Below are positions 1 to 64,000 of a stretch of 64,000 nucleotides of DNA, piece after piece; within the stretch, counting starts at the first letter, position 1; every line of letters begins with the position of its first letter. The position numbers were made by a program, and so were the translations under genes. The notes beneath the pieces were generated by a model. The model was given only the letters and a program-made list of their open reading frames with translations. It searched no databases and had not been told where the DNA came from. This stretch comes from Myxococcota bacterium (lineage in GTDB: Bacteria > Myxococcota_C > UBA6777): positions 1 to 64,000 of the forward strand of contig JAKLKB010000001.1 of NCBI GenBank assembly GCA_023150835.1. Direction: 5' to 3'.

Positions 1-190
1 TTGAAAAAGAAGGCGATGTACAAAGTGATCGACGGCTTTTTTTGAAAAAGAAGGCGATGTACAAAGTGATCGACGGCTTTTTTTGAAAAAGAAGGCGATG
101 TACAAAGTGATCGACGGCTTTTTTTGGAAAAAAAGGCGATGTACAAAGTGATCGACGGCTTTTTTTGAAAAAGAAGGCGATGTACAAAGT
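1..190. repeat. 41-bp tandem repeat array at window edge
   Basis: The block GAAAAAGAAGGCGATGTACA, followed by AAGTGATCGACGGC and a T-run, recurs with a period of exactly 41 bp (unit starts near 1, 42, 83, 124 and 165). The fifth unit breaks off after GATGTACAAAGT near 190. The units are almost identical; the fourth has a small change (TTGGAAAAAAA). Because 41 is not a multiple of three, the array is not a coding repeat. Each unit carries an A-run and a T-run about 25 bp apart. The array runs off the left edge, so its length is unknown. From 191 to 342 I see nothing further except the ribosome site of the next gene. Confidence 0.9.
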
Positions 191-342
191 CTGCTAAGGG
201 GCGTGGGCCTTGTGTTCTCTTGTGCGGGTGGGGATACTCAAGGGCGCTGCAGCGTTTTGGATGAGGCGAACGGAATCGCCGCAAAAGCGTGCTGCGTGCG
301 TTGTTTTCACGACCAAGCCACGGCAAGGACGGGCGGAGATCC

Positions 343-2487
343 ATGAGCGACAAGAAAAAGTCACCTTCCGAACAACCGTTGGGAAATGCACAAGAAGGCT
401 CGTCGAGGGCGGATTCTTCTTTTCAATTCGATCCCTCCTTTTGGGAAGAAGAGGCTCCTGCGGCGGAGACATCTCGATCATCGCAGAAAACGCCCACTGC
501 TGGACCTTCTTCGCAAGGGATCCTGCCTGCGGATTTAGAACATCAAGGGATGGGGCCATCTCAACAAAAGCCCGAAGCCGGGCTCAAAAACTTGCTTCAC
601 TCTTACCTGCACGAAGTGGTCGAACAAAAAGAAGCGGGGATGTCTTCGGAGCAGCGGGAGATTATGAAGGTGTTGGAAAAACGCCAACCCATCACTTCTT
701 CGGATTCGACACGAAGGCACAAGATCCAGTCCATGCTGACCATCCAACCGAGCGAGGAAGGCGATCCGCGCAAACAGCCCTTGCAGATCCTTCGGAAGAA
801 TCCGTTGTTGTGGATCATCCCGACGTTGGTGATGGTTTCCGTGTTGTTGGTGTGGGCTTTGCGCAAACCCTCTGTTGAGCAGCTTTTGCAATCACGCCGT
901 TTCACGGAGGCGATGCCGCTGTTGGAGAAAGAGGGCCGTTGGAAGGCGATGGCCGATATCTACCGACGCGAAGGAAATAGCCGCAAAGCCTTGGAAGTGT
1001 ATGTGAAATTCAATGCGTGGCTTGAGGCCGCAGAGCTGTTGCTTGAACAAAAACAATACAAAAATGCCGCCGCCTTTTTTGCGAAAGCGCGGGAATGGGA
1101 CCGTGCTGCTCGTGCCTACGAACAAGCCAAGATGTACCGAGAAGCGGCGCAAGCCTTCCTCAAGATCCAAATGAAGGAAGATGCCGCCCGTTTGTTTCTG
1201 CAAGTCGGGGCCGAACGCGAAGTGGTTCCGTTGCTGTTGGATCTTGGACGCAAGAAAAAAGCCGCCGAGCTTTACGAAAATTGGGGCGATTGGAAGGCGG
1301 CAGCAGCCCTCTATCGCCAACTCAAGATGTGGGACAAGGCCGCAGAAACCGCTGAAAAAGCAAAAGATTACTTGACCGCTGCTCAACTGGCTCTGGAGCG
1401 CAAAGATTACCCAAAAGCCGCAAGTCTTTTTGCAAAAGCTGTGATCGCTCGCTGTGTGGGCGTTGCACAAAGTGCAGCACGACAGCACGAACAAGCTGCG
1501 ACCGTCTTTTTGTTGATGGCAGAACAGGACCGTAGCTACGCGATGTTGTTGCGTGCGGCTGCGGAAACCGAGCGTTTTGGGGGGATTCGCAAAGGTCAGT
1601 CCATCCTCAAAAAAGCGTTGGCCTTGGCTGAAAAATTTGAAGATGCTGCGGCATTGATACGCATTCATGGCATGATGGGTGGCGAGTCCCGCAGTTTGCG
1701 CAAACTCCAATCGTGGATCCGCGAAGCCCAAAAGGCGGGGGATTGGAGCCGCGCCTTGGAGATGGTGCAACAATCCTTGCGCATCGCCGATATCCCGATG
1801 CTTACACGCCTTGCTCTACAACGACAAGAACAATCCATCTTGCAAAAGCGTGAACAATCCCTCTCTCTCAAGGCCGTACGTACACGCTTTACACCGCTAC
1901 TCCTTCCGAAGAGTCCATCTCCTCAACACACCGCTCCTGCGGTCGCCTCGCCTACTGCGGCCAAACCCACCCCCGCCGCGCCTGCTGCAGCCAAACCCAC
2001 CCCCGCCGCGCCTACTGCGGCCAAACCCACCCCCGCCTCGCCCACTGCCGCCGAACCCGCACCCGCCCGAAAAACACGCCCCGCACAACCTTCTCAAAAA
2101 GCCTTCTTGGACGACGACTCTTCCACAAACGAACCCGCCGCCGACAAACCTCTTCCCATGCTCTACAAATTGCAGCTTGCGTTGGAAATCTACCGACCCT
2201 CGGGCGTTTCTGCCCCCAAAGAAGTGCAGCTTCAATGCACCTTGTTTCGCAAAGATATCAAAGCTCTGTTTCAGGCCGAAGGCGATGATCCCGAAGGTGT
2301 AGACTTTTGCGAACAGTATCGAGGAGATGTCCACCTCCTTCAAGCATTTGAGCGCGCTCCTGTCGGCTACACCCTCACCCAACGACTCGCGATCTCAAGC
2401 TTCCAAGGCGACCAACCGCTCGTCCTTTCGTTCCCTGTCCCCGCTCCCTACCACAGCGTCCGATGTGCTCTCTTGCCCGTCCCCTGA
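343..2487 (+). CDS. TPR-repeat membrane protein with Pro/Ala-rich linker
   Basis: I do not recognise a specific family. The chosen ATG at 343 has GGAG just upstream, and the protein then begins MSDKKKSPSEQ (714 aa). A frame open further upstream lacks a good start. Residues 1-150 are polar and disordered. One transmembrane helix (NPLLWIIPTLVMVSVLLVWA, about residues 153-172) follows. About 180-500 is a run of tetratricopeptide-like helix pairs (WKAAAALYRQ, YLTAAQLALE, YPKAASLFAK). A linker near residues 525-580 is built of 10-aa units such as AAKPTPAAPA, encoded by a 30-bp repeat. A roughly 110-residue C-terminal domain follows with no recognised signature. By inference it is an inner-membrane protein with a large periplasmic TPR domain, perhaps a scaffold. 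Confidence 0.8.
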   Translation: MSDKKKSPSEQPLGNAQEGSSRADSSFQFDPSFWEEEAPAAETSRSSQKTPTAGPSSQGILPADLEHQGMGPSQQKPEAGLKNLLHSYLHEVVEQKEAGMSSEQREIMKVLEKRQPITSSDSTRRHKIQSMLTIQPSEEGDPRKQPLQILRKNPLLWIIPTLVMVSVLLVWALRKPSVEQLLQSRRFTEAMPLLEKEGRWKAMADIYRREGNSRKALEVYVKFNAWLEAAELLLEQKQYKNAAAFFAKAREWDRAARAYEQAKMYREAAQAFLKIQMKEDAARLFLQVGAEREVVPLLLDLGRKKKAAELYENWGDWKAAAALYRQLKMWDKAAETAEKAKDYLTAAQLALERKDYPKAASLFAKAVIARCVGVAQSAARQHEQAATVFLLMAEQDRSYAMLLRAAAETERFGGIRKGQSILKKALALAEKFEDAAALIRIHGMMGGESRSLRKLQSWIREAQKAGDWSRALEMVQQSLRIADIPMLTRLALQRQEQSILQKREQSLSLKAVRTRFTPLLLPKSPSPQHTAPAVASPTAAKPTPAAPAAAKPTPAAPTAAKPTPASPTAAEPAPARKTRPAQPSQKAFLDDDSSTNEPAADKPLPMLYKLQLALEIYRPSGVSAPKEVQLQCTLFRKDIKALFQAEGDDPEGVDFCEQYRGDVHLLQAFERAPVGYTLTQRLAISSFQGDQPLVLSFPVPAPYHSVRCALLPVP

Positions 2488-2604
2488 TCTCTTGCTGCTC
2501 TCTTGTTGCTGGAGCTTTTCCTCGCTTGGTTTGATGGGGCGAGGTACCAAACCCCGCAAGGGACCGTTGGCCTCGGGCTTTGCGTGCAGGTTTGTTGTCG
2601 GGGA

Positions 2605-2726
2605 TCCCGCGTACCAAACCCCGCAAGGGACCGTTGGCCCCTTGACCCCGTATTGGCGGGGTGAATAGGGATTTTTCAAACCAACATCTGTGCCGCTCGA
2701 AATAGCGCGAACACGGGGGGGTTTCT
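2605..2726 (-). repeat. Family A dispersed intergenic repeat, copy 1
   Basis: Read on the minus strand it begins with CCCCGTGTTCGCG, then an AGCGGCAC hairpin region, GTTTGAAAAA, and closes with CGCCAATACGGGGTCAAGGGG. The same order of blocks recurs at 20.1, 24.9, 32.8, 35.1, 42.5 and 60.6 kb. This copy lies between converging genes. A 29-bp piece of its tail (starting GTACCAAACCCCGC) is duplicated at 2544-2572 and 2611-2639. The rest of 2488-2842 holds no gene I can support. Confidence 0.8.
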
Positions 2727-2842
2727 TTTCTTGTGGGCAGCGCTCTTGTCGCTGCCGAATCTCCGAAAATACGGGGTTTTTTCTCGATGCGTCTTTCCTG
2801 AGCTCTTGCCCCCCTCTCTTGATCTCTGCACCTGTGTTCGGA

Positions 2843-3496
2843 TCATCCGAACATTGCGTTTGTTTCGTCATCTGACGAGCGTTTGCTCAAATAACGCGTC
2901 ATCATCTCGCTGACTTCTCGCACCAACTGGCCGTGATCGACTTCGCCCTCTTTGTCCATCCCCATCTGTTCGATGATCCCGTGCATCCCGTACACGATCA
3001 CATACGCCGCGATCTCGGGAGCGGGTGGGCGGATCTCTTGGTGGCGTCTGCGCAACTCTGCGCTGACCAAGCCATGCAGCCGCTCTAACCAACCCCGCAA
3101 CTTCCCAAACTGCGCTGTCCTCGGCAATTGCTCCGAAAGCAACCGATTTAATTCAGGCTCCAATTGGCGGATCTCCAAAAGCGCCACCACGATCTCTCGT
3201 GCGACTTCTTCGACCGGAAGTTCCACCATCTCCGCAAACTTTTCCTTCACGATCGCATACTGCCGATCTGCCAACCGCTCCACAAGCGCAAAGACCAACG
3301 CTTCTTTGTTCGGATAATACTGGTACAACGAACCAATGCTCACTCCCGCACGACGAGCGATCTGGTTTGTGTTCAATTGCTCGTATCCCTCCTCGTCGAG
3401 CAACTGAGCCGTCGCCGTCAACAAAGCCTCGACGGTTTCTTGGGCGCGCCGCTGTCTCGGTTTTTTGCGGGGAACCATCTCTTGTTCGTCTGACAC
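2843..3496 (-). CDS. TetR-family transcriptional regulator
   Basis: 217 aa, the usual TetR length. The N-terminal helix-turn-helix is clear: LLTATAQLLDEEGYEQLNT then IARRAGVSIGSLYQYYPNKE at roughly residues 25-65, the classic TetR signature with the YQYYPNKEAL recognition helix. The C-terminal half (about 80-205) is all helical and variable, as expected of a ligand-binding domain, so the ligand cannot be predicted. It is divergent from the exported peptidase-like gene at 3895, with about 400 bp between. That gap contains a perfect palindrome (3725-3740) that is a plausible operator. Autoregulation and control of the divergent gene are inferences from the layout. Confidence 0.93.
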   Translation of the reverse strand: MSDEQEMVPRKKPRQRRAQETVEALLTATAQLLDEEGYEQLNTNQIARRAGVSIGSLYQYYPNKEALVFALVERLADRQYAIVKEKFAEMVELPVEEVAREIVVALLEIRQLEPELNRLLSEQLPRTAQFGKLRGWLERLHGLVSAELRRRHQEIRPPAPEIAAYVIVYGMHGIIEQMGMDKEGEVDHGQLVREVSEMMTRYLSKRSSDDETNAMFG

Positions 3497-3724
3497 GTCG
3501 CTTTCCCTTCTGCTCCTTGCTTTTTGCTTGCCTCGTTTCCCTCTTCCGCTCGCGTCCTTGCTTTGCGGCTGTTTGCCATACCAAATAACGAGAAGCCGCC
3601 CGATATTCTAGCCGCTCTCTTTCCTCTGTCTAGCCCGAATCTACAAACCTTTTCTTCCCCTCTTTCCCTTTTTTTGAAAAAAAACAAAAGTTCTAAAATA
3701 CTCGCCAAGGCAACAGGTTAAGCA

Positions 3725-3740
3725 TTAGAACATGTTCTAA
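3725..3740. promoter_or_regulatory. Perfect 16-bp palindrome, candidate TetR operator
   Basis: TTAGAACATGTTCTAA is a perfect inverted repeat midway between the divergent tetR-like gene (start 3496) and the gene at 3895. The half-site TTCTAAAAT also appears alone at 3691. The core GAACATGTTC resembles Gram-positive LexA boxes, but no SOS gene is present, so control by the neighbouring TetR protein is more likely. The rest of 3497-3894 is AT-rich non-coding sequence. Confidence 0.55.
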
Positions 3741-3894
3741 AATGCCTTTTCTTTTCCGCGTGTTAGGAAACACTTTTGCGCGATCCTTCGATATCTATCG
3801 GCGATGTGAGAGCGAACCCAAACTTTGTGTTGTGTACCTGCTTCGTTTGAGAACGCACCCTTGAGCCTTCCAAACAAATCCCAAGGAGCTTTGG

Positions 3895-5844
3895 ATGTCT
3901 ACGACGATCAAAAAAAACCCGCCTGCGATTCAACCTCCACCAAACAATACGGCCCCTGATGCGCGGTTAAAAAAAGAATCGAAAAGCACTGATACTGCGT
4001 CGACTTCTGCTTTGATAACTGCGCCTGCATCAGCATCTTCCGATGCGGCACCCGTCACGCGCCCTTCGTTGAGCGGAGAATTTTCGACAGCAGAAGGGCA
4101 AAACCAAGCGGTGCGTTCTTCTCTGCTTGGCGATACAGCCCCAGCGCCCAACACCACACAAAGCGTTCGCCGCGATGTATCGGGAGGTTTGGAGGGTGCG
4201 ACCCTGTCCCCGTCGGGTGCTTCGCCGCGCACGCGAAGCGTGAGTCTTGCTTCGGCGGCTCCTTTGGCAACGGCGGCTTCTGCACCGCCTTCGGGTGATC
4301 CTGTGATCGACGCATATCGCCAAGCCTTGGGGCGCGAGCCGGATGCCGCAGGCAAGCAGTACTGGGATCAACAAGTTGGACAGCAACGCGCTCAAGGCAA
4401 AAGTGACGCAGAGATCGGGGCCTTTTTGGATCAGCGTTTTCGCCAAAGCCCGGAGTTTCAGACCCGCGAAGTGGCAAAGCAGGTGTATCGTGATGTCTTG
4501 GGGCGTGAAGGAGATGCGGACGGACTGCGTTATTGGACAGAAAAAGCAATGGAAGTCCGCAATGCAGCGAGCACCGCGCCTGCCCAGCCCACCGACCCCA
4601 CCGATCCAAATGCCGCAGTTCGCACGTTTTTGACCGAGAAATTCAAACAAAGCCCCGAATACCAACAACGCACCACAGGTTCCACGCAACCGACACAACC
4701 GACACAACCGACACAACCGACACAACCGACACAACCGACACAACCGACACAACCGACACAACCGACACAACCGACGCAGCCGACGCAACCGACACGGCCT
4801 CCCGAAGGAACGCAGTTTGCGACGGTCCACGCACCAAGCATGAAAGAAGTGTCCGAGGGCAAGGTCTTGGAAAAAGGCCAAGGCGGCCCAGCGGTCAAAG
4901 AGATGCAAGATCGGTTGACGCAGTTGGGGTTTGGCGTGCAACAGACGGGCGACTTTGGCCCTACGACCGAAGGGGTGGTCAAAGATTTTCAAAAGGCCCA
5001 TAACATCCAACAGACGGGCAAGTTCGGACCGACAACGCTCGCTGCTTTGGAAAAAGCGGAGATGGCACAAAGACCGGACTTTTCGGCACTCAAAAACAAA
5101 GTCGGTCGGGGTGATGTGTTGGGAGAAGGCAGCAAAGGCGCAGCAGTGGTCGATCTGCAACGCTTGTTGTCACAGCGCGGTTTTCCGACCGATGCAGACG
5201 GTTCGTTTGGCCCCAATACAGCGGCTTCGGTGAAGAAATTTCAAGCCGCCAACAACATCGTTCAAAACGGCCAAGTCGGACCCACAACACTCAAAGCCTT
5301 GCAAAGCACACAAGGCGGCGGTCAAGTCTTGCCGGGTGGCGTCCTCAATGTCCCCTTCTATCCGCAAACAGACAACTACACGATGCCTGATCGCACTTGC
5401 AACAGCAGCGCTTGTGCGATGGCGGCCAAGTATCTCGGTGCGAATATCTCGGGCGACGATCAGTACCTTCGCCGCGTTCTCCAATACGGCGATACCACCG
5501 ACCACAGCGCACAAACCTCCGCTCTCAACGATTACGGCATCAAGTCGAGCTTCCACTACAATCTCGACTTCAAGGATCTTGACAATGCCTTGGCGCAAGG
5601 AAAGCCCGTGGTGATCGGCATCAACCATCGCGGACCCCTTCATGCGCCGACAGGAGGCCACATGATCACCGTGATCGGAAAACAGGGCAATGATTACATC
5701 GTCCATGATCCGTATGGCAGCCTTCACGACGGATACACCGGCGCGGTCGAAAATGGCAAAGCCGCTCGTTATAGTCGGGCTGAACTCGAAGCCCGTTGGA
5801 CGGTCGATGGACCCGGAACAGGGTGGGGCCGCATCTTCCAATAG
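3895..5844 (+). CDS. DUF4214 / peptidoglycan-binding / C39-like peptidase protein
   Basis: 649 aa; ATG preceded by AAGGAG at 3883-3888. Order of parts: a disordered Ser/Thr/Ala-rich N-terminus (1-130), two DUF4214-type motifs (YRQALGREPDAAGKQYW at about 141 and YRDVLGREGDADGLRYW at about 198), a TQP-repeat spacer (about 264-300), two PG_binding_1 domains (each with a GDFGPTT or GSFGPNT turn, about 320-385 and 400-470), and a C-terminal papain-like domain of the peptidase C39_2 type. In that last domain the likely catalytic Cys is in RTCNSSACAM (about 502), with His in GGHMITVIG and Asp in HDPYG. There is no signal peptide, which is odd for a wall-directed enzyme and suggests secretion by a non-Sec route or release on lysis. 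A role in cleaving cell-wall peptides or prey proteins is inferred from the domains. Confidence 0.85.
   Translation: MSTTIKKNPPAIQPPPNNTAPDARLKKESKSTDTASTSALITAPASASSDAAPVTRPSLSGEFSTAEGQNQAVRSSLLGDTAPAPNTTQSVRRDVSGGLEGATLSPSGASPRTRSVSLASAAPLATAASAPPSGDPVIDAYRQALGREPDAAGKQYWDQQVGQQRAQGKSDAEIGAFLDQRFRQSPEFQTREVAKQVYRDVLGREGDADGLRYWTEKAMEVRNAASTAPAQPTDPTDPNAAVRTFLTEKFKQSPEYQQRTTGSTQPTQPTQPTQPTQPTQPTQPTQPTQPTQPTQPTQPTRPPEGTQFATVHAPSMKEVSEGKVLEKGQGGPAVKEMQDRLTQLGFGVQQTGDFGPTTEGVVKDFQKAHNIQQTGKFGPTTLAALEKAEMAQRPDFSALKNKVGRGDVLGEGSKGAAVVDLQRLLSQRGFPTDADGSFGPNTAASVKKFQAANNIVQNGQVGPTTLKALQSTQGGGQVLPGGVLNVPFYPQTDNYTMPDRTCNSSACAMAAKYLGANISGDDQYLRRVLQYGDTTDHSAQTSALNDYGIKSSFHYNLDFKDLDNALAQGKPVVIGINHRGPLHAPTGGHMITVIGKQGNDYIVHDPYGSLHDGYTGAVENGKAARYSRAELEARWTVDGPGTGWGRIFQ
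4687..4795 (+). repeat. 9-bp coding repeat (Thr-Gln-Pro spacer)
   Basis: The unit CAACCGACA is repeated in phase about twelve times and encodes (TQP)n between the DUF4214 and peptidoglycan-binding parts of the protein. Two late units carry silent A-to-G changes (CAGCCGACG). Confidence 0.95.
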
Positions 5845-5864
5845 ACTCGACGCTTTTGAGCTTG

Positions 5865-5977
5865 TACGATATCCGAGAGATGTGTGATCGTAGGGGCGTG
5901 CGTATTCGCCCTGCTATCGGGCAGCCACAGGGGGCTGCCCCTACATTTTTACGATAACACAAGGGGCGGATTTCGTA
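5865..5977. repeat. Family B MITE-like palindromic repeat, copy 1
   Basis: 113 bp. The left end TACGATATCCGAGAGATGTG and the reverse complement of the right end, TACGAAATCCGCCCCTTGTG, are imperfect terminal inverted repeats of about 28 bp. Inside is a hairpin of the type GGGCAGCC-ACA-GGGGGCTGCCC. The element lies between converging genes. It encodes nothing. Confidence 0.9.
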
Positions 5978-5995
5978 TCAATCGCATAAGTCCTG

Positions 5996-7057
5996 CTAGA
6001 CCCGCAAGAAGAAATCTTCACACATACCAAACCAGCGTTCGACGGTGTGCTTGTTGTCGTCGTTGTCGAGGATGAAGCCGTTGAAAGCGCCGTAAGGACC
6101 GCGATAACGGCTTTGGATCACGATGGCGTTGAGGTCGACTTTGCGGATGACTTCGGGTTGGAAGGTGAGATCGACTCTTCCGTAGGTGTCGCGGATCGAC
6201 CAATGACCGAGTCCATCAGCAGAAGTATAAGAAAATTGAACGGGGGGGAGCAGATGGAGCTTTCCGTCCACCCAGAGGCAATTTTCGTTGTAGGCGTGTT
6301 GGTCTTGGACTTGGTTGTTGGTGAGGTTAAAGCCGAGCAGTGTGCCATCTTGGCGATAGCCGCCGCCTGTGGCCCACTGCCATGTCATGGTGTGGGGATA
6401 GTAGCCTTTGTGGATGTCGATCAGACCGTAGGAGCGGTCTTTGGGGAAGTCGATCTGTTGCTCGCCGAGGCGCAGGGTGCCTTGGGTGGGAGTGATGCAC
6501 TTGTGCGAATAAAGCGCACGTCCTTGATCAAAAGGCAAGCAGACGACGATGGGTTCGGTGTGTTCGAGCGGTTCAAAGCAAGTGAACTGCCCCGATACAG
6601 CGGGAAGTGTGCGTGTTGCGGCGACAGCGAAGGTGATGTGGTGTGTGCCTTGGGCGAGGTGGTTGTGGAGGGTGATGCGAAAGTCCTTGGTATCGAGAGC
6701 AAAGCGCGCATCAAAGAGGGCGTTTGGAAGGGGTTGAAGCTGGCCGGGCAGGAGTTTCTTTTCGTGGAAGATGGTTTTGCCGAGAGTGCGGTCATAAACG
6801 CAGACTTGTGCGAGAGCAAGCAGTTTGGCATCGAACACAGCGAGGCTGACGTACACGCGCTCGTTGGCAAAAGCGAAGTGCTGCCATTCTTTGAGTCGAA
6901 GACGTTTAAGAGAGCGAGGCCAAAGGGAAAAGTGGACCTCGGCATCGAGGGGGTTGATCTCGACGAAGGGGGCTTTGTATGTGCCGAGCTGAAAGCGCCC
7001 ATTTTGCACAAGGGATCGAGGTGTCGGCAAAAGAGGGCGTGGTGAGTAATCGGGCAT
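5996..7057 (-). CDS. DUF2804-family protein
   Basis: 353 aa, close to the size of DUF2804 proteins. The diagnostic stretch is in the middle and C-terminal half: YGLIDIHKGYYPHTMTWQWA followed by GGGYRQDGTLLGFNLTNNQ, and near the end GRVDLTFQPEV and YGAFNGFILDND. The family is widespread in bacteria and has no established biochemical function. Beta-rich composition without a signal peptide suggests a cytoplasmic protein, possibly a carotenoid-1,2-hydratase-like or lipocalin-like fold; that is inference. It stands alone between two family B repeat loci. Confidence 0.8.
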   Translation of the reverse strand: MPDYSPRPLLPTPRSLVQNGRFQLGTYKAPFVEINPLDAEVHFSLWPRSLKRLRLKEWQHFAFANERVYVSLAVFDAKLLALAQVCVYDRTLGKTIFHEKKLLPGQLQPLPNALFDARFALDTKDFRITLHNHLAQGTHHITFAVAATRTLPAVSGQFTCFEPLEHTEPIVVCLPFDQGRALYSHKCITPTQGTLRLGEQQIDFPKDRSYGLIDIHKGYYPHTMTWQWATGGGYRQDGTLLGFNLTNNQVQDQHAYNENCLWVDGKLHLLPPVQFSYTSADGLGHWSIRDTYGRVDLTFQPEVIRKVDLNAIVIQSRYRGPYGAFNGFILDNDDNKHTVERWFGMCEDFFLRV

Positions 7058-7120
7058 GAGTGCGGCTCCTATCGCTGTATCAGCGCTGTTTTTGAATTGA
7101 ACCGTTGCGGCTTTATCTAC

Positions 7121-7340
7121 AAGGCGGTGCTATCGCGGTGTCATACGATATCCGAGTGATATGTGATCGAAGGAGATTGCGTAGATGCCCGATTATTGGG
7201 CAACAAGGCGGTGCTATCGCGGTGTCATACGATATCCGAGTGATATGTGATCGAAGGAGATTGCGTAGATGCCCGATTATTGGGCAGCCACAGGGGGCTG
7301 CCCCTACTTCTTTACGATCATACAACGGGCGGATCTCGTA
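7121..7340. repeat. Family B repeat copy 2 with 83-bp partial tandem duplication
   Basis: A full 113-bp family B element spans about 7228-7340. Its left part plus flank (starting CAAGGCGGTGCTATCGCGG) is directly duplicated with a period of 83 bp (7121-7203 and 7204-7286), so an incomplete element begins at 7144. The two 83-bp copies are virtually identical, so the duplication is recent. Nothing else is visible in 7058-7431. Confidence 0.9.
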
Positions 7341-7431
7341 AGTCAGTATCGCTTGATTTTTGTAACTTTGGTGCTTGAGCAGCAAGGTTCTTCGGGAGCA
7401 AAAGTTGAAGAAACTTAGTGATACTTAATTA

Positions 7432-9132
7432 TCAGCGGTTTTTTTTGAATTGTTTGGCTTCCATGGAAAGCGGATATTGCCGTTGAAGGATGCGTCGGAT
7501 GCGCTTGGCTTCGTCTGCGAGTCCTTGTTCTTGATAGGCTTCATAAGCGTTAAAGTAAGCGCGTGGTGTGATCATGTGCATGGGGTTGAGGTGAGCGAGG
7601 CGTTCAAAAGAGCGACCTGCTTCAAGGAATTTTCTTTCTTTTTTGAGAAGAGAGGCGTAGCGATACCACGCCATCAGGGCAAGGCGATCGTCGGGGGACT
7701 CGGTGTAGATGCGTTTGTAGAGAGCGCGTGCGTTGGGGAGGGCGTTGCGGGATTCGAGAGCAAGGGCGGCTTGGTAAAGTGCGTTATTGGCTTCGGGGTG
7801 TCCGGCGGTGAGTTTGTGGACGTTGAGGAATTGTTCGACGGCTTGAAAGGTTTGACCGCGTTGGAGCAGGGCTTGGGCGGTGCGCATCCCGTGGATCAAG
7901 ACAAGTGTTTTGACACGTTGCCAGAAGAGTTCTTTGGCTTGGGCGGGGGTGGGGGTGGGGATGGCTGCGAGCAAGGGCGCCCAGTTGTCGGTTTGTCCGA
8001 AGATCTGGAGTGCTTGCATCTGTGCGAGTTGGGTTTCGGGGGTGTTTGGGAGGGTTTGGATCACCAGCAACAAAGTGCGAAGGCTTTGTCCGAGGGCTTG
8101 TTTGCGTTGAAGGATGTCGGCTTGTTGGATCAGTGCGCGGGCGGTGGCTTGGGGGTTTTGCTGGAGCAGCGGAGCGGCAGAAGCAAGGATGGCCGAGAAG
8201 GGTTGTTTTTGGAAGTTGGGGTCGCGCCATCGGGCGTGTTGGGGATCTTGGCGATGGCGTTGCCAGAGGCGCATCTCGCAGCGCAAGAGATTGAGGCGTG
8301 CATGATAGAGGATCTCTGCGGTCGATGCGGGGGGTTGGGGGGAGAGCGGCGGAGGGATGTTGGGGGTGGGATCGGGCGGGGGGGAGATCGCACGACGCAA
8401 CCAAGGCAGGGCCGGCAGGCAGCCTTCTCGGACAGCCAGCGATTCTCCGCGTCGCAAGGCCGCTTCTTGGCGGTGCGGTCCGCGTGAGAAATGGTCGAGG
8501 TACAGGCCAAAACAGCGAACGACCGCCGCAAAGGCCATCGGATCTCCTTGAAGGCTGGCCTTTTGGTGGGCTTGGCGGCCGCAAAGCACCAAGACCCCTT
8601 CGATGGCGCGTTCGCTGCTTTCCCAGACAGCGGGTTGGTTGCGAAACTGTTGAAACCATGTGTCCTCTTTGTCGAGGAAGTTGACGAGGGCCGCCGTTTC
8701 AGAGAGCAGGGAGGTCCATGCTTCTTGGTGGATCAGCAGGCGGATGCGCTCTGCGCGGGCTTTTGCGGCGTCTGGATCGTTGAGGCGTTCCGCGACAATT
8801 TGATACAGGGCAAGGGCCTGTTTTTCGCGCTTTTGTTGCTCGGCTGTACGGGCTTGTTGGAGGGTGGCCGCTTGGCATCCCCACCAGACACTCCCCAAAA
8901 ACAGCCAAAGCAACGGATATAAGAGGAAGATCGAGCGTGTCGCCCCTTGGCGTCTTGAACTCCGAGAGGCCCGATTATAGGGGGATATGGATGTGTGGGC
9001 TTTGAGCGATACGGGGGGGGCGGTGTGAGTGGTGTGTGGTACGGAGGATAGGATGTGGGGGCTGAGTGGGTTGGGGTGTTTTGGCACGATGAAACTCGAT
9101 GGTGTGGGATGTTTGAGGATGATAAAGCCCAC
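7432..9132 (-). CDS. TPR-type protein with membrane or lipoprotein anchor
   Basis: About 566 aa from a GTG; the start is uncertain because the first 65 residues are Pro/Ser/Thr-rich and precede the hydrophobic segment. That segment (SIFLLYPLLWLFLGSVWWGC) ends in Cys in a position that could be a lipobox, giving a lipoprotein whose true start lies closer to it. After it come paired helices of TPR type (EQQKREKQALALYQIVAERL, and in the C-terminal part ALALESRNALPNARALYKRI and LAHLNPMHMITPRAYFNAYE). This resembles outer-membrane assembly or tol-pal-associated TPR proteins such as YbgF/BamD in style, but I cannot assign it. It is transcribed away from the sulfite reductase operon. Confidence 0.7.
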   Translation of the reverse strand: MGFIILKHPTPSSFIVPKHPNPLSPHILSSVPHTTHTAPPVSLKAHTSISPYNRASRSSRRQGATRSIFLLYPLLWLFLGSVWWGCQAATLQQARTAEQQKREKQALALYQIVAERLNDPDAAKARAERIRLLIHQEAWTSLLSETAALVNFLDKEDTWFQQFRNQPAVWESSERAIEGVLVLCGRQAHQKASLQGDPMAFAAVVRCFGLYLDHFSRGPHRQEAALRRGESLAVREGCLPALPWLRRAISPPPDPTPNIPPPLSPQPPASTAEILYHARLNLLRCEMRLWQRHRQDPQHARWRDPNFQKQPFSAILASAAPLLQQNPQATARALIQQADILQRKQALGQSLRTLLLVIQTLPNTPETQLAQMQALQIFGQTDNWAPLLAAIPTPTPAQAKELFWQRVKTLVLIHGMRTAQALLQRGQTFQAVEQFLNVHKLTAGHPEANNALYQAALALESRNALPNARALYKRIYTESPDDRLALMAWYRYASLLKKERKFLEAGRSFERLAHLNPMHMITPRAYFNAYEAYQEQGLADEAKRIRRILQRQYPLSMEAKQFKKNR

Positions 9133-9364
9133 AAGAAAGTCGTCTTGATGGGAGAGAGGGCAGGGGGGAGAGGGGTTGATCGAGCGCGAATCCTCTGCCT
9201 ATGTCGCGTTTTGTACCCCTGCGAAGGGGAGCCGTCAGGGTGTGTGGGGTACAGGCGAGCCTGTCCAAGATAGCGAACTCTGTTTGTGGGTGCAAGAATT
9301 CTTCAGATCGCTTACGGAGAGAAGGCGATGGGCTTATTTTCCTTGTTGCGTTCTATGAAATTCG

Positions 9365-9392
9365 TTGACATTTCCTAGGGTGGGTGTATGAA
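9365..9392 (+). promoter_or_regulatory. Candidate sigma-70 promoter of the sulfite reductase operon
   Basis: A consensus -35 box TTGACA (9365-9370) is followed after 16 bp by TATGAA (9387-9392). It lies about 155 bp upstream of the reductase start. The remainder of 9133-9548 shows no gene I can support. Confidence 0.5.
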
Positions 9393-9548
9393 ATGACCTG
9401 AAACGGGGGAGCGGGTGAAAGAACCGTGCGGAAGCATGGCAGTCAAGGAAAGTAAAACAGCGGATTGCTCGCTTGTTTGGTGGTATCGGTCATTCTATGG
9501 GTTGCTTGATGGAGCGGCTCGGCATGGGAGCGCGGCATGGGAGCGCGG

Positions 9549-11207
9549 ATGTATCAGTACAATACGTTGGATCAACAGATCGTCGATGAGCGAGTGAAGC
9601 AGTTTCGAGATCAAGTCCAGCGGCGTTTGGGTGGAAAGCTGACAGAAGACGAGTTTCGTCCGCTGCGTTTAATGAATGGCCTGTATATGCAGCGGCATGC
9701 TTATATGTTGCGGGTAGCGATACCTTATGGGCTGTTGTCATCGCGGCAGTTGCGGATGTTGGCGCATATTGCGGCGCGGTATGATCGGGGGTTTGGGCAT
9801 TTTACAACGCGCCAAAATATCCAGTACAACTGGCCCGAATTGGAAGATGTGCCGGATATCCTTGCGGCTTTAGCGTCGGTGCAGATGCACGCGATCCAAA
9901 CGAGCGGAAACTGCATCCGTAACATTACGGCGGATCCGTTGGCGGGCGTCGCAGGAGACGAGATCGAAGATCCCCGTCCTTACTGCGAGTTGATGCGCCA
10001 GTATTCCACTTTTCATCCTGAGTTTTCGTATCTTCCGCGCAAGTTTAAGATCGCGATGACAGGGGCCACACATGATCGCGCAGCTGTGGCCTTTCACGAT
10101 ATCGGCGTTCGTTTGGTCAAGAACGAACAAGGGGAGATCGGATGCCAAGTGATCGTCGGTGGCGGTTTGGGCCGTACACCCGTGATCGGCGAAGTGATCC
10201 ATCCTTTCTTAGAGAAAAAGCACCTGCTGTCGTACATCGAGGCGATCGTGCGGGTGTACAACTTACATGGCAACCGCGACAACAAGTTTAAGGCGCGGAT
10301 CAAGATCTTGGTGCGTGAGTTGGGGATCGAAGAGTTTCGCCGCCAAGTCGAAGAAGAATGGGCGCATTTTCGGGATGGAGCCATGCAAGTCCCCGACGAA
10401 GAGATCGCACGCCTCAAGTCCTTTTTCCCGAATCCTCCCTATGAGAGCGATGCTGCCGAAGATCGGTCGTTTGAGGCGGAGGCTGCGGAAAACAAGGCTT
10501 TTGCGCGATGGTTGAAGTACAACGTCTCAAGCCACAAAGTTCCGGGATACAACGTTGTGTCGATCTCGTTAAAGATCCCGGGTACGCCCACAGGTGACAT
10601 CACCGATCCACAAATGCTCGCCCTTGCCGATCTGGCCGATCGATACAGCTTTGGCATGATCAGCTCGACCCATGAGCAAAACCTTGTGCTTCAGGATGTG
10701 AAAAACGCGGATCTGTTCGTTTTGTGGAAGGCGCTGGATCCGCTCAAGCTGGCGTGGCCGAATATCGGGACGCTGACGGATCAGATCTGCTGCCCGGGCC
10801 TTGATTATTGTAGCCTTGCGAACGCTTCTTCGATCCCGATCGCCGAGGCGATCGCGCAGCGTTTTGACAACCTTGATTACCTGTATGATCTGGGCGAGTT
10901 GAAGCTGAAGATGTCGGGTTGTATCAACGCCTGTGGTCATCATCATGTCGGACACATCGGCATCTTGGGGATCGATAAACGCGGAGAAGAATTTTATCAG
11001 ATCATGCTTGGCGGTAGTGCTTCGGATGATGCGTCGCTGGGGCAATGGTTGGGGCCTGCGATCGCACGCGATGAGATCGTCGATGCGGTGGGACGGCTGT
11101 TAGAGGCCTACGTCGGGTGTCGCGAAGAAGGCGAGCGCTTTTTGGATACGTATCGTCGAGTTGGACCCGAGCCGTTTAAGGAAAAAGTCTATGCAAAAGA
11201 TCATTAA
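9549..11207 (+). CDS. Sulfite/nitrite reductase, siroheme and 4Fe-4S hemoprotein
   Basis: 552 aa from the ATG at 9549, which has GGGAG five bases upstream; an ATG at 9537 is an alternative. It matches the ferredoxin-dependent sulfite/nitrite reductase family. The N-terminal siroheme-binding part has YGLLSSRQLRMLAHIAARYD, GHFTTRQNIQYNWPELED and SGNCIRNITADPLAGV. The cluster/siroheme ligands are CCPGLDYC (about residues 414-421) and SGCINACGHHHVG, giving the expected C-x5-C and C-x3-C pattern. It would reduce sulfite to sulfide in the cytoplasm. The DUF934 gene overlaps its 3' end. That pairing is typical of assimilatory sulfite reduction (cysI-like), so sulfite rather than nitrite is the likelier substrate. 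Confidence 0.9.
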   Translation: MYQYNTLDQQIVDERVKQFRDQVQRRLGGKLTEDEFRPLRLMNGLYMQRHAYMLRVAIPYGLLSSRQLRMLAHIAARYDRGFGHFTTRQNIQYNWPELEDVPDILAALASVQMHAIQTSGNCIRNITADPLAGVAGDEIEDPRPYCELMRQYSTFHPEFSYLPRKFKIAMTGATHDRAAVAFHDIGVRLVKNEQGEIGCQVIVGGGLGRTPVIGEVIHPFLEKKHLLSYIEAIVRVYNLHGNRDNKFKARIKILVRELGIEEFRRQVEEEWAHFRDGAMQVPDEEIARLKSFFPNPPYESDAAEDRSFEAEAAENKAFARWLKYNVSSHKVPGYNVVSISLKIPGTPTGDITDPQMLALADLADRYSFGMISSTHEQNLVLQDVKNADLFVLWKALDPLKLAWPNIGTLTDQICCPGLDYCSLANASSIPIAEAIAQRFDNLDYLYDLGELKLKMSGCINACGHHHVGHIGILGIDKRGEEFYQIMLGGSASDDASLGQWLGPAIARDEIVDAVGRLLEAYVGCREEGERFLDTYRRVGPEPFKEKVYAKDH

Positions 11208-11688
11208 GGATCGGCAGATCGTCGAGGATCGTTGGCAGCGGGTGGGTGCGCAAGAGGCGTTGCCTGCGGGGGATGTGATCGTGCCTTGGTCGCGTTGGAA
11301 AGCCGAGCAAGAGGCGCTGTTGGCACATGAAGGCAAGGTGGCGATCTGGCTGACGGGGAAAGACAACCCGCGTGAGTTGAAAGAAGAACTGGTACGCTTC
11401 GAGATGATCGCGATCGACTTCCCCAACTTCAACGATGGTCGGGGTTATTCGATTGCGCGGATCTTGCGTGATGAACTCGGATACACGGGCGAGTTGCGAG
11501 CGCTTGGTGATGTTTTGCGAGATCAGATCTTTTATCTTGCGCGTTGCGGGTTCAACGCCTTTGAAGTGCGCAAAGACAAAGATCTCGAAGAAGCCCTTGC
11601 AGGACTCCATGATTTTCATGTGATGTATCAAGCTGCGTCTGATCATACAAAGCCGATCTATCGGCGGTTTGGAGGCATGGGGGCATGA
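11191..11688 (+). CDS. DUF934-family protein of sulfite reduction
   Basis: 165 aa; the ATG at 11191 lies inside the end of the reductase gene (17-base overlap), indicating translational coupling. Typical DUF934 stretches are present: IDFPNFNDGRGYSIARILRD and GYTGELRALGDVLRDQIFYL. The family is found next to cysI-type reductases and is thought to help sulfite reduction, perhaps in electron delivery; its chemistry is not settled. No membrane segment or signal peptide is seen. Confidence 0.9.
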   Translation: MQKIIKDRQIVEDRWQRVGAQEALPAGDVIVPWSRWKAEQEALLAHEGKVAIWLTGKDNPRELKEELVRFEMIAIDFPNFNDGRGYSIARILRDELGYTGELRALGDVLRDQIFYLARCGFNAFEVRKDKDLEEALAGLHDFHVMYQAASDHTKPIYRRFGGMGA

Positions 11689-12197
11689 AGCATGTGTATC
11701 TTGTCGGATTTCCGGGTACGGGGACGGTGGCGATCGGAAAGAAGCTTTATGAGCGTTTGGCACTGCCCTTTTTCGATCTGGATGCGCGGCTTGAAAAGGC
11801 TCACGGCTCGGACTTGATGGCGCTTTTTCGTCGCCTTGGGCGCGATGCGTTCGGACGCGCTACAAGCCAGATGCTGCGATCCCTCGCTGCCGAGCCTCCA
11901 GCAGTCGTGGCCGTCGCAGATCACGTCCCGTTGTCCGATGAAGATTGGGCTTTGATCAAACAAAGCGGACACAGCATCTATATCCAACGCCCCGCAGAGC
12001 GGCTTTTTTGGCGTCTCCGCCACGATCGTAAGCTACCGATCTTTGCGGATGTTCCGCCCGAAGAGCGCAAAGGCTTCATCGAAGCGCAACTTGTCGAGCG
12101 CGAAGGCCGTTACAAAGAGGCCGATATCGTCTTGTTTTGTTACCACGAAGAAGTCCCCGATATCGCGAAGTTGATCGCAGAAAAGCTATCGACCTAG
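11685..12197 (+). CDS. Shikimate-kinase-like protein with degenerate P-loop
   Basis: 170 aa, the length of shikimate kinase, with an ATGA overlap to the upstream gene, so clearly in the sulfur operon. The N-terminus LVGFPGTGTVAIGKKL aligns with the shikimate kinase start LVG.MGAGKSTIGRQL, but the Walker A Lys-Ser/Thr pair is replaced by Thr-Val. FFDLDARLE matches the FxDxD region. The C-terminus has YKEADIVL, as in the family's YxExA segment. Loss of the P-loop lysine argues against normal kinase activity. It may be a nucleotide-independent adaptor or have changed substrate. An APS-kinase role suggested by the operon is also unlikely for the same reason. Confidence 0.75.
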   Translation: MKHVYLVGFPGTGTVAIGKKLYERLALPFFDLDARLEKAHGSDLMALFRRLGRDAFGRATSQMLRSLAAEPPAVVAVADHVPLSDEDWALIKQSGHSIYIQRPAERLFWRLRHDRKLPIFADVPPEERKGFIEAQLVEREGRYKEADIVLFCYHEEVPDIAKLIAEKLST

Positions 12198-12337
12198 CGT
12201 GTCCCCAACGCCGCTCCAACCCTCTTTGATCTGGGCGGCGGCTCGTCGGCAGGTATCGCGTACGGGCCACACGATCACACCACGTTTTCGGATGGGATGG
12301 TGCGTATCGCTGACGGTTGTGGGGGATGGTGTTGCGC

Positions 12338-13357
12338 TCAAGAGCCTCGGTAGGTGGAGAAGCCGAAAGGGCTGATCAGCAGAGGGACATGGTAGTGTTC
12401 GTCGGTGGCGTGGATGGCGAAAGTGACGAGTACTTCGGGGTAAAAGGTGGGCGTTTGACGTGCGGCAAAATAAGTGCCTGTGTCAAAACGCATCTGATAG
12501 ACGCCTGTTTGTAGGCTACCGGGGGCGAGCAGATCGCCGATTCGGCCATCGTTGTTGGTGGTTCCGCTTGCAAGGAGCTTCCACTCGCCCGATCCGTCGC
12601 GTTTGTAGAGCTGGATGGGGAGTTGGGTCGCGGGCTTTCCGAGGTGGGTATCGAGTGCGTGTGTGGTGATCGGGCTGCGCATGGAGGCTCCTGTGGTGTG
12701 TGTGGTTTGGGGTGACGAAGGCGCTTGGAGGAGAGCGGGGGAGGGGACACGGGAGGCGTGTGGAGCGGCGTTTGGGTCTGGGGTGGTGTTTGGGTGTGGA
12801 GCGGAGGCAGAGGGCTGTGTGTGGTTTGACGTGTTTGGGGTCGGAGGGTCGAGGAGTTTGCGAAGTCGGATCGCAGTGATCTTGGCTTGTTCGGCAGCAG
12901 CGATGGGGAGTTCGATCTCAGGGGGGTTGGGGAGCCGGTGTTGGAGCAAAGCCAACATCTCTTCGGCGGTTTTGCCTGTTGCGCACACGATGAAGATGTA
13001 TCCAAAGCGCTGTTCGTAGCGGCGGTTTCCATCGGCGAGAGCTTGAAGGATGGACTCGTTGGCTTGTTGGACGGCGGATTGTTCTTGGCCGGACCATTGG
13101 TGCGTTTGTGGAAATCGTGCGCGTAGACTTTGCATATCGGAGCCGATCTTGGGGTGATGGGAAAAGGCTTCGAGGATATCGGCTCGTTCCATGGTGGCCC
13201 AGATCCGTTCGGCGGTCGCAAACACGGCGTTATCATCGGCAAATGGGCGCGATTGGAGCATGGCTTCGACCCAACGCGAAGCGCCGCAGCAGCGGGTTAG
13301 AGCGGTTCGACAACTTGCAGGATCGAGGGCATTGAGGTGTTGGGCGATCAAGGTCAT
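12338..13357 (-). CDS. OHCU decarboxylase-HIU hydrolase fusion (allantoin synthase type)
   Basis: 339 aa. Residues 1-170 are 2-oxo-4-hydroxy-4-carboxy-5-ureidoimidazoline decarboxylase (UraD): FSHHPKIGS carries the catalytic His, with QRFGYIFIVCATGKTAEEML and ELPIAAAEQAKITAIRLRKL. A linker of about 50 residues rich in Pro, Thr, Ser and Asn follows. The C-terminal 110 residues are 5-hydroxyisourate hydrolase (UraH, transthyretin-like): ITTHALDTHLGKPA, FPEV-type strand FYPEVLVTF, HYHVPLLISP and the C-terminal YRGS signature. Together they turn 5-hydroxyisourate into S-allantoin. The gene is far from the other urate genes (58-64 kb). The fusion order matches plant allantoin synthase. An internal start may also give free HIU hydrolase (see the site at 12,680). 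Confidence 0.95.
   Translation of the reverse strand: MTLIAQHLNALDPASCRTALTRCCGASRWVEAMLQSRPFADDNAVFATAERIWATMERADILEAFSHHPKIGSDMQSLRARFPQTHQWSGQEQSAVQQANESILQALADGNRRYEQRFGYIFIVCATGKTAEEMLALLQHRLPNPPEIELPIAAAEQAKITAIRLRKLLDPPTPNTSNHTQPSASAPHPNTTPDPNAAPHASRVPSPALLQAPSSPQTTHTTGASMRSPITTHALDTHLGKPATQLPIQLYKRDGSGEWKLLASGTTNNDGRIGDLLAPGSLQTGVYQMRFDTGTYFAARQTPTFYPEVLVTFAIHATDEHYHVPLLISPFGFSTYRGS
12680..12692 (-). promoter_or_regulatory. Internal ribosome-binding site and ATG before the HIUase domain
   Basis: On the minus strand AGGAG, a 5-nt spacer (CCTCC) and an in-frame ATG lie exactly at the border between the linker and the HIU hydrolase domain (protein MRSPITTHAL...). This could produce stand-alone hydrolase in addition to the fusion. 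The site is seen directly; its use is inferred. Confidence 0.5.
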
Positions 13358-13527
13358 GGCTGTGTACTCGGTGGATTGGTGGATCGGTGGAGAAGTTTGG
13401 AATTGTGGATACCGCGATCACTGCATGATTCCACTCGCGTATCTGCTCAAATCAAAGGGTCGGGGCTGTGGATCGTGCGATGAATGCGAAACGAACCGTC
13501 GTTTTGTGGAAGGGGGCTTCTTCGCGA

Positions 13528-14679
13528 TCAGGGTTGATAAACCCCTTTGAGGATGTGGCCATCGCTCGCGAGAAAGAAGAGATTGTCTTTGTCTGCAAAA
13601 TGAAGCCCCCGTAGTTCAGAGCGTTCCGGCAAAAAGCCTTCTTGGAAATCGAAGCGCTCCCACGAATTGCCTTTGTTGAGGCTGATGTAATAGTACTTCC
13701 GCGAGACGATCGCCATACGATTCGCACCGTCCGAAGAGATGGCGCGCAAGTCATCATCGTTCGAGGGCAGAGGGATTTGTTGATATCGGGTCCACGTTGC
13801 GCCGCCATCCGTTGTCCGATACACCGCTCCTTGCGTGCCCACAGCGTAACCGATCAGTTTGTCTTGCAAGAAATGAATGTCCCGAAGCGTTGGGAGGCTG
13901 CTCTCTTGTTGAAGCACTTTCCACGCCGCTCCGTTGTCTTCGGTCAAAAAGATCCCGCCCTGATCACCCACGACGAAGATCTTCGAACCCACAAGCACCA
14001 TCCCTTCGAGCTGTGCGTTTGTCATCGATGCTCCGACAGCAAGAGGGGACCATGTTTCCCCGCGATCAACGGTTCGATAAAATTGACCCGAGCGACCCGC
14101 CGCGACAGCGACCGTATCGGTGATCCATACGACCGCACGCAGACGAGCGTCTTTTTGGTCTTTTTTGCCCGTCCATACGGATGTCCACGTTCGGCCTGTA
14201 TCTTTTGAAAGCATGATCTGCCCTTGAAAAGGCGTCGCTTCTTCGCCACCTACCGCAAGCACGCGACTTTCTCGAATAGACAGATGTTTCACACTCCCCA
14301 CCAACGCAGGAGGAGCGATATCCAGCCACACCGACTTGTCTTCCGTGAGGAAGATGGACTCACCACCCACGATCTGCACCGCAGAAGTGGACACCATGTG
14401 CGACAAGGCTTTGGCATCGCCCACATTCACGCGGGTGAAAGAATAGGGATATCTTGTATTCGTTTGCTCGGCGTTTTGCTCGATGCTGGTTTCGCTTGTG
14501 GGTTCGGGGATGATCTCACCGCCTTCTGGTCGCCATGTATCGGCTTCTTTGATCACTTCTTCGTCTGGGTTTGGTCCCGGGCAAGCCGCAAAGACGGACA
14601 AAAATGGCAAGGCCGCCAACGCAGCAAAACATAGGGATGTTTGAACAAAGCGACGCCAGTTGAATTGTTGTGCAACCAT
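13528..14679 (-). CDS. YCF48/BNR-repeat beta-propeller lipoprotein
   Basis: 383 aa. A good AAAGGAG site precedes the ATG. The signal sequence FVQTSLCFAALAALPFLSVF ends in AAC, a likely lipoprotein cleavage site. After a disordered Glu/Thr-rich stretch (about 33-75) come repeated sialidase/YCF48-type blades: SKDTGRTWTSVW, RTVDRGETWSPLA, TEDNGAAWKVLQ, TTDGGATWTRYQ and LNKGNSWERF. Such propellers are common in myxobacterial secreted proteins and usually bind partners rather than catalyse. No sialidase active-site residues can be assigned. Function unknown. Confidence 0.85.
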   Translation of the reverse strand: MVAQQFNWRRFVQTSLCFAALAALPFLSVFAACPGPNPDEEVIKEADTWRPEGGEIIPEPTSETSIEQNAEQTNTRYPYSFTRVNVGDAKALSHMVSTSAVQIVGGESIFLTEDKSVWLDIAPPALVGSVKHLSIRESRVLAVGGEEATPFQGQIMLSKDTGRTWTSVWTGKKDQKDARLRAVVWITDTVAVAAGRSGQFYRTVDRGETWSPLAVGASMTNAQLEGMVLVGSKIFVVGDQGGIFLTEDNGAAWKVLQQESSLPTLRDIHFLQDKLIGYAVGTQGAVYRTTDGGATWTRYQQIPLPSNDDDLRAISSDGANRMAIVSRKYYYISLNKGNSWERFDFQEGFLPERSELRGLHFADKDNLFFLASDGHILKGVYQP

Positions 14680-14727
14680 GCAAAAAATTCTCCTTTTTTT
14701 ATACGCAAAACAAGCAAGAGTCTTGGC

Positions 14728-15900
14728 TTACCATCCCGAACCCATCCACGGCACACACCGCCCATGGCCATCACAACGCGTCTCTTTGGCGCATACCGAA
14801 ACACAGCGTCTGAGGCGTGCGTCAAACCGCATACAACGTATCTGCAAACAAACTTGCCCATGCACACAGCGCCCTTGCACGCACCGCTGGTTCTCAAAGC
14901 AAAGGGGTACACAGCGCTTTTGTCGGACATCATAACGCAAGCACTGCGTCCGTGGGCAACGCACCCTCAGCGGCAAACAACGCCCTTCTCCATCACAGCG
15001 CGTATGAGCAGGGCAGATCACGGTACATCGGTTTTGTTGTTTGTCGAGGTGCGAACAGTCTTGCCAACGACACAAGAGAGGCGGCGAACGTCTCAATGGA
15101 GCGATGGCAGGCGATAAAGGGCGCAATGTCGGCGGCGTAGAGGGATTTGTCGAAGTGGAGGGGTTAGTCGAAGTGGAAGGATCGGTCGAAGTGGAGGGGT
15201 TAGTCGAAGTGGAAGGATTTGTCGAAGTGGAAGGATTTGTCGAAGTGGAAGGATTTGTCGAAGTGGAAGGATTTGTCGAAGTGGAGGGATTTGTCGAAGT
15301 GGAGGGGTTGGTCGAAGTGGAGGGGTTGGTCGGAGATTCAACCGGGGTCCCAAGACGTGGGGGAGAGCGTCGGGTTGCGCCGAGACGTCGGCAACGCCCC
15401 AACGTGCAGCGAGTTCCGTTTTGGCAGTGCGAGCGACAAAGTCGCAAGGTCGGATCCCATCGCAAACATTCGGCTGGATCGCATAGAAGCGCGCCGCTTC
15501 CTTCGGTGCATCGGTCTTCTGCGCACTTAAGTGAGCAGCACTCTTGAGCTCGTGAGCATCTTTCCCCTGTGGAGCGGCACGAACCACCACAGCGGCTTTC
15601 TGTGCAATGCGCCTGACAGCACTCGCTGCCTTGTGTGCAGGGGTATCCTTCGGGGCGACAAAACGCCGTACAGATGCCTTTTCGGCACGAAAGCTCTCCG
15701 CAGCAAGGTTGGTTGGGCTTGCACGTTTTCCCTTCGGCGCGGCACAGCGGAGCGCTAGATGCGTTGTATGTTCCCATCCACGCTCCCAACAACCATATCG
15801 CAAACAGGGCGCGTAGGATCGCCTGCGCTCTCCATCTGTTCGAAGATTTTGCAACATAAGTTTTGTGGATGCGCCCCCTCCCGTCGATGTGTGCTGACAT
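14728..15900 (-). CDS. Exported Cys-rich protein with TNPSTS repeat linker
   Basis: About 390 aa from the ATG at 15900; the frame is open to 15972, so the start is uncertain. A signal peptide (ILRALFAIWLLGAWMGTYNA) is followed by small disulfide-rich modules of the type CRPEGYPCTQGSECC and CRSTGERCSRAQECC, reminiscent of knottin-like or EB/TIL-like secreted modules. A spacer of about eleven TNPSTS units follows. The C-terminal half has further CxxxCLRYDxxxxRCV modules (CPRTQCLRYDVRQKRCVPLC, then IRCMRFDARLRRCVSVC). All cysteines appear in even-numbered patterns suited to disulfides. By inference it is a secreted or surface protein; no function known. Confidence 0.75.
   Translation of the reverse strand: MSAHIDGRGRIHKTYVAKSSNRWRAQAILRALFAIWLLGAWMGTYNASSAPLCRAEGKTCKPNQPCCGELSCRKGICTAFCRPEGYPCTQGSECCQAHCTESRCGGSCRSTGERCSRAQECCSLKCAEDRCTEGSGALLCDPAECLRWDPTLRLCRSHCQNGTRCTLGRCRRLGATRRSPPRLGTPVESPTNPSTSTNPSTSTNPSTSTNPSTSTNPSTSTNPSTSTNPSTSTNPSTSTDPSTSTNPSTSTNPSTPPTLRPLSPAIAPLRRSPPLLCRWQDCSHLDKQQNRCTVICPAHTRCDGEGRCLPLRVRCPRTQCLRYDVRQKRCVPLCFENQRCVQGRCVHGQVCLQIRCMRFDARLRRCVSVCAKETRCDGHGRCVPWMGSGW
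15137..15335 (-). repeat. 18-bp coding repeat (TNPSTS)
   Basis: The plus-strand unit GGATTTGTCGAAGTGGAA recurs in phase about eleven times with a few single-base variants (GGGTTAGTCGAAGTGGAG), encoding the TNPSTS spacer on the minus strand. Confidence 0.95.
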
Positions 15901-16190
15901 CGACCGCCCGCACGGAAAATCAGCACGCATCGGTCCGAAAATTTTGTGGGTTTGCGCCTTCTGCGTCTGCATACAACAGGCCCTTCTTTGTTTCTGTTCT
16001 TCCCAAAACCGCTCCTAACATATCTATTTCGCCTCGTGATGGCAAACGCTTCGTTTTGATGGAGATCAAATTCCACTCCTGCTTCTTTCCCAAGCATCGC
16101 CTCCACTCCTTGACAAAGAAATCTTGAGCGAGTACCTTCACCGACCATTGAAGTGAACGGGGATTCAGCCTTGAGGGAGTAGTCTGAGTG

Positions 16191-16847
16191 ATGAGTGGGC
16201 GACCAAGCAAAAGAGAAGATGCCAAGCGGCCATCGACGGAGGAAAAGTACTCGACGAAACAAGAGCGGATCTTGCGTGCTGCGATCGGAGTCCTTGCGGA
16301 GCGGGGGTTTCACCGAACAACGATTCACGATATCGCACAGGCTGCGGGAGTGGCGGATGGTACGATCTATTTGTATTTCAAAAACAAAGATCAATTGTTG
16401 ATCGAGTTATTCGAAGAGGTGATGGCGCGAGCGTTGCGGCTGTTTCGGGATGCGTTGCGGGAGGAACAAGAGGCCGAAGGCAAACTACGCGCCTTTTTGC
16501 ATACCCACCTACGTCTTGTCGAACATGACCCCGAAGTGGCGCAGATTATTTCTGTGGAGCTTCGCCAGTCTTCGATCTTCATCAAAGAGTATAAGAACCC
16601 GTTGTTTGGGGAGTACCTCAAGATCATCGGGGAGATCCTACAAGAAGGGATCGAAGAAGGTGTTTTTCGCTCCGATCTGCGGCCTTCTTTGATCACGCGA
16701 GCGATCTTTGGTGCGATGGACGAGATATCGCTGGCGTGGCTGTTGTCGCGTCGTGACCTTTCGCTCGAAGAGTCCGCAGAAGCGCTCTGTGAGATGATCT
16801 TGCAAGGAGTTCGACGATGCCCTGTTTCTGCACCAAGCGGTGCTTAG
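16191..16847 (+). CDS. TetR-family regulator, FadR/YsiA-like
   Basis: 218 aa from the ATG at 16191 (GGGAG lies 12 bases upstream). The helix-turn-helix is textbook TetR: RILRAAIGVLAERGFHRTTI, DIAQAAGVADGTIYLYFKNK at about residues 28-70. The C-terminal part (EVAQIISVELRQSSIFIKEY, AIFGAMDEISLAWLLSR) resembles the acyl-CoA-responsive FadR/YsiA subgroup. It sits just upstream of etfB-etfA in the same direction, as in the Bacillus fadR-etfBA arrangement, which supports a role in fatty-acid degradation control. The effector is inferred, not shown. About 290 bp upstream (15,901-16,190) hold no gene I can support. Confidence 0.92.
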   Translation: MSGRPSKREDAKRPSTEEKYSTKQERILRAAIGVLAERGFHRTTIHDIAQAAGVADGTIYLYFKNKDQLLIELFEEVMARALRLFRDALREEQEAEGKLRAFLHTHLRLVEHDPEVAQIISVELRQSSIFIKEYKNPLFGEYLKIIGEILQEGIEEGVFRSDLRPSLITRAIFGAMDEISLAWLLSRRDLSLEESAEALCEMILQGVRRCPVSAPSGA

Positions 16848-16922
16848 AGAGCGTCTTGCTATGTTCCGCAAATGCCAAGCGGAAACCATTCAAACTGTTG
16901 TTGAGTTAAGGAGACTTTTTCT

Positions 16923-17714
16923 ATGAAGATCCTCGTGACAACCAAACGTGTTGAACACTACGAGTCCAAGATCCGCATCAATGCCCAAGGTACAGGGATC
17001 GTGACGGACGGGTTGACTTATATGATCAATCCATTCGATGAGATCGCGCTTGAAGAAGCGGTGCGCCTCAAAGACGAACACAGCGCCGAAGTGGTGGTCG
17101 TGGCCATCGGAACAGAAGACGCGACCCAACAACTCCGTACGGGTTTGGCGATCGGGGCGGATCGCGCCATCCTCGTCAAAGCGACGCAACCGATCGATTC
17201 GGACGTTGCCGCCCGTATCCTCAAAGCAGTGGTCGATCGCGAAGAACCCAACCTTGTGTTGATGGGCAAACAAGCGATCGATGACGACGCCAACCAAACG
17301 GGACAACTTCTTGCCGAATTTCTTGGTTGGCCCCAAGCCACCTTCGCAGCCAAAACCGAATCGTTGGAATCGGAAGCCGAAAAACAAAAAGAACCTGCCA
17401 TCGACTTGGATGATGACACCGCAACGGTGGTGCGCGAGATCGACGGCGGTTTGGAAACGGTCGAGATCGATCTGCCTGCGGTGATCACGGTGGATTTGCG
17501 TCTCAATATCCCGCGCTATCCGGCACTTCCTAACATCATCAAGGCCAAGAAAAAGCCTCTCGACGAGTTGACCTTGGCGGATCTCGGCATCACCGCAGAA
17601 CCCAAAGTGACCGTCCTTGGCTACGAACCGCTGCCTGAGCGCCAAGCGGGTGTTGTGGTGGATAACGTTCAAACCTTGCTCGACAAACTCCAAAACGAAG
17701 CCAAAGTCCTCTAA
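16923..17714 (+). CDS. etfB: Electron transfer flavoprotein beta subunit
   Basis: 263 aa, normal for EtfB, with AAGGAG upstream. It has the family's start MKILVTTKRVEHYESKIRIN, the ATGGRA-like NPFDEIALEEAVRLKD, VLMGKQAIDDDANQTGQLLA (the conserved GKQ.IDDD..Q.G segment) and the C-terminal IPRYPALPNIIKAKKKPLD. EtfB pairs with EtfA to carry electrons from acyl-CoA dehydrogenases to ETF-ubiquinone oxidoreductase. It lies between the FadR-like gene and etfA. The 69-bp gap to etfA contains a GGGGC/GCCCC hairpin that may adjust processing or relative expression. Confidence 0.97.
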   Translation: MKILVTTKRVEHYESKIRINAQGTGIVTDGLTYMINPFDEIALEEAVRLKDEHSAEVVVVAIGTEDATQQLRTGLAIGADRAILVKATQPIDSDVAARILKAVVDREEPNLVLMGKQAIDDDANQTGQLLAEFLGWPQATFAAKTESLESEAEKQKEPAIDLDDDTATVVREIDGGLETVEIDLPAVITVDLRLNIPRYPALPNIIKAKKKPLDELTLADLGITAEPKVTVLGYEPLPERQAGVVVDNVQTLLDKLQNEAKVL

Positions 17715-17783
17715 TCATCGCTTTTTCACGCTTTTTTCGGATCGTGGGGCGCATGAAGCCCCGTCAATACAGGAGAATCGATC

Positions 17784-18752
17784 ATGGCAAGCATTCTCGT
17801 GATCGCCGAGCAATACAAAGGCAGCCTGCGCAAAGTGACCTTCAACGCGCTTGGATTCGCCAAACAAGCCGCCAACCAGCTCGGTCTCGATCTGCACATC
17901 TTTCTCGGTGGCAGCGATATCGGCGGTCTGGCCAAAGAACTTCAAGGCTACGGAGCCAAGGCCATCCATCTCGCCGATGATTCGGACTTGGAAGTGTATC
18001 GCACCGAACCTTATACCCAAGCGATCTGCGCGCTGGCTTCGGAGATCGACGCGCAGATGATTACAGGTGCCGCGACTGTTCAAGGAAAAGATCTGTTTCC
18101 TCGGATCGCAGGGCGTTTGGGGGCAGGGATGGCGTCGGATATCGTGGAAATGCTGCCTGACGGGACGTTCAAGCGCCCTGTGTGGGCGGGTTCGGTGATC
18201 GCCCGCGTGCGTGTCGAAACGGCGCAAAAAGTGGTGAGCATCCGCGCCACCGCGTTTGAAGCTCCAAAGCAGGGCAGCGATCAGGCCAAGGTCAACAAGT
18301 TCAATATCTCTCTTGAAGAGGCCGACAAAGTCCGCGTGGAGGACATGGAAGAAACCAAGTCCGAACGCCCCGAATTGACCGAAGCTCGCGTTGTGGTGTC
18401 GGGCGGTCGTTCGATGAAAGACGAAAAAGGCGTCAAGATGATCGAGTCCTTGGCGGACACGCTCAAGGCGGCGATGGGCGCTTCGCGTGCAGCGTGTGAT
18501 GCCGGCCTTGTCCCCAACGAACTCCAAGTCGGACAGACTGGAAAGGTCGTTGCACCCGAGCTTTACTTTGCCATCGGGATCTCAGGAGCCATCCAACACC
18601 TCGCAGGGATGAAAGGCTCGAAAGTGATCGTGGCGATCAACAAAGACCCCGAAGCCCCGATCTTCCAACTCGCCGATTATGGCTTTGTTGCGGATATGTT
18701 CAAAGTGGTCCCCGAGATGATCGAAGAGATCAAAAAGCGCAAAGGTGCTTGA
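17784..18752 (+). CDS. etfA: Electron transfer flavoprotein alpha subunit
   Basis: 322 aa; ATG with AGGAG at 17771-17775. The C-terminal FAD-binding domain is clear: [53 protein letters not shown] and [20 protein letters not shown], ending with [17 protein letters not shown]. The N-terminal domain has [20 protein letters not shown]. The FAD-contacting TGKVVAP.LY and ISGAIQH elements are intact, so it should be functional. It forms the EtfAB heterodimer with the preceding gene. No acyl-CoA dehydrogenase is encoded nearby. Confidence 0.97.
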
Positions 18753-18791
18753 TTTGATCAGGAACGCCGAATGTCGGGCCTCACGGTGGCT

Positions 18792-20057
18792 TTAATAGGC
18801 GAGTGTTTGGTCCGAATGAGGCTGGATGATCAGCGTTTTGCGTAAAGGCGGGTGGTGGGGGCGATAGAGCGAGATCGAATGAATGCCTGACGAAAATCCC
18901 CCAAGATAGGGCGTCCAGCCTCGGTAGTGATCGCCGACGAACAACCGCGCAGGTGGTGTTGCGAAGAGGCGTAGCGCACCCCCATGAGGCGGCGCAAGTA
19001 CCCCGATCTCGCGGGTTTCTTTGGTGGGCAAGATTACGATCTCTTTTTGCCAAAACATCCCGATGTATCCGTTGCGGATCGAGGCTTGATAGCGACCCGG
19101 GCGCAAGGGCAAACGCGCAACGGGGGTGGGGGCGTAAACACGGCCATCAAGCAAAAGAATTCCGGGTGGAAAACTGTGCAACGTCAAGAATCCATCGCCT
19201 TTTTGAGCGGCAAAAGGACGTACGGCTTTTTGCGCGATCGTGGGCGATTGCAACAATGGTGTGGCATCATCGCGCAAATAGAGACGTTCTCCCGAGGCAA
19301 GAAAAAGACACGGGTGGTTGGGCGGACAATACGGTCCGGGCGCACGGATCTGTTCGGTGGGCGGTTTGCCTCGTTGGTAGATCCGCAAAAAGACGCGGTG
19401 GTCTTCGTCTCGTTGAAAGCGAAAACCAAACCGGCCTCGACGATCCCCGATCACCAAGTGTTGACCCGCAGGCAACACGACCGAAAAACGCGCACGCGGG
19501 ACCTGCGGTGCCCCGATAGGGCGGAGCTTTGCCACTTCGATCACATGCGCACCCGCCGCGATCCGCAGGTAAGTCACAGGCAAACGACCCACCGAAAGAC
19601 CATCGATCCAACCTTCATAGTGTCGCGGCAGTGCAAAGCTGAAAACGCCCATCTCTGGGGGGATACGTTGTGGGACGCGTGAGGCATGGTGAAGGCTGGG
19701 TGGCGTGGTCGGTGTGATCGGCTTTGAGGCAGGTTGTGTGGAGAGCTTTGGGGTCGGTTGTGTCGTGATCTTTGAAGTAGGCTGTGTCATCGGTATTGGA
19801 GTAGGCCGTGTCATCGGTATTGGAGTAGGCCGTGTCATCGGTATTGGAGTAGGCCGTGTCATCGGTATTGGAGTGGGCCGTGTCGTGGGCGTTGGAGTGG
19901 GCCGTGTCGTGGGCGTTGGAGTGGCCGAAAGCGGCAAGGGAAAGAGAGCGAGGAGGCCAAACAAGCAAAGAGTCCGCACAAAAAAAGCAGGAAGAGGCCA
20001 AAGGTCCGAGCCTGTGGTAAGACGTGTTAAAACATGGGCAGAAGGGATGGTGTTCAA
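18792..20057 (-). CDS. Exported protein with PT-repeat linker and PEGA-like C-terminus
   Basis: 421 aa. A signal peptide (FFVRTLCLFGLLALFPLPLS, cleavage near SAT) is followed by a Thr/Pro linker of PTPIPMTR units encoded by a 24-bp repeat (19,788-19,920), then a beta-rich region of about 280 residues. Stretches such as GWIDGLSVGRLPVTYLRIAA, PPGILLLDGRVYAPTPVARL and LFVGDHYRGWTPYLGGFSSG have the look of PEGA domains (short immunoglobulin-like surface-layer modules). It is convergent with etfA. A surface-exposed structural or binding protein is inferred; I do not recognise a specific family. Confidence 0.75.
   Translation of the reverse strand: MNTIPSAHVLTRLTTGSDLWPLPAFFVRTLCLFGLLALFPLPLSATPTPTTRPTPTPTTRPTPIPMTRPTPIPMTRPTPIPMTRPTPIPMTQPTSKITTQPTPKLSTQPASKPITPTTPPSLHHASRVPQRIPPEMGVFSFALPRHYEGWIDGLSVGRLPVTYLRIAAGAHVIEVAKLRPIGAPQVPRARFSVVLPAGQHLVIGDRRGRFGFRFQRDEDHRVFLRIYQRGKPPTEQIRAPGPYCPPNHPCLFLASGERLYLRDDATPLLQSPTIAQKAVRPFAAQKGDGFLTLHSFPPGILLLDGRVYAPTPVARLPLRPGRYQASIRNGYIGMFWQKEIVILPTKETREIGVLAPPHGGALRLFATPPARLFVGDHYRGWTPYLGGFSSGIHSISLYRPHHPPLRKTLIIQPHSDQTLAY
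19788..19920 (-). repeat. 24-bp coding repeat (PTPIPMTR linker)
   Basis: Four near-identical plus-strand units GTCATCGGTATTGGAGTAGG + CCGT, then two diverged units (GTCGTGGGCGTTGGAGTGGG + CCGT), all in phase with the minus-strand reading frame. Confidence 0.95.
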
Positions 20058-20116
20058 TTCGGTCTCCGTTTGATATCGTCGAAGCGTGTCTCCAAAAAAG
20101 GAGTGGCGTAGTCGCC

Positions 20117-20216
20117 AAAAAAAAGCCGTGTTCGCGCCGTTTCAAGCGGCAAAGCTGTTGTGTTGAAAAACCTGCGCTCTCTTCTCTAAACTCCTCGACC
20201 CCGCATTCGGGATGCG
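20117..20216 (+). repeat. Family A dispersed repeat, copy 2 (diverged)
   Basis: Shows the family order GCCGTGTTCGCG, TCAAGCGGCAAAGCTGTTG, TTGAAAAACCTG, but the closing part (CCTCGACCCCGCATTCGGG) is diverged and the terminator-like tail is missing. It lies just upstream of the archaemetzincin-like gene. Confidence 0.65.
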
Positions 20217-20219
20217 AAG

Positions 20220-20993
20220 ATGCCAGACATCGCTTTTTTCTTCAACTATAGCCTGCGGGCTTTTTTGTTGGGTCTTCTTTGGATGACCGCAGGGCGGTCA
20301 TTGGAACGTCCAATGCCTTCGGTGCCTTCGGTGCCTTCGGTGCCTTCGGTGCCTTCGGTGCCTTCGGTGCCTTCGATGTCTTCGATCCGTTCGGTGTCTT
20401 CGAGGTCTTCGGTGTTGGGGATCTTGGTTCCATTGGAGCCTGCACCGAGCCGATACGAGCAAGCCCTTGTGATCGGGACTTTGATCAGGCAAGGGCTATT
20501 GCGTTGGCGCTGGTTATCGTCGCGACGTTTGCCTGACGAAGTGTTTGATCGGCGGTATGGTCGTTTTCGTGCGGAGCGGATCTTGGCGGAGTTGCGGCGC
20601 TTGGGGGTGGAGTCTGCGGTGGGTGAGCGCAACGTGGTGATCATCGGCGTGACCAAGGGTGATATCTCGACCGATATTCCGGGGTTTTTGGATCATGCTG
20701 TCTTGGGGCTTTCGGAGGCGAAAGGACGTGCGATGGTGCTTTCTACGACGCGGCTTCCGAGTGCTTTGCGTGAGCAAGCTTGGGTCTCGCTGATCTTGCA
20801 TGAATGGGGGCATTGGGTGGGTCTTGGTCATTGTCCGCGTGTTGCGTGTGTGATGTTTGATCGGCTCGGGCGATCCGCTACGTTGGACTGGTCTCGCCGT
20901 TTTTGTTCGTATTGTGCGCGGCGTCTGGCTTGCGGGCAAGCGCCTTCTTTCCGAGGCTGGCCGACCTTTCGCTGCACCAAGCACACCCCTTGA
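20220..20993 (+). CDS. Archaemetzincin-type zinc metalloprotease, exported form
   Basis: 257 aa. The catalytic motif is HEWGHWVGLGHC followed by PRVACVM and, 16 residues after the Met, CSYC. This is the archaemetzincin signature HExxHxxGxxHC-x4-CxM-x(about 17)-CxxC, with both the zinc-binding histidines and the extra Cys4 structural site. Unlike most archaemetzincins it has an N-terminal hydrophobic stretch (LRAFLLGLLWMTAG) and a Ser-Val-Pro spacer of about eight PSV units made by the 9-bp repeat CCTTCGGTG (20,310-20,375), so it may be exported. No ribosome site is evident at the ATG, which lies next to a family A repeat. Substrates of this family are largely unknown (aminopeptidase activity in human AMZ). 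Confidence 0.85.
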   Translation: MPDIAFFFNYSLRAFLLGLLWMTAGRSLERPMPSVPSVPSVPSVPSVPSVPSMSSIRSVSSRSSVLGILVPLEPAPSRYEQALVIGTLIRQGLLRWRWLSSRRLPDEVFDRRYGRFRAERILAELRRLGVESAVGERNVVIIGVTKGDISTDIPGFLDHAVLGLSEAKGRAMVLSTTRLPSALREQAWVSLILHEWGHWVGLGHCPRVACVMFDRLGRSATLDWSRRFCSYCARRLACGQAPSFRGWPTFRCTKHTP

Positions 20994-21057
20994 AATCCAT
21001 CGAAGCGCGTGCCAAGATCCAATGCCTTGTCCCCAAACGCTTTCCCTGAGACGACGC

Positions 21058-21996
21058 ATGGAACCGAGACACTCCCCCTTTTTTTTCGCCAAGAAAACTT
21101 GTTGGCGGTTGATTTGCGCCTTGTGGCTTGGTGTGAGGGTGGGAGCGCTTGGCCTCGGTGCGATGGTGTTCTTTGAGGGGCAGAGCTACGCGCAAACCCC
21201 CTCCACGCGATATCCTTCTTCTCTGTTGTCTTCCTCGGCCATCTCGCCACCATCCGTTGCATCGGCCATCTCGCCACCATCCGTTGCATCGGCCATCTCG
21301 CCACCATCCGTTGCATCGGCCATCTCGCCATCATCCGTTGCATCGGCCATCTCGCCACCATCTATTTTGCCGCCGCTCTCGTCCGTATCGATCCCAACGA
21401 TGGTCTCGTCTTCTACAGCGCAGCCTGTGGACGGGGCATCAGGAGCAGCACCGCAGCCTACCGGTGCCTCGGAATCAACGAAGCTATCGCTGCCGTCGAA
21501 AAAGGTGCTCAAGGCCGAACGGTGGGGAGGCAATGAGATCGGTGTGAGCGGTTTGGTCGGGAGTTGGGGGAATTCGCCGCAATTTGGTTTGCGTGGGGTG
21601 TTGCCGCTTTCGCGTTTTTTGGCGTTTCGCGTGGGTTGGATCTTCATGTTCCATCTCAAAGGCGAAGAATCTTACAACTTGAGCACGTTTACGTTGGATC
21701 TGATCGTGCGTTTACCCAGTCCCTATCGCGCTTTGCGTTATTATGCGGTGACGCGGTTAGATTTTTGGCCGCTGTGGAACTTCTTTAACACGAACCCTGC
21801 TGTTTCAAAGATATCCACACAGCCCACGTTTGGACTAAGCGTGCTTGCGGGGGTCGAGGGGTTTTTGTTGCCTCGCGTGTCGTGGTTTTTGGAAAGCGGC
21901 TTTTCCTCTGGGATGGTGATCGGATTTGCGCCGATACGCCGACCTTATGAAGCGTTTGGCTTTGTGATCCAATCGGGGTTTCAAACCTACTTTTGA
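21058..21996 (+). CDS. Predicted outer-membrane beta-barrel protein with AISPPSVAS repeats
   Basis: 312 aa from the ATG at 21058 (a further in-frame ATG lies at 21,022). A long signal region (ICALWLGVRVGALGLGAMVF then SYAQTP) precedes about five AISPPSVAS units encoded by a 27-bp repeat (21,238-21,365). After a Ser/Pro-rich spacer comes a domain of about 165 residues with alternating hydrophobic/aromatic strands: NEIGVSGLVGSWGNSPQFGL, FLAFRVGWIFMFHLKGEESY, and a terminal FGFVIQSGFQTYF ending in Phe. That ending is typical of barrel proteins. Function unknown; it may be co-transcribed with the upstream protease gene (64-bp gap). Confidence 0.75.
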   Translation: MEPRHSPFFFAKKTCWRLICALWLGVRVGALGLGAMVFFEGQSYAQTPSTRYPSSLLSSSAISPPSVASAISPPSVASAISPPSVASAISPSSVASAISPPSILPPLSSVSIPTMVSSSTAQPVDGASGAAPQPTGASESTKLSLPSKKVLKAERWGGNEIGVSGLVGSWGNSPQFGLRGVLPLSRFLAFRVGWIFMFHLKGEESYNLSTFTLDLIVRLPSPYRALRYYAVTRLDFWPLWNFFNTNPAVSKISTQPTFGLSVLAGVEGFLLPRVSWFLESGFSSGMVIGFAPIRRPYEAFGFVIQSGFQTYF

Positions 21997-22080
21997 ACCA
22001 AACCTGTGTTTTTGCGTTAGCGCGTACTCTGCTTTGATCCTTTGTTCTTTGCTTCTGTGATACCGAAAAAGGAGTTCCCC

Positions 22081-23673
22081 GTGACCCACAAAAACGCCTT
22101 TTTGCAAGCCATTCAAAAGCGCGACTTCTTTACGGAAAACGGTGCGCTTTCGCATTCCACGACGGGTTCTTCGTTGGTGGATTATTTCGCGAAGTGCGGC
22201 ACATACCGAGATCGAAGTGAGAACGAAGTGTTTGCGGATATCTCGGCGATGTGGGCGGACTCTCCGTTGGTTGCGCTGATGATCATCTTTTATGTTCGCT
22301 TGATCACGCGCACCACGCAGGGCTTTTTTACTTCGGAGTTGGTGCAAAAAGGGCAGGGGGCTCGTGACGAGTTCCGCAAAGCCTTGCGTTGGCTTGCTAT
22401 CTCGCAACCAGAAACCTTGTACAAAAACGTGTGGTTGGTGCCTGTGGTCGGGCGCTGGAGCGATCTATGGCATGACGATCTGATCGATGTGCTCGATCGT
22501 TCCAAGGTGTATGCGTTGGTTCAACGCGGGCTTGCCGACGATACGATGCGCGGCTTGATCGCCAAATATCTCCCGCGTATCCGCAGCAAAGGAAGCGTTC
22601 ATACACCCCGCCATACGGCCCGAAACAATTGGGCGCGTGGATTTTGCAAAGTGATGGGATGGAATGATGCAGCATATCGCCTATTCAAGGCCTCTCCTGA
22701 GCATAACGCGCATCTCTTCCAACGTCAGATGAGTGCGGGTTTATGGGACGCTTTGGATTTTTCCAAGATCCCGGGACGTGCGCTGTTTCAGATGATCTCC
22801 CATCAAGGCAAGGACGCAAAGACCACGCTCGAACGCCACGATCTCAGCGAGCGCTATCTTGCATGGATCAGCCAACAGCCGACCGCAAAGTTCACGGGTT
22901 ATGTGTACGAGTTGTTCCAAGCGGCCAACAGGCGTCTCTCTATCGCACAGAAATATACCTACGATCGCCAATTCGACGGATTGATCGAGCAAGCCAAACG
23001 CGATCACGGTGGCTTTCAAGGCAACGTCTGGTGCGCCCTCGATACTTCGGGATCGATGCAAGCTGAAGCTGCGCCCGGTGTGACGGCGTTCGAGATCTGT
23101 CTTTCTTTGGGGATCTTCTTTTCCACGCTCAACGAAGGTGCATTCCATGATGTGGTGGTGATGTTTGACAGCACCTCGCGGATCAAAACTCTCAAGGGTG
23201 GTTTTTCCGATAAAGTCTCGCAACTCACCAGCGCAACCACCGCGTGGGGTTCGACCAGCTTTCAATCCGTAATCGACGAGATCGTTCGCGTTCGCCTAGA
23301 AGATCCGCAGATCCCCGTGGCAGATTTCCCGCAAACGCTGGTTGTGGTCAGCGATATGCAGTTTAACCCCGTTGATGGGGGAAATGCGCAAACTAATTAC
23401 GAAGCCGCGATGCAAAAGCTCGCAGCCGTCGGACTCCCGAAGATCCGCATTGTTTGGTGGTGGGTCACTGGACGTGGACAAGACTTCCCTTCCACCCTTG
23501 ACGACGAAGGCGTCACGATGATCGGCGGCTTTGATGGGAGCGTCTTGACTCTCTTGCTTGGTGGACAACCCAAACCTCTCAGCCTCGGGGAAAAAGAGTC
23601 CGCAAAAGCCAACGCTTTCGATCAGATGCTCCAAGCCCTCGATCAAGAAGTGTTGCGACAGCTTCGCGTGTGA
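22081..23673 (+). CDS. TROVE/DUF2828-like protein with C-terminal vWA domain
   Basis: 530 aa from GTG at 22081, chosen because AAGGAG lies eight bases upstream. The N-terminal 300 residues are alpha-helical and HEAT-like (FADISAMWADSPLVALMIIF, FRKALRWLAISQPETLYKNV, LVPVVGRWSDLWHDDLIDVL), the arrangement seen in DUF2828 and related TROVE/Ro60-type proteins. The C-terminal domain is von Willebrand A with an intact MIDAS: WCALDTSGSMQ, TTAWGSTSFQSVID and LVVVSDMQFN. Ro60-type proteins bind misfolded or structured RNAs and help RNA quality control. Here the gene ends 190 bp before two interrupted tRNA genes on the same strand, which makes an RNA role worth testing. Family membership is a pattern judgement, and function is inferred. 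Confidence 0.75.
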   Translation: MTHKNAFLQAIQKRDFFTENGALSHSTTGSSLVDYFAKCGTYRDRSENEVFADISAMWADSPLVALMIIFYVRLITRTTQGFFTSELVQKGQGARDEFRKALRWLAISQPETLYKNVWLVPVVGRWSDLWHDDLIDVLDRSKVYALVQRGLADDTMRGLIAKYLPRIRSKGSVHTPRHTARNNWARGFCKVMGWNDAAYRLFKASPEHNAHLFQRQMSAGLWDALDFSKIPGRALFQMISHQGKDAKTTLERHDLSERYLAWISQQPTAKFTGYVYELFQAANRRLSIAQKYTYDRQFDGLIEQAKRDHGGFQGNVWCALDTSGSMQAEAAPGVTAFEICLSLGIFFSTLNEGAFHDVVVMFDSTSRIKTLKGGFSDKVSQLTSATTAWGSTSFQSVIDEIVRVRLEDPQIPVADFPQTLVVVSDMQFNPVDGGNAQTNYEAAMQKLAAVGLPKIRIVWWWVTGRGQDFPSTLDDEGVTMIGGFDGSVLTLLLGGQPKPLSLGEKESAKANAFDQMLQALDQEVLRQLRV

Positions 23674-23699
23674 CATCGGCACCTTTTGATGTTTTCTTG

Positions 23700-23812
23700 T
23701 ACGAGATCCGCCCATTGTGTGATCATAAAAGCGTAGGGGCAGACAGGTGTGGCTGCCCAACAATCGGGCCTCTACGCACTCTCCTACGATCACACATCAT
23801 TTGGATATCGTA
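23700..23812. repeat. Family B MITE-like repeat, copy 3
   Basis: Starts TACGAGATCCGCCCATTGTG and ends in CACACATCATTTGGATATCG + TA, the reverse complement of the family's left end. The internal part is GGGGCAGACAGGTGTGGCTGCCC. It lies between the TROVE/vWA gene and the first interrupted tRNA. Confidence 0.9.
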
Positions 23813-23827
23813 TGATTTGCGTTTTTC

Positions 23828-23858
23828 GTGCGCTTCTGGCAATCTGCCGGAAGTGCGC
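23828..23858 (+). promoter_or_regulatory. 14-bp hairpin just upstream of the interrupted tRNA-Glu
   Basis: GTGCGCTTCTGGCA and TGCCGGAAGTGCGC pair over all 14 positions (11 Watson-Crick, 3 G-U) around a 3-nt loop ATC. It ends five bases before the tRNA acceptor stem. It could be a terminator for the upstream unit or a processing signal in the tRNA leader. Confidence 0.7.
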
Positions 23859-23863
23859 TTCTT

Positions 23864-23974
23864 GGATGGGTCGTCTAGTGGTAGGACACCGGAAACAAGC
23901 GTGCTTTGTACAAAGCACCACAGCAACACCAAAAACTCACGCCGGTAACGGAGGTTCGATTCCTTCCCTGTCCG
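23864..23974 (+). tRNA. tRNA-Glu (CTC) interrupted in the anticodon loop
   Basis: The acceptor stem GGATGGG/CCTGTCC (7 pairs, two G-U), the Glu-type D arm GTCTAGTGGTAGGAC, variable loop TAAC, T arm GGAGG-TTCGATT-CCTTC and discriminator G are all intact and diagnose tRNA-Glu. The anticodon stem CCGG (23,889-23,892) pairs with CCGG (23,942-23,945), but 49 nt lie between instead of about 9. The insert has the 18-nt palindrome GTGCTTTGTACAAAGCAC (23,901-23,918), then CACAGCAACACC and A-rich sequence running into CTCACG. That last piece supplies anticodon CTC with A37 and C38. Residues 31-33 (expected to include U33) are not recognisable on the 5' side, so exact splice points are unclear. CCA is not encoded. 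A T-run follows at 23,975. The structure is seen directly; removal of the insert is inferred. Confidence 0.8.
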
Positions 23975-24041
23975 TTTTTCAAAGAGTCGCGTTGCCTTGT
24001 TTCCGCATTCTTCGCTGTTTGCGCGGGTGTGGAAACACGAT

Positions 24042-24149
24042 GGAGAAGTAGCTCAGTTGGTAGAGCAATGATCATGTGTGTCTTGTACAAGACACCACAG
24101 CAAACCTTTTGGCATTCATGGGTCGCGGGTTCGAACCCCGCCTTCTCCA
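24042..24149 (+). tRNA. tRNA interrupted in the anticodon loop (identity unresolved)
   Basis: Acceptor GGAGAAG/CTTCTCC (7 pairs), D arm GCTC-AGTTGGTA-GAGC, variable loop GGGTC, T arm GCGGG-TTCGAAC-CCCGC and discriminator A are complete. The anticodon stem ATGA (24,068-24,071)/TCAT (24,116-24,119) encloses 44 nt. The insert contains the palindrome GTGTCTTGTACAAGACAC (24,078-24,095), then CACAGCAAACC and TTTTGGCAT. The hairpin and the CACAGCAA-ACC box match those in the tRNA-Glu insert, with compensating changes in the stem. Candidate anticodon triplets lie at both borders (CAT on the 5' side, TGG on the 3' side), so the amino acid cannot be assigned. CCA is not encoded, and a T-run follows. 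Confidence 0.75.
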
Positions 24150-24258
24150 CATCGTTTTTTTCCCGCTGTTCTCGCCTGTATCACCACCTTTACGACACCT
24201 TCGCCCTCCCCGTGTGATCGCGCTCCCCACATCATCGCCCTTCTCTCAGGCTCGTCGA

Positions 24259-24729
24259 TCACGGCTGCTTGGGCGTGAAGACAAGATATTTGCTACCGAG
24301 AAAGTTGAACAACGAGGCATTAAAGATCCCGATAAAATTGGCGACGTAGGACAACGGCAGCCATGCCATCTGCAAAGGGCCGATGGCAAGGTGTTTTTGG
24401 GGGGTCATGCCAAGATATTCGATCAGGAGGTGCATACTGCCGATCCGAACGCCTAGACCCAAGGCGCAGATCAACACAAACGACACATAAGAGGTGCGAC
24501 GCTCGACCTTTTGTTCGCGAAATGTGATCACGCGGTTGAGTTCAAAGTTCCACGACACGGCCACCACAAAAGCTGGGATCGCCGCAAGTCGCAAGTCCAT
24601 GTGAAAAAAACGATCACATACAACCAACACCGCTGTGTCGACAAAAACGCCGCTCCCTCCGATGATTCCAAAGAGAAAAAATTGCACGATCGTTTTCCAA
24701 CGTTCAGAAATGGGGCGAATGGGGGTCAT
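24259..24729 (-). CDS. GtrA-family membrane protein
   Basis: 156 aa with four transmembrane helices, typical of GtrA. The first helix region FFLFGIIGGSGVFVDTAVLV and the second AAIPAFVVAVSWNFELNRVI carry the family's G..G..VD and FxxNRxxTF-like features (NFELNRVITFRE). The last helix ends with FNASLFNFLGSKYLVF. GtrA proteins act in flipping or modifying polyprenyl-linked sugars for cell-surface polysaccharides. No glycosyltransferase partner is adjacent. The upstream region 24,730-25,162 holds a family A repeat and no gene I can support. Confidence 0.93.
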   Translation of the reverse strand: MTPIRPISERWKTIVQFFLFGIIGGSGVFVDTAVLVVCDRFFHMDLRLAAIPAFVVAVSWNFELNRVITFREQKVERRTSYVSFVLICALGLGVRIGSMHLLIEYLGMTPQKHLAIGPLQMAWLPLSYVANFIGIFNASLFNFLGSKYLVFTPKQP

Positions 24730-24886
24730 CTTGGGTCTTGTTCCTTTCTTGAACCGTCCTTGGTGTGGGCGCGGAGTGTAGGGGCTTTTCGTGCATTTGC
24801 CAAGCCCCTCCTGTCGTGCGCCGAAGAATCGTCACTTCGGTTTGGAGTACTTGTGGATGAAAAACGTTGGAGCACTTGTGGATGAA

Positions 24887-25010
24887 AAACCCCGTGTTCG
24901 CGCTACCTCAAGCGACTGTGTCGTTTGTTTGAAAAACTTGCGATCACTTCGCCAACACGGGGTCAAGGGGCGATAGTCTAGGGTGGGGTCTGGGGTGAAA
25001 CCCCACGAAC
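24887..25010 (+). repeat. Family A dispersed repeat, copy 3
   Basis: Near-complete copy: CCCCGTGTTCGCG, then CAAGCGACTGTGTCGTTTG (hairpin GCGAC/GTCGT), TTTGAAAAAC, CGCCAACACGGGGTCAAGGG and the terminator-like GGGGTGAAACCCC. The outer arms CCCCGTGTT and AACACGGGG are perfect complements. Confidence 0.85.
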
Positions 25011-25162
25011 ACGATTCAACGGCATCATGCCTATCCTGTAGAAAATACCGAAAAAACAGCCTATAGATCGTTTGGTGTGGCGATTCGTTGATGGTGTCGA
25101 GTCGACAAGACACTTTTCGCCCACGCTGTCGATCCAAACGCAACCAAAGGATGCCCCGCGTC

Positions 25163-28054
25163 ATGGCTGAACCGACCTCTCATCCAAAACCGAAAGAGGA
25201 TGGCGTCTTTGCGATCCTGTTCGATGTCTTCTTTAGCTTGATCTTCTTGTCTGTTATCGGTGTTCTGTTTGTTGCTTTTTGCGTGTTGCTCGGAAAATAC
25301 GAGCTTTTGATTCTTGCTTATGTGTTGCTTACGGCAGCGGTGGTGCGCCCGTTGATCTCCGAACAGCGCATGGAAAAGCTGCAAAAGATGGCCGTGATCG
25401 GCGAAGGACTCAAGATCTTTACGCATCTGGAGCGTTATTATCTACAATATCCGCCGCGTTCGATCTTTTTCTATCTGTTTTTCCCCATCACAGGGATCTT
25501 TTCATTTTTCTTTTCCAAAGAACGCGGACGCCGCGAGCTAAAAGCGCACTTTATCCTTGTGCAATGGATTCTGGTGCTGTTGCTGATCCAAGGCTTTGCG
25601 TCGTATTCGCGTTTTTATCAACACTTCCCTTGGCGTTTTGCAAGCGCATGGCTCTACATGGAGCTGCTTTCCGTCTATTTTCTCTGCAACTTTTTTGCGA
25701 TCCCTGCCGCCACGACGCCGATCCGCCTGAGTGTCACAGGCCGACGTATCCGCCTCATGCTGGTCTCTTTTTTCGCGATCGTGATCATGAGCGGCTTTTT
25801 GTGGGCCTACAAAAGCGGCGTGCGCTACGACAACTTGATCCCGATCAACATCGCGATGGATCGGCGGATGGACGCCCTCAAACAACGGGTTCAACTCAAC
25901 TATCTGCGCGCCAAACAAGGACTCCCCCCCCTCCAGCCCCGCAAGCGCAAAGGGCAACCCCAAACCGAAGAATTCTTCACGCACTTCCAAGATATCAGCG
26001 AGATGTATGTGCGCCATCTTGCGCCTCGCATCCTCGAATTTCACAAACAACACTTCTTCAATCCCACGCGAAAAGCCCACGAAGACTTTATCGATGGACT
26101 CAACAAGGAGTTCCAATCGGCCCTTCAGCGCATCTCTTCGTTTGGTGAACACGAACAGATCTTCCTCACGTTCACCCAAGAACCCGGTGATATCTGGGGC
26201 ATGATCTTGATGCCTTTTCGCGAAAACCTCTTTTATGCTTTCAAGATCGTGCGAAGCACTGCCCCGACCTTTCCGTCCACAACCCTGCCCAAAGAACAAG
26301 CCGTCGTCCATTTCTACCGTCGTTGGGAAGATCTGCCCGTGATCGAGCGCGATGGGTTCGTGCAACGGTGGGAGCGTGGGCGTTATCGCTTTGCCGCACA
26401 AAAGCGCATGGCCCGTGTGATCGTCGATTCCATGCGCGATCTCAGCCGTCGCACCGCTCCTGCCGAGCCTGAACCCACCGAAGAAGAACCCTCCATCGCC
26501 AAAAAAGACGAAGAGATCCGCCTAGAAAAGAGCAAAGAAGCCAAAGAAGAGTCCGCCTCCGCCAAAAAAGATCAAGAAGGCCAAACCCCGCAAGCCCGAG
26601 CACAAAAAGACGAACTCGCCAAACCAACGAACGAAAACATCGCAACCCCCCCCCGAACAGGTGCCAAAAAGACCGAATCACCCATCCGCCAAAACGCTGA
26701 AGATGCCGATGTCCCGCCACCTCAGTCCACAACCCCATCGCCCCCACCTCCTGCTGCGACGGCTACAGGCACGCCTACGACCACCGATCCTGCTGCTGGA
26801 AGCCCCCCCCGCCTCGCCATCTCCCCAAGACCCAAGCACCTCCGTCATTTCCCAAAACGCCCGACCGCTGGGCCGCGACGAGGGCGCCGTTTCGTTGTCC
26901 GCGATCTGCGCCAACCACGCCGCGCAAAACCACGCCCTTCTGCGGAGAAGTTCTTCCCACAACCACGTCGATTCTCCGTACTGATCGTTCCCCCAACACC
27001 AACCGCTCCCTCCGGATCGACCGAACCACCTGCGCCTCCGTCCTCTGCTGTGATACCTTCCGCTCCGCCTCAGACGGTGCCCTCACGAAAAAGCCCGACA
27101 GTCGCCAAAAAACGAACGCCTCACGTCGATCCTTCCAAGCCCGAACCCAAGAAGGCCGTCTCGCTGTCGGGACGCTCAAAAACCCGGACTCCCACCGTTT
27201 CCCCAATACACAAGGGACTTGGGCCTTTTCCTGTGATCGAAGCAGAACCGTATCAGCTACCAGACGTCCCAACTCTCCCCCACAATCCAGACGAACAAGA
27301 CCGCTTGCGTTCTCTCTTGCGCTTCATCAGCGACAGATGCGGCGAGATCCCTTTCGAGCAAAGCCGCCTTGCCGATAGCCTGCGTCTCGCTTTGAGGATT
27401 CCCAACCCATCGACATCACGGTCCTTCGCTTCCTCTTTTTTGTCGACGTACTGGGCCGATGTATGGGCTAAACCTCTCGGACTCTCCAATCTACTCAATG
27501 ATCTCCCCTCCTTTCCTGATGGGCTTCCCAAACATTTCAAAACACCGAAACCCTACCGCGAGATGCTGGCTGAAAATTGCGTATCCATGCGCCTTCGCGA
27601 GGTGGTACAGCAATTTATGCCCGACGCTGTTTCCGATCCGACCGCAATTTCCGAAAATCAACGGCCTCTTTATTACGCGAAGATCCAACAATCGATTCGG
27701 ATATTCGATTGGCTTGCGACATTTCTTCGTGAGCGGGAACGCTTTCTCAAGAACGCGCACACCCGTTTTCTTTCACAGCAACAAGAACTCCAACGTAAAC
27801 GCCGATTCTTTCAGCTTTACAACGAAACCTTGCGCCAACTACACCTCGAACGCGCTTTGAGCGCCAAGCTGCTCTTTGATCACTTTGGCGATACCCCGCC
27901 ACTTCCGCCTCTTTGGTGGGCTGATCTCTACGAGTACTTCTTGCGCTTGCTGCTTTTCCTTTTCCAACTCACGATGCCGATCCACATCCTCTTGATCCTT
28001 TATTGCCACATCCGCTTGCGCGAACCCGAAGACCAAGCCACCCGCACACCCTGA
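25163..28054 (+). CDS. Large polytopic membrane protein, paralogue 1
   Basis: 963 aa from the ATG at 25163 (an alternative is 25,151). Family not recognised. The N-terminal 260 residues hold several transmembrane segments (FSLIFLSVIGVLFVAFCVLL, LLILAYVLLTAAVVRPLI, IFFYLFFPITGIFSFFF, FILVQWILVLLLIQGFASY, LYMELLSVYFLCNFFAIPAA and a sixth). Soluble region 1 (about 290-430) is helical and contains EHEQIFLTFTQEPGDIWGMI. Then comes a very long charged and Pro-rich spacer (about 430-720), a second helical region, and a C-terminal membrane segment (LLLFLFQLTMPIHILLILYC). The next gene is a shorter paralogue lacking the spacer. The stop of this gene lies 20 bp before the next ATG, so the two form an operon. 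Confidence 0.85.
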   Translation: MAEPTSHPKPKEDGVFAILFDVFFSLIFLSVIGVLFVAFCVLLGKYELLILAYVLLTAAVVRPLISEQRMEKLQKMAVIGEGLKIFTHLERYYLQYPPRSIFFYLFFPITGIFSFFFSKERGRRELKAHFILVQWILVLLLIQGFASYSRFYQHFPWRFASAWLYMELLSVYFLCNFFAIPAATTPIRLSVTGRRIRLMLVSFFAIVIMSGFLWAYKSGVRYDNLIPINIAMDRRMDALKQRVQLNYLRAKQGLPPLQPRKRKGQPQTEEFFTHFQDISEMYVRHLAPRILEFHKQHFFNPTRKAHEDFIDGLNKEFQSALQRISSFGEHEQIFLTFTQEPGDIWGMILMPFRENLFYAFKIVRSTAPTFPSTTLPKEQAVVHFYRRWEDLPVIERDGFVQRWERGRYRFAAQKRMARVIVDSMRDLSRRTAPAEPEPTEEEPSIAKKDEEIRLEKSKEAKEESASAKKDQEGQTPQARAQKDELAKPTNENIATPPRTGAKKTESPIRQNAEDADVPPPQSTTPSPPPPAATATGTPTTTDPAAGSPPRLAISPRPKHLRHFPKRPTAGPRRGRRFVVRDLRQPRRAKPRPSAEKFFPQPRRFSVLIVPPTPTAPSGSTEPPAPPSSAVIPSAPPQTVPSRKSPTVAKKRTPHVDPSKPEPKKAVSLSGRSKTRTPTVSPIHKGLGPFPVIEAEPYQLPDVPTLPHNPDEQDRLRSLLRFISDRCGEIPFEQSRLADSLRLALRIPNPSTSRSFASSFLSTYWADVWAKPLGLSNLLNDLPSFPDGLPKHFKTPKPYREMLAENCVSMRLREVVQQFMPDAVSDPTAISENQRPLYYAKIQQSIRIFDWLATFLRERERFLKNAHTRFLSQQQELQRKRRFFQLYNETLRQLHLERALSAKLLFDHFGDTPPLPPLWWADLYEYFLRLLLFLFQLTMPIHILLILYCHIRLREPEDQATRTP

Positions 28055-28074
28055 AACGCCGAAAAGGGATCACC

Positions 28075-29532
28075 ATGCTTCCATCTTCCCAAACCCCCCA
28101 TCAGTCCGATGGATTCTTTCGCAGTTCTTTGGATCTACTGTTTCGCTTTGTTGTGTTGTCTACGCTGGCGATCGTCTTCGCGGCCTGTTGTGTGCTGCTC
28201 GGTAAGCCCAAGCTCCTGATCCTTGCCTATGTCCTCCTTGCTGCCGCGATGATCCGACCGATGATCTCCGAACAACGTATGGAAAAACTTCAACGTCTCG
28301 CTGTCCTCGGCGAAGGTCTCAAGATCTTCACACACATCGAGCGTTATTATCAGAAGTATCCGCAGCGAACGCTGCTGTTTTATCTGTTCTTCCCGATCAC
28401 GGGCATCTTCTCTTTCTTCTTCTCCAAAGAACGCGGTCGCCTCGAACTCAAAGCGCACTTTATTCTTGTCCAATGGATCGTCGTTTTGCTGCTCGTCCAA
28501 GCCTTCGCTTCCGCAAAAGTCCTCTTCCAACAGTTCCCTTGGCCGATCGCAGCTTCTTGGCTCTACACCGAAACGCTCTTCCTGTATTTTCTGTGCAGCT
28601 TTTTTGCGATCCCTGCGGTCACAACGCCCATCCAACTCAACACCACAGGCCGACGTATCCGCCTTGTGATCGCAACGGCACTTTCCATCGCCGTTCTTTC
28701 CGCCTTTGTCTTTGCCTACACACGCGACGCACGCTACGACAACCTGATCTCCATCCACATTGCTCTCTCACAACGCATCGACGCGCTCAAACAACGTGCT
28801 GCCCCTCAACCCCTCGCTCAAAAAAATCCCGCTTTTTCGCCAAAGCCCTCAACCTCTCCCCAACCCGCCGAGTTTTTCGACAAACTCCAACACTTCTCTG
28901 AGATGTTCCTCCAGTTCTATGGGCCCCGTATCTTGGCGTTTCATGCGCAACACTTCCGACGCCCCGATGCCAAGACCCACGCACGCTTCCACGCCCAATG
29001 CAACAAGGACTTCCAAGAACACATCAAACCACTCACCGAATTCGGCGAATACAAGCAGATCTTTCTTGTGCTTTCCCAAGAACCCGATGCCTTCTGGGGT
29101 ATGATCGTTGTCCCTTTCCGTGATCAGATCCTGTTTTCTTTTGAGATCTCTTCTTCCGACGGCCTTCGCTTTTTTCGCCGTTGGCAAGACATACCCAAGT
29201 CGATCCATCCGCCGATATCGCAGCGCTGGCGTCCAGCCCTTCTTCTCTCTTCATTCGCTCCCCCGACAAACACCGCAAGATCTCACCTCCATCCCATCCG
29301 CCACTTCTTTGTCCCCTACCATCCGACCCTTCGCGAGATCAACTTCCCCTACGCCCTCCAAAAACGTTTGCTCTACGATTCGATACCTTCCCTCCCTTCT
29401 GCCCGTCTACCCGCACAACACGACAATCCTTCCTTCGTTGCGCGCTTTCTTCTCTTGATCCTCCAATCCATCATGCCCCTTCATCTGCTCTTGCTCGCCT
29501 TCTGCCAATTCTTCCTCCGCGACGATTCTTGA
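28075..29532 (+). CDS. Polytopic membrane protein, paralogue 2
   Basis: 485 aa. It matches the upstream protein through the whole membrane part (ISEQRMEKLQRLAVLGEGLK, LFYLFFPITGIFSFFFSKER, LELKAHFILVQWIVVLLLVQ, FFAIPAVTTPIQLNTTGRRI) and the first soluble part (LVLSQEPDAFWGMIVVPFRD), and ends in the same kind of membrane segment (LILQSIMPLHLLLLAFCQFF). The long Pro/charged spacer and second helical region of paralogue 1 are absent. A tandem gene duplication followed by an expansion in one copy is the simplest reading. Function unknown. About 200 bp of AT-rich sequence separates it from the next gene. Confidence 0.85.
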   Translation: MLPSSQTPHQSDGFFRSSLDLLFRFVVLSTLAIVFAACCVLLGKPKLLILAYVLLAAAMIRPMISEQRMEKLQRLAVLGEGLKIFTHIERYYQKYPQRTLLFYLFFPITGIFSFFFSKERGRLELKAHFILVQWIVVLLLVQAFASAKVLFQQFPWPIAASWLYTETLFLYFLCSFFAIPAVTTPIQLNTTGRRIRLVIATALSIAVLSAFVFAYTRDARYDNLISIHIALSQRIDALKQRAAPQPLAQKNPAFSPKPSTSPQPAEFFDKLQHFSEMFLQFYGPRILAFHAQHFRRPDAKTHARFHAQCNKDFQEHIKPLTEFGEYKQIFLVLSQEPDAFWGMIVVPFRDQILFSFEISSSDGLRFFRRWQDIPKSIHPPISQRWRPALLLSSFAPPTNTARSHLHPIRHFFVPYHPTLREINFPYALQKRLLYDSIPSLPSARLPAQHDNPSFVARFLLLILQSIMPLHLLLLAFCQFFLRDDS

Positions 29533-29731
29533 TCCTTCTGTTTTCCTCATCTCTACAAGTAGATTTCGGCCATTTCATCGTAAAAAATCTTTCATTCTTC
29601 AAGCGTTGCAAAAAATACCGTTGCTCTCTTCTTTCGACTCTGCTATCCACAACGAGAGGTATTGCAAAAACCAAGAAAGCATCTATCAGAATTTATACGA
29701 TACGCTCCAACAGAGCAGGGAATGGTGTTTG

Positions 29732-32700
29732 ATGTTTCGCCGAATCCGCCTCCAAATTCGTCTGATTTTTTTTAGTTTGTGTGTCGTCGCTTTGATCGTT
29801 TCCTCTTGCACTTGCGCAGGTTCCGAGCGTTGCCAAGGCGACGCAGGCAAGACCAACACGGACACCAGCGGCCTTCCTTGCGAGCAAACCTGCGACTGCA
29901 GCAATCAAAGCTACGAAGGGTACTGCATCGCTGGAAAGTGTACTTCCTTTGCGCGCCAAAGCTGCACCTTGATCGGTTCGCGTGTCCCTTGTCGCCTCGG
30001 ACTTCTCGTCGATCAAAAGAAAAACTGCGAGTGGGGCGAGCGTACCTGCAAGCCCGATTATCTGACCAATGCTTTGTGGGGAAATTGCGTCCCTTACGAG
30101 ATCGTCAAAGAAGAAGGCTCCGATCCTGCCAAAGCTGCCGAACAGTGCAGCAACGGCAAGGATGACGACTGCGACGGCCTGATCGATGCTGCGGACGACG
30201 GTTGTAAGGCGTACTGCAAACAGCCCGGCGAGCGCCGCCCCTGCTACGAAGTCCCCGTCGATCAAAAAGACGTTCTGAACCAAGGACGCTGTGCGCCCGG
30301 CCTCCAGCGCTGCAACGAAGATCGCAAGTGGGGGGCTTGTGAAGCGCAAGTCCTGCCTTCTGCCGAAACTTGCAATGGCGTGGATGACAACTGCGACGGA
30401 AACATCGACGAAGATCTGCCCAACTGCACCGCAAAGATCTGCAAAGAGGGCGAAAAGCAGGCTTGTTATACCAATGCCATCGGATGCAAACGCCAACCCG
30501 ACGGGCAATTCCAATGCACAGGTCTGTGTAAAGCGGGGGTACGCACTTGCACCAATGGTCGTTTTAGTTCTTGCGAATCTCAGATCACGCCCGCTCAAGA
30601 AGTCTGCGGGGACGGACTTGACAACAACTGCAACGGCATCCCCGACGAAGGCTGCCTTTGCCAAGAAGGCAAGACGCAAGAGTGTTATTCGGGGCCTACC
30701 GATACCAAGGGCATCGGAGCGTGTCTTGTGGGGATTCAAACGTGCCAAGATGGCCGATGGAGCGAGTGTCGCGGAGAACAAGGCCCTACACCCGAACGTT
30801 GCAACGGCCTTGATGACGACTGCAACGGCCAAGTCGACGAGGGATGCGGCACTTGCCGCAGCGGCGATGTCAAAGCCTGCGCACCCGCGACTCCCAATGA
30901 CAAACGCAACAAAGGGATCTGCCGAGACGGTTATCAGATCTGTAGTGGTGGTTCTTGGAGTGCTTGCATCGGTGAAGTGACGCCCGCATCTTCCGAGATC
31001 TGCGATGGTCTCGATAACGATTGCAACGGCAAGATCGACGACGATTGCAAAGGCTGCTTGCCGAATACAACACGCTCTTGTTATGACGACACGACTCCCG
31101 AAAGCAAACGTGGTGTCGGCACTTGTGCTGCGGGGGTGCAGCTTTGCGTGCTTGACGCACAAACCAACACTTACGCATTCGGCCCGTGTCAAGGGGCCGT
31201 CAAGCCCGCCCCGGATGACTCGCTGTGCGATGGCTTTGACAACGATTGCGATGGCCTCGTGGACGAAGATTGCCAAGAGACCTGTATCCCGGGTTATGCG
31301 CGACCTTGTTATACGGGCCCATCTGGAACCGACAAAACCCCCCCTTGCCGCGCTGGAATCCAAGTGTGTGTCCCTAACCAACAAACAGGAAAACACCTCT
31401 TTGGCCCTTGCCAAGGCGCGATCCTCCCTAGCCCTGAGATCTGTGACGGTTTGGACAACGATTGCAACGGCAAGATCGACGACAATTGCACAACGGGCTG
31501 CGTTGTTGGAACTTCTCGCTCTTGTTATACCGGCCCACAGGCGGCGCAAGGCAAAGGTACCTGCAAAGCGGGCCTCCAGTTTTGCACACGCGAACAAAGC
31601 GGAGAAGCCGCCTTTGGCCCTTGCTTCGGGGAGATCCTGCCGACTTCTACGGAGATCTGCGGCGACAACCTCGACAACAACTGCGATGGTCAAGTCGACG
31701 AAAAGTGTGCTTGTAAACTCGGAACCGCCGAAGCCTGTTATACAGGGCCTACGTTGACGCAAAACAAAGGCACCTGCAAAGACGGAATCCGTGTCTGCGC
31801 ACTCGATCCCACAACAGGAACAACGGCCTTTGGCCCTTGCCTCGGCGAAGTCAAACCCGCCGCTGCGGAGATCTGCGGCGATGGCCTCGACAACAACTGC
31901 GATGGCACCGTAGACAACGGTTGTATTTGTAAGCTCGGTGACGCCCAAGCTTGTTACACAGGCAACCCCACTACCCGTGGAAAGGGCATCTGCAAAGATG
32001 GCGTCCAAATCTGCGGAAGTGACGGCAAATTTGGAAGCTGTTTTGGAGACACCAAGCCTGCTGCCGAAATATGCGATGGTCTTGATAACGATTGCAACGG
32101 TCAGATCGACGACAATTGTACAGGTTGCGTTCTCGGAGCATCGAGGCCTTGTTATACAGGCAATTCGACTGATTTGGTTTATAAATCAGAATGTAGGTCT
32201 GGGATCCAATGGTGCGTAAAGAACACCACAACGGGAAACATTGCTTACGAAACGACTTGCAACGGTCAAGTTCTCCCTCGTTCCGAGATTTGCGATGGAA
32301 TTGATAACAACTGCAACGGCATAATCGATGAGAGTTGCACTTCCTGTGAGCCAGGATTCATTCGAAAATGCTATTCGGGTCGCTCTGTGACGGAGGATGT
32401 CGGGCAATGCAAGTCAGGATTTCAGATATGCGAAGCCAACCGTGTTTTTAGCGCGTGTTTGGGCGAAGTCGTGCCTACGCCAGAAGTCTGCAACAACAAA
32501 GACGACGATTGCGACGGAAACATCGACGAAGATAGTTGCCACCCTGGCGAGGCCTGCACGAAGATCACTTATCCAGACGGTCAAGAAGGAGGCGTTTGTT
32601 TGAAGCGTTGCACGGCAAATCCAAACATTTGCCCGATCGACGGAACTTGTCAACCCAATACTCTTTTGACGAATGGCGCAAGAACCTCTGTTTGCGGCCA

Positions 32701-32758
32701 TTGTCAGCAAGACAGCGATTGCAACGGAAAAGCGTGCATAAACAACCATTGCCAATGA
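29732..32758 (+). CDS. MopE-type metal-binding-repeat lipoprotein 1
   Basis: 1008 aa from the ATG at 29732. The signal sequence LIFFSLCVVALIVSSC ends in a lipobox-like VSSC. I count about twelve motifs of the form CDGLDNDCNGKIDDDC, the putative metal-binding MopE motif (Cu-binding in Methylococcus MopE; Asp/Asn-rich and also suited to calcium). They alternate with cysteine-containing blocks of about 60-70 residues, of the type CxxGxxRxCYTGP...GxCKxGxQxC and FGPCxGEVxPxxE. The protein should be a long, disulfide-stabilised, surface-exposed rod. Such proteins are abundant in Myxococcota. It has a close paralogue immediately downstream. Confidence 0.9.
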   Translation: MFRRIRLQIRLIFFSLCVVALIVSSCTCAGSERCQGDAGKTNTDTSGLPCEQTCDCSNQSYEGYCIAGKCTSFARQSCTLIGSRVPCRLGLLVDQKKNCEWGERTCKPDYLTNALWGNCVPYEIVKEEGSDPAKAAEQCSNGKDDDCDGLIDAADDGCKAYCKQPGERRPCYEVPVDQKDVLNQGRCAPGLQRCNEDRKWGACEAQVLPSAETCNGVDDNCDGNIDEDLPNCTAKICKEGEKQACYTNAIGCKRQPDGQFQCTGLCKAGVRTCTNGRFSSCESQITPAQEVCGDGLDNNCNGIPDEGCLCQEGKTQECYSGPTDTKGIGACLVGIQTCQDGRWSECRGEQGPTPERCNGLDDDCNGQVDEGCGTCRSGDVKACAPATPNDKRNKGICRDGYQICSGGSWSACIGEVTPASSEICDGLDNDCNGKIDDDCKGCLPNTTRSCYDDTTPESKRGVGTCAAGVQLCVLDAQTNTYAFGPCQGAVKPAPDDSLCDGFDNDCDGLVDEDCQETCIPGYARPCYTGPSGTDKTPPCRAGIQVCVPNQQTGKHLFGPCQGAILPSPEICDGLDNDCNGKIDDNCTTGCVVGTSRSCYTGPQAAQGKGTCKAGLQFCTREQSGEAAFGPCFGEILPTSTEICGDNLDNNCDGQVDEKCACKLGTAEACYTGPTLTQNKGTCKDGIRVCALDPTTGTTAFGPCLGEVKPAAAEICGDGLDNNCDGTVDNGCICKLGDAQACYTGNPTTRGKGICKDGVQICGSDGKFGSCFGDTKPAAEICDGLDNDCNGQIDDNCTGCVLGASRPCYTGNSTDLVYKSECRSGIQWCVKNTTTGNIAYETTCNGQVLPRSEICDGIDNNCNGIIDESCTSCEPGFIRKCYSGRSVTEDVGQCKSGFQICEANRVFSACLGEVVPTPEVCNNKDDDCDGNIDEDSCHPGEACTKITYPDGQEGGVCLKRCTANPNICPIDGTCQPNTLLTNGARTSVCGHCQQDSDCNGKACINNHCQ

Positions 32759-32782
32759 GAACAGGCGATTTGTCAACAAAAA

Positions 32783-32900
32783 AGCCGTGTTCGCGGCACT
32801 CCAAGCGACACAGTCGTTTGTGTGAAAATCCTGTGCTGTCTTCGCCAACACGGGGTCAAGGGGACGCAGTTCTCTTGCGGGCGTGGGGTTCCAACCCCAC
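32783..32900 (+). repeat. Family A dispersed repeat, copy 4
   Basis: Begins GCCGTGTTCGCGG, has hairpin GCGACACAGTCGT, GTGTGAAAATCCTGTG, CGCCAACACGGGGTCAAGGG and the tail GTGGGGTTCCAACCCCAC. It lies directly after the stop of the first MopE-repeat gene, where its tail may also act as a terminator. Confidence 0.85.
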
Positions 32901-32999
32901 AAAACAAAAACAACGGCGTCGCGTTAAGAAGAAAAGGGACTGCTGCCGAGAAGAAAAGGGAGCATGATGCACAGCACACAACATCAAGGAGATGAGTCG

Positions 33000-34979
<1,980 letters not shown>

Positions 34980-35059
34980 ACAACGCTGCTTTTGCTTTCT
35001 ACCGTTTCTTCTCGCTGCTCGTTCTTTTTCATTCTCCCAGAAGCTACGCCGTTGACAAA

Positions 35060-35185
35060 AAACCCCGTGCTCGCGCCCACTCAAGCGACAGAGTGGTTGG
35101 TTTGAAAAGCCTTTGCTCGTTTCGCCGATACGGGGTCAAGGGGTCTGCGACCTATGGCGGGGCGTGGGGTGAAACCCCACATCAC
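35060..35185 (+). repeat. Family A dispersed repeat, copy 5
   Basis: CCCCGTGCTCGCG, CAAGCGACAGAGTGG, GGTTTGAAAAGCC, CGCCGATACGGGGTCAAGGG and tail GTGGGGTGAAACCCCAC. It follows the second MopE-repeat gene in the same relative position as copy 4 follows the first. The rest of 34,980-35,316 shows no gene. Confidence 0.85.
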
Positions 35186-35316
35186 CTATCGAACCGCATC
35201 ACCAAATAAAGAGAGTCGCCTCCACCGCATCGAAACACCTACACCACCCGCCTTGACACGCAACGCACGTCCCGATATCGTCCTCCAGACACTTCACACC
35301 AGAGGAGGTTGTGGCG

Positions 35317-36189
35317 ATGGCTCATGATCGCAAAGTGATCCTTACATGCGCTCTAAACGGCGTTCTTACCGATCCCAAAAGTTTCTCGATCCCTGTAACT
35401 CCCGCACAGATGGCCCAAAGTGCGCGACAAGCCTTTGATGCGGGGGCCTCCATCATGCACGTCCACATCCGCAACCAAGACCCCGATCTTGGACACCTCC
35501 CAAGCTGGAACCCCCAAGAAGCCCAAGCGGTTTGCCACGCCATCCGTGAAGCCTGCCCGGGCGTGATCCTCAACCTCACCACAGGCGTGATCGGCGACGA
35601 TCTCAGCGGTCCCCTCGGTTGTCTCGAAGCTGTCAAACCCGAGATGGCCGCCATGAACGCAGGTTCGCTCAATTATCTGAAAGTTCGCTCTGGCGGCCAG
35701 TGGGCGTGGCCCCCGATCCTTTTTGATAATCCCATCGAAAAGATCGAGCGCTTTTTGGCGACCATGAAAAAGCACAACATCGTTCCCGAGTGCGAGTGCT
35801 TTGATGTCGGAATTGTTCGCAGCGTCGATCTCTTCCGTCAAGTCGGCTTGATCGCTTCTCCTGTCCATATCTCCTTGATCATGGGCGTCGCAAGCGGGAT
35901 GCCCGCAAAAGCCCATTGGCTGCCGCTTTTGCTCGAAGAGATCCCCAAAGATGCCCACTGGCAGGTGATCGGCATCGGGCGTCAAGAAGTCTGGAGTCTT
36001 CATCAGAAAGCGGCGGAGCTTGGCGGACACCTTCGTACGGGACTCGAAGATACCTTTTACTTGCCGAACGGTGAAAAAGCCGCTTCGAACGGCCAACTCA
36101 TCGAGGCTCTCGCACACATCGCACGCCAAGCAGGGCGCGATATCGCATCGCCCACCGAAGCTCGCGCCTTGCTTGGTCTGGGGGCGTAG
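35317..36189 (+). CDS. BKACE-family beta-keto acid cleavage enzyme (DUF849)
   Basis: 290 aa; ATG with a strong AGAGGAGG site. It matches the Kce/BKACE family, zinc-dependent enzymes that cleave a beta-keto acid with acetyl-CoA. Visible family features: VILTCALNGV at the first strand, DAGASIMHVHIRNQD (zinc-ligand HxH), ILNLTTGVIGDD, EMAAMNAGSLNYLKV, VPECECFDVGIVRS (conserved Glu-x-Glu/Cys region), and VIGIGRQEVWSLHQKAAELG followed by HLRTGLEDTFYLPNGEKA. The exact substrate (3-keto-5-aminohexanoate, dehydrocarnitine and others) cannot be read from sequence. The following membrane gene starts two bases later, but no pathway link is obvious. Confidence 0.92.
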   Translation: MAHDRKVILTCALNGVLTDPKSFSIPVTPAQMAQSARQAFDAGASIMHVHIRNQDPDLGHLPSWNPQEAQAVCHAIREACPGVILNLTTGVIGDDLSGPLGCLEAVKPEMAAMNAGSLNYLKVRSGGQWAWPPILFDNPIEKIERFLATMKKHNIVPECECFDVGIVRSVDLFRQVGLIASPVHISLIMGVASGMPAKAHWLPLLLEEIPKDAHWQVIGIGRQEVWSLHQKAAELGGHLRTGLEDTFYLPNGEKAASNGQLIEALAHIARQAGRDIASPTEARALLGLGA

Positions 36190-36191
36190 CG

Positions 36192-38504
36192 TTGGAACTC
36201 TCCCCTTGGCAACGTGCCCTTCGCACCTTGCGTCTTTGGACACGCCCCACGCTGCATCCTTCGGCGGCGATCTTTGGGGCGATGATGCTGTTTGCCCTTG
36301 TCTATCGCCTGCGCCTGATCGCCTTGCTCTTTCGGGAAAAAGACCGCTTGTTTGGCTTTCGGCCTGAGATCTTTCCTGTGGTGGTCTTGCTCAAGGAACT
36401 CTGGCACGAACTGATCCTTGCGACTTCGCTCGCTGCTCTTGTCTGGCTGGCCTATCATGCCGAGATGCACCTCCAAGATGGACGCTTTCGCCGATGGCTA
36501 CGCCGTGGAGCGTGGGCTGGCTTTCACCTCGGCCTGTTCTTCGTCGGCTTCCTTTACACCGCACACTATATGCTCATGGTCACCATGCAAAGCGGTCTGG
36601 TCTTTGAAGTGATCATGGAAAGCTTCGCCAGTTTTTCTACCGCAGGCGTACAAAATGCGCTGCCTCATCTACGCTTTACAGAGTTCGTCTTTATTTTTCT
36701 TCCGATGATCAGCTTCTGGATCTTCTATACCCTCGCCATCCCCCTCCAACGCATCGCCCAACAGTTCGCGATCTTGCTGATCAGCGGTATTTTTTTTCTT
36801 TATCTTGCCCAACCCTACGACCCTTCCTCTTCTCGCCTTGCCAACGAGATCCGCCATAACCCCCTCTTTTTCGTCCTTTCTGATTCCTTTCAAGCCTACC
36901 GCAACAACGCACAAACGGCTCTCTCCCGTACCACCGCACCTTTGCCTGTACTGCGCTTGACTTCCCCCCAACCCGTCCTTTCTTCACCCTCCGCTCACCC
37001 TCCCTCCACACCCTCCGCTCACCTCCCCTCCACTCCATCCACGCAAACCAATGCTCCTGCTGTACGCGAATTTCCGTCGCCCTCTCTGCATCGTAAACTT
37101 GCGCAGCGGTCGATCCACCCCGTCTCCTCGACCCCTCCCCATGCTCGTGGACCGTTGTTGCCGCCCTCTCACCTGCCCATGCCCATCCCCCCCACGCTCT
37201 CGCCTCCTGCGCAACCTACGCCTTTGCCTCCCCTCGCTCTCAGTCCCGAACAGATGCGCTCCGTCGCGCACGTTGATCCCGTCTTTGTCGATCCTTCGAT
37301 CCAGCCCCAACACCATCTCCCGCCCACACGCGCAAAACGCTGGAATGTCTTGATGATGGTCATGGAAAGCACCGGCACTCGCTACATCTTTGCCAAACAA
37401 CCCAACGGCCAGCCTGTCATGCCCTTCCTTTCGGAACTAATGAAACAAAGTCGCGTCTATCGCCGCCACTTTTCGCCTTCCAACTCAAGCCCTCGTTCGT
37501 ATTTCTCGATCTTTAGCGGATTGTACCCCACACCTCAACTCAAAATGTTCTCTTTACGCAAAGACCTTGCTGTCCCTGCTTACCCAACTTTTACCCAAAA
37601 AGGATATGACCATTATCTGATCAACCCGAGCTCCCTCAACTGGTACTTTCCTTATTGGATGATGCAACACGCGGGACACAAGAACCTGATCGATTACGCA
37701 AAACTCCCCATCCCCCACAACCCAAGCCGCATCCTCGCTCGCCACGAAGTCGACACCGCAACACATTTTCTTAAACACTTCAAAACCATGAAAGAGCCTT
37801 TTTGGGCGACCTACACCAGCTTCGTCCCGCACTATCCGTACACCGATTACGGCCCACAGTATCGGCCTTTTAAGAACATTCATTCTGCGCTCGCTCGCTA
37901 CTACAACAACCTCTACCTGCTCGATCAACAATTCGCCCGCTTCTTCCAGCACCTCAAGGACACCCACAAGCTCCAGCGCACCATCCTTGTGATCACAGGC
38001 GATCACGGCGAAGCTTTTGGACAACATCGCGGAAACTATACACATTCTCGATACAGCTACAACGAAAACTTTGAAACCCCCCTGATCTTTTACCAACCGC
38101 AGCTTTTTCGCCCCGGTGTCTCCTTCCGCTACACCAGCCACGTTGATATCCTCCCCACCCTGCTCGACGCCATGGGCATCGCCTACAATCCCCGCCTCTT
38201 TCAAGGCGAATCGCTTTTCCTCTCCCAACCTCGCCGTCGTTATCTCTTTCTTTTCGGAAACGAAAACACGCTCTCTTTGGTTGGCCGCGATCACATCAAG
38301 GTCCAATACTCCCTCAAACACCAACGCTGCTGGGCCTACGATCTCAAACAAGATCCCACCGAAAAAAACGTTCTTCCTTGTGCAAGCTTTGAAGCACAAC
38401 GCCGTGCGCTCTTGCTTTGGAGCCGATACCAGCCCCAACTCCTCGATCAATACAACCAAGCCGCTGCGCAAAAACGCCCATTCTTCGGTCAATCTCACCC
38501 ATGA
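36192..38504 (+). CDS. Membrane sulfatase/LTA-synthase-type alkaline phosphatase superfamily protein
   Basis: 770 aa from a TTG two bases after the preceding stop; an ATG at 36,280 would cut the first membrane helix. Five or so transmembrane helices (about 25-210) precede a Pro/Ser-rich spacer (about 260-370) and a sulfatase-fold domain. The nucleophile region is NVLMMVMESTGTRYIF with SPSNSSPRSYFSIFSG further on, and metal-binding motifs appear as VITGDHGEAFGQH and SHVDILPTLLDAMGI. The order resembles LtaS/OpgB-type phosphoglycerol or phosphoethanolamine transferases, which act in the periplasm on membrane glycans or lipids. Substrate unknown. Confidence 0.85.
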   Translation: MELSPWQRALRTLRLWTRPTLHPSAAIFGAMMLFALVYRLRLIALLFREKDRLFGFRPEIFPVVVLLKELWHELILATSLAALVWLAYHAEMHLQDGRFRRWLRRGAWAGFHLGLFFVGFLYTAHYMLMVTMQSGLVFEVIMESFASFSTAGVQNALPHLRFTEFVFIFLPMISFWIFYTLAIPLQRIAQQFAILLISGIFFLYLAQPYDPSSSRLANEIRHNPLFFVLSDSFQAYRNNAQTALSRTTAPLPVLRLTSPQPVLSSPSAHPPSTPSAHLPSTPSTQTNAPAVREFPSPSLHRKLAQRSIHPVSSTPPHARGPLLPPSHLPMPIPPTLSPPAQPTPLPPLALSPEQMRSVAHVDPVFVDPSIQPQHHLPPTRAKRWNVLMMVMESTGTRYIFAKQPNGQPVMPFLSELMKQSRVYRRHFSPSNSSPRSYFSIFSGLYPTPQLKMFSLRKDLAVPAYPTFTQKGYDHYLINPSSLNWYFPYWMMQHAGHKNLIDYAKLPIPHNPSRILARHEVDTATHFLKHFKTMKEPFWATYTSFVPHYPYTDYGPQYRPFKNIHSALARYYNNLYLLDQQFARFFQHLKDTHKLQRTILVITGDHGEAFGQHRGNYTHSRYSYNENFETPLIFYQPQLFRPGVSFRYTSHVDILPTLLDAMGIAYNPRLFQGESLFLSQPRRRYLFLFGNENTLSLVGRDHIKVQYSLKHQRCWAYDLKQDPTEKNVLPCASFEAQRRALLLWSRYQPQLLDQYNQAAAQKRPFFGQSHP

Positions 38505-38559
38505 TCGACCCACCCAAAGACCACCACAGCCGAACTTGCGCGGTCGCTGTGCTGGACGG

Positions 38560-38640
38560 GGCGAGTTCCAAAACTTGAGGAGTGCTTGCCCACAAGGGCC
38601 TTGGCTCCCTTGTCCCCGTGTTTGGCGAAGAAAAACGGAG
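38560..38640 (-). repeat. Truncated family A repeat
   Basis: On the minus strand CTTCGCCAAACACGGGGACA and AGGGAGCCAAGGCCCTTGTG match the closing arm and tail of family A; the opening arm is missing. It lies between converging genes, where its hairpins may act as a terminator. Confidence 0.55.
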
Positions 38641-38641
38641 A

Positions 38642-41266
38642 TCAGCGAAACATCATATGCTGTGGGTGCAACAGAAAAGCCTGCAAGGATCGCTGTTTGC
38701 GTTTGGTCTCCAAAAAACAGGCGCTTCGGGGGTATCCGATCAATCCCTGCGCGGCGACTTCTGCCATCTGTTGTGCGACTCGAAAGGCTGCTTTGGCCTG
38801 TTCTGTCACGATCCGTCGCAAACGCTCCCGTTCCACAACAGATAGATCGCGAAAAGAATGCAATTTCTTGTATGCGGAGACCACTTGTTTTCCAGCGAAG
38901 GCATACCCCGCTGCCTGCAAACTCAGCACACAAGATCCCCCCGTAGGTCCGGCCTTTCGCAGCTTATCGACCGCTTCGGATGCCGTAAACTGCTGCAATG
39001 ACTCCATCAGCGTCTGGTACTGTGCCAAATACGGGTAGCGCGTCTGGATCCGAAAACGCATCACTTCTGCCAATCGCTGTTTGCCTGCATGATAAGCGGC
39101 GGATTCAGTCCATGTATTCGGCGGTTTGGGGGGGGTGTGTTCTTGTTGGGGCGGTTCGTTCGGGTGTTGCGCTGAATTCTGTTCTTGTTTGTGCGGATTG
39201 TTCGAGATTTTCGGTGTTGTGTGTTCTTGTTGATGCGGATCGTTCGGGCGTTGCGCTGGATTCTGTTCTTGTTGTGTTGAGGGTTTGGGGGCTTCTCGAC
39301 GGGGAGGGGGGGGCTGTGCTGCCCCACGTTTGGCGGGTGGCAAAAACTCCATCGCGTGACCCAACATCTGTTTGGCCCCTTGCAACGTCCCCAAAAGATC
39401 TCCTTTGCGCGAAGCCTCTTCCATCCGACGCTTGGTTTGGCTCATCTGTCTTAACTTTCCAGCGACTTTTTCCAGCGCGCTCGCCCCCATATCATCGACG
39501 CCTTGCGGCCCTGCACTGGGCTTATGCTCAGGGCGTTGCACGTTTGTCGTTGCCTTGTCGTCCTTGCCCTCGGCTTTTTGCGCCTCTTGATTTGCAGCAT
39601 CCCTCTGGGCAGCTTGTTTCGGTCCGTCGTTCGGGCGTGGTGTAGGGCTTGTGGTGTCGCTCGGTGCGCGTTGCGTCGGCCCGCCGTTCGGGCGCTTTAC
39701 GAGATTTGCGGTGTCGCTCGGTGCGCGTTGTGTCGGCCCGTCGTTCGGGCGTTTTACGAGATTCGCTGTGGGTTGTTTCGGTCCGTCGTTCGGGCGTTGT
39801 GGAGGGGATGGCAAAGGCACAGACGGTTGGTTCATGGATGGAGCAGCACGTTGGCTCAAAATAGCCGTACGGGGGGATGATTCGTTCGGTTGCCATCCAA
39901 TCCAGTCCCAGATCTCGTCCACTCCCCACAACAACAGCCCCACCCCCACAAGACACAAAAAGCCGACCACCCAAGGCCAAAGTCGCCGTTTTTTCGGAAT
40001 TTTCAGAGCGCTGTTCGATTCAATCGACAGAGGTTGGGCTTTGGGGGTTGCGGAACTCAGTTTGTGGCTACTTTTGGGAGCGTCCAAAAACGGCATGGCT
40101 TGGGCTTTTGGGCTGGCGATGCTCATCGCAGGGACACGCGGCGCAAGATCCTCCGACCGAAGCGGCGCGATCGCGGTCTCTCGAATCGCGTCTTCGTCAG
40201 ACGAATGCACCGAAGATGGCAGCCCTTCTACAGGGTACCAAAACCCCCGAACATCCGTCACCGCCAGATCTTCTTCGGCGACGTGTGTGTGAGATCCTGT
40301 GGTCGCTCCCCCAAACCGCCGATGCAACGAACGAAAGGCATCACGCAACATCTCCATCGATGCGGGCCGATCTTCGGGAGATTTTGCCAGCATCTGATCG
40401 ACCCATCTCGCCAGTTCTTCGGGAACATCCCGACACTTTTCGCGGATAGGCGGCGGCTTGACAGAAGTATGGGCGCGCAACATCTCCATAAACGAGCCTT
40501 GCTGGTTGGGCGAAGGGTAGCCAAACGGTGGTATCCCCGCCAACATCTCATACAAGATGATCCCCAACGCATACACATCACTCGCAGGCCCAATCCCCGA
40601 ACCTTGCGCTTGTTCGGGCGACATATAGATCGGCGTCCCCAAGATCCCTTGCGTCAGGTGCGGAGCCTGCGTATCGATCATCGTCTTTGCGATACCAAAG
40701 TCCAACACCTTGACAAACGCTTCATGCCCTTCACGCACCGCCAAAAAGATATTCTCAGGCTTGAGATCGCGATGCACCACCGATGCCCGATGGCACGTCG
40801 CGATCGCATCGCAAACTTGCCAACCCACATCCAACACAAACGCCAGCGGTAGCCCTCCCCGTCCCAACACAGCCGACAACGGGTGCCCACGCAGATGCTC
40901 CATCACATAAAAAAAACCAAGATCTGGATCTTGTCCAAAATCATCGTAGATCCGCACGATATGCTCGTTGCGCTGCGACAACGACATCGTCACACGCACT
41001 TCTCGATAAAAGCGCTCGATATTCTCGGGGGATTGTAGAACGTGCGCTTTGAGGATCTTGATCGCTCGCTCTCGATCGCTTTCGAGGTAGATATGCGCCG
41101 CACGATAGATCGTTCCAAATCCCCCCTCTGCGATCGGCCCCAACAGACGGTACTTATGGGCGATCAGTTTCAACGGGAAACGGCATTGCGCGCAGTAGAG
41201 CGACCCTTCTTCTGAGGGAGAATAAGGAGCCTTGCACTCGGGACATTGGGATATCTCTTGGAACAT
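38642..41266 (-). CDS. Membrane Ser/Thr protein kinase (Hanks type)
   Basis: 874 aa from the ATG at 41266 (GTG three codons earlier is possible). A short zinc ribbon opens the protein (CPECKAPY...LYCAQCRFPL). The kinase domain (about 35-300) is complete: glycine loop GPIAEGGFGTIYRA, catalytic Lys in RAIKILKAH, HRDLKPEN, DFGIAK and GTPIYMSPEQAQG. A single transmembrane helix (WPWVVGFLCLVGVGLLLWG) follows near residue 435. After it comes a long Pro/Asn/Gln-rich region with repeats such as RPNDGPTQRAPSDT, then a C-terminal helical domain of about 170 residues (YPYLAQYQTLMESLQQF) with no recognised family. All catalytic residues are present. It is divergent from the ParA-like gene, and an FHA protein is encoded nearby, suggesting a signalling neighbourhood. 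Confidence 0.95.
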   Translation of the reverse strand: MFQEISQCPECKAPYSPSEEGSLYCAQCRFPLKLIAHKYRLLGPIAEGGFGTIYRAAHIYLESDRERAIKILKAHVLQSPENIERFYREVRVTMSLSQRNEHIVRIYDDFGQDPDLGFFYVMEHLRGHPLSAVLGRGGLPLAFVLDVGWQVCDAIATCHRASVVHRDLKPENIFLAVREGHEAFVKVLDFGIAKTMIDTQAPHLTQGILGTPIYMSPEQAQGSGIGPASDVYALGIILYEMLAGIPPFGYPSPNQQGSFMEMLRAHTSVKPPPIREKCRDVPEELARWVDQMLAKSPEDRPASMEMLRDAFRSLHRRFGGATTGSHTHVAEEDLAVTDVRGFWYPVEGLPSSVHSSDEDAIRETAIAPLRSEDLAPRVPAMSIASPKAQAMPFLDAPKSSHKLSSATPKAQPLSIESNSALKIPKKRRLWPWVVGFLCLVGVGLLLWGVDEIWDWIGWQPNESSPRTAILSQRAAPSMNQPSVPLPSPPQRPNDGPKQPTANLVKRPNDGPTQRAPSDTANLVKRPNGGPTQRAPSDTTSPTPRPNDGPKQAAQRDAANQEAQKAEGKDDKATTNVQRPEHKPSAGPQGVDDMGASALEKVAGKLRQMSQTKRRMEEASRKGDLLGTLQGAKQMLGHAMEFLPPAKRGAAQPPPPRREAPKPSTQQEQNPAQRPNDPHQQEHTTPKISNNPHKQEQNSAQHPNEPPQQEHTPPKPPNTWTESAAYHAGKQRLAEVMRFRIQTRYPYLAQYQTLMESLQQFTASEAVDKLRKAGPTGGSCVLSLQAAGYAFAGKQVVSAYKKLHSFRDLSVVERERLRRIVTEQAKAAFRVAQQMAEVAAQGLIGYPRSACFLETKRKQRSLQAFLLHPQHMMFR

Positions 41267-41488
41267 CCTGCTCACCCTTTATTACCGACACAGGCGGCGA
41301 AAACACGTCCTCTTTGAAGACCAGCAGACCCCCGTTGATCGCACCCCCCAAGGGCGCTATAACGAAGCGCGCTTTGGTTGACACGATCCCACACTACACG
41401 CCAAACAACAAGACCGAACGCCAAGGTCGCGTGCTATCCGCACGATGACTCCCTTGCTTCTCATCTCGCACAAGGAGATCTGTCGATT

Positions 41489-42364
41489 ATGGACCTCAAA
41501 GAGACCTTCGGCAACCTCAAGCGCATGATCCAAGGCCCTCGCGTCCCCATCGGTGACCGCCAAGCCATCGTCGTCGCCGTCGCCGCTCAAAAAGGCGGTG
41601 TCGGAAAAACCACCACCGCCGTCCATCTTGCCGCTGGCATCGCCGCCTTCCACAAACGAAAAGTCCTGCTCGTCGATATGGACGCCCAAGGCCACGTCCA
41701 GATGAGCCTGTCTTCTCTTCTCCCCACCCAACAAGGCGAATCCCTCGGTGGGCTGCTCTTACAAAAACACCGCGATATCCAAGAACTGGCCCAACCCACC
41801 GCCATCGAACATCTTTGGTCCATCCCCAGCGACCGCAGCCTCAACGAAACCGAAGCACAGATGGCCTCCCGCATCGGCAAAGAACTTTTGCTCAAACAAA
41901 GTAGCAAGATCGCTCGCTCTCACTACGACTTGATCGTGATCGATTGCCCTCCCAACATCGGAACGCTTACGCTCAACGCTCTTGTCGCCGCTGATGCTGT
42001 CCTTGTTCCCTGCGATATGAGCGTCCTCAGCCTTGATGGTGTCGCCTCCATCCTCGAAACCACACAAACCGTCCGCGAGATGTTGAACCCCAACCTCCAA
42101 TGGCTCGGCGTCGTCCGCACCCGCCTCGACCGCCGCAACGTGATGCTCAACCGCAGTATCGTCGAGAGTTTGAGACAACAATATGGCGAAAAACTCTTTG
42201 GTTCCGAGATCTGCAACGCCTCTGCTGTGGCTCGCGCCCAACTCGCCGGACAAACCATCTACAACTTCGATCCACGCTCCGCCGCCAGTCGCGCCTATCG
42301 CATCCTCACCGATGAATTCGCCCAACGCATCGGCTTGACCACATCTCCCCCAAAACGGGCTTAA
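41489..42364 (+). CDS. ParA/Soj-family ATPase
   Basis: 291 aa from the ATG at 41489 with AAGGAG at 41,472-41,477. The deviant Walker A KGGVGKTTTAVHLAAG, switch I region VLLVDMDAQGHVQMSL and Walker B YDLIVIDCPPNIG are all present, as is LDGVASILETTQTVREMLNP, typical of the family. No ParB gene or parS-like palindrome is seen beside it, so this is probably an orphan ParA that positions a protein complex (chemoreceptor or carboxysome type) or a MinD-like factor, rather than the chromosomal parABS pair. The upstream 220 bp separate it from the divergent kinase. Confidence 0.92.
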   Translation: MDLKETFGNLKRMIQGPRVPIGDRQAIVVAVAAQKGGVGKTTTAVHLAAGIAAFHKRKVLLVDMDAQGHVQMSLSSLLPTQQGESLGGLLLQKHRDIQELAQPTAIEHLWSIPSDRSLNETEAQMASRIGKELLLKQSSKIARSHYDLIVIDCPPNIGTLTLNALVAADAVLVPCDMSVLSLDGVASILETTQTVREMLNPNLQWLGVVRTRLDRRNVMLNRSIVESLRQQYGEKLFGSEICNASAVARAQLAGQTIYNFDPRSAASRAYRILTDEFAQRIGLTTSPPKRA

Positions 42365-42369
42365 CCACG

Positions 42370-44880
42370 ATGCTCCGATCGCTTCTTTTCACGACGCGCC
42401 GATCGCTTCTTTTCACAGGATCAACACAGATCGATGCGCTTTGTGGGGCATTGCCCCACGCCCCACAAGGGAGCTTTGCCCCCTTGACCCCGTATCGGCG
42501 GCGCGGACACAGGTTTTTCACACGGACAGCTGCTCCGCTTGAATGGTCTGCGAATGCGGCTTTTTTTGTCCGCTACCTCGCTCCTTTGTGGATCAACGTT
42601 GCGCTTCTTTGCGCTTTTTTGCCGCGCCTTGCTTTTTCGCAACCTGCCCGCCAACGCACCCCGCACATCCGCTCCATGCACCTTCACGTCCAACTCTTTC
42701 CCACCAAGCACCTGATGGAAACCACCGCCGAGATCGCGTTGTACTGGCCGATCCACCAGCGTGCGCTCTCCTTGTCCTTTTCGCAGATGGCCGTCGTCTT
42801 GGCGATATCCGCCCAAGCCCCCAACGGTGCTTGGTCTCCCCTTCCCTACAACCGAGAACTCGAAACCATCACACTCTTGCGCTCTTCTCGTTCCCCCCCT
42901 TCCTCCGCGCACGCGCAGATCCGCATCCGCTATCAGATCACCTTTTACAGCCAAAAAAATCACCTCTTCCGACAAATCTTCTGCCAAATCGATCCCGGAG
43001 ATACCTACTTTTTGTATGGCTGGTATCCGAGCCTTTCGGCTTTCGCCGACCCCATACGTGGCGAATTGCTTGCAGGTGATCGCTTTCCTTATACCCTCAC
43101 CATCGACGCTCCCAAAGAAGAGCTTCCGCTCTCCACAGGTCGGCTCCTTGAACAACTCCCTCTCCCCAACGGTCGGACACGTCGGCGTTATGGAGCCTCA
43201 CCGATCAAAGAAGCTGCGTTGATGTTGGTCGCGGGCAATTACCAAGTGGTCCGAGAACGCTTACGCGGTCTTTCTGTGCGTGGCTTGCCTTGGTTCCAAG
43301 CCGATCGACTCCTCGCCAAACGTCAAGAGCGCAAGATCCCCGATACCCTTGTCAGCTTTTATCTGCGCCCCGAAGAACCCCGCGCAAAGCTCCAAGAGAT
43401 CGCACAGCTTGTCGCCAAAGGTAGCGCCTACTTTGAAGCGCTCTGGGGTGAACCGTGGGATCGCTTTGGCGACACATCCTCTGCAACGCACGCCCAACCC
43501 CCCATCGTTCGGCCCTTTGCAACGCACGCCCAACCCCCCATCGTTCGGCCTTTTGCAACGCCCGCCCGCCCACCCACAGGTCGGCCCGCTATCATGCGTT
43601 CTGAAACTCCCGTCGCTCCGCCCGCTGCGCTCCGTACCACACACATAGGCCGATGGAGGCGTTGGCGGGTCATCACTTTCGGAGGCGCGGGTGCAAGGGG
43701 CTATCCCATGACACTCTTGCTCGAACGTCGCTTGCACTTTTTGGACGGCTCGCTTGATCGACCGATGGATGCGCTGTTTACACGCCGCCAAGTCTTGCTG
43801 CACGAGATCGCTCATACTTGGTGGGGAAACGCCGTCACAGGCATCCAAGCAGGTTCGGCATGGGTCAACGAAGGGCTTGCCAACTACGCTTCCCTCAAAG
43901 CTTTAGGCTTCCTTTATGGCAAACCGACGATGTATGCGGCCCTTCGACGCCATCTTGACTCTTTCTTACAAAGCAAGTGGCCGAGCGACCTGATGGGACC
44001 GGGCGGAATGGATCAGATGATCCAGCGCACTGCCTACACCAAAGGCACCTTGGTGTTCTTTTCTCTGGAATGGATGCTCGGTGAAAAAGTCTTTTTGGAA
44101 GGGCTGCGCCTGTTTTTCCAGCTTTATCGGGGTGGATTCGCCACCGCAAAAGATCTTCGCCGCGTGCTCGAACGACACAGTGGTCGATCTCTTCGGGCCT
44201 TTTTTCAATCTTCCGTTCGAGGCGACGGCCTGCCTTGGGTTCGACTCCTGCGTTGGAAAGCCAGCGGCAAACCACCCAACCGACAGCTTACTCTTGTCGT
44301 TGAGAACCTCGGCGATGCAACGGGTTGGCTTCCTGTGCTGATCCAAGGCCGATCCCTACGCCTATTACGTGGCCTCACGATCCCCACAGGCCGCCACACA
44401 CTTCGCTTGCCTCTGCCTTTTCACCCCCGCAAAGTCCGTCTCGATCCGCATCAATCCGCCCTCCAAGGCATCCGCCCCGCCTTTTTGCTCGAACGCGCCA
44501 ATCATGCCCGAAAAGCCGAACAATGGGCGATCGCCGAACAATACTTCCAAATGCTCTTGCGCCATTTTCCCAAACACGGACACGCACACTACAGCTACGC
44601 CCTACTTCTCTCGGCACGCCACCGTACACAAGAGGCACTCCGCCACCTCCAACAAGCCGCCCGCCTCTCTCCCACCCCCCACACTCCCTCTTGGATCGGA
44701 CCTTGGGCAAGATTTCGCATCGCCCAGATCGCCGCCCAACAAGGCCGACCTGACCTCGCTCGCCGCCTCTTGCTCAAACTCCAACGCCAACGCCGCGATC
44801 CCTACCACCTCCAAGAAGAGATCCACCAGCTCTTGCGCTCCCTTTCCGAAAAAATCGCCCCACCCCGCACTCGCCCCTGA
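42370..44880 (+). CDS. M1-family (aminopeptidase N-like) metallopeptidase with TPR tail
   Basis: 836 aa if the first ATG is used, but codons 20-65 fall in a family A repeat. A TTG at 42586, just before the signal peptide (LWINVALLCAFLPRLAFSQP), is a more natural start. The zinc motif is HEIAHTWWGN with the third ligand in NEGLANY, exactly HExxH-x18-E, as in gluzincins of the M1 family. The usual GxMEN substrate motif is not evident, and a low-complexity insertion (36-bp repeat, 43,480-43,565) lies before the catalytic domain. The C-terminal 150 residues contain TPR-like helices (AEQWAIAEQYFQMLLRHFPK; TQEALRHLQQAARLS). It is predicted to be periplasmic or secreted. Peptidase activity is likely but not certain. 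Confidence 0.82.
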   Translation: MLRSLLFTTRRSLLFTGSTQIDALCGALPHAPQGSFAPLTPYRRRGHRFFTRTAAPLEWSANAAFFVRYLAPLWINVALLCAFLPRLAFSQPARQRTPHIRSMHLHVQLFPTKHLMETTAEIALYWPIHQRALSLSFSQMAVVLAISAQAPNGAWSPLPYNRELETITLLRSSRSPPSSAHAQIRIRYQITFYSQKNHLFRQIFCQIDPGDTYFLYGWYPSLSAFADPIRGELLAGDRFPYTLTIDAPKEELPLSTGRLLEQLPLPNGRTRRRYGASPIKEAALMLVAGNYQVVRERLRGLSVRGLPWFQADRLLAKRQERKIPDTLVSFYLRPEEPRAKLQEIAQLVAKGSAYFEALWGEPWDRFGDTSSATHAQPPIVRPFATHAQPPIVRPFATPARPPTGRPAIMRSETPVAPPAALRTTHIGRWRRWRVITFGGAGARGYPMTLLLERRLHFLDGSLDRPMDALFTRRQVLLHEIAHTWWGNAVTGIQAGSAWVNEGLANYASLKALGFLYGKPTMYAALRRHLDSFLQSKWPSDLMGPGGMDQMIQRTAYTKGTLVFFSLEWMLGEKVFLEGLRLFFQLYRGGFATAKDLRRVLERHSGRSLRAFFQSSVRGDGLPWVRLLRWKASGKPPNRQLTLVVENLGDATGWLPVLIQGRSLRLLRGLTIPTGRHTLRLPLPFHPRKVRLDPHQSALQGIRPAFLLERANHARKAEQWAIAEQYFQMLLRHFPKHGHAHYSYALLLSARHRTQEALRHLQQAARLSPTPHTPSWIGPWARFRIAQIAAQQGRPDLARRLLLKLQRQRRDPYHLQEEIHQLLRSLSEKIAPPRTRP
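42433..42562 (-). repeat. Family A dispersed repeat, copy 6, within the 5' part of an open frame
   Basis: On the minus strand: GCCGCATTCGCAG, TTCAAGCGGAGCAGCTGTC, GTGAAAAACCTGTG, CGATACGGGGTCAAGGGGGC and GGGCAATGCCCC. The downstream protease frame happens to be open through it, so the annotated N-terminus of that gene probably is repeat, not protein. Confidence 0.85.
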
Positions 44881-44999
44881 TCCGCCCCACCTCCCATACA
44901 AAGCCTGCTGTGCCTTGACGCAACAACGGGGGCTTGCTACTTGTGAAGCGTTAAGTTGTTCCTGCTCCTTTCACCCTTTTGACTCCACAGGACACATCT

Positions 45000-45587
45000 A
45001 TGGCCGAGATCATCGTAAAGCTCAAAGGCAACGAACTTGCGCGTAAAAAGATCACCAAGTCTCCCTTCTTCTTTGGGAGCGGGCCGAGCAACGATTTCCA
45101 GCTTGAAAATCCCGCCATCTCCAACACTCACTTTCATATCCTTTTCGACAATTTCCAGTACAAACTGGTCGATGATAGCAGCACCAACGGCACCTATCTC
45201 AACGAACAGAAAATTACCGAAAAAGTCCTTGAACCCGGTTTCAAATTCGTTGTCGGCAAATTCACCGTAGAGATCGTCGATCTGCACGACGCCCCCCAAG
45301 TCATCGAAAACGCCGCTGGGGCCGCCGCCAAAAAAGGCTCTTTTCGTAGCACAGTGCAACTTTCCGAAGGCGATCTTCAAAACGTCTTGCAAGCTGCTTT
45401 GCAAAAAAAAGACAAATCCGAATTTGCCGATCCTTCTGCCCACGCTCCCGGACAAAGCGCATCTTCTTCTGCTGCGCGTTCCAACCTCCCCGAACCAACG
45501 AGGGGAGGCGGCCCCAATATGATCCTGATCATCATCGGCGTCGTGATCGTCCTTTTGCTTGGGATCATCGTTGGAAAGATGATCTGA
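45000..45587 (+). CDS. FHA-domain protein with C-terminal membrane anchor
   Basis: 195 aa. The FHA domain covers residues 1-100: FFFGSGPSNDFQLENPAISN (here GS replaces the usual GR), THFHI in place of SRxH, and DDSSTNGTYLNEQKI, the classic NG turn. A Ser/Ala-rich linker follows, then one C-terminal transmembrane helix (NMILIIIGVVIVLLLGIIVG), so the protein is tail-anchored with the FHA domain in the cytoplasm. FHA domains bind phosphothreonine, and the Ser/Thr kinase 4 kb upstream is a natural partner. The missing Arg in the GR motif may weaken phosphopeptide binding. The next gene follows after 35 bp. Confidence 0.9.
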   Translation: MAEIIVKLKGNELARKKITKSPFFFGSGPSNDFQLENPAISNTHFHILFDNFQYKLVDDSSTNGTYLNEQKITEKVLEPGFKFVVGKFTVEIVDLHDAPQVIENAAGAAAKKGSFRSTVQLSEGDLQNVLQAALQKKDKSEFADPSAHAPGQSASSSAARSNLPEPTRGGGPNMILIIIGVVIVLLLGIIVGKMI

Positions 45588-45622
45588 CGGCCAAGCCCTT
45601 GGTGTAAAATAGGGAGGTTCAT

Positions 45623-46456
45623 GTGCGCAGAACCCATCGACAAAGCGCCTTTTGGATATCGTGCCTCGTCTTTTTCGGGATATCTTGGCTTGCGTGGGGA
45701 AATCCTCCGCTTGTCGATCCGAAAAAGCCTGAAAAAAGCACACCCGCTCCCCCCGAACGCAGAGCGCCCAATCCCGCCGAAGCCATCGTCGAAAAGATGA
45801 TCCAAGCCATGGGCGGGCGCGAAGCTCTCGCCGCCATCACTTCGCTTCATGCCACCGGCAACGTCACCGCCGTCACACGCATCGGCAACCGCACCGCACG
45901 TATGCAGCTTTACTCCATGAAGCCCGCGCATCAGCGGGTCGATCAGTACTTTGGCGCACAGATCTTTTCTCTCACCACTTACCCGGGCGGCGGATGGCTG
46001 CGCCAAAACGGCGCACTGCTCAATCTCCCACGCTCCATGATCGAAGTCGCCGAAGCCGAAGCCGCACGCAACGAGATCGAACTGCGCTACGCCCAAGATG
46101 GCATCCAAGTGAGCCAAACAGGAACGCGCCGTGTCGAAGACGTGCCTTGCCATATCATTGTTTTTCTCGATAAAAAAGGGCTTCAAACCACTTATTATAT
46201 CGAAAAAAAAACCTTTCTTCTGCGAAAACGTAGTTACCTTGGCCCCCACCCCCTCGGCCAAGGACAAGTCTCGATCTCGACCCTCCAACGGGATTATCGA
46301 TGGCTAAAGTTTGGAGACAAAAAAGTGCTGATGCCCTTTGTTCTTGAAAGCTATATCGGCGGCAACAAAACCAGCACGATCCAATTCCAAAAAGTCGAGA
46401 TCAACCCCCCCCAAATCAACAAAAAAACCTTTCGACTTCCTAGCCCTACCGAATAG
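45623..46456 (+). CDS. Exported LolA/LppX-like protein
   Basis: 277 aa from GTG with AGGGAGG five bases upstream. Signal peptide AFWISCLVFFGISWLAWG. The mature protein starts with a Pro-rich stretch, then EAIVEKMIQAMGGREALAAI, the opening helix common to outer-membrane lipoprotein-sorting-like proteins that handle lipids. A series of beta strands follows: GNVTAVTRIGNRTARMQLYS, VEDVPCHIIVFLDKKGLQTT and YYIEKKTFLLRKRSYLG. The fold is inferred as the LolA/LolB-like half-barrel; its ligand is unknown. Probably co-transcribed with the FHA gene. Confidence 0.75.
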   Translation: MRRTHRQSAFWISCLVFFGISWLAWGNPPLVDPKKPEKSTPAPPERRAPNPAEAIVEKMIQAMGGREALAAITSLHATGNVTAVTRIGNRTARMQLYSMKPAHQRVDQYFGAQIFSLTTYPGGGWLRQNGALLNLPRSMIEVAEAEAARNEIELRYAQDGIQVSQTGTRRVEDVPCHIIVFLDKKGLQTTYYIEKKTFLLRKRSYLGPHPLGQGQVSISTLQRDYRWLKFGDKKVLMPFVLESYIGGNKTSTIQFQKVEINPPQINKKTFRLPSPTE

Positions 46457-46568
46457 TACGAAATCCGCCCGTTGTGTGATCGTGAAGAGGTCGGGGCAGC
46501 CACAGGGGCTGCCCGATAATAGGTCGCCTACGTACTATCCTTTGTGTACACACCACCCAGATATCGTA
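46457..46568. repeat. Family B MITE-like repeat, copy 4
   Basis: TACGAAATCCGCCCGTTGTG at one end, CACCCAGATATCGTA at the other. The internal hairpin is GGGGCAGCCACAGGGGCTGCCC. It begins on the base after the stop codon of the upstream gene. Confidence 0.9.
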
Positions 46569-46632
46569 TAAATATGCTTCGCTCCTTTCTCTCTGCTCTA
46601 GCTTCCACCCCCCCAAACACGGACAAAAGACG

Positions 46633-49600
46633 ATGGCCAAGACCGGTGCCAATGAACCTTGCCCTTGTGGTAGCGGCAAAAAATACAAACAATGTTGCCG
46701 AAAACAAGATATCGAAAAACAACCACAAAAAGTCCGCACCCGCCTTTCTTGGGAAAGTATGCTCCTCGCTGCACCTGAAGAACAAGCCGAGATCGCCTCT
46801 TCGATCCTAAGGCGAGGGGGGTTTTCTCCCGATCAGATCCGAGGATGGCTCGGCCTTGCGCAACTTTCCCTGTCTCGTGACACCGATATCGCAAAAATGG
46901 CTTTTGAACAAGGTTGTCGAGTCGCCAAAACTCCCGAAGATTGGCGAGAACTGATCCATCTGGCGATGGAGATGGATCTGTTAGAACGCGCAGCGGAGAT
47001 CATGGAAGCCCATGTCCCACGCGAACACGATGACACCGTCAAAGAGTGGGCCACCCGCGCCTTTTTGCTCTCGCACGATCGTCAGTGGGAAGAAGCCGCC
47101 CAGCTTTGGGGAAAACAAATCGAGGCGACCCAAAAACCAGACTTTCTCTGGCGTTGGATCACTTGTCTTCGCAATACCAAACAGCTTGATCTTTTACAAG
47201 CCGCCTGCATCCGCGCAGAAGAACTCACCCAAGACCCGATCTGGCGGATCGTCTGGGCCAACGCCATCTCTCTGGCAGATCGCGAAGAAGAAGCACTCTC
47301 CATTCTTCACGAGTCCTTTATCTCTGCACTTAAAACACCCGCTGATCCGAGCAACAGCAACACCGAACGCACACAGCGCGAGATGATCTTGTTAGAAGCA
47401 GGCATCCTTTACCTGACTCGACTCGATCACACCGAGCGGACCGTGTTTTTGCGCGTCCTTCTCAAACGTAAGGTTCCCCCGCTCACTCCCTTGTTTGAAG
47501 CACGCAGCGATATCGCCGCCTTGTGTTCTGGTTGGGAAGAACTTGCACAAGAAACCACGCGCTGGAGCGCCAACGAGTCCAGCCCAAAAGCCCGATGGCT
47601 TCGACGTGTCGCCCAATACATCGTGAACCCTGCCACTCATCCACTTGATGCCTCCACCGAGATCCCTGCTTTTTGGGCTTCGTGGGGTACATCGCTTCAA
47701 AACAATCTCCTGCACGCCCTTCTCGAAAAAGACGCTCTCCCCCTCCTTGATGCCCTCTTTGCTCGCCTCCCACTCCCTCAAGAAGAGTCTCAACTCTTCC
47801 TCTGGGCCACCCTCCGCGCCAAACAAAGCGCATGGCAACCCCTCGCTCAAGCCCTCCAACCTCCCCCCATCCCCCTCACTCCCCGTCTCGCGATGCTTCA
47901 CGCCTTGGCCATCCTTCACTCCCAAGGCCCCGAAGCTGCCGCCCCCTTCTTCGACTCGATCGAAACCTCCGAGGACACCGACCTCGCTCTCTCGATCGAT
48001 CTCTGGCGCGTCGATATCGCTTGCCGACTCCACAAAGAAGACCAAGCCGCCGCCTTGTTAGACCATATCGCAACCTACACTCCCCCCGCACAACGCAGCG
48101 AACGCTATTGGGTCTGCCGCGCACACCTCGCCCACCGCCAAAAGCAACTCCCCGAGATCCTCGCCTCCCGTCAAGCCCTCTTCGCCTTGCGCCCAAACCA
48201 AGAAGACTTCTTCGTCGTCGCCCATACCCTCGCACTGCTCGAAAGAAATCACGAAGCCATCGCATGGCTACAACAACACCGACACTCCGTCCGATGGAAT
48301 CAAGACCTCTCTTGGCTCTTGGCTTGTTGCGCCGTACACGTCGAACAATGGGAACTCGCCTCTGATGCCCTCCAAACTCTCGACGAAGCTTGGATCTCCG
48401 CCCCCCCTCCCAAAAAACACCTCTGGCCCTTGCGCGCCCACATCGCCTCCAAATGCAACCGATGGCTCGATACCCTCGCTGCTTGCGAACGATGGGAGTC
48501 CGAAAAATACCCCTCCGATCTTTCCGACAATGCCCTATCCTCCGAGTCTTCCGATGCTCTCCATGATGCCCTATCCTCCGAGCCTCCCGATGCTCTCCAT
48601 GATGCCCTATCCTCCGAGCCTTCCGATGCTCTCCATGATGCCCCATCTTCCGAGTCTTCCGATGCTCTCCATGATGCCCCATCTTCCGAGTCTTCCGATG
48701 CTCTCCATGATGCCCTATCCGCCGAGCCTTCCGATCGCGTCCATGAGGCCCTATCCGCCGAGCCTTCGGGCGGCATCCATGAGGCCCTATCCGCCGAGTC
48801 TCCCGATAGCGGCCGTGATGTCCCTTCCTCCGAGGAATCGGGATCTGCCGAGTCCTTTTCCGACAGGCCCACAGATTCGGATGGAGAGATCGCCTCTTCG
48901 CCATCCCTGCAAGATGCTGAAGACCTCGCTTCTCTCCAAGAATTGCGTCGCTTGGCGGTTCAAAACCTTTTGCTCGAAGCCAAACATCCTTGGACGTTCT
49001 CGATGTTGTCGAATCGCACAAACAGCGAACATCACCCACTGATGCCGAGGGTTGAGGCGATCGACAAAGAGGCCACACAAGCTTTCCATCAACAACAAGA
49101 AACACTGTTCGAAGATATCTCTTCCGAACCCAAACCGCCCCTCCAGCCTCACGCAAGCGATCCAGAAAACGACACACTTTCTTTGTTGTTGTCGCACCCT
49201 GCTTTGCCAGCCTATCCGTTGTCGGATCTGCCGCCTTCAACCGAAACAGAGGCGCTCCATCCGCCCGAAGAACAAGTGTATGTCGAGGCATGGGGCGAAG
49301 AGGTGTGGGCTTTCTTGCCCAAAGGAACCCAACAGACCTTTGCCTCCGCCGAGCGTCTGTGGACGCTGCTGTCCCAAGAAGAAGAGGCCGATCATGCGCC
49401 GATCTTGCTGCAATGGACACGGGGCCTTGAAGCTTTACTGAACCTCCATCTGGTCGATCCGCTGGTGTTTTTTGCAGAGCGTCGCCTGAGCCTTCATGTA
49501 CAACGCGATCTGCCGAGACTTGCAGGACGCCCCCTCCAAAGCTACGACAACCACATCGGTCTCGGAAGTTTGCCTTTTCTTCTGGTAGAACAATGGAAAA

Positions 49601-49920
49601 AACCTGATCCATCGGATGAAAAAGATGAGATCGCTTACAATTACCTCGTGACTGCGGGGCAGCGCTTGTTGTGGACGGCATGGTCGCGCCACCTCAAAGA
49701 CATCCTCCCCCCCCACCAACTGCGCTTTCTCCAAGAAGAGCTTCCCTCGCTATGTGCCAAACTCGCCTATCTACGGTCTCAAGCCGCTCACGCTGCCCAC
49801 ACCACCACGCCTCTCCCCCGCCAACGCATCCAACAACTCCGTCAAGAACTCTTCCTTCGCAAAGATTCCTTGTTGATCCCTTCGCTTGCGCGCCCCCTTG
49901 CGACAACAGCCCTCCGCTAA
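46633..49920 (+). CDS. SEC-C zinc-motif and TPR-rich large cytoplasmic protein
   Basis: 1095 aa. It opens with a SEC-C zinc-binding motif (NEPCPCGSGKKYKQCCRKQD), as found at the SecA C-terminus and in many nucleic-acid- or ribosome-associated proteins. Residues 60-640 are helical TPR-like repeats (DTDIAKMAFEQGCRVAKTPE, MDLLERAAEIMEAHV, HDRQWEEAAQLWGKQIEATQ). About residues 635-725 is an acidic spacer of ALSSESSDALHD units. The C-terminal 250 residues form another helical domain (LQWTRGLEALLNLHLVDPLV). There is no signal peptide or membrane helix. By inference it is a large scaffold protein; no specific family recognised. Confidence 0.85.
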   Translation: MAKTGANEPCPCGSGKKYKQCCRKQDIEKQPQKVRTRLSWESMLLAAPEEQAEIASSILRRGGFSPDQIRGWLGLAQLSLSRDTDIAKMAFEQGCRVAKTPEDWRELIHLAMEMDLLERAAEIMEAHVPREHDDTVKEWATRAFLLSHDRQWEEAAQLWGKQIEATQKPDFLWRWITCLRNTKQLDLLQAACIRAEELTQDPIWRIVWANAISLADREEEALSILHESFISALKTPADPSNSNTERTQREMILLEAGILYLTRLDHTERTVFLRVLLKRKVPPLTPLFEARSDIAALCSGWEELAQETTRWSANESSPKARWLRRVAQYIVNPATHPLDASTEIPAFWASWGTSLQNNLLHALLEKDALPLLDALFARLPLPQEESQLFLWATLRAKQSAWQPLAQALQPPPIPLTPRLAMLHALAILHSQGPEAAAPFFDSIETSEDTDLALSIDLWRVDIACRLHKEDQAAALLDHIATYTPPAQRSERYWVCRAHLAHRQKQLPEILASRQALFALRPNQEDFFVVAHTLALLERNHEAIAWLQQHRHSVRWNQDLSWLLACCAVHVEQWELASDALQTLDEAWISAPPPKKHLWPLRAHIASKCNRWLDTLAACERWESEKYPSDLSDNALSSESSDALHDALSSEPPDALHDALSSEPSDALHDAPSSESSDALHDAPSSESSDALHDALSAEPSDRVHEALSAEPSGGIHEALSAESPDSGRDVPSSEESGSAESFSDRPTDSDGEIASSPSLQDAEDLASLQELRRLAVQNLLLEAKHPWTFSMLSNRTNSEHHPLMPRVEAIDKEATQAFHQQQETLFEDISSEPKPPLQPHASDPENDTLSLLLSHPALPAYPLSDLPPSTETEALHPPEEQVYVEAWGEEVWAFLPKGTQQTFASAERLWTLLSQEEEADHAPILLQWTRGLEALLNLHLVDPLVFFAERRLSLHVQRDLPRLAGRPLQSYDNHIGLGSLPFLLVEQWKKPDPSDEKDEIAYNYLVTAGQRLLWTAWSRHLKDILPPHQLRFLQEELPSLCAKLAYLRSQAAHAAHTTTPLPRQRIQQLRQELFLRKDSLLIPSLARPLATTALR
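48530..48800 (+). repeat. 36-bp coding repeat (acidic Ser/Asp/Glu spacer)
   Basis: About seven to eight in-phase units of 36 bp (for example GCCCTATCCTCCGAGTCTTC + CGATGCTCTCCATGAT) encode ALSSESSDALHD-type repeats. Later units are more diverged (EALSAEPSGGIH). Confidence 0.9.
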
Positions 49921-50002
49921 ACGAAACACACCGAAAACCAGAAGTCGTGAGTCGCTTTGCTTGTTTTTCGACTACTTTGACCGATCTGGAAAAAGGAGGT
50001 CA

Positions 50003-50115
50003 TACGATATCCGGGTGATGTGTACACAAAGCATCATTCGTAGACGCCCGATTCTTGGGCAGCCACACTTGTCTGCCCCGACCTCTTTACGATCGCACAA
50101 CGGGCGGATTTCGTA
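50003..50115. repeat. Family B MITE-like repeat, copy 5
   Basis: TACGATATCCGGGTGATGTG at the left, CGCACAACGGGCGGATTTCG + TA at the right, with internal GGGCAGCCACACTTGTCTGCCC. It lies in the 389-bp gap 49,921-50,309, which holds no gene I can support. Confidence 0.9.
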
Positions 50116-50309
50116 TGGCGTCCTGCGGCTTGAATCGGTGCGAACATGGGGTTTTGTCCACAAGCCAGCCCCATCGAGCGAAAAGAAAAGAAAAACTTTA
50201 GCGCGATCACCGTCACAATGCGTACACAAAGGACAAAACGACTTCTGCCTCCCGTCCAGCCACCTCTTGCTCAAGACGAGCGACCCAATCAAAGGAAAGA
50301 GTCCTCTCC

Positions 50310-53300
50310 ATGAGATTAAAAAAGAAACAGCACCGATCGCACCCTTCTTTTTTTCTAAAGCGTATCCTCTTTTTTGGGATCTTGGTTTCTTGTAGCACAC
50401 CCTTCGCTTGCTCGAAACTGTCTCCCGAGCCCAAAACCGCCGTGCCCACAGCCAAACCCGCCGCAATGAAACGAGCGAAACGATCCGCCTCCGACGAGGA
50501 CTCCATGCACTTAGAAGCGCGGCGCTCACGACGCTCTGCCGATGGCAGCAGCTTATCCTCCGCAGATCAGCGTTCACAGCGGGCTGCTGCGGAAGAGGCT
50601 CCAAGCCCGGGCGCGATCCCCGCACCCAGTCCCGCTAGAGCGAAAAGAAGAAAAGGCGGCGCAAAAGAAAGCACCACGACCAAAACCCCCAAAAAAGACG
50701 CGCCAAAAGATCCTCAAAAAGCCCAAGTCTGGCAGCGAACCGCCAAAGGCACTGTCCTGTCCAAAGTCTCTGTAGGGGGCGGCAGCTTCCTTCAACTCAA
50801 AAAGCTCCGCGTCACCGTACAAGTCGAAGGCTTGCGCGTGCGAACGATCATGGATCATATCTACTACAATCCACACGCGCACACCCTTGAGGGGACATTC
50901 AAGTACACACTGCCAAGCGATGCGTCGGTGTCCTATTATGCGATGTTTGTGGGCAACCAACGCCCTCAAGAACCCCGCTTCTTTTCAGGAAAATTGCCTA
51001 CTCCCCAAGCCATCGCAGCGATGGATCCCCAAGCCATCGCACGCACCAGTCCCAAAGAAGACTGGGGAACCCTTCGAGAAGCTCGTCTTGTGGCAGCGGA
51101 AAAAGGCCGCGAAGTATACGAAGAGATCACGCGCCAAAACATCGATCCTGCGTTGCTCGAACAAGACGCTCCCAACACCTTTTCGGGCCGCGTCTTCCCT
51201 GTCCCTGCCAACGGCCACAACCGCGTGATCATCGCCTACGAACAAACTCTCCCACGCTTCCAAGATCAGCGCGTGTACTCCTTTGCTTTTCCTGACGAAG
51301 TGGCCGGACTGATCGACTTTTCGCTTTCCTACAACCCACAGCTTGCGCAGCTCTCTCGCCATAATCTGCGCAAGATCCGCTGTATGCAAAAACAACAAAA
51401 GCATTTCGTCCGTTGTTTGTGGGAAACCGAAAAGCCTGATCGCAACGCTGATTTCTATTTCCAACCGACCTCGACCAAAGCGGCTTGGGTTGCAGGGATC
51501 GATCCCCTCCAAGATCGTCGCTATCTTTACGCTCAACTCGCGGTCGATCTCCCCCAAAAGAGCGCAAGCAAGGGCGCTTCGCAAGCGGTCTTTTTGCTCG
51601 ATACATCGCTCTCTGAAACGCCCCAACGCTTCGGCGTAAGTGTGTCTCTCCTTGAAAAGATCTTACAAAATAACCCGCAGATCCAGCAATTCAACATCTT
51701 GTTTTTTGATGTGGGGACACGTTGGGCCAAAGCGGACGGCTGGTTAGAAAACACTGCTCAGACACGCGCCGCTGTATTCAAGAAGCTCCGCCGCATCTTG
51801 CTTGAAGGTGCGACCGATCTGAGTGCAGCCCTTGAAGCCCTTGCTTCGGCCCCTTGGCAAGAGGCCACCTCCAAACAAGCGTTGGATATCTTTTTTCTCA
51901 GCGACGGCCAACTCAACTGGGGCAACCGCGATATCCATCAGATCCTTGGCCGCTGGTCCAAACAACAGCGATGGGGTCAAACGCGCTGGTTTGCTTATAG
52001 TTTCGGCCTTGGCAACGAAGACACCACGCTCTACCAACGGCTGACGCGACAAGACGGTGCGGTCTTCACTTGTTTTGGGGAAGCCGAGATCGAGCGTTGT
52101 TCGACAGCCCATACCCATCAAGCGATGTCACTCGACAAGATCGAGATCGAAGGCATCGAAGCGACCGAGATCTTGGTGGCAGGGCGTCAAACCACCCTTT
52201 ACCCCGGGGCTTTGTTGGCTTTTGCAAGTCGCTATCAACGCGATGGCAAGGCGGTGATCACGCTCAAAGGCTCTTTTGACGGCCAACCGATCTCGCTGCC
52301 TTATACGCTCGGCGTGAAAGCACACGGTGATCTCGCTCCCCGCGCATGGGGCGAGATCGCCATCGCTCAACTCGCCGAACTGGATGATCCCAAACTGACG
52401 GATCTGATCGTGGCTTATGCGCAGCACTTTCACATCCCCAATGCCCACTGTTCGCTGTTGGTTCTTGAGACCGACAAAGAGTACAAGCAATACGGACTCG
52501 ATCAACAGCAAAAAGCCCACAAGCTCGATCAGCTGGATCTGTTCATCCGAGATCTTTTTGCCCAAAAAGGCGCACCGATCAGTATGCGTGCGCGTTGGCG
52601 TGCGATATTTCGCAAAGTCCTCCAACGCGCCAAAGCCCTCGATTCGAGCGCAGGACGCGCAGCCCTCGCCTTGCTTCAAGCCGAAGAACAAGCCCACTTT
52701 GCCTTTGAAAGCCCTGTGATGGAGCAGATCTGGACCCAAGGCGACGTACCGAAAGCCTACCTTGCCGATCGCGACAAAAGCGCCGAAAACTTCGATCCCT
52801 TCGTAACCGAAGCCAAGCGCCGACTCAAAAAATCCAAGATCGGCGGAGCGATCCGCAGCTTGTCCTGCATCGTCGAACTGCATCCGTCCAATCCACGGGC
52901 GCTTCGACTTGTCGGATATTATCTGACGGCATGGGAGCGCCCCAAAGATGCGGCGGGTGTCTTCTTGCGCGTCCTCGAACGCCGATCTTTCGAGCCACAC
53001 GCCTTTCGCGATCTTGCACGCACCATGCAAAAGCTCCGACGTTACGCCCTTGCAGCCGCCCTTTACGAAGTCCTGCTTGCTGGGAATTGGCACGAACGCT
53101 TTGGTGAGATCAAAACCATCGCACGCGAAGAATACGCTCTGCTCGCTTATGAGGCCACAAACGCCCAACGTACCAGTGCTTCCGTCAAGGCACTGCTCGA
53201 ACAACGCAAGCCCTTGCTTGGGCTTTCTGTTCCCCAAGCCAGACTGCGCGTCACGCTCACTTGGAACACCGACAACACCGATGTTGATCTCTGGATCTAC

Positions 53301-53600
53301 GAACCCAACGGAGAGACCTGCTCTTACAAAAATCGAAATACCCGCAATGGCGGGGCTTTGCTCCAAGATATCACCCGAGGCTACGGACCCGAACGCTACG
53401 AAAATCGTCAAGGTCCATCCGGTCCCTACAAGCTCCAGCTCCATTTTTATGGCCACCGCTCCAACGTCCTCGGCAACGAGACCCACGCCAGTGTCCTGAT
53501 CGTCCTCAACGCTGGAACCCCCCAACAAGAGATGTTTGAAAAAAACGTCGTCCTCAAAAAACGCGACCAACGCGTCGACGTCACCACCCTCAAACTTTGA
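50310..53600 (+). CDS. VIT-vWA-DUF2135 lipoprotein
   Basis: 1096 aa. The signal sequence RILFFGILVSCSTPFAC contains two possible lipidation cysteines. After a Lys/Ser/Ala-rich spacer comes a VIT domain (about 150-330): VRTIMDHIYYNPHAHTLEGT, YTLPSDASVSYYAMFVGNQ, VFPVPANGHNRVIIAYEQTL. Next is a vWA domain (about 410-590) with MIDAS DTSLS, EGATDLSAALEAL and DIFFLSDGQLNWG. A TPR-like helical region (about 840-950) follows, and the last 120 residues form a DUF2135/YfaP-like domain (TDVDLWIYEPNGETC, DITRGYGPERYENRQ, GPYKLQLHFYGHR). VIT-vWA proteins are inter-alpha-trypsin-inhibitor-like; the combination suggests a surface or periplasmic binding protein. Function unknown. Confidence 0.9.
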   Translation: MRLKKKQHRSHPSFFLKRILFFGILVSCSTPFACSKLSPEPKTAVPTAKPAAMKRAKRSASDEDSMHLEARRSRRSADGSSLSSADQRSQRAAAEEAPSPGAIPAPSPARAKRRKGGAKESTTTKTPKKDAPKDPQKAQVWQRTAKGTVLSKVSVGGGSFLQLKKLRVTVQVEGLRVRTIMDHIYYNPHAHTLEGTFKYTLPSDASVSYYAMFVGNQRPQEPRFFSGKLPTPQAIAAMDPQAIARTSPKEDWGTLREARLVAAEKGREVYEEITRQNIDPALLEQDAPNTFSGRVFPVPANGHNRVIIAYEQTLPRFQDQRVYSFAFPDEVAGLIDFSLSYNPQLAQLSRHNLRKIRCMQKQQKHFVRCLWETEKPDRNADFYFQPTSTKAAWVAGIDPLQDRRYLYAQLAVDLPQKSASKGASQAVFLLDTSLSETPQRFGVSVSLLEKILQNNPQIQQFNILFFDVGTRWAKADGWLENTAQTRAAVFKKLRRILLEGATDLSAALEALASAPWQEATSKQALDIFFLSDGQLNWGNRDIHQILGRWSKQQRWGQTRWFAYSFGLGNEDTTLYQRLTRQDGAVFTCFGEAEIERCSTAHTHQAMSLDKIEIEGIEATEILVAGRQTTLYPGALLAFASRYQRDGKAVITLKGSFDGQPISLPYTLGVKAHGDLAPRAWGEIAIAQLAELDDPKLTDLIVAYAQHFHIPNAHCSLLVLETDKEYKQYGLDQQQKAHKLDQLDLFIRDLFAQKGAPISMRARWRAIFRKVLQRAKALDSSAGRAALALLQAEEQAHFAFESPVMEQIWTQGDVPKAYLADRDKSAENFDPFVTEAKRRLKKSKIGGAIRSLSCIVELHPSNPRALRLVGYYLTAWERPKDAAGVFLRVLERRSFEPHAFRDLARTMQKLRRYALAAALYEVLLAGNWHERFGEIKTIAREEYALLAYEATNAQRTSASVKALLEQRKPLLGLSVPQARLRVTLTWNTDNTDVDLWIYEPNGETCSYKNRNTRNGGALLQDITRGYGPERYENRQGPSGPYKLQLHFYGHRSNVLGNETHASVLIVLNAGTPQQEMFEKNVVLKKRDQRVDVTTLKL

Positions 53601-53723
53601 TCCCACCGCCTTTCTTTGACCCCCCCAAAGATGATCTTGCTTGAATAGATCCGCCTCGTATCCGTCCCATAGGCGGAAGTGCGTTTGTGTACTTCCTTTC
53701 ACTCCACACGATGAGGAACCTCC

Positions 53724-54338
53724 ATGAAATCTCTTCTGTCGAACTTGTTCCGTGCTTCCGTTCTTTTTGCCGGCCTTTTGTTGCTGCCCGCCCCAAGCGA
53801 AGCCACCCCTGCGCCCTGCCCTCCCGGCTATTACAAATTGTTTGGAAAATGCCGTGCGAAGCTCTGCAAGCCCGGATGGCACCGAGGCCCCGCAGGACTC
53901 TGCGTGAAAAAAGACGCTTGTCCCCCCGGGATGTATCGCGTTGCGGGCCTTGGCAAGTGTATCAACAAGCCCTGTAAACCCGGATGGCACCGCATCAACG
54001 GTGTTTGCGTGGAAAAAGGCGCTTGCCCCCCCGGTATGTATCGTATCGGCGGCCTCGGCAAATGCCTCAACAAGCCCTGCAAACCCGGATGGCACCGCAT
54101 CAATGGCGTCTGCGTGGAAAAAGGCGCTTGCCCCCCCGGGATGTACCGTATCGGTGGTCTTGGCAAGTGTATCAACAAGCCCTGCAAACCCGGATGGCAC
54201 CGCATCAACGGCGTTTGCGTGCAAAAACTGCCTTGCCCCCCCGGGATGTATCGCGTCGGTGGTCTCGGCAAGTGCCTCAAAAAGCCTTGCTTGCCCGGCT
54301 ACCACCTCAATCCCGCTGGCGTTTGCGTCAAGAATTAG
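53724..54338 (+). CDS. Secreted Cys-rich tandem-repeat protein
   Basis: 204 aa; ATG with GAGGA upstream. A signal peptide (FRASVLFAGLLLLPAPSEA) precedes a mature protein made almost wholly of repeats of 35 residues: CPPGMYRIGGLGKC then NKPCKPGWHRINGVC and VEKG. There are about four full repeats and diverged half-repeats at both ends, encoded by a 105-bp tandem array (53,915-54,290). Each unit has four cysteines, suggesting two disulfides per repeat. It is basic and glycine-rich. I do not recognise a family; a secreted disulfide-rich structural or antimicrobial-type protein is possible but unproven. Confidence 0.85.
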   Translation: MKSLLSNLFRASVLFAGLLLLPAPSEATPAPCPPGYYKLFGKCRAKLCKPGWHRGPAGLCVKKDACPPGMYRVAGLGKCINKPCKPGWHRINGVCVEKGACPPGMYRIGGLGKCLNKPCKPGWHRINGVCVEKGACPPGMYRIGGLGKCINKPCKPGWHRINGVCVQKLPCPPGMYRVGGLGKCLKKPCLPGYHLNPAGVCVKN

Positions 54339-54460
54339 TATCGAGGTGATGGTTAAGAAGCGATGGGATGGGGAGGATAGAAGCTGATTCGTGCGGTGCA
54401 TCAAAAGCGCCGCCACGATGAGGCGATGGGATGGGGAAAACAGGAAGCGAGGAAACGAGA

Positions 54461-55330
54461 TCAGCGAGCCTTAAAGCCGAATGCACCAGCAAGATAATCT
54501 TGAATTCCTTGGCAAGTGGCGTTGATGGCCGTCACACCTTGCTCCACATCGCGACCAACAGGACGGCGCAGCGGGCGCTCACCCTCACGTTCCACTTCTT
54601 CAACGAGAGCCGCAACCACTTCAGAAGGATCGCCCAATCCACCGGCTTTTGCACGTTCTTCAAAAGCTCCACCGAATGCTTTGAAGATCTCTGTGGTTTG
54701 GCCGTACTCAGCGGAGATATCGCGTTGAGGGAACAACGAGTTGGTGAGGAAGGTGGTTCCGTACGCGCCCGGCTCAACGATCACGCTTTGGATGCCGAGA
54801 GGTGAAAGCTCGTAGTGTGCGCTTTCTGCGTAGCCTTCCACAGCAAACTTGCTGGCCCCATAGATCCCCATAAACGGAAAGACGATCCGCCCCAACCCCG
54901 AACTGATGTAGATCACCAGACCTTTTCCAGAAGCCCGAAAATGCGGCATCACCGCATGGTTCATCCGCATCACGCCAAACACGTTGATGTCAAAGATCTG
55001 TTGGGCTTGTTCGATGGAAAAGGCTTCATCGATCCCCCATGTACCGACACCTGCGTTGTTGATCAACACATCGATCCCACCGAGAGCTACCGCTTGCGAA
55101 ACGGCTTTTTCCACCGAGGACGGATCGGTCACATCCAGTTCCAACACATGCACGCGGCGACCCTGCTCTGCCGCCCACGAACGAAGCGCCTCTGCTTTTG
55201 CAGCGTTTTTGCCCGTCACACCGCGCATCGTTGCGTAAACGGTATGGCCTTTTTGAGCCAACGCTTTGACAACATCAAAACCAAACCCAGCACTCGCACC
55301 CGTGATCAACACACGCTTTGCGTTATTCAT
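54461..55330 (-). CDS. Short-chain dehydrogenase/reductase
   Basis: 289 aa, a classical SDR. Nucleotide-binding motif TGASAGFGFDVV near the start, NNAGVG, catalytic Ser in IYISSGLGRI, and YGASK (Tyr-x3-Lys), then EPGAYGT. AGGAG lies upstream of the ATG. The C-terminal region varies between SDRs, so substrate and exact reaction cannot be given; the sequence style is like the SDR enzymes annotated as generic oxidoreductases. No operon partner. Confidence 0.93.
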   Translation of the reverse strand: MNNAKRVLITGASAGFGFDVVKALAQKGHTVYATMRGVTGKNAAKAEALRSWAAEQGRRVHVLELDVTDPSSVEKAVSQAVALGGIDVLINNAGVGTWGIDEAFSIEQAQQIFDINVFGVMRMNHAVMPHFRASGKGLVIYISSGLGRIVFPFMGIYGASKFAVEGYAESAHYELSPLGIQSVIVEPGAYGTTFLTNSLFPQRDISAEYGQTTEIFKAFGGAFEERAKAGGLGDPSEVVAALVEEVEREGERPLRRPVGRDVEQGVTAINATCQGIQDYLAGAFGFKAR

Positions 55331-55745
55331 CGAAAACTCCTGTGGAATGAGGCTTCGCTGCGTTACAAAAAACGCAGACCGCGTAGAGGTTTACTTAAAC
55401 ACCATCACATCACAAGTGACATCTCTGTGAAAAAGATCCCCCAAACCACGACCCACACAAACAGCAAAGCCCACACAAGCAACGAAAGCAGAAGAGAAGA
55501 AACGAAAGGAAGAGAGCGGAGGGGGAAGGCCAGCCGAGAGGCCAAGCGTCAGGGGTTTGTGGATCGTGAAGGGAGACCGAGGCATCGAACGGTTTCTTGT
55601 CTGCCGCATGGCTCTCGAAAGAGCGAACACACGGGAAGAAAAGAAAGATCGGATGCACTTTGCGACCACAACAGCCCACCACGCACCGCGTCTGCCCGCG
55701 TCTTCGGCTGGCTTACCACTCCAAGGAACCAAAAAGGAGGTTGTT
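55331..55745. other. Intergenic region with decayed family A fragment
   Basis: No gene I can support. Around 55,590-55,640 the plus strand reads CTGCCGCATGGCTCTCGAAA + GAGCGAACACACGGG, which resembles the opening half of a family A repeat in reverse, heavily diverged. The stretch next to the permuted tRNA (minus-strand AACAACCTCCTTTTTGGTTC) is the trailer of that transcript. Confidence 0.5.
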
Positions 55746-55821
55746 TCTGATTAACAGTCAGATGCTCTACCCACTGAGCTATGAAGGCTTACGCCTTCAC
55801 TGGGAGTCGAACCCAGGACCC
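55746..55821 (-). tRNA. Circularly permuted tRNA-Asn (GTT)
   Basis: Read on the minus strand the order is: variable loop GGGTC, T arm CTGGG-TTCGACT-CCCAG, 3' acceptor strand TGAAGGC (55,821 down to 55,793), a 4-nt linker GTAA, then 5' acceptor strand GCCTTCA, TA, D arm GCTC-AGTGGGTA-GAGC, A, and anticodon arm TCTGA-CTGTTAA-TCAGA (55,788 down to 55,746). Put in normal order this is a complete tRNA-Asn: 7/7 acceptor pairs, 4/4 D stem, 5/5 anticodon stem with anticodon GTT, 5/5 T stem, and G73 supplied by the first base of the linker. The join would fall between positions 43 and 44. Just before the 3' half stands TCAAA, nearly a copy of the TCAGA that ends the 5' half. No second T arm follows and no second 5' half precedes. 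Processing is inferred. Confidence 0.8.
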
Positions 55822-55828
55822 TTTGAGG

Positions 55829-55904
55829 CCAGTCGCTCTGCCGCTGAGCTACGGAGGTTTTGGGCCTCCGCCGGGACTCGAACCCGGGACCCACTGAAGC
55901 AAAA
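55829..55904 (-). tRNA. Second tRNA with permuted halves (identity unresolved)
   Basis: Minus-strand order: GACTTTTGCT, anticodon-stem strand TCAGT, variable loop GGGTC, T arm CCGGG-TTCGAGT-CCCGG, 3' acceptor strand CGGAGGC, linker CCAAA, 5' acceptor strand ACCTCCG, TA, D arm GCTC-AGCGGCA-GAGC, G, and anticodon-stem strand ACTGG (ends at 55,829). Rearranged, the acceptor pairs at 6 of 7 positions, the D and T stems are perfect, and ACTGG/TCAGT pairs with one G-U. Only seven bases (CCTCAAA) separate it from the permuted tRNA-Asn, so both are probably in one transcript. The anticodon lies at the join and cannot be read; TTG upstream of TCAGT and CAA after ACTGG are both possible fragments. Confidence 0.7.
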
Positions 55905-55925
55905 GTCGTTGATGTTCCTCGATAT

Positions 55926-55981
55926 GCGGGACACGCAGTCCTGATTTGTGAGTCTCTGCGTGCCGCCAAGATACATCCCGC
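55926..55981 (-). promoter_or_regulatory. Nested inverted repeats in the leader of the permuted tRNAs
   Basis: CACGCAG (55,932-55,938) pairs with CTGCGTG (55,956-55,962), and outside it GCGGGA (55,926-55,931) pairs with TCCCGC (55,976-55,981). On the minus strand this lies about 20 bases upstream of the first tRNA half. It may be a processing signal or a terminator for the upstream gene. Confidence 0.55.
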
Positions 55982-56043
55982 GCTCCTGCGATGGCCATAG
56001 ACGCAACGAGGAGAGCGATGTTCAAAAGAATCCGGCGAAAAAC

Positions 56044-57141
56044 TTATTTGCGAAAGAGGGGGAGGATATCTTGGAAGGCGGCATCGACGGTGCGATCGAC
56101 GGGCAAGATCCGCCGAGGCATCGGCTCGAAAGGAGAAGAAACGGTCTCGACGTGTTGGGGAACATCATGGGAAACAACGGGGAGTTTCCCACGGGATGAG
56201 GAGGATGCGTGATGCGGCGGGGGTGGTGTTCGTTGTTCGTGCGATGGATGGGGTGTGGAGAAAGGGCGTTCGCTCAAGGCCGCGTGTTCGCTCAAGGCCG
56301 TGCGAAGATCGCCTTGGGACGGGTTTTTGTTTGAGGAGAAGGAAGAAGCCGCAGCTTGTTTGTGAGCAAACACAGCACGCAAGGCTTGAAGTTGATCGAA
56401 GTGTTTGACGGCAGCATCAGGATCGCAGAAAGTCGCCATCGGATCGACGTTTTGGATAGCGTTACTTTGGGGGGCGGGGGTAGGCGACTTTTTCAATTCG
56501 TGAGCGAGTTGGCGTAGGCTTGATTCGATGGTTTCTTCGCTGAGGTTTTGAAGGCGATGCGAGGCGGTGGACACAAGCGGCTGAGGGAGAGTCTCTGCAA
56601 AAGGCGGTTGTGGCGACTTGTTGTGTGCAGAAAGGGCTGCAAATTGAGCGCGTTTTTCAGGAGAAAAAGCAACCTGATCACCCGGGAAGATCGGCTTCTC
56701 TTTGGGGACGGGTTGTGTGTCGTCGTGCGAAGGTCCAAAGAAGCCGTCGATCTCCGCGCTGAGATCCCACGAAAGCGAAAGAACCTCTTTGGAAGAAACG
56801 GAAGGAGCGAAGGGACGGGGGGTTTCTTGGAGCAGATCAAGCGGCGGGATCTCTTTGGGTAGCCAAGAGAGTGAAAGCGAGTGTGGATCGTCGATCTTTT
56901 GGGGTGGAGTGTGTTTTTGAGTAAGAGTCTGATCGAGGGCCTGTTTTTGAGCAAGCGTCTGATCGAGTGCCTGTTTTTGGGCGACGGCTTGATCGAGCGC
57001 GGTTTGTAGCTGGAGGATGCGTGCTTCGGCTTGTTGGAGGCGTTGTTGTGCGCGGCGCAGTTGGGAGGTGAGTTGTTCGATATCTTGGGGGAATTCGAGG
57101 GCATTGGGGTTGGGCGTATGGAAGGCATTCATGGCATTCAT
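56044..57141 (-). CDS. Coiled-coil hypothetical protein
   Basis: 365 aa. Not recognised. Residues 20-70 are a strong coiled coil (IEQLTSQLRRAQQRLQQAEA, ILQLQTALDQAVAQ) with two to three QKQALDQTLA repeats. The rest is polar and low in complexity, with short recurring LSLSW motifs (SLSLSWLPKE, VLSLSWDLSA) and a Pro/His/Ser-rich tail. No signal peptide or membrane segment is present. It may be a cytoskeletal or secretion-system accessory protein, but nothing in the sequence decides this. It ends 60 bp from the tRNA leader hairpin. Confidence 0.65.
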   Translation of the reverse strand: MNAMNAFHTPNPNALEFPQDIEQLTSQLRRAQQRLQQAEARILQLQTALDQAVAQKQALDQTLAQKQALDQTLTQKHTPPQKIDDPHSLSLSWLPKEIPPLDLLQETPRPFAPSVSSKEVLSLSWDLSAEIDGFFGPSHDDTQPVPKEKPIFPGDQVAFSPEKRAQFAALSAHNKSPQPPFAETLPQPLVSTASHRLQNLSEETIESSLRQLAHELKKSPTPAPQSNAIQNVDPMATFCDPDAAVKHFDQLQALRAVFAHKQAAASSFSSNKNPSQGDLRTALSEHAALSERPFSTPHPSHEQRTPPPPHHASSSSRGKLPVVSHDVPQHVETVSSPFEPMPRRILPVDRTVDAAFQDILPLFRK

Positions 57142-57662
57142 GGCGTTTCTCTTTCTCTTTCTTTGTCGGTGATCGGTGTTCGATGGGTGTTGTTGTTGGG
57201 TCTGTCCAAGATATCGGCGATCTTGGGGAGTTGGAGGCCCGTTACGCAGATCTTGTGCCAGACGCTTTGATCGCTTGTCAGAAGGGAAGAAAGAAGCTAG
57301 ATTGTGCGCCGCTTGAGAGGGTCAAGCCTGAAAGAATTCGAAAGCAAACCAACACAACAAACATTTCGCCTTGCCTTTTGAGGAGATCGAGGGTTGGGGT
57401 GTCTTGCCTCGCGCAAAGACACGACCCACCGTGTCAAACAGCGCCTCCCCCATCTAGGCGATGTCGCGTCCCTCATCAAGAAAGGAGCGTTCGTGAGCCG
57501 CACAAAGCATCCGTTCAAAAATTGGACAACCCCCCCCGCTCTGGCAGAAGCAAATCACGGGGCCAATGCAGAAGGCCACACCACCCACTCGGCCTCCAAT
57601 ACAACCACCCCATCGGGAGATCCAGCAGGATCGCGTGGGTATCTTGTCAAAAGGAGCGAACC
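57142..57662. other. 521-bp intergenic region without a recognisable gene
   Basis: A frame is open through much of this stretch ahead of the next gene, but its translation is Arg/Pro/Ser-rich and not protein-like. I see no repeat of family A or B and no RNA gene here. Confidence 0.5.
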
Positions 57663-58136
57663 ATGACGAATGATGGAAGTCGACTCATTCGGTTCTTCCG
57701 CAACTTGCGGCTCGTTCTGGTGTTTGTGTTGGTGCATCTGACCTACAACCCCGAAGGGGCCTCATATTACCATTGGGCTCTGAAACCTTGGTGGGATGGG
57801 TTCTTTGGTGCTGGAAAGCTGGTCGGCCCGCACTCTCTCAAAGCCTTTGTGGGGGTTTTGTTGTTGGGGGGATGGTTTTGGTTTCTGCGCAGCACACGCC
57901 GAAAGATCGGTGGATTGGGGATCTTGCTCACCATCGCCTTCTTTGCGACCTTGGGATGGGTGTTGAATGATTATGGACTCTTCCCCAACGTGGGTTCTTG
58001 GATGTTGCAACACCTTCTGCTGCTGATCGTGAGCATCGTCTTGTCTTTGGGCGTCCTGCTCCCCGAACCCAAAGCCAAAGTCGTTGTCGCCAAGCAAGAA
58101 AAACTCCCCGCCAAACAAGGTTCCGAAACCGCCTGA
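57663..58136 (+). CDS. DUF6524-like small membrane protein
   Basis: 157 aa; ATG with AAGGAG at 57,651-57,656. Four predicted transmembrane helices (LRLVLVFVLVHLTYNP; AFVGVLLLGGWFWFLRS; GILLTIAFFATLGWVLNDYG; WMLQHLLLLIVSIVLSLGVLL). The motif LTYNPEGASYYHW after the first helix resembles the NPTGYSYYHW element of DUF6524 proteins. A Lys/Ala-rich tail follows. Function is unknown in this family. It is convergent with the allantoicase gene, with only four bases between the stop codons. Confidence 0.75.
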   Translation: MTNDGSRLIRFFRNLRLVLVFVLVHLTYNPEGASYYHWALKPWWDGFFGAGKLVGPHSLKAFVGVLLLGGWFWFLRSTRRKIGGLGILLTIAFFATLGWVLNDYGLFPNVGSWMLQHLLLLIVSIVLSLGVLLPEPKAKVVVAKQEKLPAKQGSETA

Positions 58137-58140
58137 TGGT

Positions 58141-59178
58141 TTAGCCCGAGGTGCGTTGCCCGTAGAGGCGAAGGCGGCTGACACCGCCGTCGGGGTAGAT
58201 CTGAAGTTTGATATGGCTGAAGGGGCCGGGGGATTGGAGCTCTTGGCGGAAGAGATGTTCGTGGTGGGCTTGGAGGGGGCGTCGGGAAAGGATCTCTTGC
58301 CAAGGGGCGGCATCGTTGTGTTGGAGGTCGGTGATCTGGAGGTTGGGGGCCAAGATGCCGTGCAGGCTGAAAGACTCGGGGAAGTTGCCTTTGAAGTGGT
58401 TGGTATCGACCACAACAAAGCGGATATCTCCGATGGCTCCGAGCTTAACGATGATCCAATCAAAGCCGGGGCGTCGGCTGCGTCGAGTTTCCCACCCTTC
58501 GCCCATCACACGAGCGCGTCCGGGGGCGATCAGGTTGGACATCACCCCAAAAAACATATCGGAACACACCAAGGGCTCGCCGCCATTGCGCATCGCCGCG
58601 AGATCGACTTCGCCTGCTTCAAGAGGAAAACGCAGATCATCTTCGCTCGGCTTCCAAAGCGGCGTAGGACGGCCATAAGCGCGAAAACGTGAGACGCCAC
58701 CGTCAGGATAGATGTGCAGCTTGAGATGCGAAACAGGCTCAAGGTGTTGCGTCGCAAAGAGGTTTTGCGAACCGCGTTGCAAAGAAACAGGCGCAAGGAA
58801 GGGCTTCCACGGGAGCGCATACAACGAGGGTGGATCTTCCGAAGCATCGGGGGCAAAGCAGGCTTCGACCGATGCAAACGAGGGGTGATTGCCGAGAAAA
58901 TGGTTGGTGTCGATATCAAGGACAGAGATCACGCCCGGGACACCGAGGCGCAAGATGCACCAATCATGGCCCTCTTCGCGTTTTCGTCGGCTTTCCCACC
59001 CGTCCATCCACTTGCCGCGTTCGGTGTATTTGTCGGGGATAAAGACGCCCCGCCCGGGTTTCACAAGATTGTTCATCTCGGCAAAGAAATCATCCGAACA
59101 CAACAAAGCACGGCCACCGAGCTGCTCACAAAGAAGATCGATACCATTCGAGATACCGATACCCTGTTCTATTTTCAT
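58141..59178 (-). CDS. Allantoicase
   Basis: 345 aa from ATG at 59178 (GGAG upstream), the normal size. It contains the two repeated beta-sandwich modules of allantoicase. Each module has LLCSDDFFAEMNNLVKPGRG or VCSDMFFGVMSNLIAPGRAR, then MDGWESRRKREEGHDWCILR or GEGWETRRSRRPGFDWIIVK, then DIDTNHFLGNHPSFASVEAC or VVDTNHFKGNFPESFSLHGI, and VSHLKLHIYPDGGVSRFRAY or FSHIKLQIYPDGGVSRLRLY. The enzyme hydrolyses allantoate to ureidoglycolate and urea in the cytoplasm. It is the last gene of the minus-strand urate cluster, 38 bp after allantoinase. Confidence 0.97.
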   Translation of the reverse strand: MKIEQGIGISNGIDLLCEQLGGRALLCSDDFFAEMNNLVKPGRGVFIPDKYTERGKWMDGWESRRKREEGHDWCILRLGVPGVISVLDIDTNHFLGNHPSFASVEACFAPDASEDPPSLYALPWKPFLAPVSLQRGSQNLFATQHLEPVSHLKLHIYPDGGVSRFRAYGRPTPLWKPSEDDLRFPLEAGEVDLAAMRNGGEPLVCSDMFFGVMSNLIAPGRARVMGEGWETRRSRRPGFDWIIVKLGAIGDIRFVVVDTNHFKGNFPESFSLHGILAPNLQITDLQHNDAAPWQEILSRRPLQAHHEHLFRQELQSPGPFSHIKLQIYPDGGVSRLRLYGQRTSG

Positions 59179-59216
59179 CGAAAACTCCGTACGACAAAGT
59201 ATCGTGATACAAAAAT

Positions 59217-60551
59217 TTAGGGGGTAGAGTGCTGCGCAAAAAGTGCTTCGCCGTGGGGATGCGCTTTCCATACGCCGCGTTGGTAAGCGAGTTGGCCTTT
59301 GAGATAAGCGGCTTGCACACGGCCTTTGAGGGGCATGCCAAGGTAAGGCGTACATTTGTGCCGACTGCCGAGGTGTTCGACGCCGACCGTAAAAGCGGTT
59401 TCGGGTTCCCACAAGATCAGATCAGCATCTTTTTGGGGGGCGAGCGAGCCTTTTTGGGGGAGTTTTACCAGCGCAGCAGGGCCTTTGGCGAGCCATCTTG
59501 CGATGTGTTCGATCCCAAAGCCGCGTTTTTGGGCTTCGGTCCACAGCAACGACAAGCTTAGATCCAACGAAGAGATCCCACCCCACGCCTCCGCAAAGCT
59601 GCCTGTATCGAGGCATTTGAGCGAAGGGGGGCAAGGCGAATGATCGCTGACCACAAAGTCGATCAAGCCGCCCCCAAGGGCTTTCCAGAGTGCTTCGCGG
59701 TTGGCGTCCTCGCGGATCGGTGGAGCGCATTTGTAAAGTGTTGCTCCGTCAGGGATCGCCTCAGCATAAAGGCAAAGATAATGCGGACAAGTCTCGACCG
59801 TCAGCGGAAGCCCTTCCTCTTTGGCAGCCGCGATCATCGGCAACGCCTCTGCGGTCGAAAGATGGACGATGTGGACGTGCGCACGCGTCGATCGGCACAG
59901 ATCGATCAAGCCAGCGATCGCTTCGAGTTCCCATGCGGGAGGGCGAGAGCGCAAAAAGCGTTGGTAAGATCGCGCCGATAGATCGGGGAGTTCGAGGGGT
60001 CTTGCGATCTCAGCATGCGCCAACAGCGGGGCATCAAAACGCTTGAGGATCTGCAAGGCTTGGCGGGTCGTCTCCCAATCAGCCGCAGGGAATTCATCGA
60101 TCCCCGAATCGCACAAAAACGCCTTACCACCGAAGGTTCCAGCTTCAAGCAACGCAGCGAGTTCGTGCAGGTGGTGGGGGATCACCCCCGCCCAAAAGCC
60201 CGTGTGTGCGTAAAGTTTGCCCTCATAACTGGCCTTTTTGGCCGAAAACGCCGCCGACGTGGTGGTGACGGGAGAGCTATTGAGCGGCATATCGATCAAC
60301 GTCGTGATGCCACCGAGCAAAGCGGCTTTTGTGGCCGTCTCAAACCCCTCCCATGTGGTGCGCCCGGGCTCGTTGATGTGGACGTGTGTGTCGACGCCAC
60401 CCGCCATGATGACGGTCTCTCCGACATCTTCGACCAGTAGGTCAGCAGGTGGTTCTTGGATCAGATCAAGGATGCGTTCACCATCCACAAGCAAGATGCC
60501 GGATTGAACGCTGTCTTGGTAGATGATGCGTTTGGAGCGTAATCCCCACAT
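59217..60551 (-). CDS. Allantoinase
   Basis: 444 aa from ATG at 60551 (MWGLRSKRIIYQ). Cyclic amidohydrolase fold with metal-site residues in order: GGVDTHVHINEPGRTTWEGF, the carboxylated Lys in GGKAFLCDSGIDEFP, LLAHAE, HVHIVHLSTAEALP and FVVSDHSPCPPSLK. SFAEAWGGISSLDLSLSLLW and LGMPLKGRVQAAYLKGQLAY complete the allantoinase pattern. It opens the hydantoin ring of allantoin to allantoate. It lies between PuuD and allantoicase on the same strand. A family A repeat sits in the 242-bp gap upstream, so it may have its own promoter. Confidence 0.97.
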   Translation of the reverse strand: MWGLRSKRIIYQDSVQSGILLVDGERILDLIQEPPADLLVEDVGETVIMAGGVDTHVHINEPGRTTWEGFETATKAALLGGITTLIDMPLNSSPVTTTSAAFSAKKASYEGKLYAHTGFWAGVIPHHLHELAALLEAGTFGGKAFLCDSGIDEFPAADWETTRQALQILKRFDAPLLAHAEIARPLELPDLSARSYQRFLRSRPPAWELEAIAGLIDLCRSTRAHVHIVHLSTAEALPMIAAAKEEGLPLTVETCPHYLCLYAEAIPDGATLYKCAPPIREDANREALWKALGGGLIDFVVSDHSPCPPSLKCLDTGSFAEAWGGISSLDLSLSLLWTEAQKRGFGIEHIARWLAKGPAALVKLPQKGSLAPQKDADLILWEPETAFTVGVEHLGSRHKCTPYLGMPLKGRVQAAYLKGQLAYQRGVWKAHPHGEALFAQHSTP

Positions 60552-60599
60552 AAGAAAACCTCGTGCGATTGAAGTCAAAAGGAACGGTACATCTGGACG

Positions 60600-60728
60600 G
60601 ATTTGTGGGGCTTTGCCCCACGCCCCACAAGGGACTGTCGCCCCTTGACCCCGTGAGGGGCGAACAGATCACTGGTTTTTCACCCAGACGACTCTGTCGC
60701 TTGAAATACCACGAACACGGGGGTTTTG
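60600..60728 (-). repeat. Family A dispersed repeat, copy 7
   Basis: Complete copy in minus orientation: CCCCCGTGTTCGTGG, TCAAGCGACAGAGTCGTC, GGTGAAAAACCAGTG, CACGGGGTCAAGGGGCGAC, TCCCTTGTGGGGCGTGGGGC and GCCCCAC. It lies in the gap between puuD and the allantoinase gene. Confidence 0.85.
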
Positions 60729-60793
60729 GCAAACTACGTCGATCCTATCGAAGAAAAAGGAGTGTAGTCGGCCTTGTTTGGAGAGAGAACGGA

Positions 60794-61999
60794 TTATTGG
60801 GGCATACCTTGTTGGATCCAAGCCCCGAGCAGAGCGCGTTCTTCGGGGGTGATCTTGGTGAGGTTGCCGAGGGGCATGTATTGGGAGTCGACGGTGCTGC
60901 TTTTGATCTTGGCGTGGACAGCGCGTGCTTGTTCGTAGCGTTCGAGCATAATGCCTTGGGGTGGGGCCAGAAAGCCCGGGAAGCTGGGCTTCGCAGCATG
61001 GCAAGAAAGGCATCGTACTTGGAGGATCGGCTGGATCTGTTGGAAGGTGACACGTGCGCCATGTGCGCCGATCGGTCGGGATGTGGCGAGAGGCTCGGCA
61101 GGACGGGGCTTGCTGACCAAGGCCAACGCAACCATCGCAACAGCGGCCACCGGCAAGATCCAGACTTTGTGTTCGCCGTTGTGCTTGAGGTTGAAATAAT
61201 GCCGAACGCCCATGCTGATCACCGAAAGCCCCGCAAGGATCGCCCAGTTCAGGTGATGCCCAAAGACCGTCGGATAATGGTTGCTGAGCATGATAAACAA
61301 GACAGGCAAGGTGAGGTAGTTGTTGTGAAGCGATCGCATCGCTCCTGCGGCCCCTTTGGAGATATCGGGAGGTTGTCCAGCGATCATCGCGTCCACCATA
61401 ATCCGCTGGTTGGGGATGATCACAAAAAAGACGTTGGCCGCCATGATGGTTCCGATGATCACACCGACGTGCATAAAGGCCGCACGAGGTTGATAGATCC
61501 GTGTCAACGCAAACGAGGCGATGGTCAACAAGATCAAGCCAAGGATCGCAAGGAACATCGGCTGTTTGTGCAAAGGGGATCTGCACATCAGGTCGTACAC
61601 CAACCATGAGGCGGTGATAAAACCGACGCTGATCGCGATGGCTTGCCAAGGTTGAAGCCCGCCGACTGTCGATTGGAGCAGGTAGATCTTGGTGTCCCAG
61701 TAGTACACCACCGTCAACAAACAAATGCCTGTGATCCAAGTAAAATAGGCTTCCCACTTGAACCAATGCAGCGTCTTGGGGAGGACTTTGGGGGCGCCAT
61801 CGTACTTGAGGACTTGGTAAAAAGCGCCACCGTGAACCGCGAAAAGTTCTCCCTTGATACCGTCTTTTGGCGTTTCAGGGGAGCGGATATTGTGATTCAG
61901 CCAGTTAAAATAAAAGGATGTCCCGATCCACGCGGCCCCCGTAATCAAGTGAAACCAGCGAAAGAACAAGTTGAACCAGTCCAGAATATAGCCTTCCAT
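60794..61999 (-). CDS. puuD: Urate hydroxylase PuuD, membrane urate oxidase with cytochrome c domain
   Basis: 401 aa from ATG at 61999 with GGAG upstream. It starts MEGYILDWFNLFFRWFHLIT. About eight transmembrane helices (for example ITGAAWIGTSFYFNWLNHNI, PWQAIAISVGFITASWLVYD and IIGTIMAANVFFVIIPNQRI) are followed, near residue 320, by a periplasmic cytochrome c domain with heme motif CLSCH and a distal region DSQYMPLGNLTKITPEERAL carrying the axial Met. PuuD oxidises urate to 5-hydroxyisourate and passes electrons to the respiratory chain. Its product feeds the fused UraD-UraH enzyme encoded at 12.3-13.4 kb. Located between the malate-synthase-like gene and allantoinase. Confidence 0.95.
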   Translation of the reverse strand: MEGYILDWFNLFFRWFHLITGAAWIGTSFYFNWLNHNIRSPETPKDGIKGELFAVHGGAFYQVLKYDGAPKVLPKTLHWFKWEAYFTWITGICLLTVVYYWDTKIYLLQSTVGGLQPWQAIAISVGFITASWLVYDLMCRSPLHKQPMFLAILGLILLTIASFALTRIYQPRAAFMHVGVIIGTIMAANVFFVIIPNQRIMVDAMIAGQPPDISKGAAGAMRSLHNNYLTLPVLFIMLSNHYPTVFGHHLNWAILAGLSVISMGVRHYFNLKHNGEHKVWILPVAAVAMVALALVSKPRPAEPLATSRPIGAHGARVTFQQIQPILQVRCLSCHAAKPSFPGFLAPPQGIMLERYEQARAVHAKIKSSTVDSQYMPLGNLTKITPEERALLGAWIQQGMPQ

Positions 62000-62052
62000 C
62001 GGCAGATCTCCGTGTATTGGGTGTTTGCGATGCGGTGCCTGATCTCGTTTCA

Positions 62053-62165
62053 TACGAGATCCGCCCGTTGCGTTATCGTAAAGAGGTAAGGGCAGCCCCC
62101 TGTAGCTGCCCAATAATCGGGCGTCTATGCACAGTCCTACGATCACACATCATTCGGATATCGTG
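62053..62165. repeat. Family B MITE-like repeat, copy 6
   Basis: TACGAGATCCGCCCGTTGCG at the left; ACACATCATTCGGATATCGT at the right. The internal hairpin is GGGCAGCCCCCTGTAGCTGCCC. It lies between the malate-synthase-like gene and puuD. Confidence 0.9.
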
Positions 62166-62238
62166 TCACTCATGCGAGAAAAGACGTTCTGAAGTGATAG
62201 AGAGGATAGGTGCATCAAGGGCTTCGGAGTTTTACGGG

Positions 62239-64000
62239 TCAGGGGGATGAGGGAGCCTCGTGGTAGTGTTTGGGACAAAGAGAGCAAGCGGCAGCCCACG
62301 GATCTTCGGCGTTTCGGATCACGTCGAAGGTGAAGGGCAAGAGCAGTTCAGAAACAAATTCGACGGGTTCGGGATCGGTGACGAGTTGGCGCAACAGCTT
62401 GATCGCGATGGGATACCAACGCGCACACTCGCCTTGCCATCGGATCTGGACGCGCTTGGTGGGCGTTTGCCGACCTTCGCGCAAGAAGTCGACTTCTTCG
62501 GCAAGAAGGCGCTCAAAGGTCTGCAAAGAGACGCGCTTGTGGGCGACTTCGGCCCAGAGTTCCCAGCGGGAGCGTTCGGTGGTGGCGAGGTCATCCATCA
62601 CACGAACGAAGACGCTTTCGCCCGAAGCGTTGGTCATGGCGGCAGGAAGGGCCACACAGCCGTTGCCACGCAGCCAATCGGCGAGATATTGTAGGGCTTG
62701 AAAGATATTGTAGCGGACTTCATCGGGATGATCGTTGGCGATCACATCGGATACAGCGAGATCTGCGGCGAGGATTCCGCGAAGATAAAGCGGATCATCT
62801 TCGGAGAGGCCAGAGATATCGGGACCGTCGACGAATCGGAGCAATGGCGCTTGTTCGGTGGGGCTTGGGACGAGTGCGCAGATCAGTTCGTGGAGATCGG
62901 TGCTTTGGGGATCGCGTTGGCGGCGTCGCCATGCTTCAACGAGCGCGATGCCGATCCGCACAAAGTTGGGGTGGGCGACCCAAAAGCCGTCGAGTCCACG
63001 TTTGAGTTGAGTGACGACATCTTTGATGTAGCCGACCATGCAAACCTCGAAGGATCGGGGATCGCCGTCTTCGTAAAGGATGCCGTACATTCCGCCGATC
63101 TTGATGCCTTGGATGGGCGAGAGTTCACGGACGAGCCGATCGTGGGAGGCTTTGATGCGGTTGATCACGATGTTGGGATCGGCTTTTACAGGGATGCGGT
63201 AGTTCGGGTCATGGCGGAATAGCCGAGCGGTCGAAGCAAGGAAGTCATGCCATCCAAGTGATCCGCCTAGAAAATACGGAGCGAGCGCCTCTGCGATCTC
63301 TCGAATGCGAAAGATCGCTCGTGGATGTTCAAAGACCACAAACAAACGGATCGAGCCGATCTTGTAGGAAGGATGGAGCGTTTGGAGTTGTTCTTCGGCA
63401 CAACGGATCAGGGTCTTGAAGTAGGCGGCTTCTTCTTCGCTTTCGAGCTTGGGGACGTAAAAGACCAAGGCTTCGGGATAACGCCAGTTGTGGAAGAGTT
63501 GAAGTGCAAAGTCCACGAGATGAAGCGGCAGAGGTTGACCGTGCCAAAGGTGGTGTCCATCGGGCAATGCCAGACCCGGGATGCGTTTGATGGCTTTGGC
63601 CAAGCCAGTAGAGGCGATGGCATAGTGACGTCCCGTCGTTGGGTCGTCATAGGTCAGCGATCCATCATAACAGCCGAGAAGATGGGCATTTGCGGCGAGT
63701 AGCGTTGGCGCGAGAGGGGTCATCGAGTCTTCGTTATCCGCGCCCCAGCGGGGCATCTGGCCGCTTTCTTCGACAAGCCGAGCGATGATCGCAGGTTCGT
63801 TCGGCAGGCGTCGATGCAGCGAATTCATCGCATTGATCGCCATGCGCGGATCATCAGGGGGGCCAAACAAGGTGATGTGTTCGCCTTGCATTGAGGGAGG
63901 GACGTCGACGGTGTGGGTTGGCAGAGGTTGTAAAGAAGGCCCAACAACGATGCGCCCGTTGTGATCGGGCTTTCCGATCACCGTTTCATAAGAGGCAGAA
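62239..64000 (-). CDS. Malate-synthase-like protein, 5' end cut by the window
   Basis: At least 587 codons. The frame is open to the right edge, with a GTG at 63981 but in-frame coding-like sequence upstream (SASYETVIGKP), so the true start probably lies outside. The central region has the hallmarks of malate synthase: EALVFYVPKLESEEEAAYFK (strand with KxE), SIRLFVVFEHPRAIFRIREI, LGGSLGWHDFLASTARLF, PFM-like segment IKASHDRLVRELSPIQGIKI + GGM, and RGLDGFWVAHPNFV. The last is the diagnostic GxDGxWVAHP motif. It would join glyoxylate to acetyl-CoA. Its place upstream of puuD, allantoinase and allantoicase fits removal of glyoxylate from ureidoglycolate. Similarity is clear in the active-site half; the N-terminal part is unusual, so specificity is less sure. 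Confidence 0.75.
   Translation of the reverse strand, partial: SASYETVIGKPDHNGRIVVGPSLQPLPTHTVDVPPSMQGEHITLFGPPDDPRMAINAMNSLHRRLPNEPAIIARLVEESGQMPRWGADNEDSMTPLAPTLLAANAHLLGCYDGSLTYDDPTTGRHYAIASTGLAKAIKRIPGLALPDGHHLWHGQPLPLHLVDFALQLFHNWRYPEALVFYVPKLESEEEAAYFKTLIRCAEEQLQTLHPSYKIGSIRLFVVFEHPRAIFRIREIAEALAPYFLGGSLGWHDFLASTARLFRHDPNYRIPVKADPNIVINRIKASHDRLVRELSPIQGIKIGGMYGILYEDGDPRSFEVCMVGYIKDVVTQLKRGLDGFWVAHPNFVRIGIALVEAWRRRQRDPQSTDLHELICALVPSPTEQAPLLRFVDGPDISGLSEDDPLYLRGILAADLAVSDVIANDHPDEVRYNIFQALQYLADWLRGNGCVALPAAMTNASGESVFVRVMDDLATTERSRWELWAEVAHKRVSLQTFERLLAEEVDFLREGRQTPTKRVQIRWQGECARWYPIAIKLLRQLVTDPEPVEFVSELLLPFTFDVIRNAEDPWAAACSLCPKHYHEAPSSP

Follow-up and report, generated by a model that had tools for sequence, protein, structure and literature searches.

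The window is the whole stretch of 64,000 nucleotides of Myxococcota bacterium DNA that was analysed. Its minus strand carries two neighbouring tRNA-like units, in which the two halves of a tRNA stand in swapped order. The features of this locus, in minus-strand order, are listed below.

55926..55981, minus strand: upstream hairpin GCGGGA...CACGCAG...CTGCGTG...TCCCGC, read by eye from both sister species
55914..55921, minus strand: 5' strand of the predicted enclosing helix, CGAGGAAC, pair probability 0.81-0.97 with 55722-55729
55829..55897, minus strand: second permuted unit, 59.9 bits with the permuted-tRNA model and 35.8 bits with YrlA
55746..55821, minus strand: permuted tRNA-Asn-like unit by direct reading, 67.6 bits, tRNA-Asn when reordered
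55821-55817, minus strand: variable region GGGTC of the Asn-like unit
55816-55800, minus strand: its T stem CTGGG/CCCAG with loop TTCGACT
55799-55793, minus strand: its 3' acceptor TGAAGGC
55792-55789, minus strand: its linker GTAA (4 bases)
55788-55782, minus strand: its 5' acceptor GCCTTCA
55779-55764, minus strand: its D arm
55762-55746, minus strand: its anticodon arm TCTGA-CTGTTAA-TCAGA
55722..55729, minus strand: 3' strand of the enclosing helix, GTTCCTTG, from the predicted fold

The Asn-like unit is read in the order T arm, 3' acceptor, linker, 5' acceptor, D arm, and anticodon arm (GTT). Direct reading of the minus strand gave the same swapped-half anatomy and coordinates as an earlier note on this DNA, which had also claimed a full tRNA-Asn after reordering and no outer tRNA halves nearby. 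Both claims held: ARAGORN called tRNA-Asn(gtt) once the halves were put back in tRNA order, in this genome and for the sister copy, and no outer halves of a normal tRNA were found near the unit. In native order, no tRNA was called by ARAGORN anywhere in the window. A covariance model (R2) was built from 27 of the genome's own tRNAs, which were permuted in silico and then aligned. The Asn-like unit was its best match in the unit's own genome (67.6 bits, E 2.4e-18), which rules out a chance origin of the pattern. Folding of the precursor, suggested in the earlier note, predicted an acceptor paired across the linker (pair probability 0.8-1.0) and retained the anticodon arm.

Two matches to the Rfam tRNA model cover the Asn-like unit (35.3 and 30.5 bits), and both are forced normal-order readings. 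One has a poor T arm; the other spans two adjacent units, taking its D arm from one and its T arm from the following one. A normal-order tRNA with an intron was rejected, because no downstream T arm pairs with GCCTTCA. A central normal-order reading was also rejected, with 5 of 7 acceptor positions paired (by eye) and the anticodon arm absent. It is plausible that the unit originated from a tandem duplicate.

The second unit, overlooked by the earlier note, lies directly upstream on the same strand. Its order is TCAGT, GGGTC, T arm, CGGAGG, linker CCCAAAA, CCTCCG, D arm, G, and ACTGG. Its two ends (TCAGT/ACTGG) close an anticodon-type stem, and its own anticodon arm is absent. Decoding tRNAs need U33 and a purine at position 37; read as a tRNA, the second unit would be missing one or the other. 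In this unit, and in one or two at another locus, no anticodon loop could plausibly decode. An 8-bp helix is predicted to enclose both window units; it is identical in the sister species and thus gives no covariation. The upstream hairpin, just before the units, is also conserved, and a C-G to T-G change in the sister keeps the pair. The motif GTCCCGCRTATCG stands ahead of permuted units at two loci (window 55920-55932, minus strand; L114 1057-1069; L187). A scan for promoter and terminator consensus sequences around the window locus found nothing.

The family comparison covered five genomes, all of one family, which made up the whole phylum-level group compared. G000 is the genome of the window, and G001 is its sister, the metagenome-assembled Myxococcota bacterium KLAP109. 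In these five genomes, permuted units ranked at or near the top of the R2 matches. Ordinary tandem tRNAs also match R2, in a way nearly indistinguishable from permuted units, and telling the two apart requires a check for the outer halves; the matches were therefore sorted by overlap with normal tRNAs. The genome of the window contains at least six non-tandem permuted units at three loci, and further units were found in two other genomes.

G000 C201 (the window): two units, the Asn-like unit with GTT and the second unit
G000 C64: two permuted units
G000 C138: two units, one Tyr-like with GTA and one with a Leu-like body and a TGG anticodon arm
G003: one unit at C127 and two at C3
G004: one unit at C41

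The anticodon arm is complete in three G000 units, the Asn-like (GTT), the Tyr-like (GTA), and the Leu-like body with TGG, and all three share a break in the variable region. The G003 C127 unit has TTGTAA in its 3' half, apparently a remnant of an old anticodon loop. The flanks of several family units pair and lengthen the anticodon-type stem, as in Y RNAs. For most units, known Y RNAs included, the closing duplexes of leader and trailer were individually not significant against shuffles; the power of these tests was low even with Y RNAs adjoining rsr, and they were therefore not used as proof.

Several other tRNA-related sequences were observed. A block of about 510 bp is kept between the sisters (L069/L188 at G000 C64; L070 at G001 C306). 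It contains two permuted units, a UUCG hairpin in which the changes preserve pairing, and a tRNA-like end (GGAGCGT...ATGCTCC) whose anticodon region is replaced, and is possibly one large structured noncoding RNA. The C138 locus in the sister has the same GTCCCGCRTATCG leader without the TGG unit after it; the leader runs into a sequence that resembles a cobalamin riboswitch by eye. Aberrant accessory tRNAs occur at L052 (C34), L061 (C200), L065 (C14), L056 (C77), and L058 (C178), and include a tandem array with odd D arms, an acceptor GTACAAA, an anticodon TCA, and a tRNA-Leu(TAA) without the long variable arm. At G003 C121 (L119), several tRNAs of Met(CAT) type lie in an array, and their D arms are unusual.

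Five of the G000 units, at three loci, are conserved in G001. The sister copy of the Asn-like unit (L071) has linker ATGC, where G000 has GTAA, and acceptor TGAGGGC; the layout in a related genome, which the earlier note had proposed to look for, is thus present. That note had regarded a normal tRNA-Asn(GTT) elsewhere, together with a lack of conservation of the locus, as the mark of a pseudogene remnant. Such a tRNA is indeed encoded (L054), but the locus is kept in the sister and so is not a simple pseudogene remnant. With linkers excluded, ten substitutions separate the sisters in 347 nt of units. Eight are at unpaired positions, and two preserve a pair (A-U to G-U; G-U to G-C); the change in the Asn-like acceptor is A-U to G-U. 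None of the ten breaks a pair, where 3.4 were expected (P 0.012, random-placement simulation), so the units look like constrained RNAs and not like decaying debris. The permuted fold, including the pairing across the linker, looks to be under constraint; for most helices, the sisters have diverged too little to show covariation. The linkers also differ between the sisters, and their length and sequence vary freely across units. Three normal tRNAs showed no change in 230 nt against 10 in 347 nt of units (P 0.007), which makes the units less constrained than those three tRNAs. The Tyr-like unit has anticodon GTA in G000 and CTA in G001, and the Asn-like unit has G at base 73 in G000 and A in G001. 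Conserved blocks reach past the unit boundaries. The TGG unit at C138 is absent from the sister genome.

These comparisons bear on the view that the units are neutral or transient by-products of tRNA-array recombination, namely functionless tandem tRNAs that lost their outer halves. The aberrant tRNA arrays (C34 of G000 and C121 of G003), the apparent old anticodon loop at G003 C127, and the absence of the C138 TGG unit from the sister would agree with such an origin. However, five units at three loci are shared with the sister, no substitution breaks a pair, the Asn-like acceptor keeps its pairing through a G-U, and conservation extends beyond the units. A recombination by-product is considered unlikely.

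Another explanation is a true circularly permuted tRNA-Asn gene that yields a decoding tRNA. After cleavage of the precursor, a ligase such as RtcB would seal the ends at 43/44, and RNase P and a 3' processing enzyme would then remove the linker. The reordered unit is a complete tRNA-Asn in both sister species, three units share the variable-region break with an intact anticodon arm, and an RtcB ligase is encoded in the genome. In addition, three tRNAs are interrupted in the anticodon loop, so that a common tRNA-splicing activity could be imagined. Nevertheless, the genome already has the normal tRNA-Asn(GTT), and the archaeal/eukaryal-type tRNA-splicing endonuclease (PF01974) was not found in the four family genomes searched. 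The flanks can pair, but inspection showed no clear bulge-helix-bulge at the junction. The second unit could not decode, the Tyr-like anticodon and base 73 of the Asn-like unit drift, and the units change more than the three normal tRNAs. A decoding tRNA from the Asn-like unit is judged quite improbable. If the units do mature into tRNAs, they would reveal a bacterial tRNA-splicing route that nobody has described.

The interrupted tRNAs were noted separately. Three tRNAs (Glu-like, Ala GGC, and Phe GAA) carry an insert of about 40 nt in the anticodon loop.

23864-23974, plus strand of the window: interrupted tRNA
24042-24149, plus strand of the window: interrupted tRNA
L066 (C193): interrupted tRNA

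The inserts share a hairpin around TTGTACAA, followed by CACCACAGC. The sister genome retains the interrupted Ala and Phe tRNAs, and its Phe copy shows a compensatory change at 31-39. Normal tRNAs for Phe, Ala, and Glu are encoded as well. Searches of two other family genomes (G002 and G003) did not recover the insert, and none of its 29 matches in viral contigs lies within a tRNA. A broader version of the previous explanation, in which the Asn, Tyr-like, and TGG units are real permuted tRNA genes and one undescribed bacterial splicing activity cuts them and the interrupted tRNAs before RtcB ligates, seems very doubtful.

The units might also give a two-piece tRNA-like RNA. In this case RNase P and a 3' enzyme would excise the linker, and the halves would stay paired without ligation, as in permuted tmRNA. 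Permuted tmRNA genes of bacteria offer a precedent, since they have the same order and yield two pieces that are not ligated (PMC3978253). The linker is free to vary between units and, for the Asn-like unit, between sisters (GTAA to ATGC). Against this, no tag reading frame was noticed at the locus, the units have a standard D stem, and a one-piece tmRNA is encoded at C214 (198 bits). A two-piece product appears highly improbable. Identity as a permuted tmRNA itself was rejected from the C214 gene and from the lack of a tmRNA match at the window locus.

The bacterial Y RNA YrlA provides the closest model. Structure comparison described YrlA as a circular permutation of tRNA (PMC11472068). Its basal stem bears the D, T, and acceptor arms, and the RNA binds PNPase and Rsr (PMC8394870). 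The Salmonella operon contains the paired yrlBA genes, and competitive inhibition of an anticodon nuclease was suggested as a role (PMC7790460). The swapped tRNA order is thus not new to bacteria but is the tRNA-mimic topology of YrlA. Features expected of YrlA also include D and pseudouridine modification. The earlier note had known of no accepted bacterial case; YrlA is already circularly permuted, and permuted tmRNA genes are bacterial as well.

The permuted module of YrlA (T arm, acceptor, D arm) is present in the window units, and the Rfam YrlA model (RF02553) matches both below its gathering score (35.8 and 32 bits; GA 69). A pattern scan of 84,980 prokaryote genomes returned, beyond the sister genome, one record, a Streptomyces unit (L082). 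It has the same acceptor as the window second unit (CGGAGG..CCTCCG) and lies immediately upstream of a TROVE/Rsr gene; by this position, it is a Y RNA. It also scores below gathering with RF02553 (27.2 bits), which indicates that this threshold is too stringent to be used against the window units. Outside the family, non-tandem units adjoin TROVE in Streptomyces (L082), in a viral contig (L177) and, among the matches of the YrlA scan, in G008 (C15) and G043, where two units accompany TROVE at C47:2726; the sole one without TROVE, also from the YrlA scan, is an orphan in G032. The latter unit (L011) scores 65.7 bits; its host genome is unrelated and has a listed completeness of 100%. Of the 12 pattern matches in viral contigs, 11 proved to be plain tandem tRNAs; the one exception adjoins a TROVE gene. 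TROVE was found in only 9 of 290 genomes, so its association with the units is not incidental. No TROVE/Rsr gene was found in the five family genomes (86-94% complete, multi-contig assemblies); its absence from one incomplete assembly would mean little, and five in a row are suggestive.

Taken together, we hold with modest confidence that the window units are YrlA-like tRNA mimics rather than tRNA genes for translation. One point against this reading is that the scores of family units can equal those of real permuted tRNAs. As a Y-RNA-like mimic, the locus would encode a noncoding RNA of about 200 nt (55722-55921, minus strand) with two permuted tRNA-like modules. The T arm, the short-looped acceptor stem (the linker being its loop), and the D arm may together make up the upper portion of the tRNA L, and the structure would be closed by pairing of the RNA's 5' and 3' ends. 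The RNA might serve as a stable decoy or scaffold for tRNA-binding proteins and would be neither charged nor used in decoding. Possible partners include modification enzymes, nucleases such as PNPase, and anticodon nucleases. What appears unusual is that Rsr is missing from all five family genomes and that three units retain an intact anticodon arm. If they are Y-RNA-like mimics, they would represent a branch that lacks Rsr and has paired modules and intact anticodon arms. They would also suggest a route from tRNA genes to Y RNAs and the possibility of a tRNA-mimic half that exists without Ro60.

The known systems resemble the locus to different degrees. Like the permuted tRNA genes of Cyanidioschyzon merolae, green algae, and Thermofilum pendens, its swapped halves reorder to a complete tRNA with an anticodon. 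Unlike them, it lies in a genome without a found splicing endonuclease or clear bulge-helix-bulge; its isoacceptor is redundant, a sibling anticodon is not conserved, and some siblings cannot decode. The permuted tmRNA also has the T arm and 3' acceptor ahead of the 5' acceptor and D region; however, the window units have a true D stem, no tag sequence was noticed, and an ordinary tmRNA exists elsewhere. The locus differs from YrlA (RF02553; structure 6CU1) in the missing Rsr/TROVE gene of the family, the scores under Rfam gathering, the anticodon arm of the Asn-like unit, which is not described for YrlA, and the two modules within one predicted enclosing helix. Because of the missing Rsr and the three intact anticodon arms, it is likened to YrlA and not filed as a proven member. 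Nevertheless, the window units and YrlA share the order of T arm, acceptor hairpin with a short loop, and D arm, together with tRNA-like D and T loops, ends predicted to pair, and often two units per locus, and the Y RNA beside rsr in Streptomyces has an acceptor stem identical to that of the window second unit.
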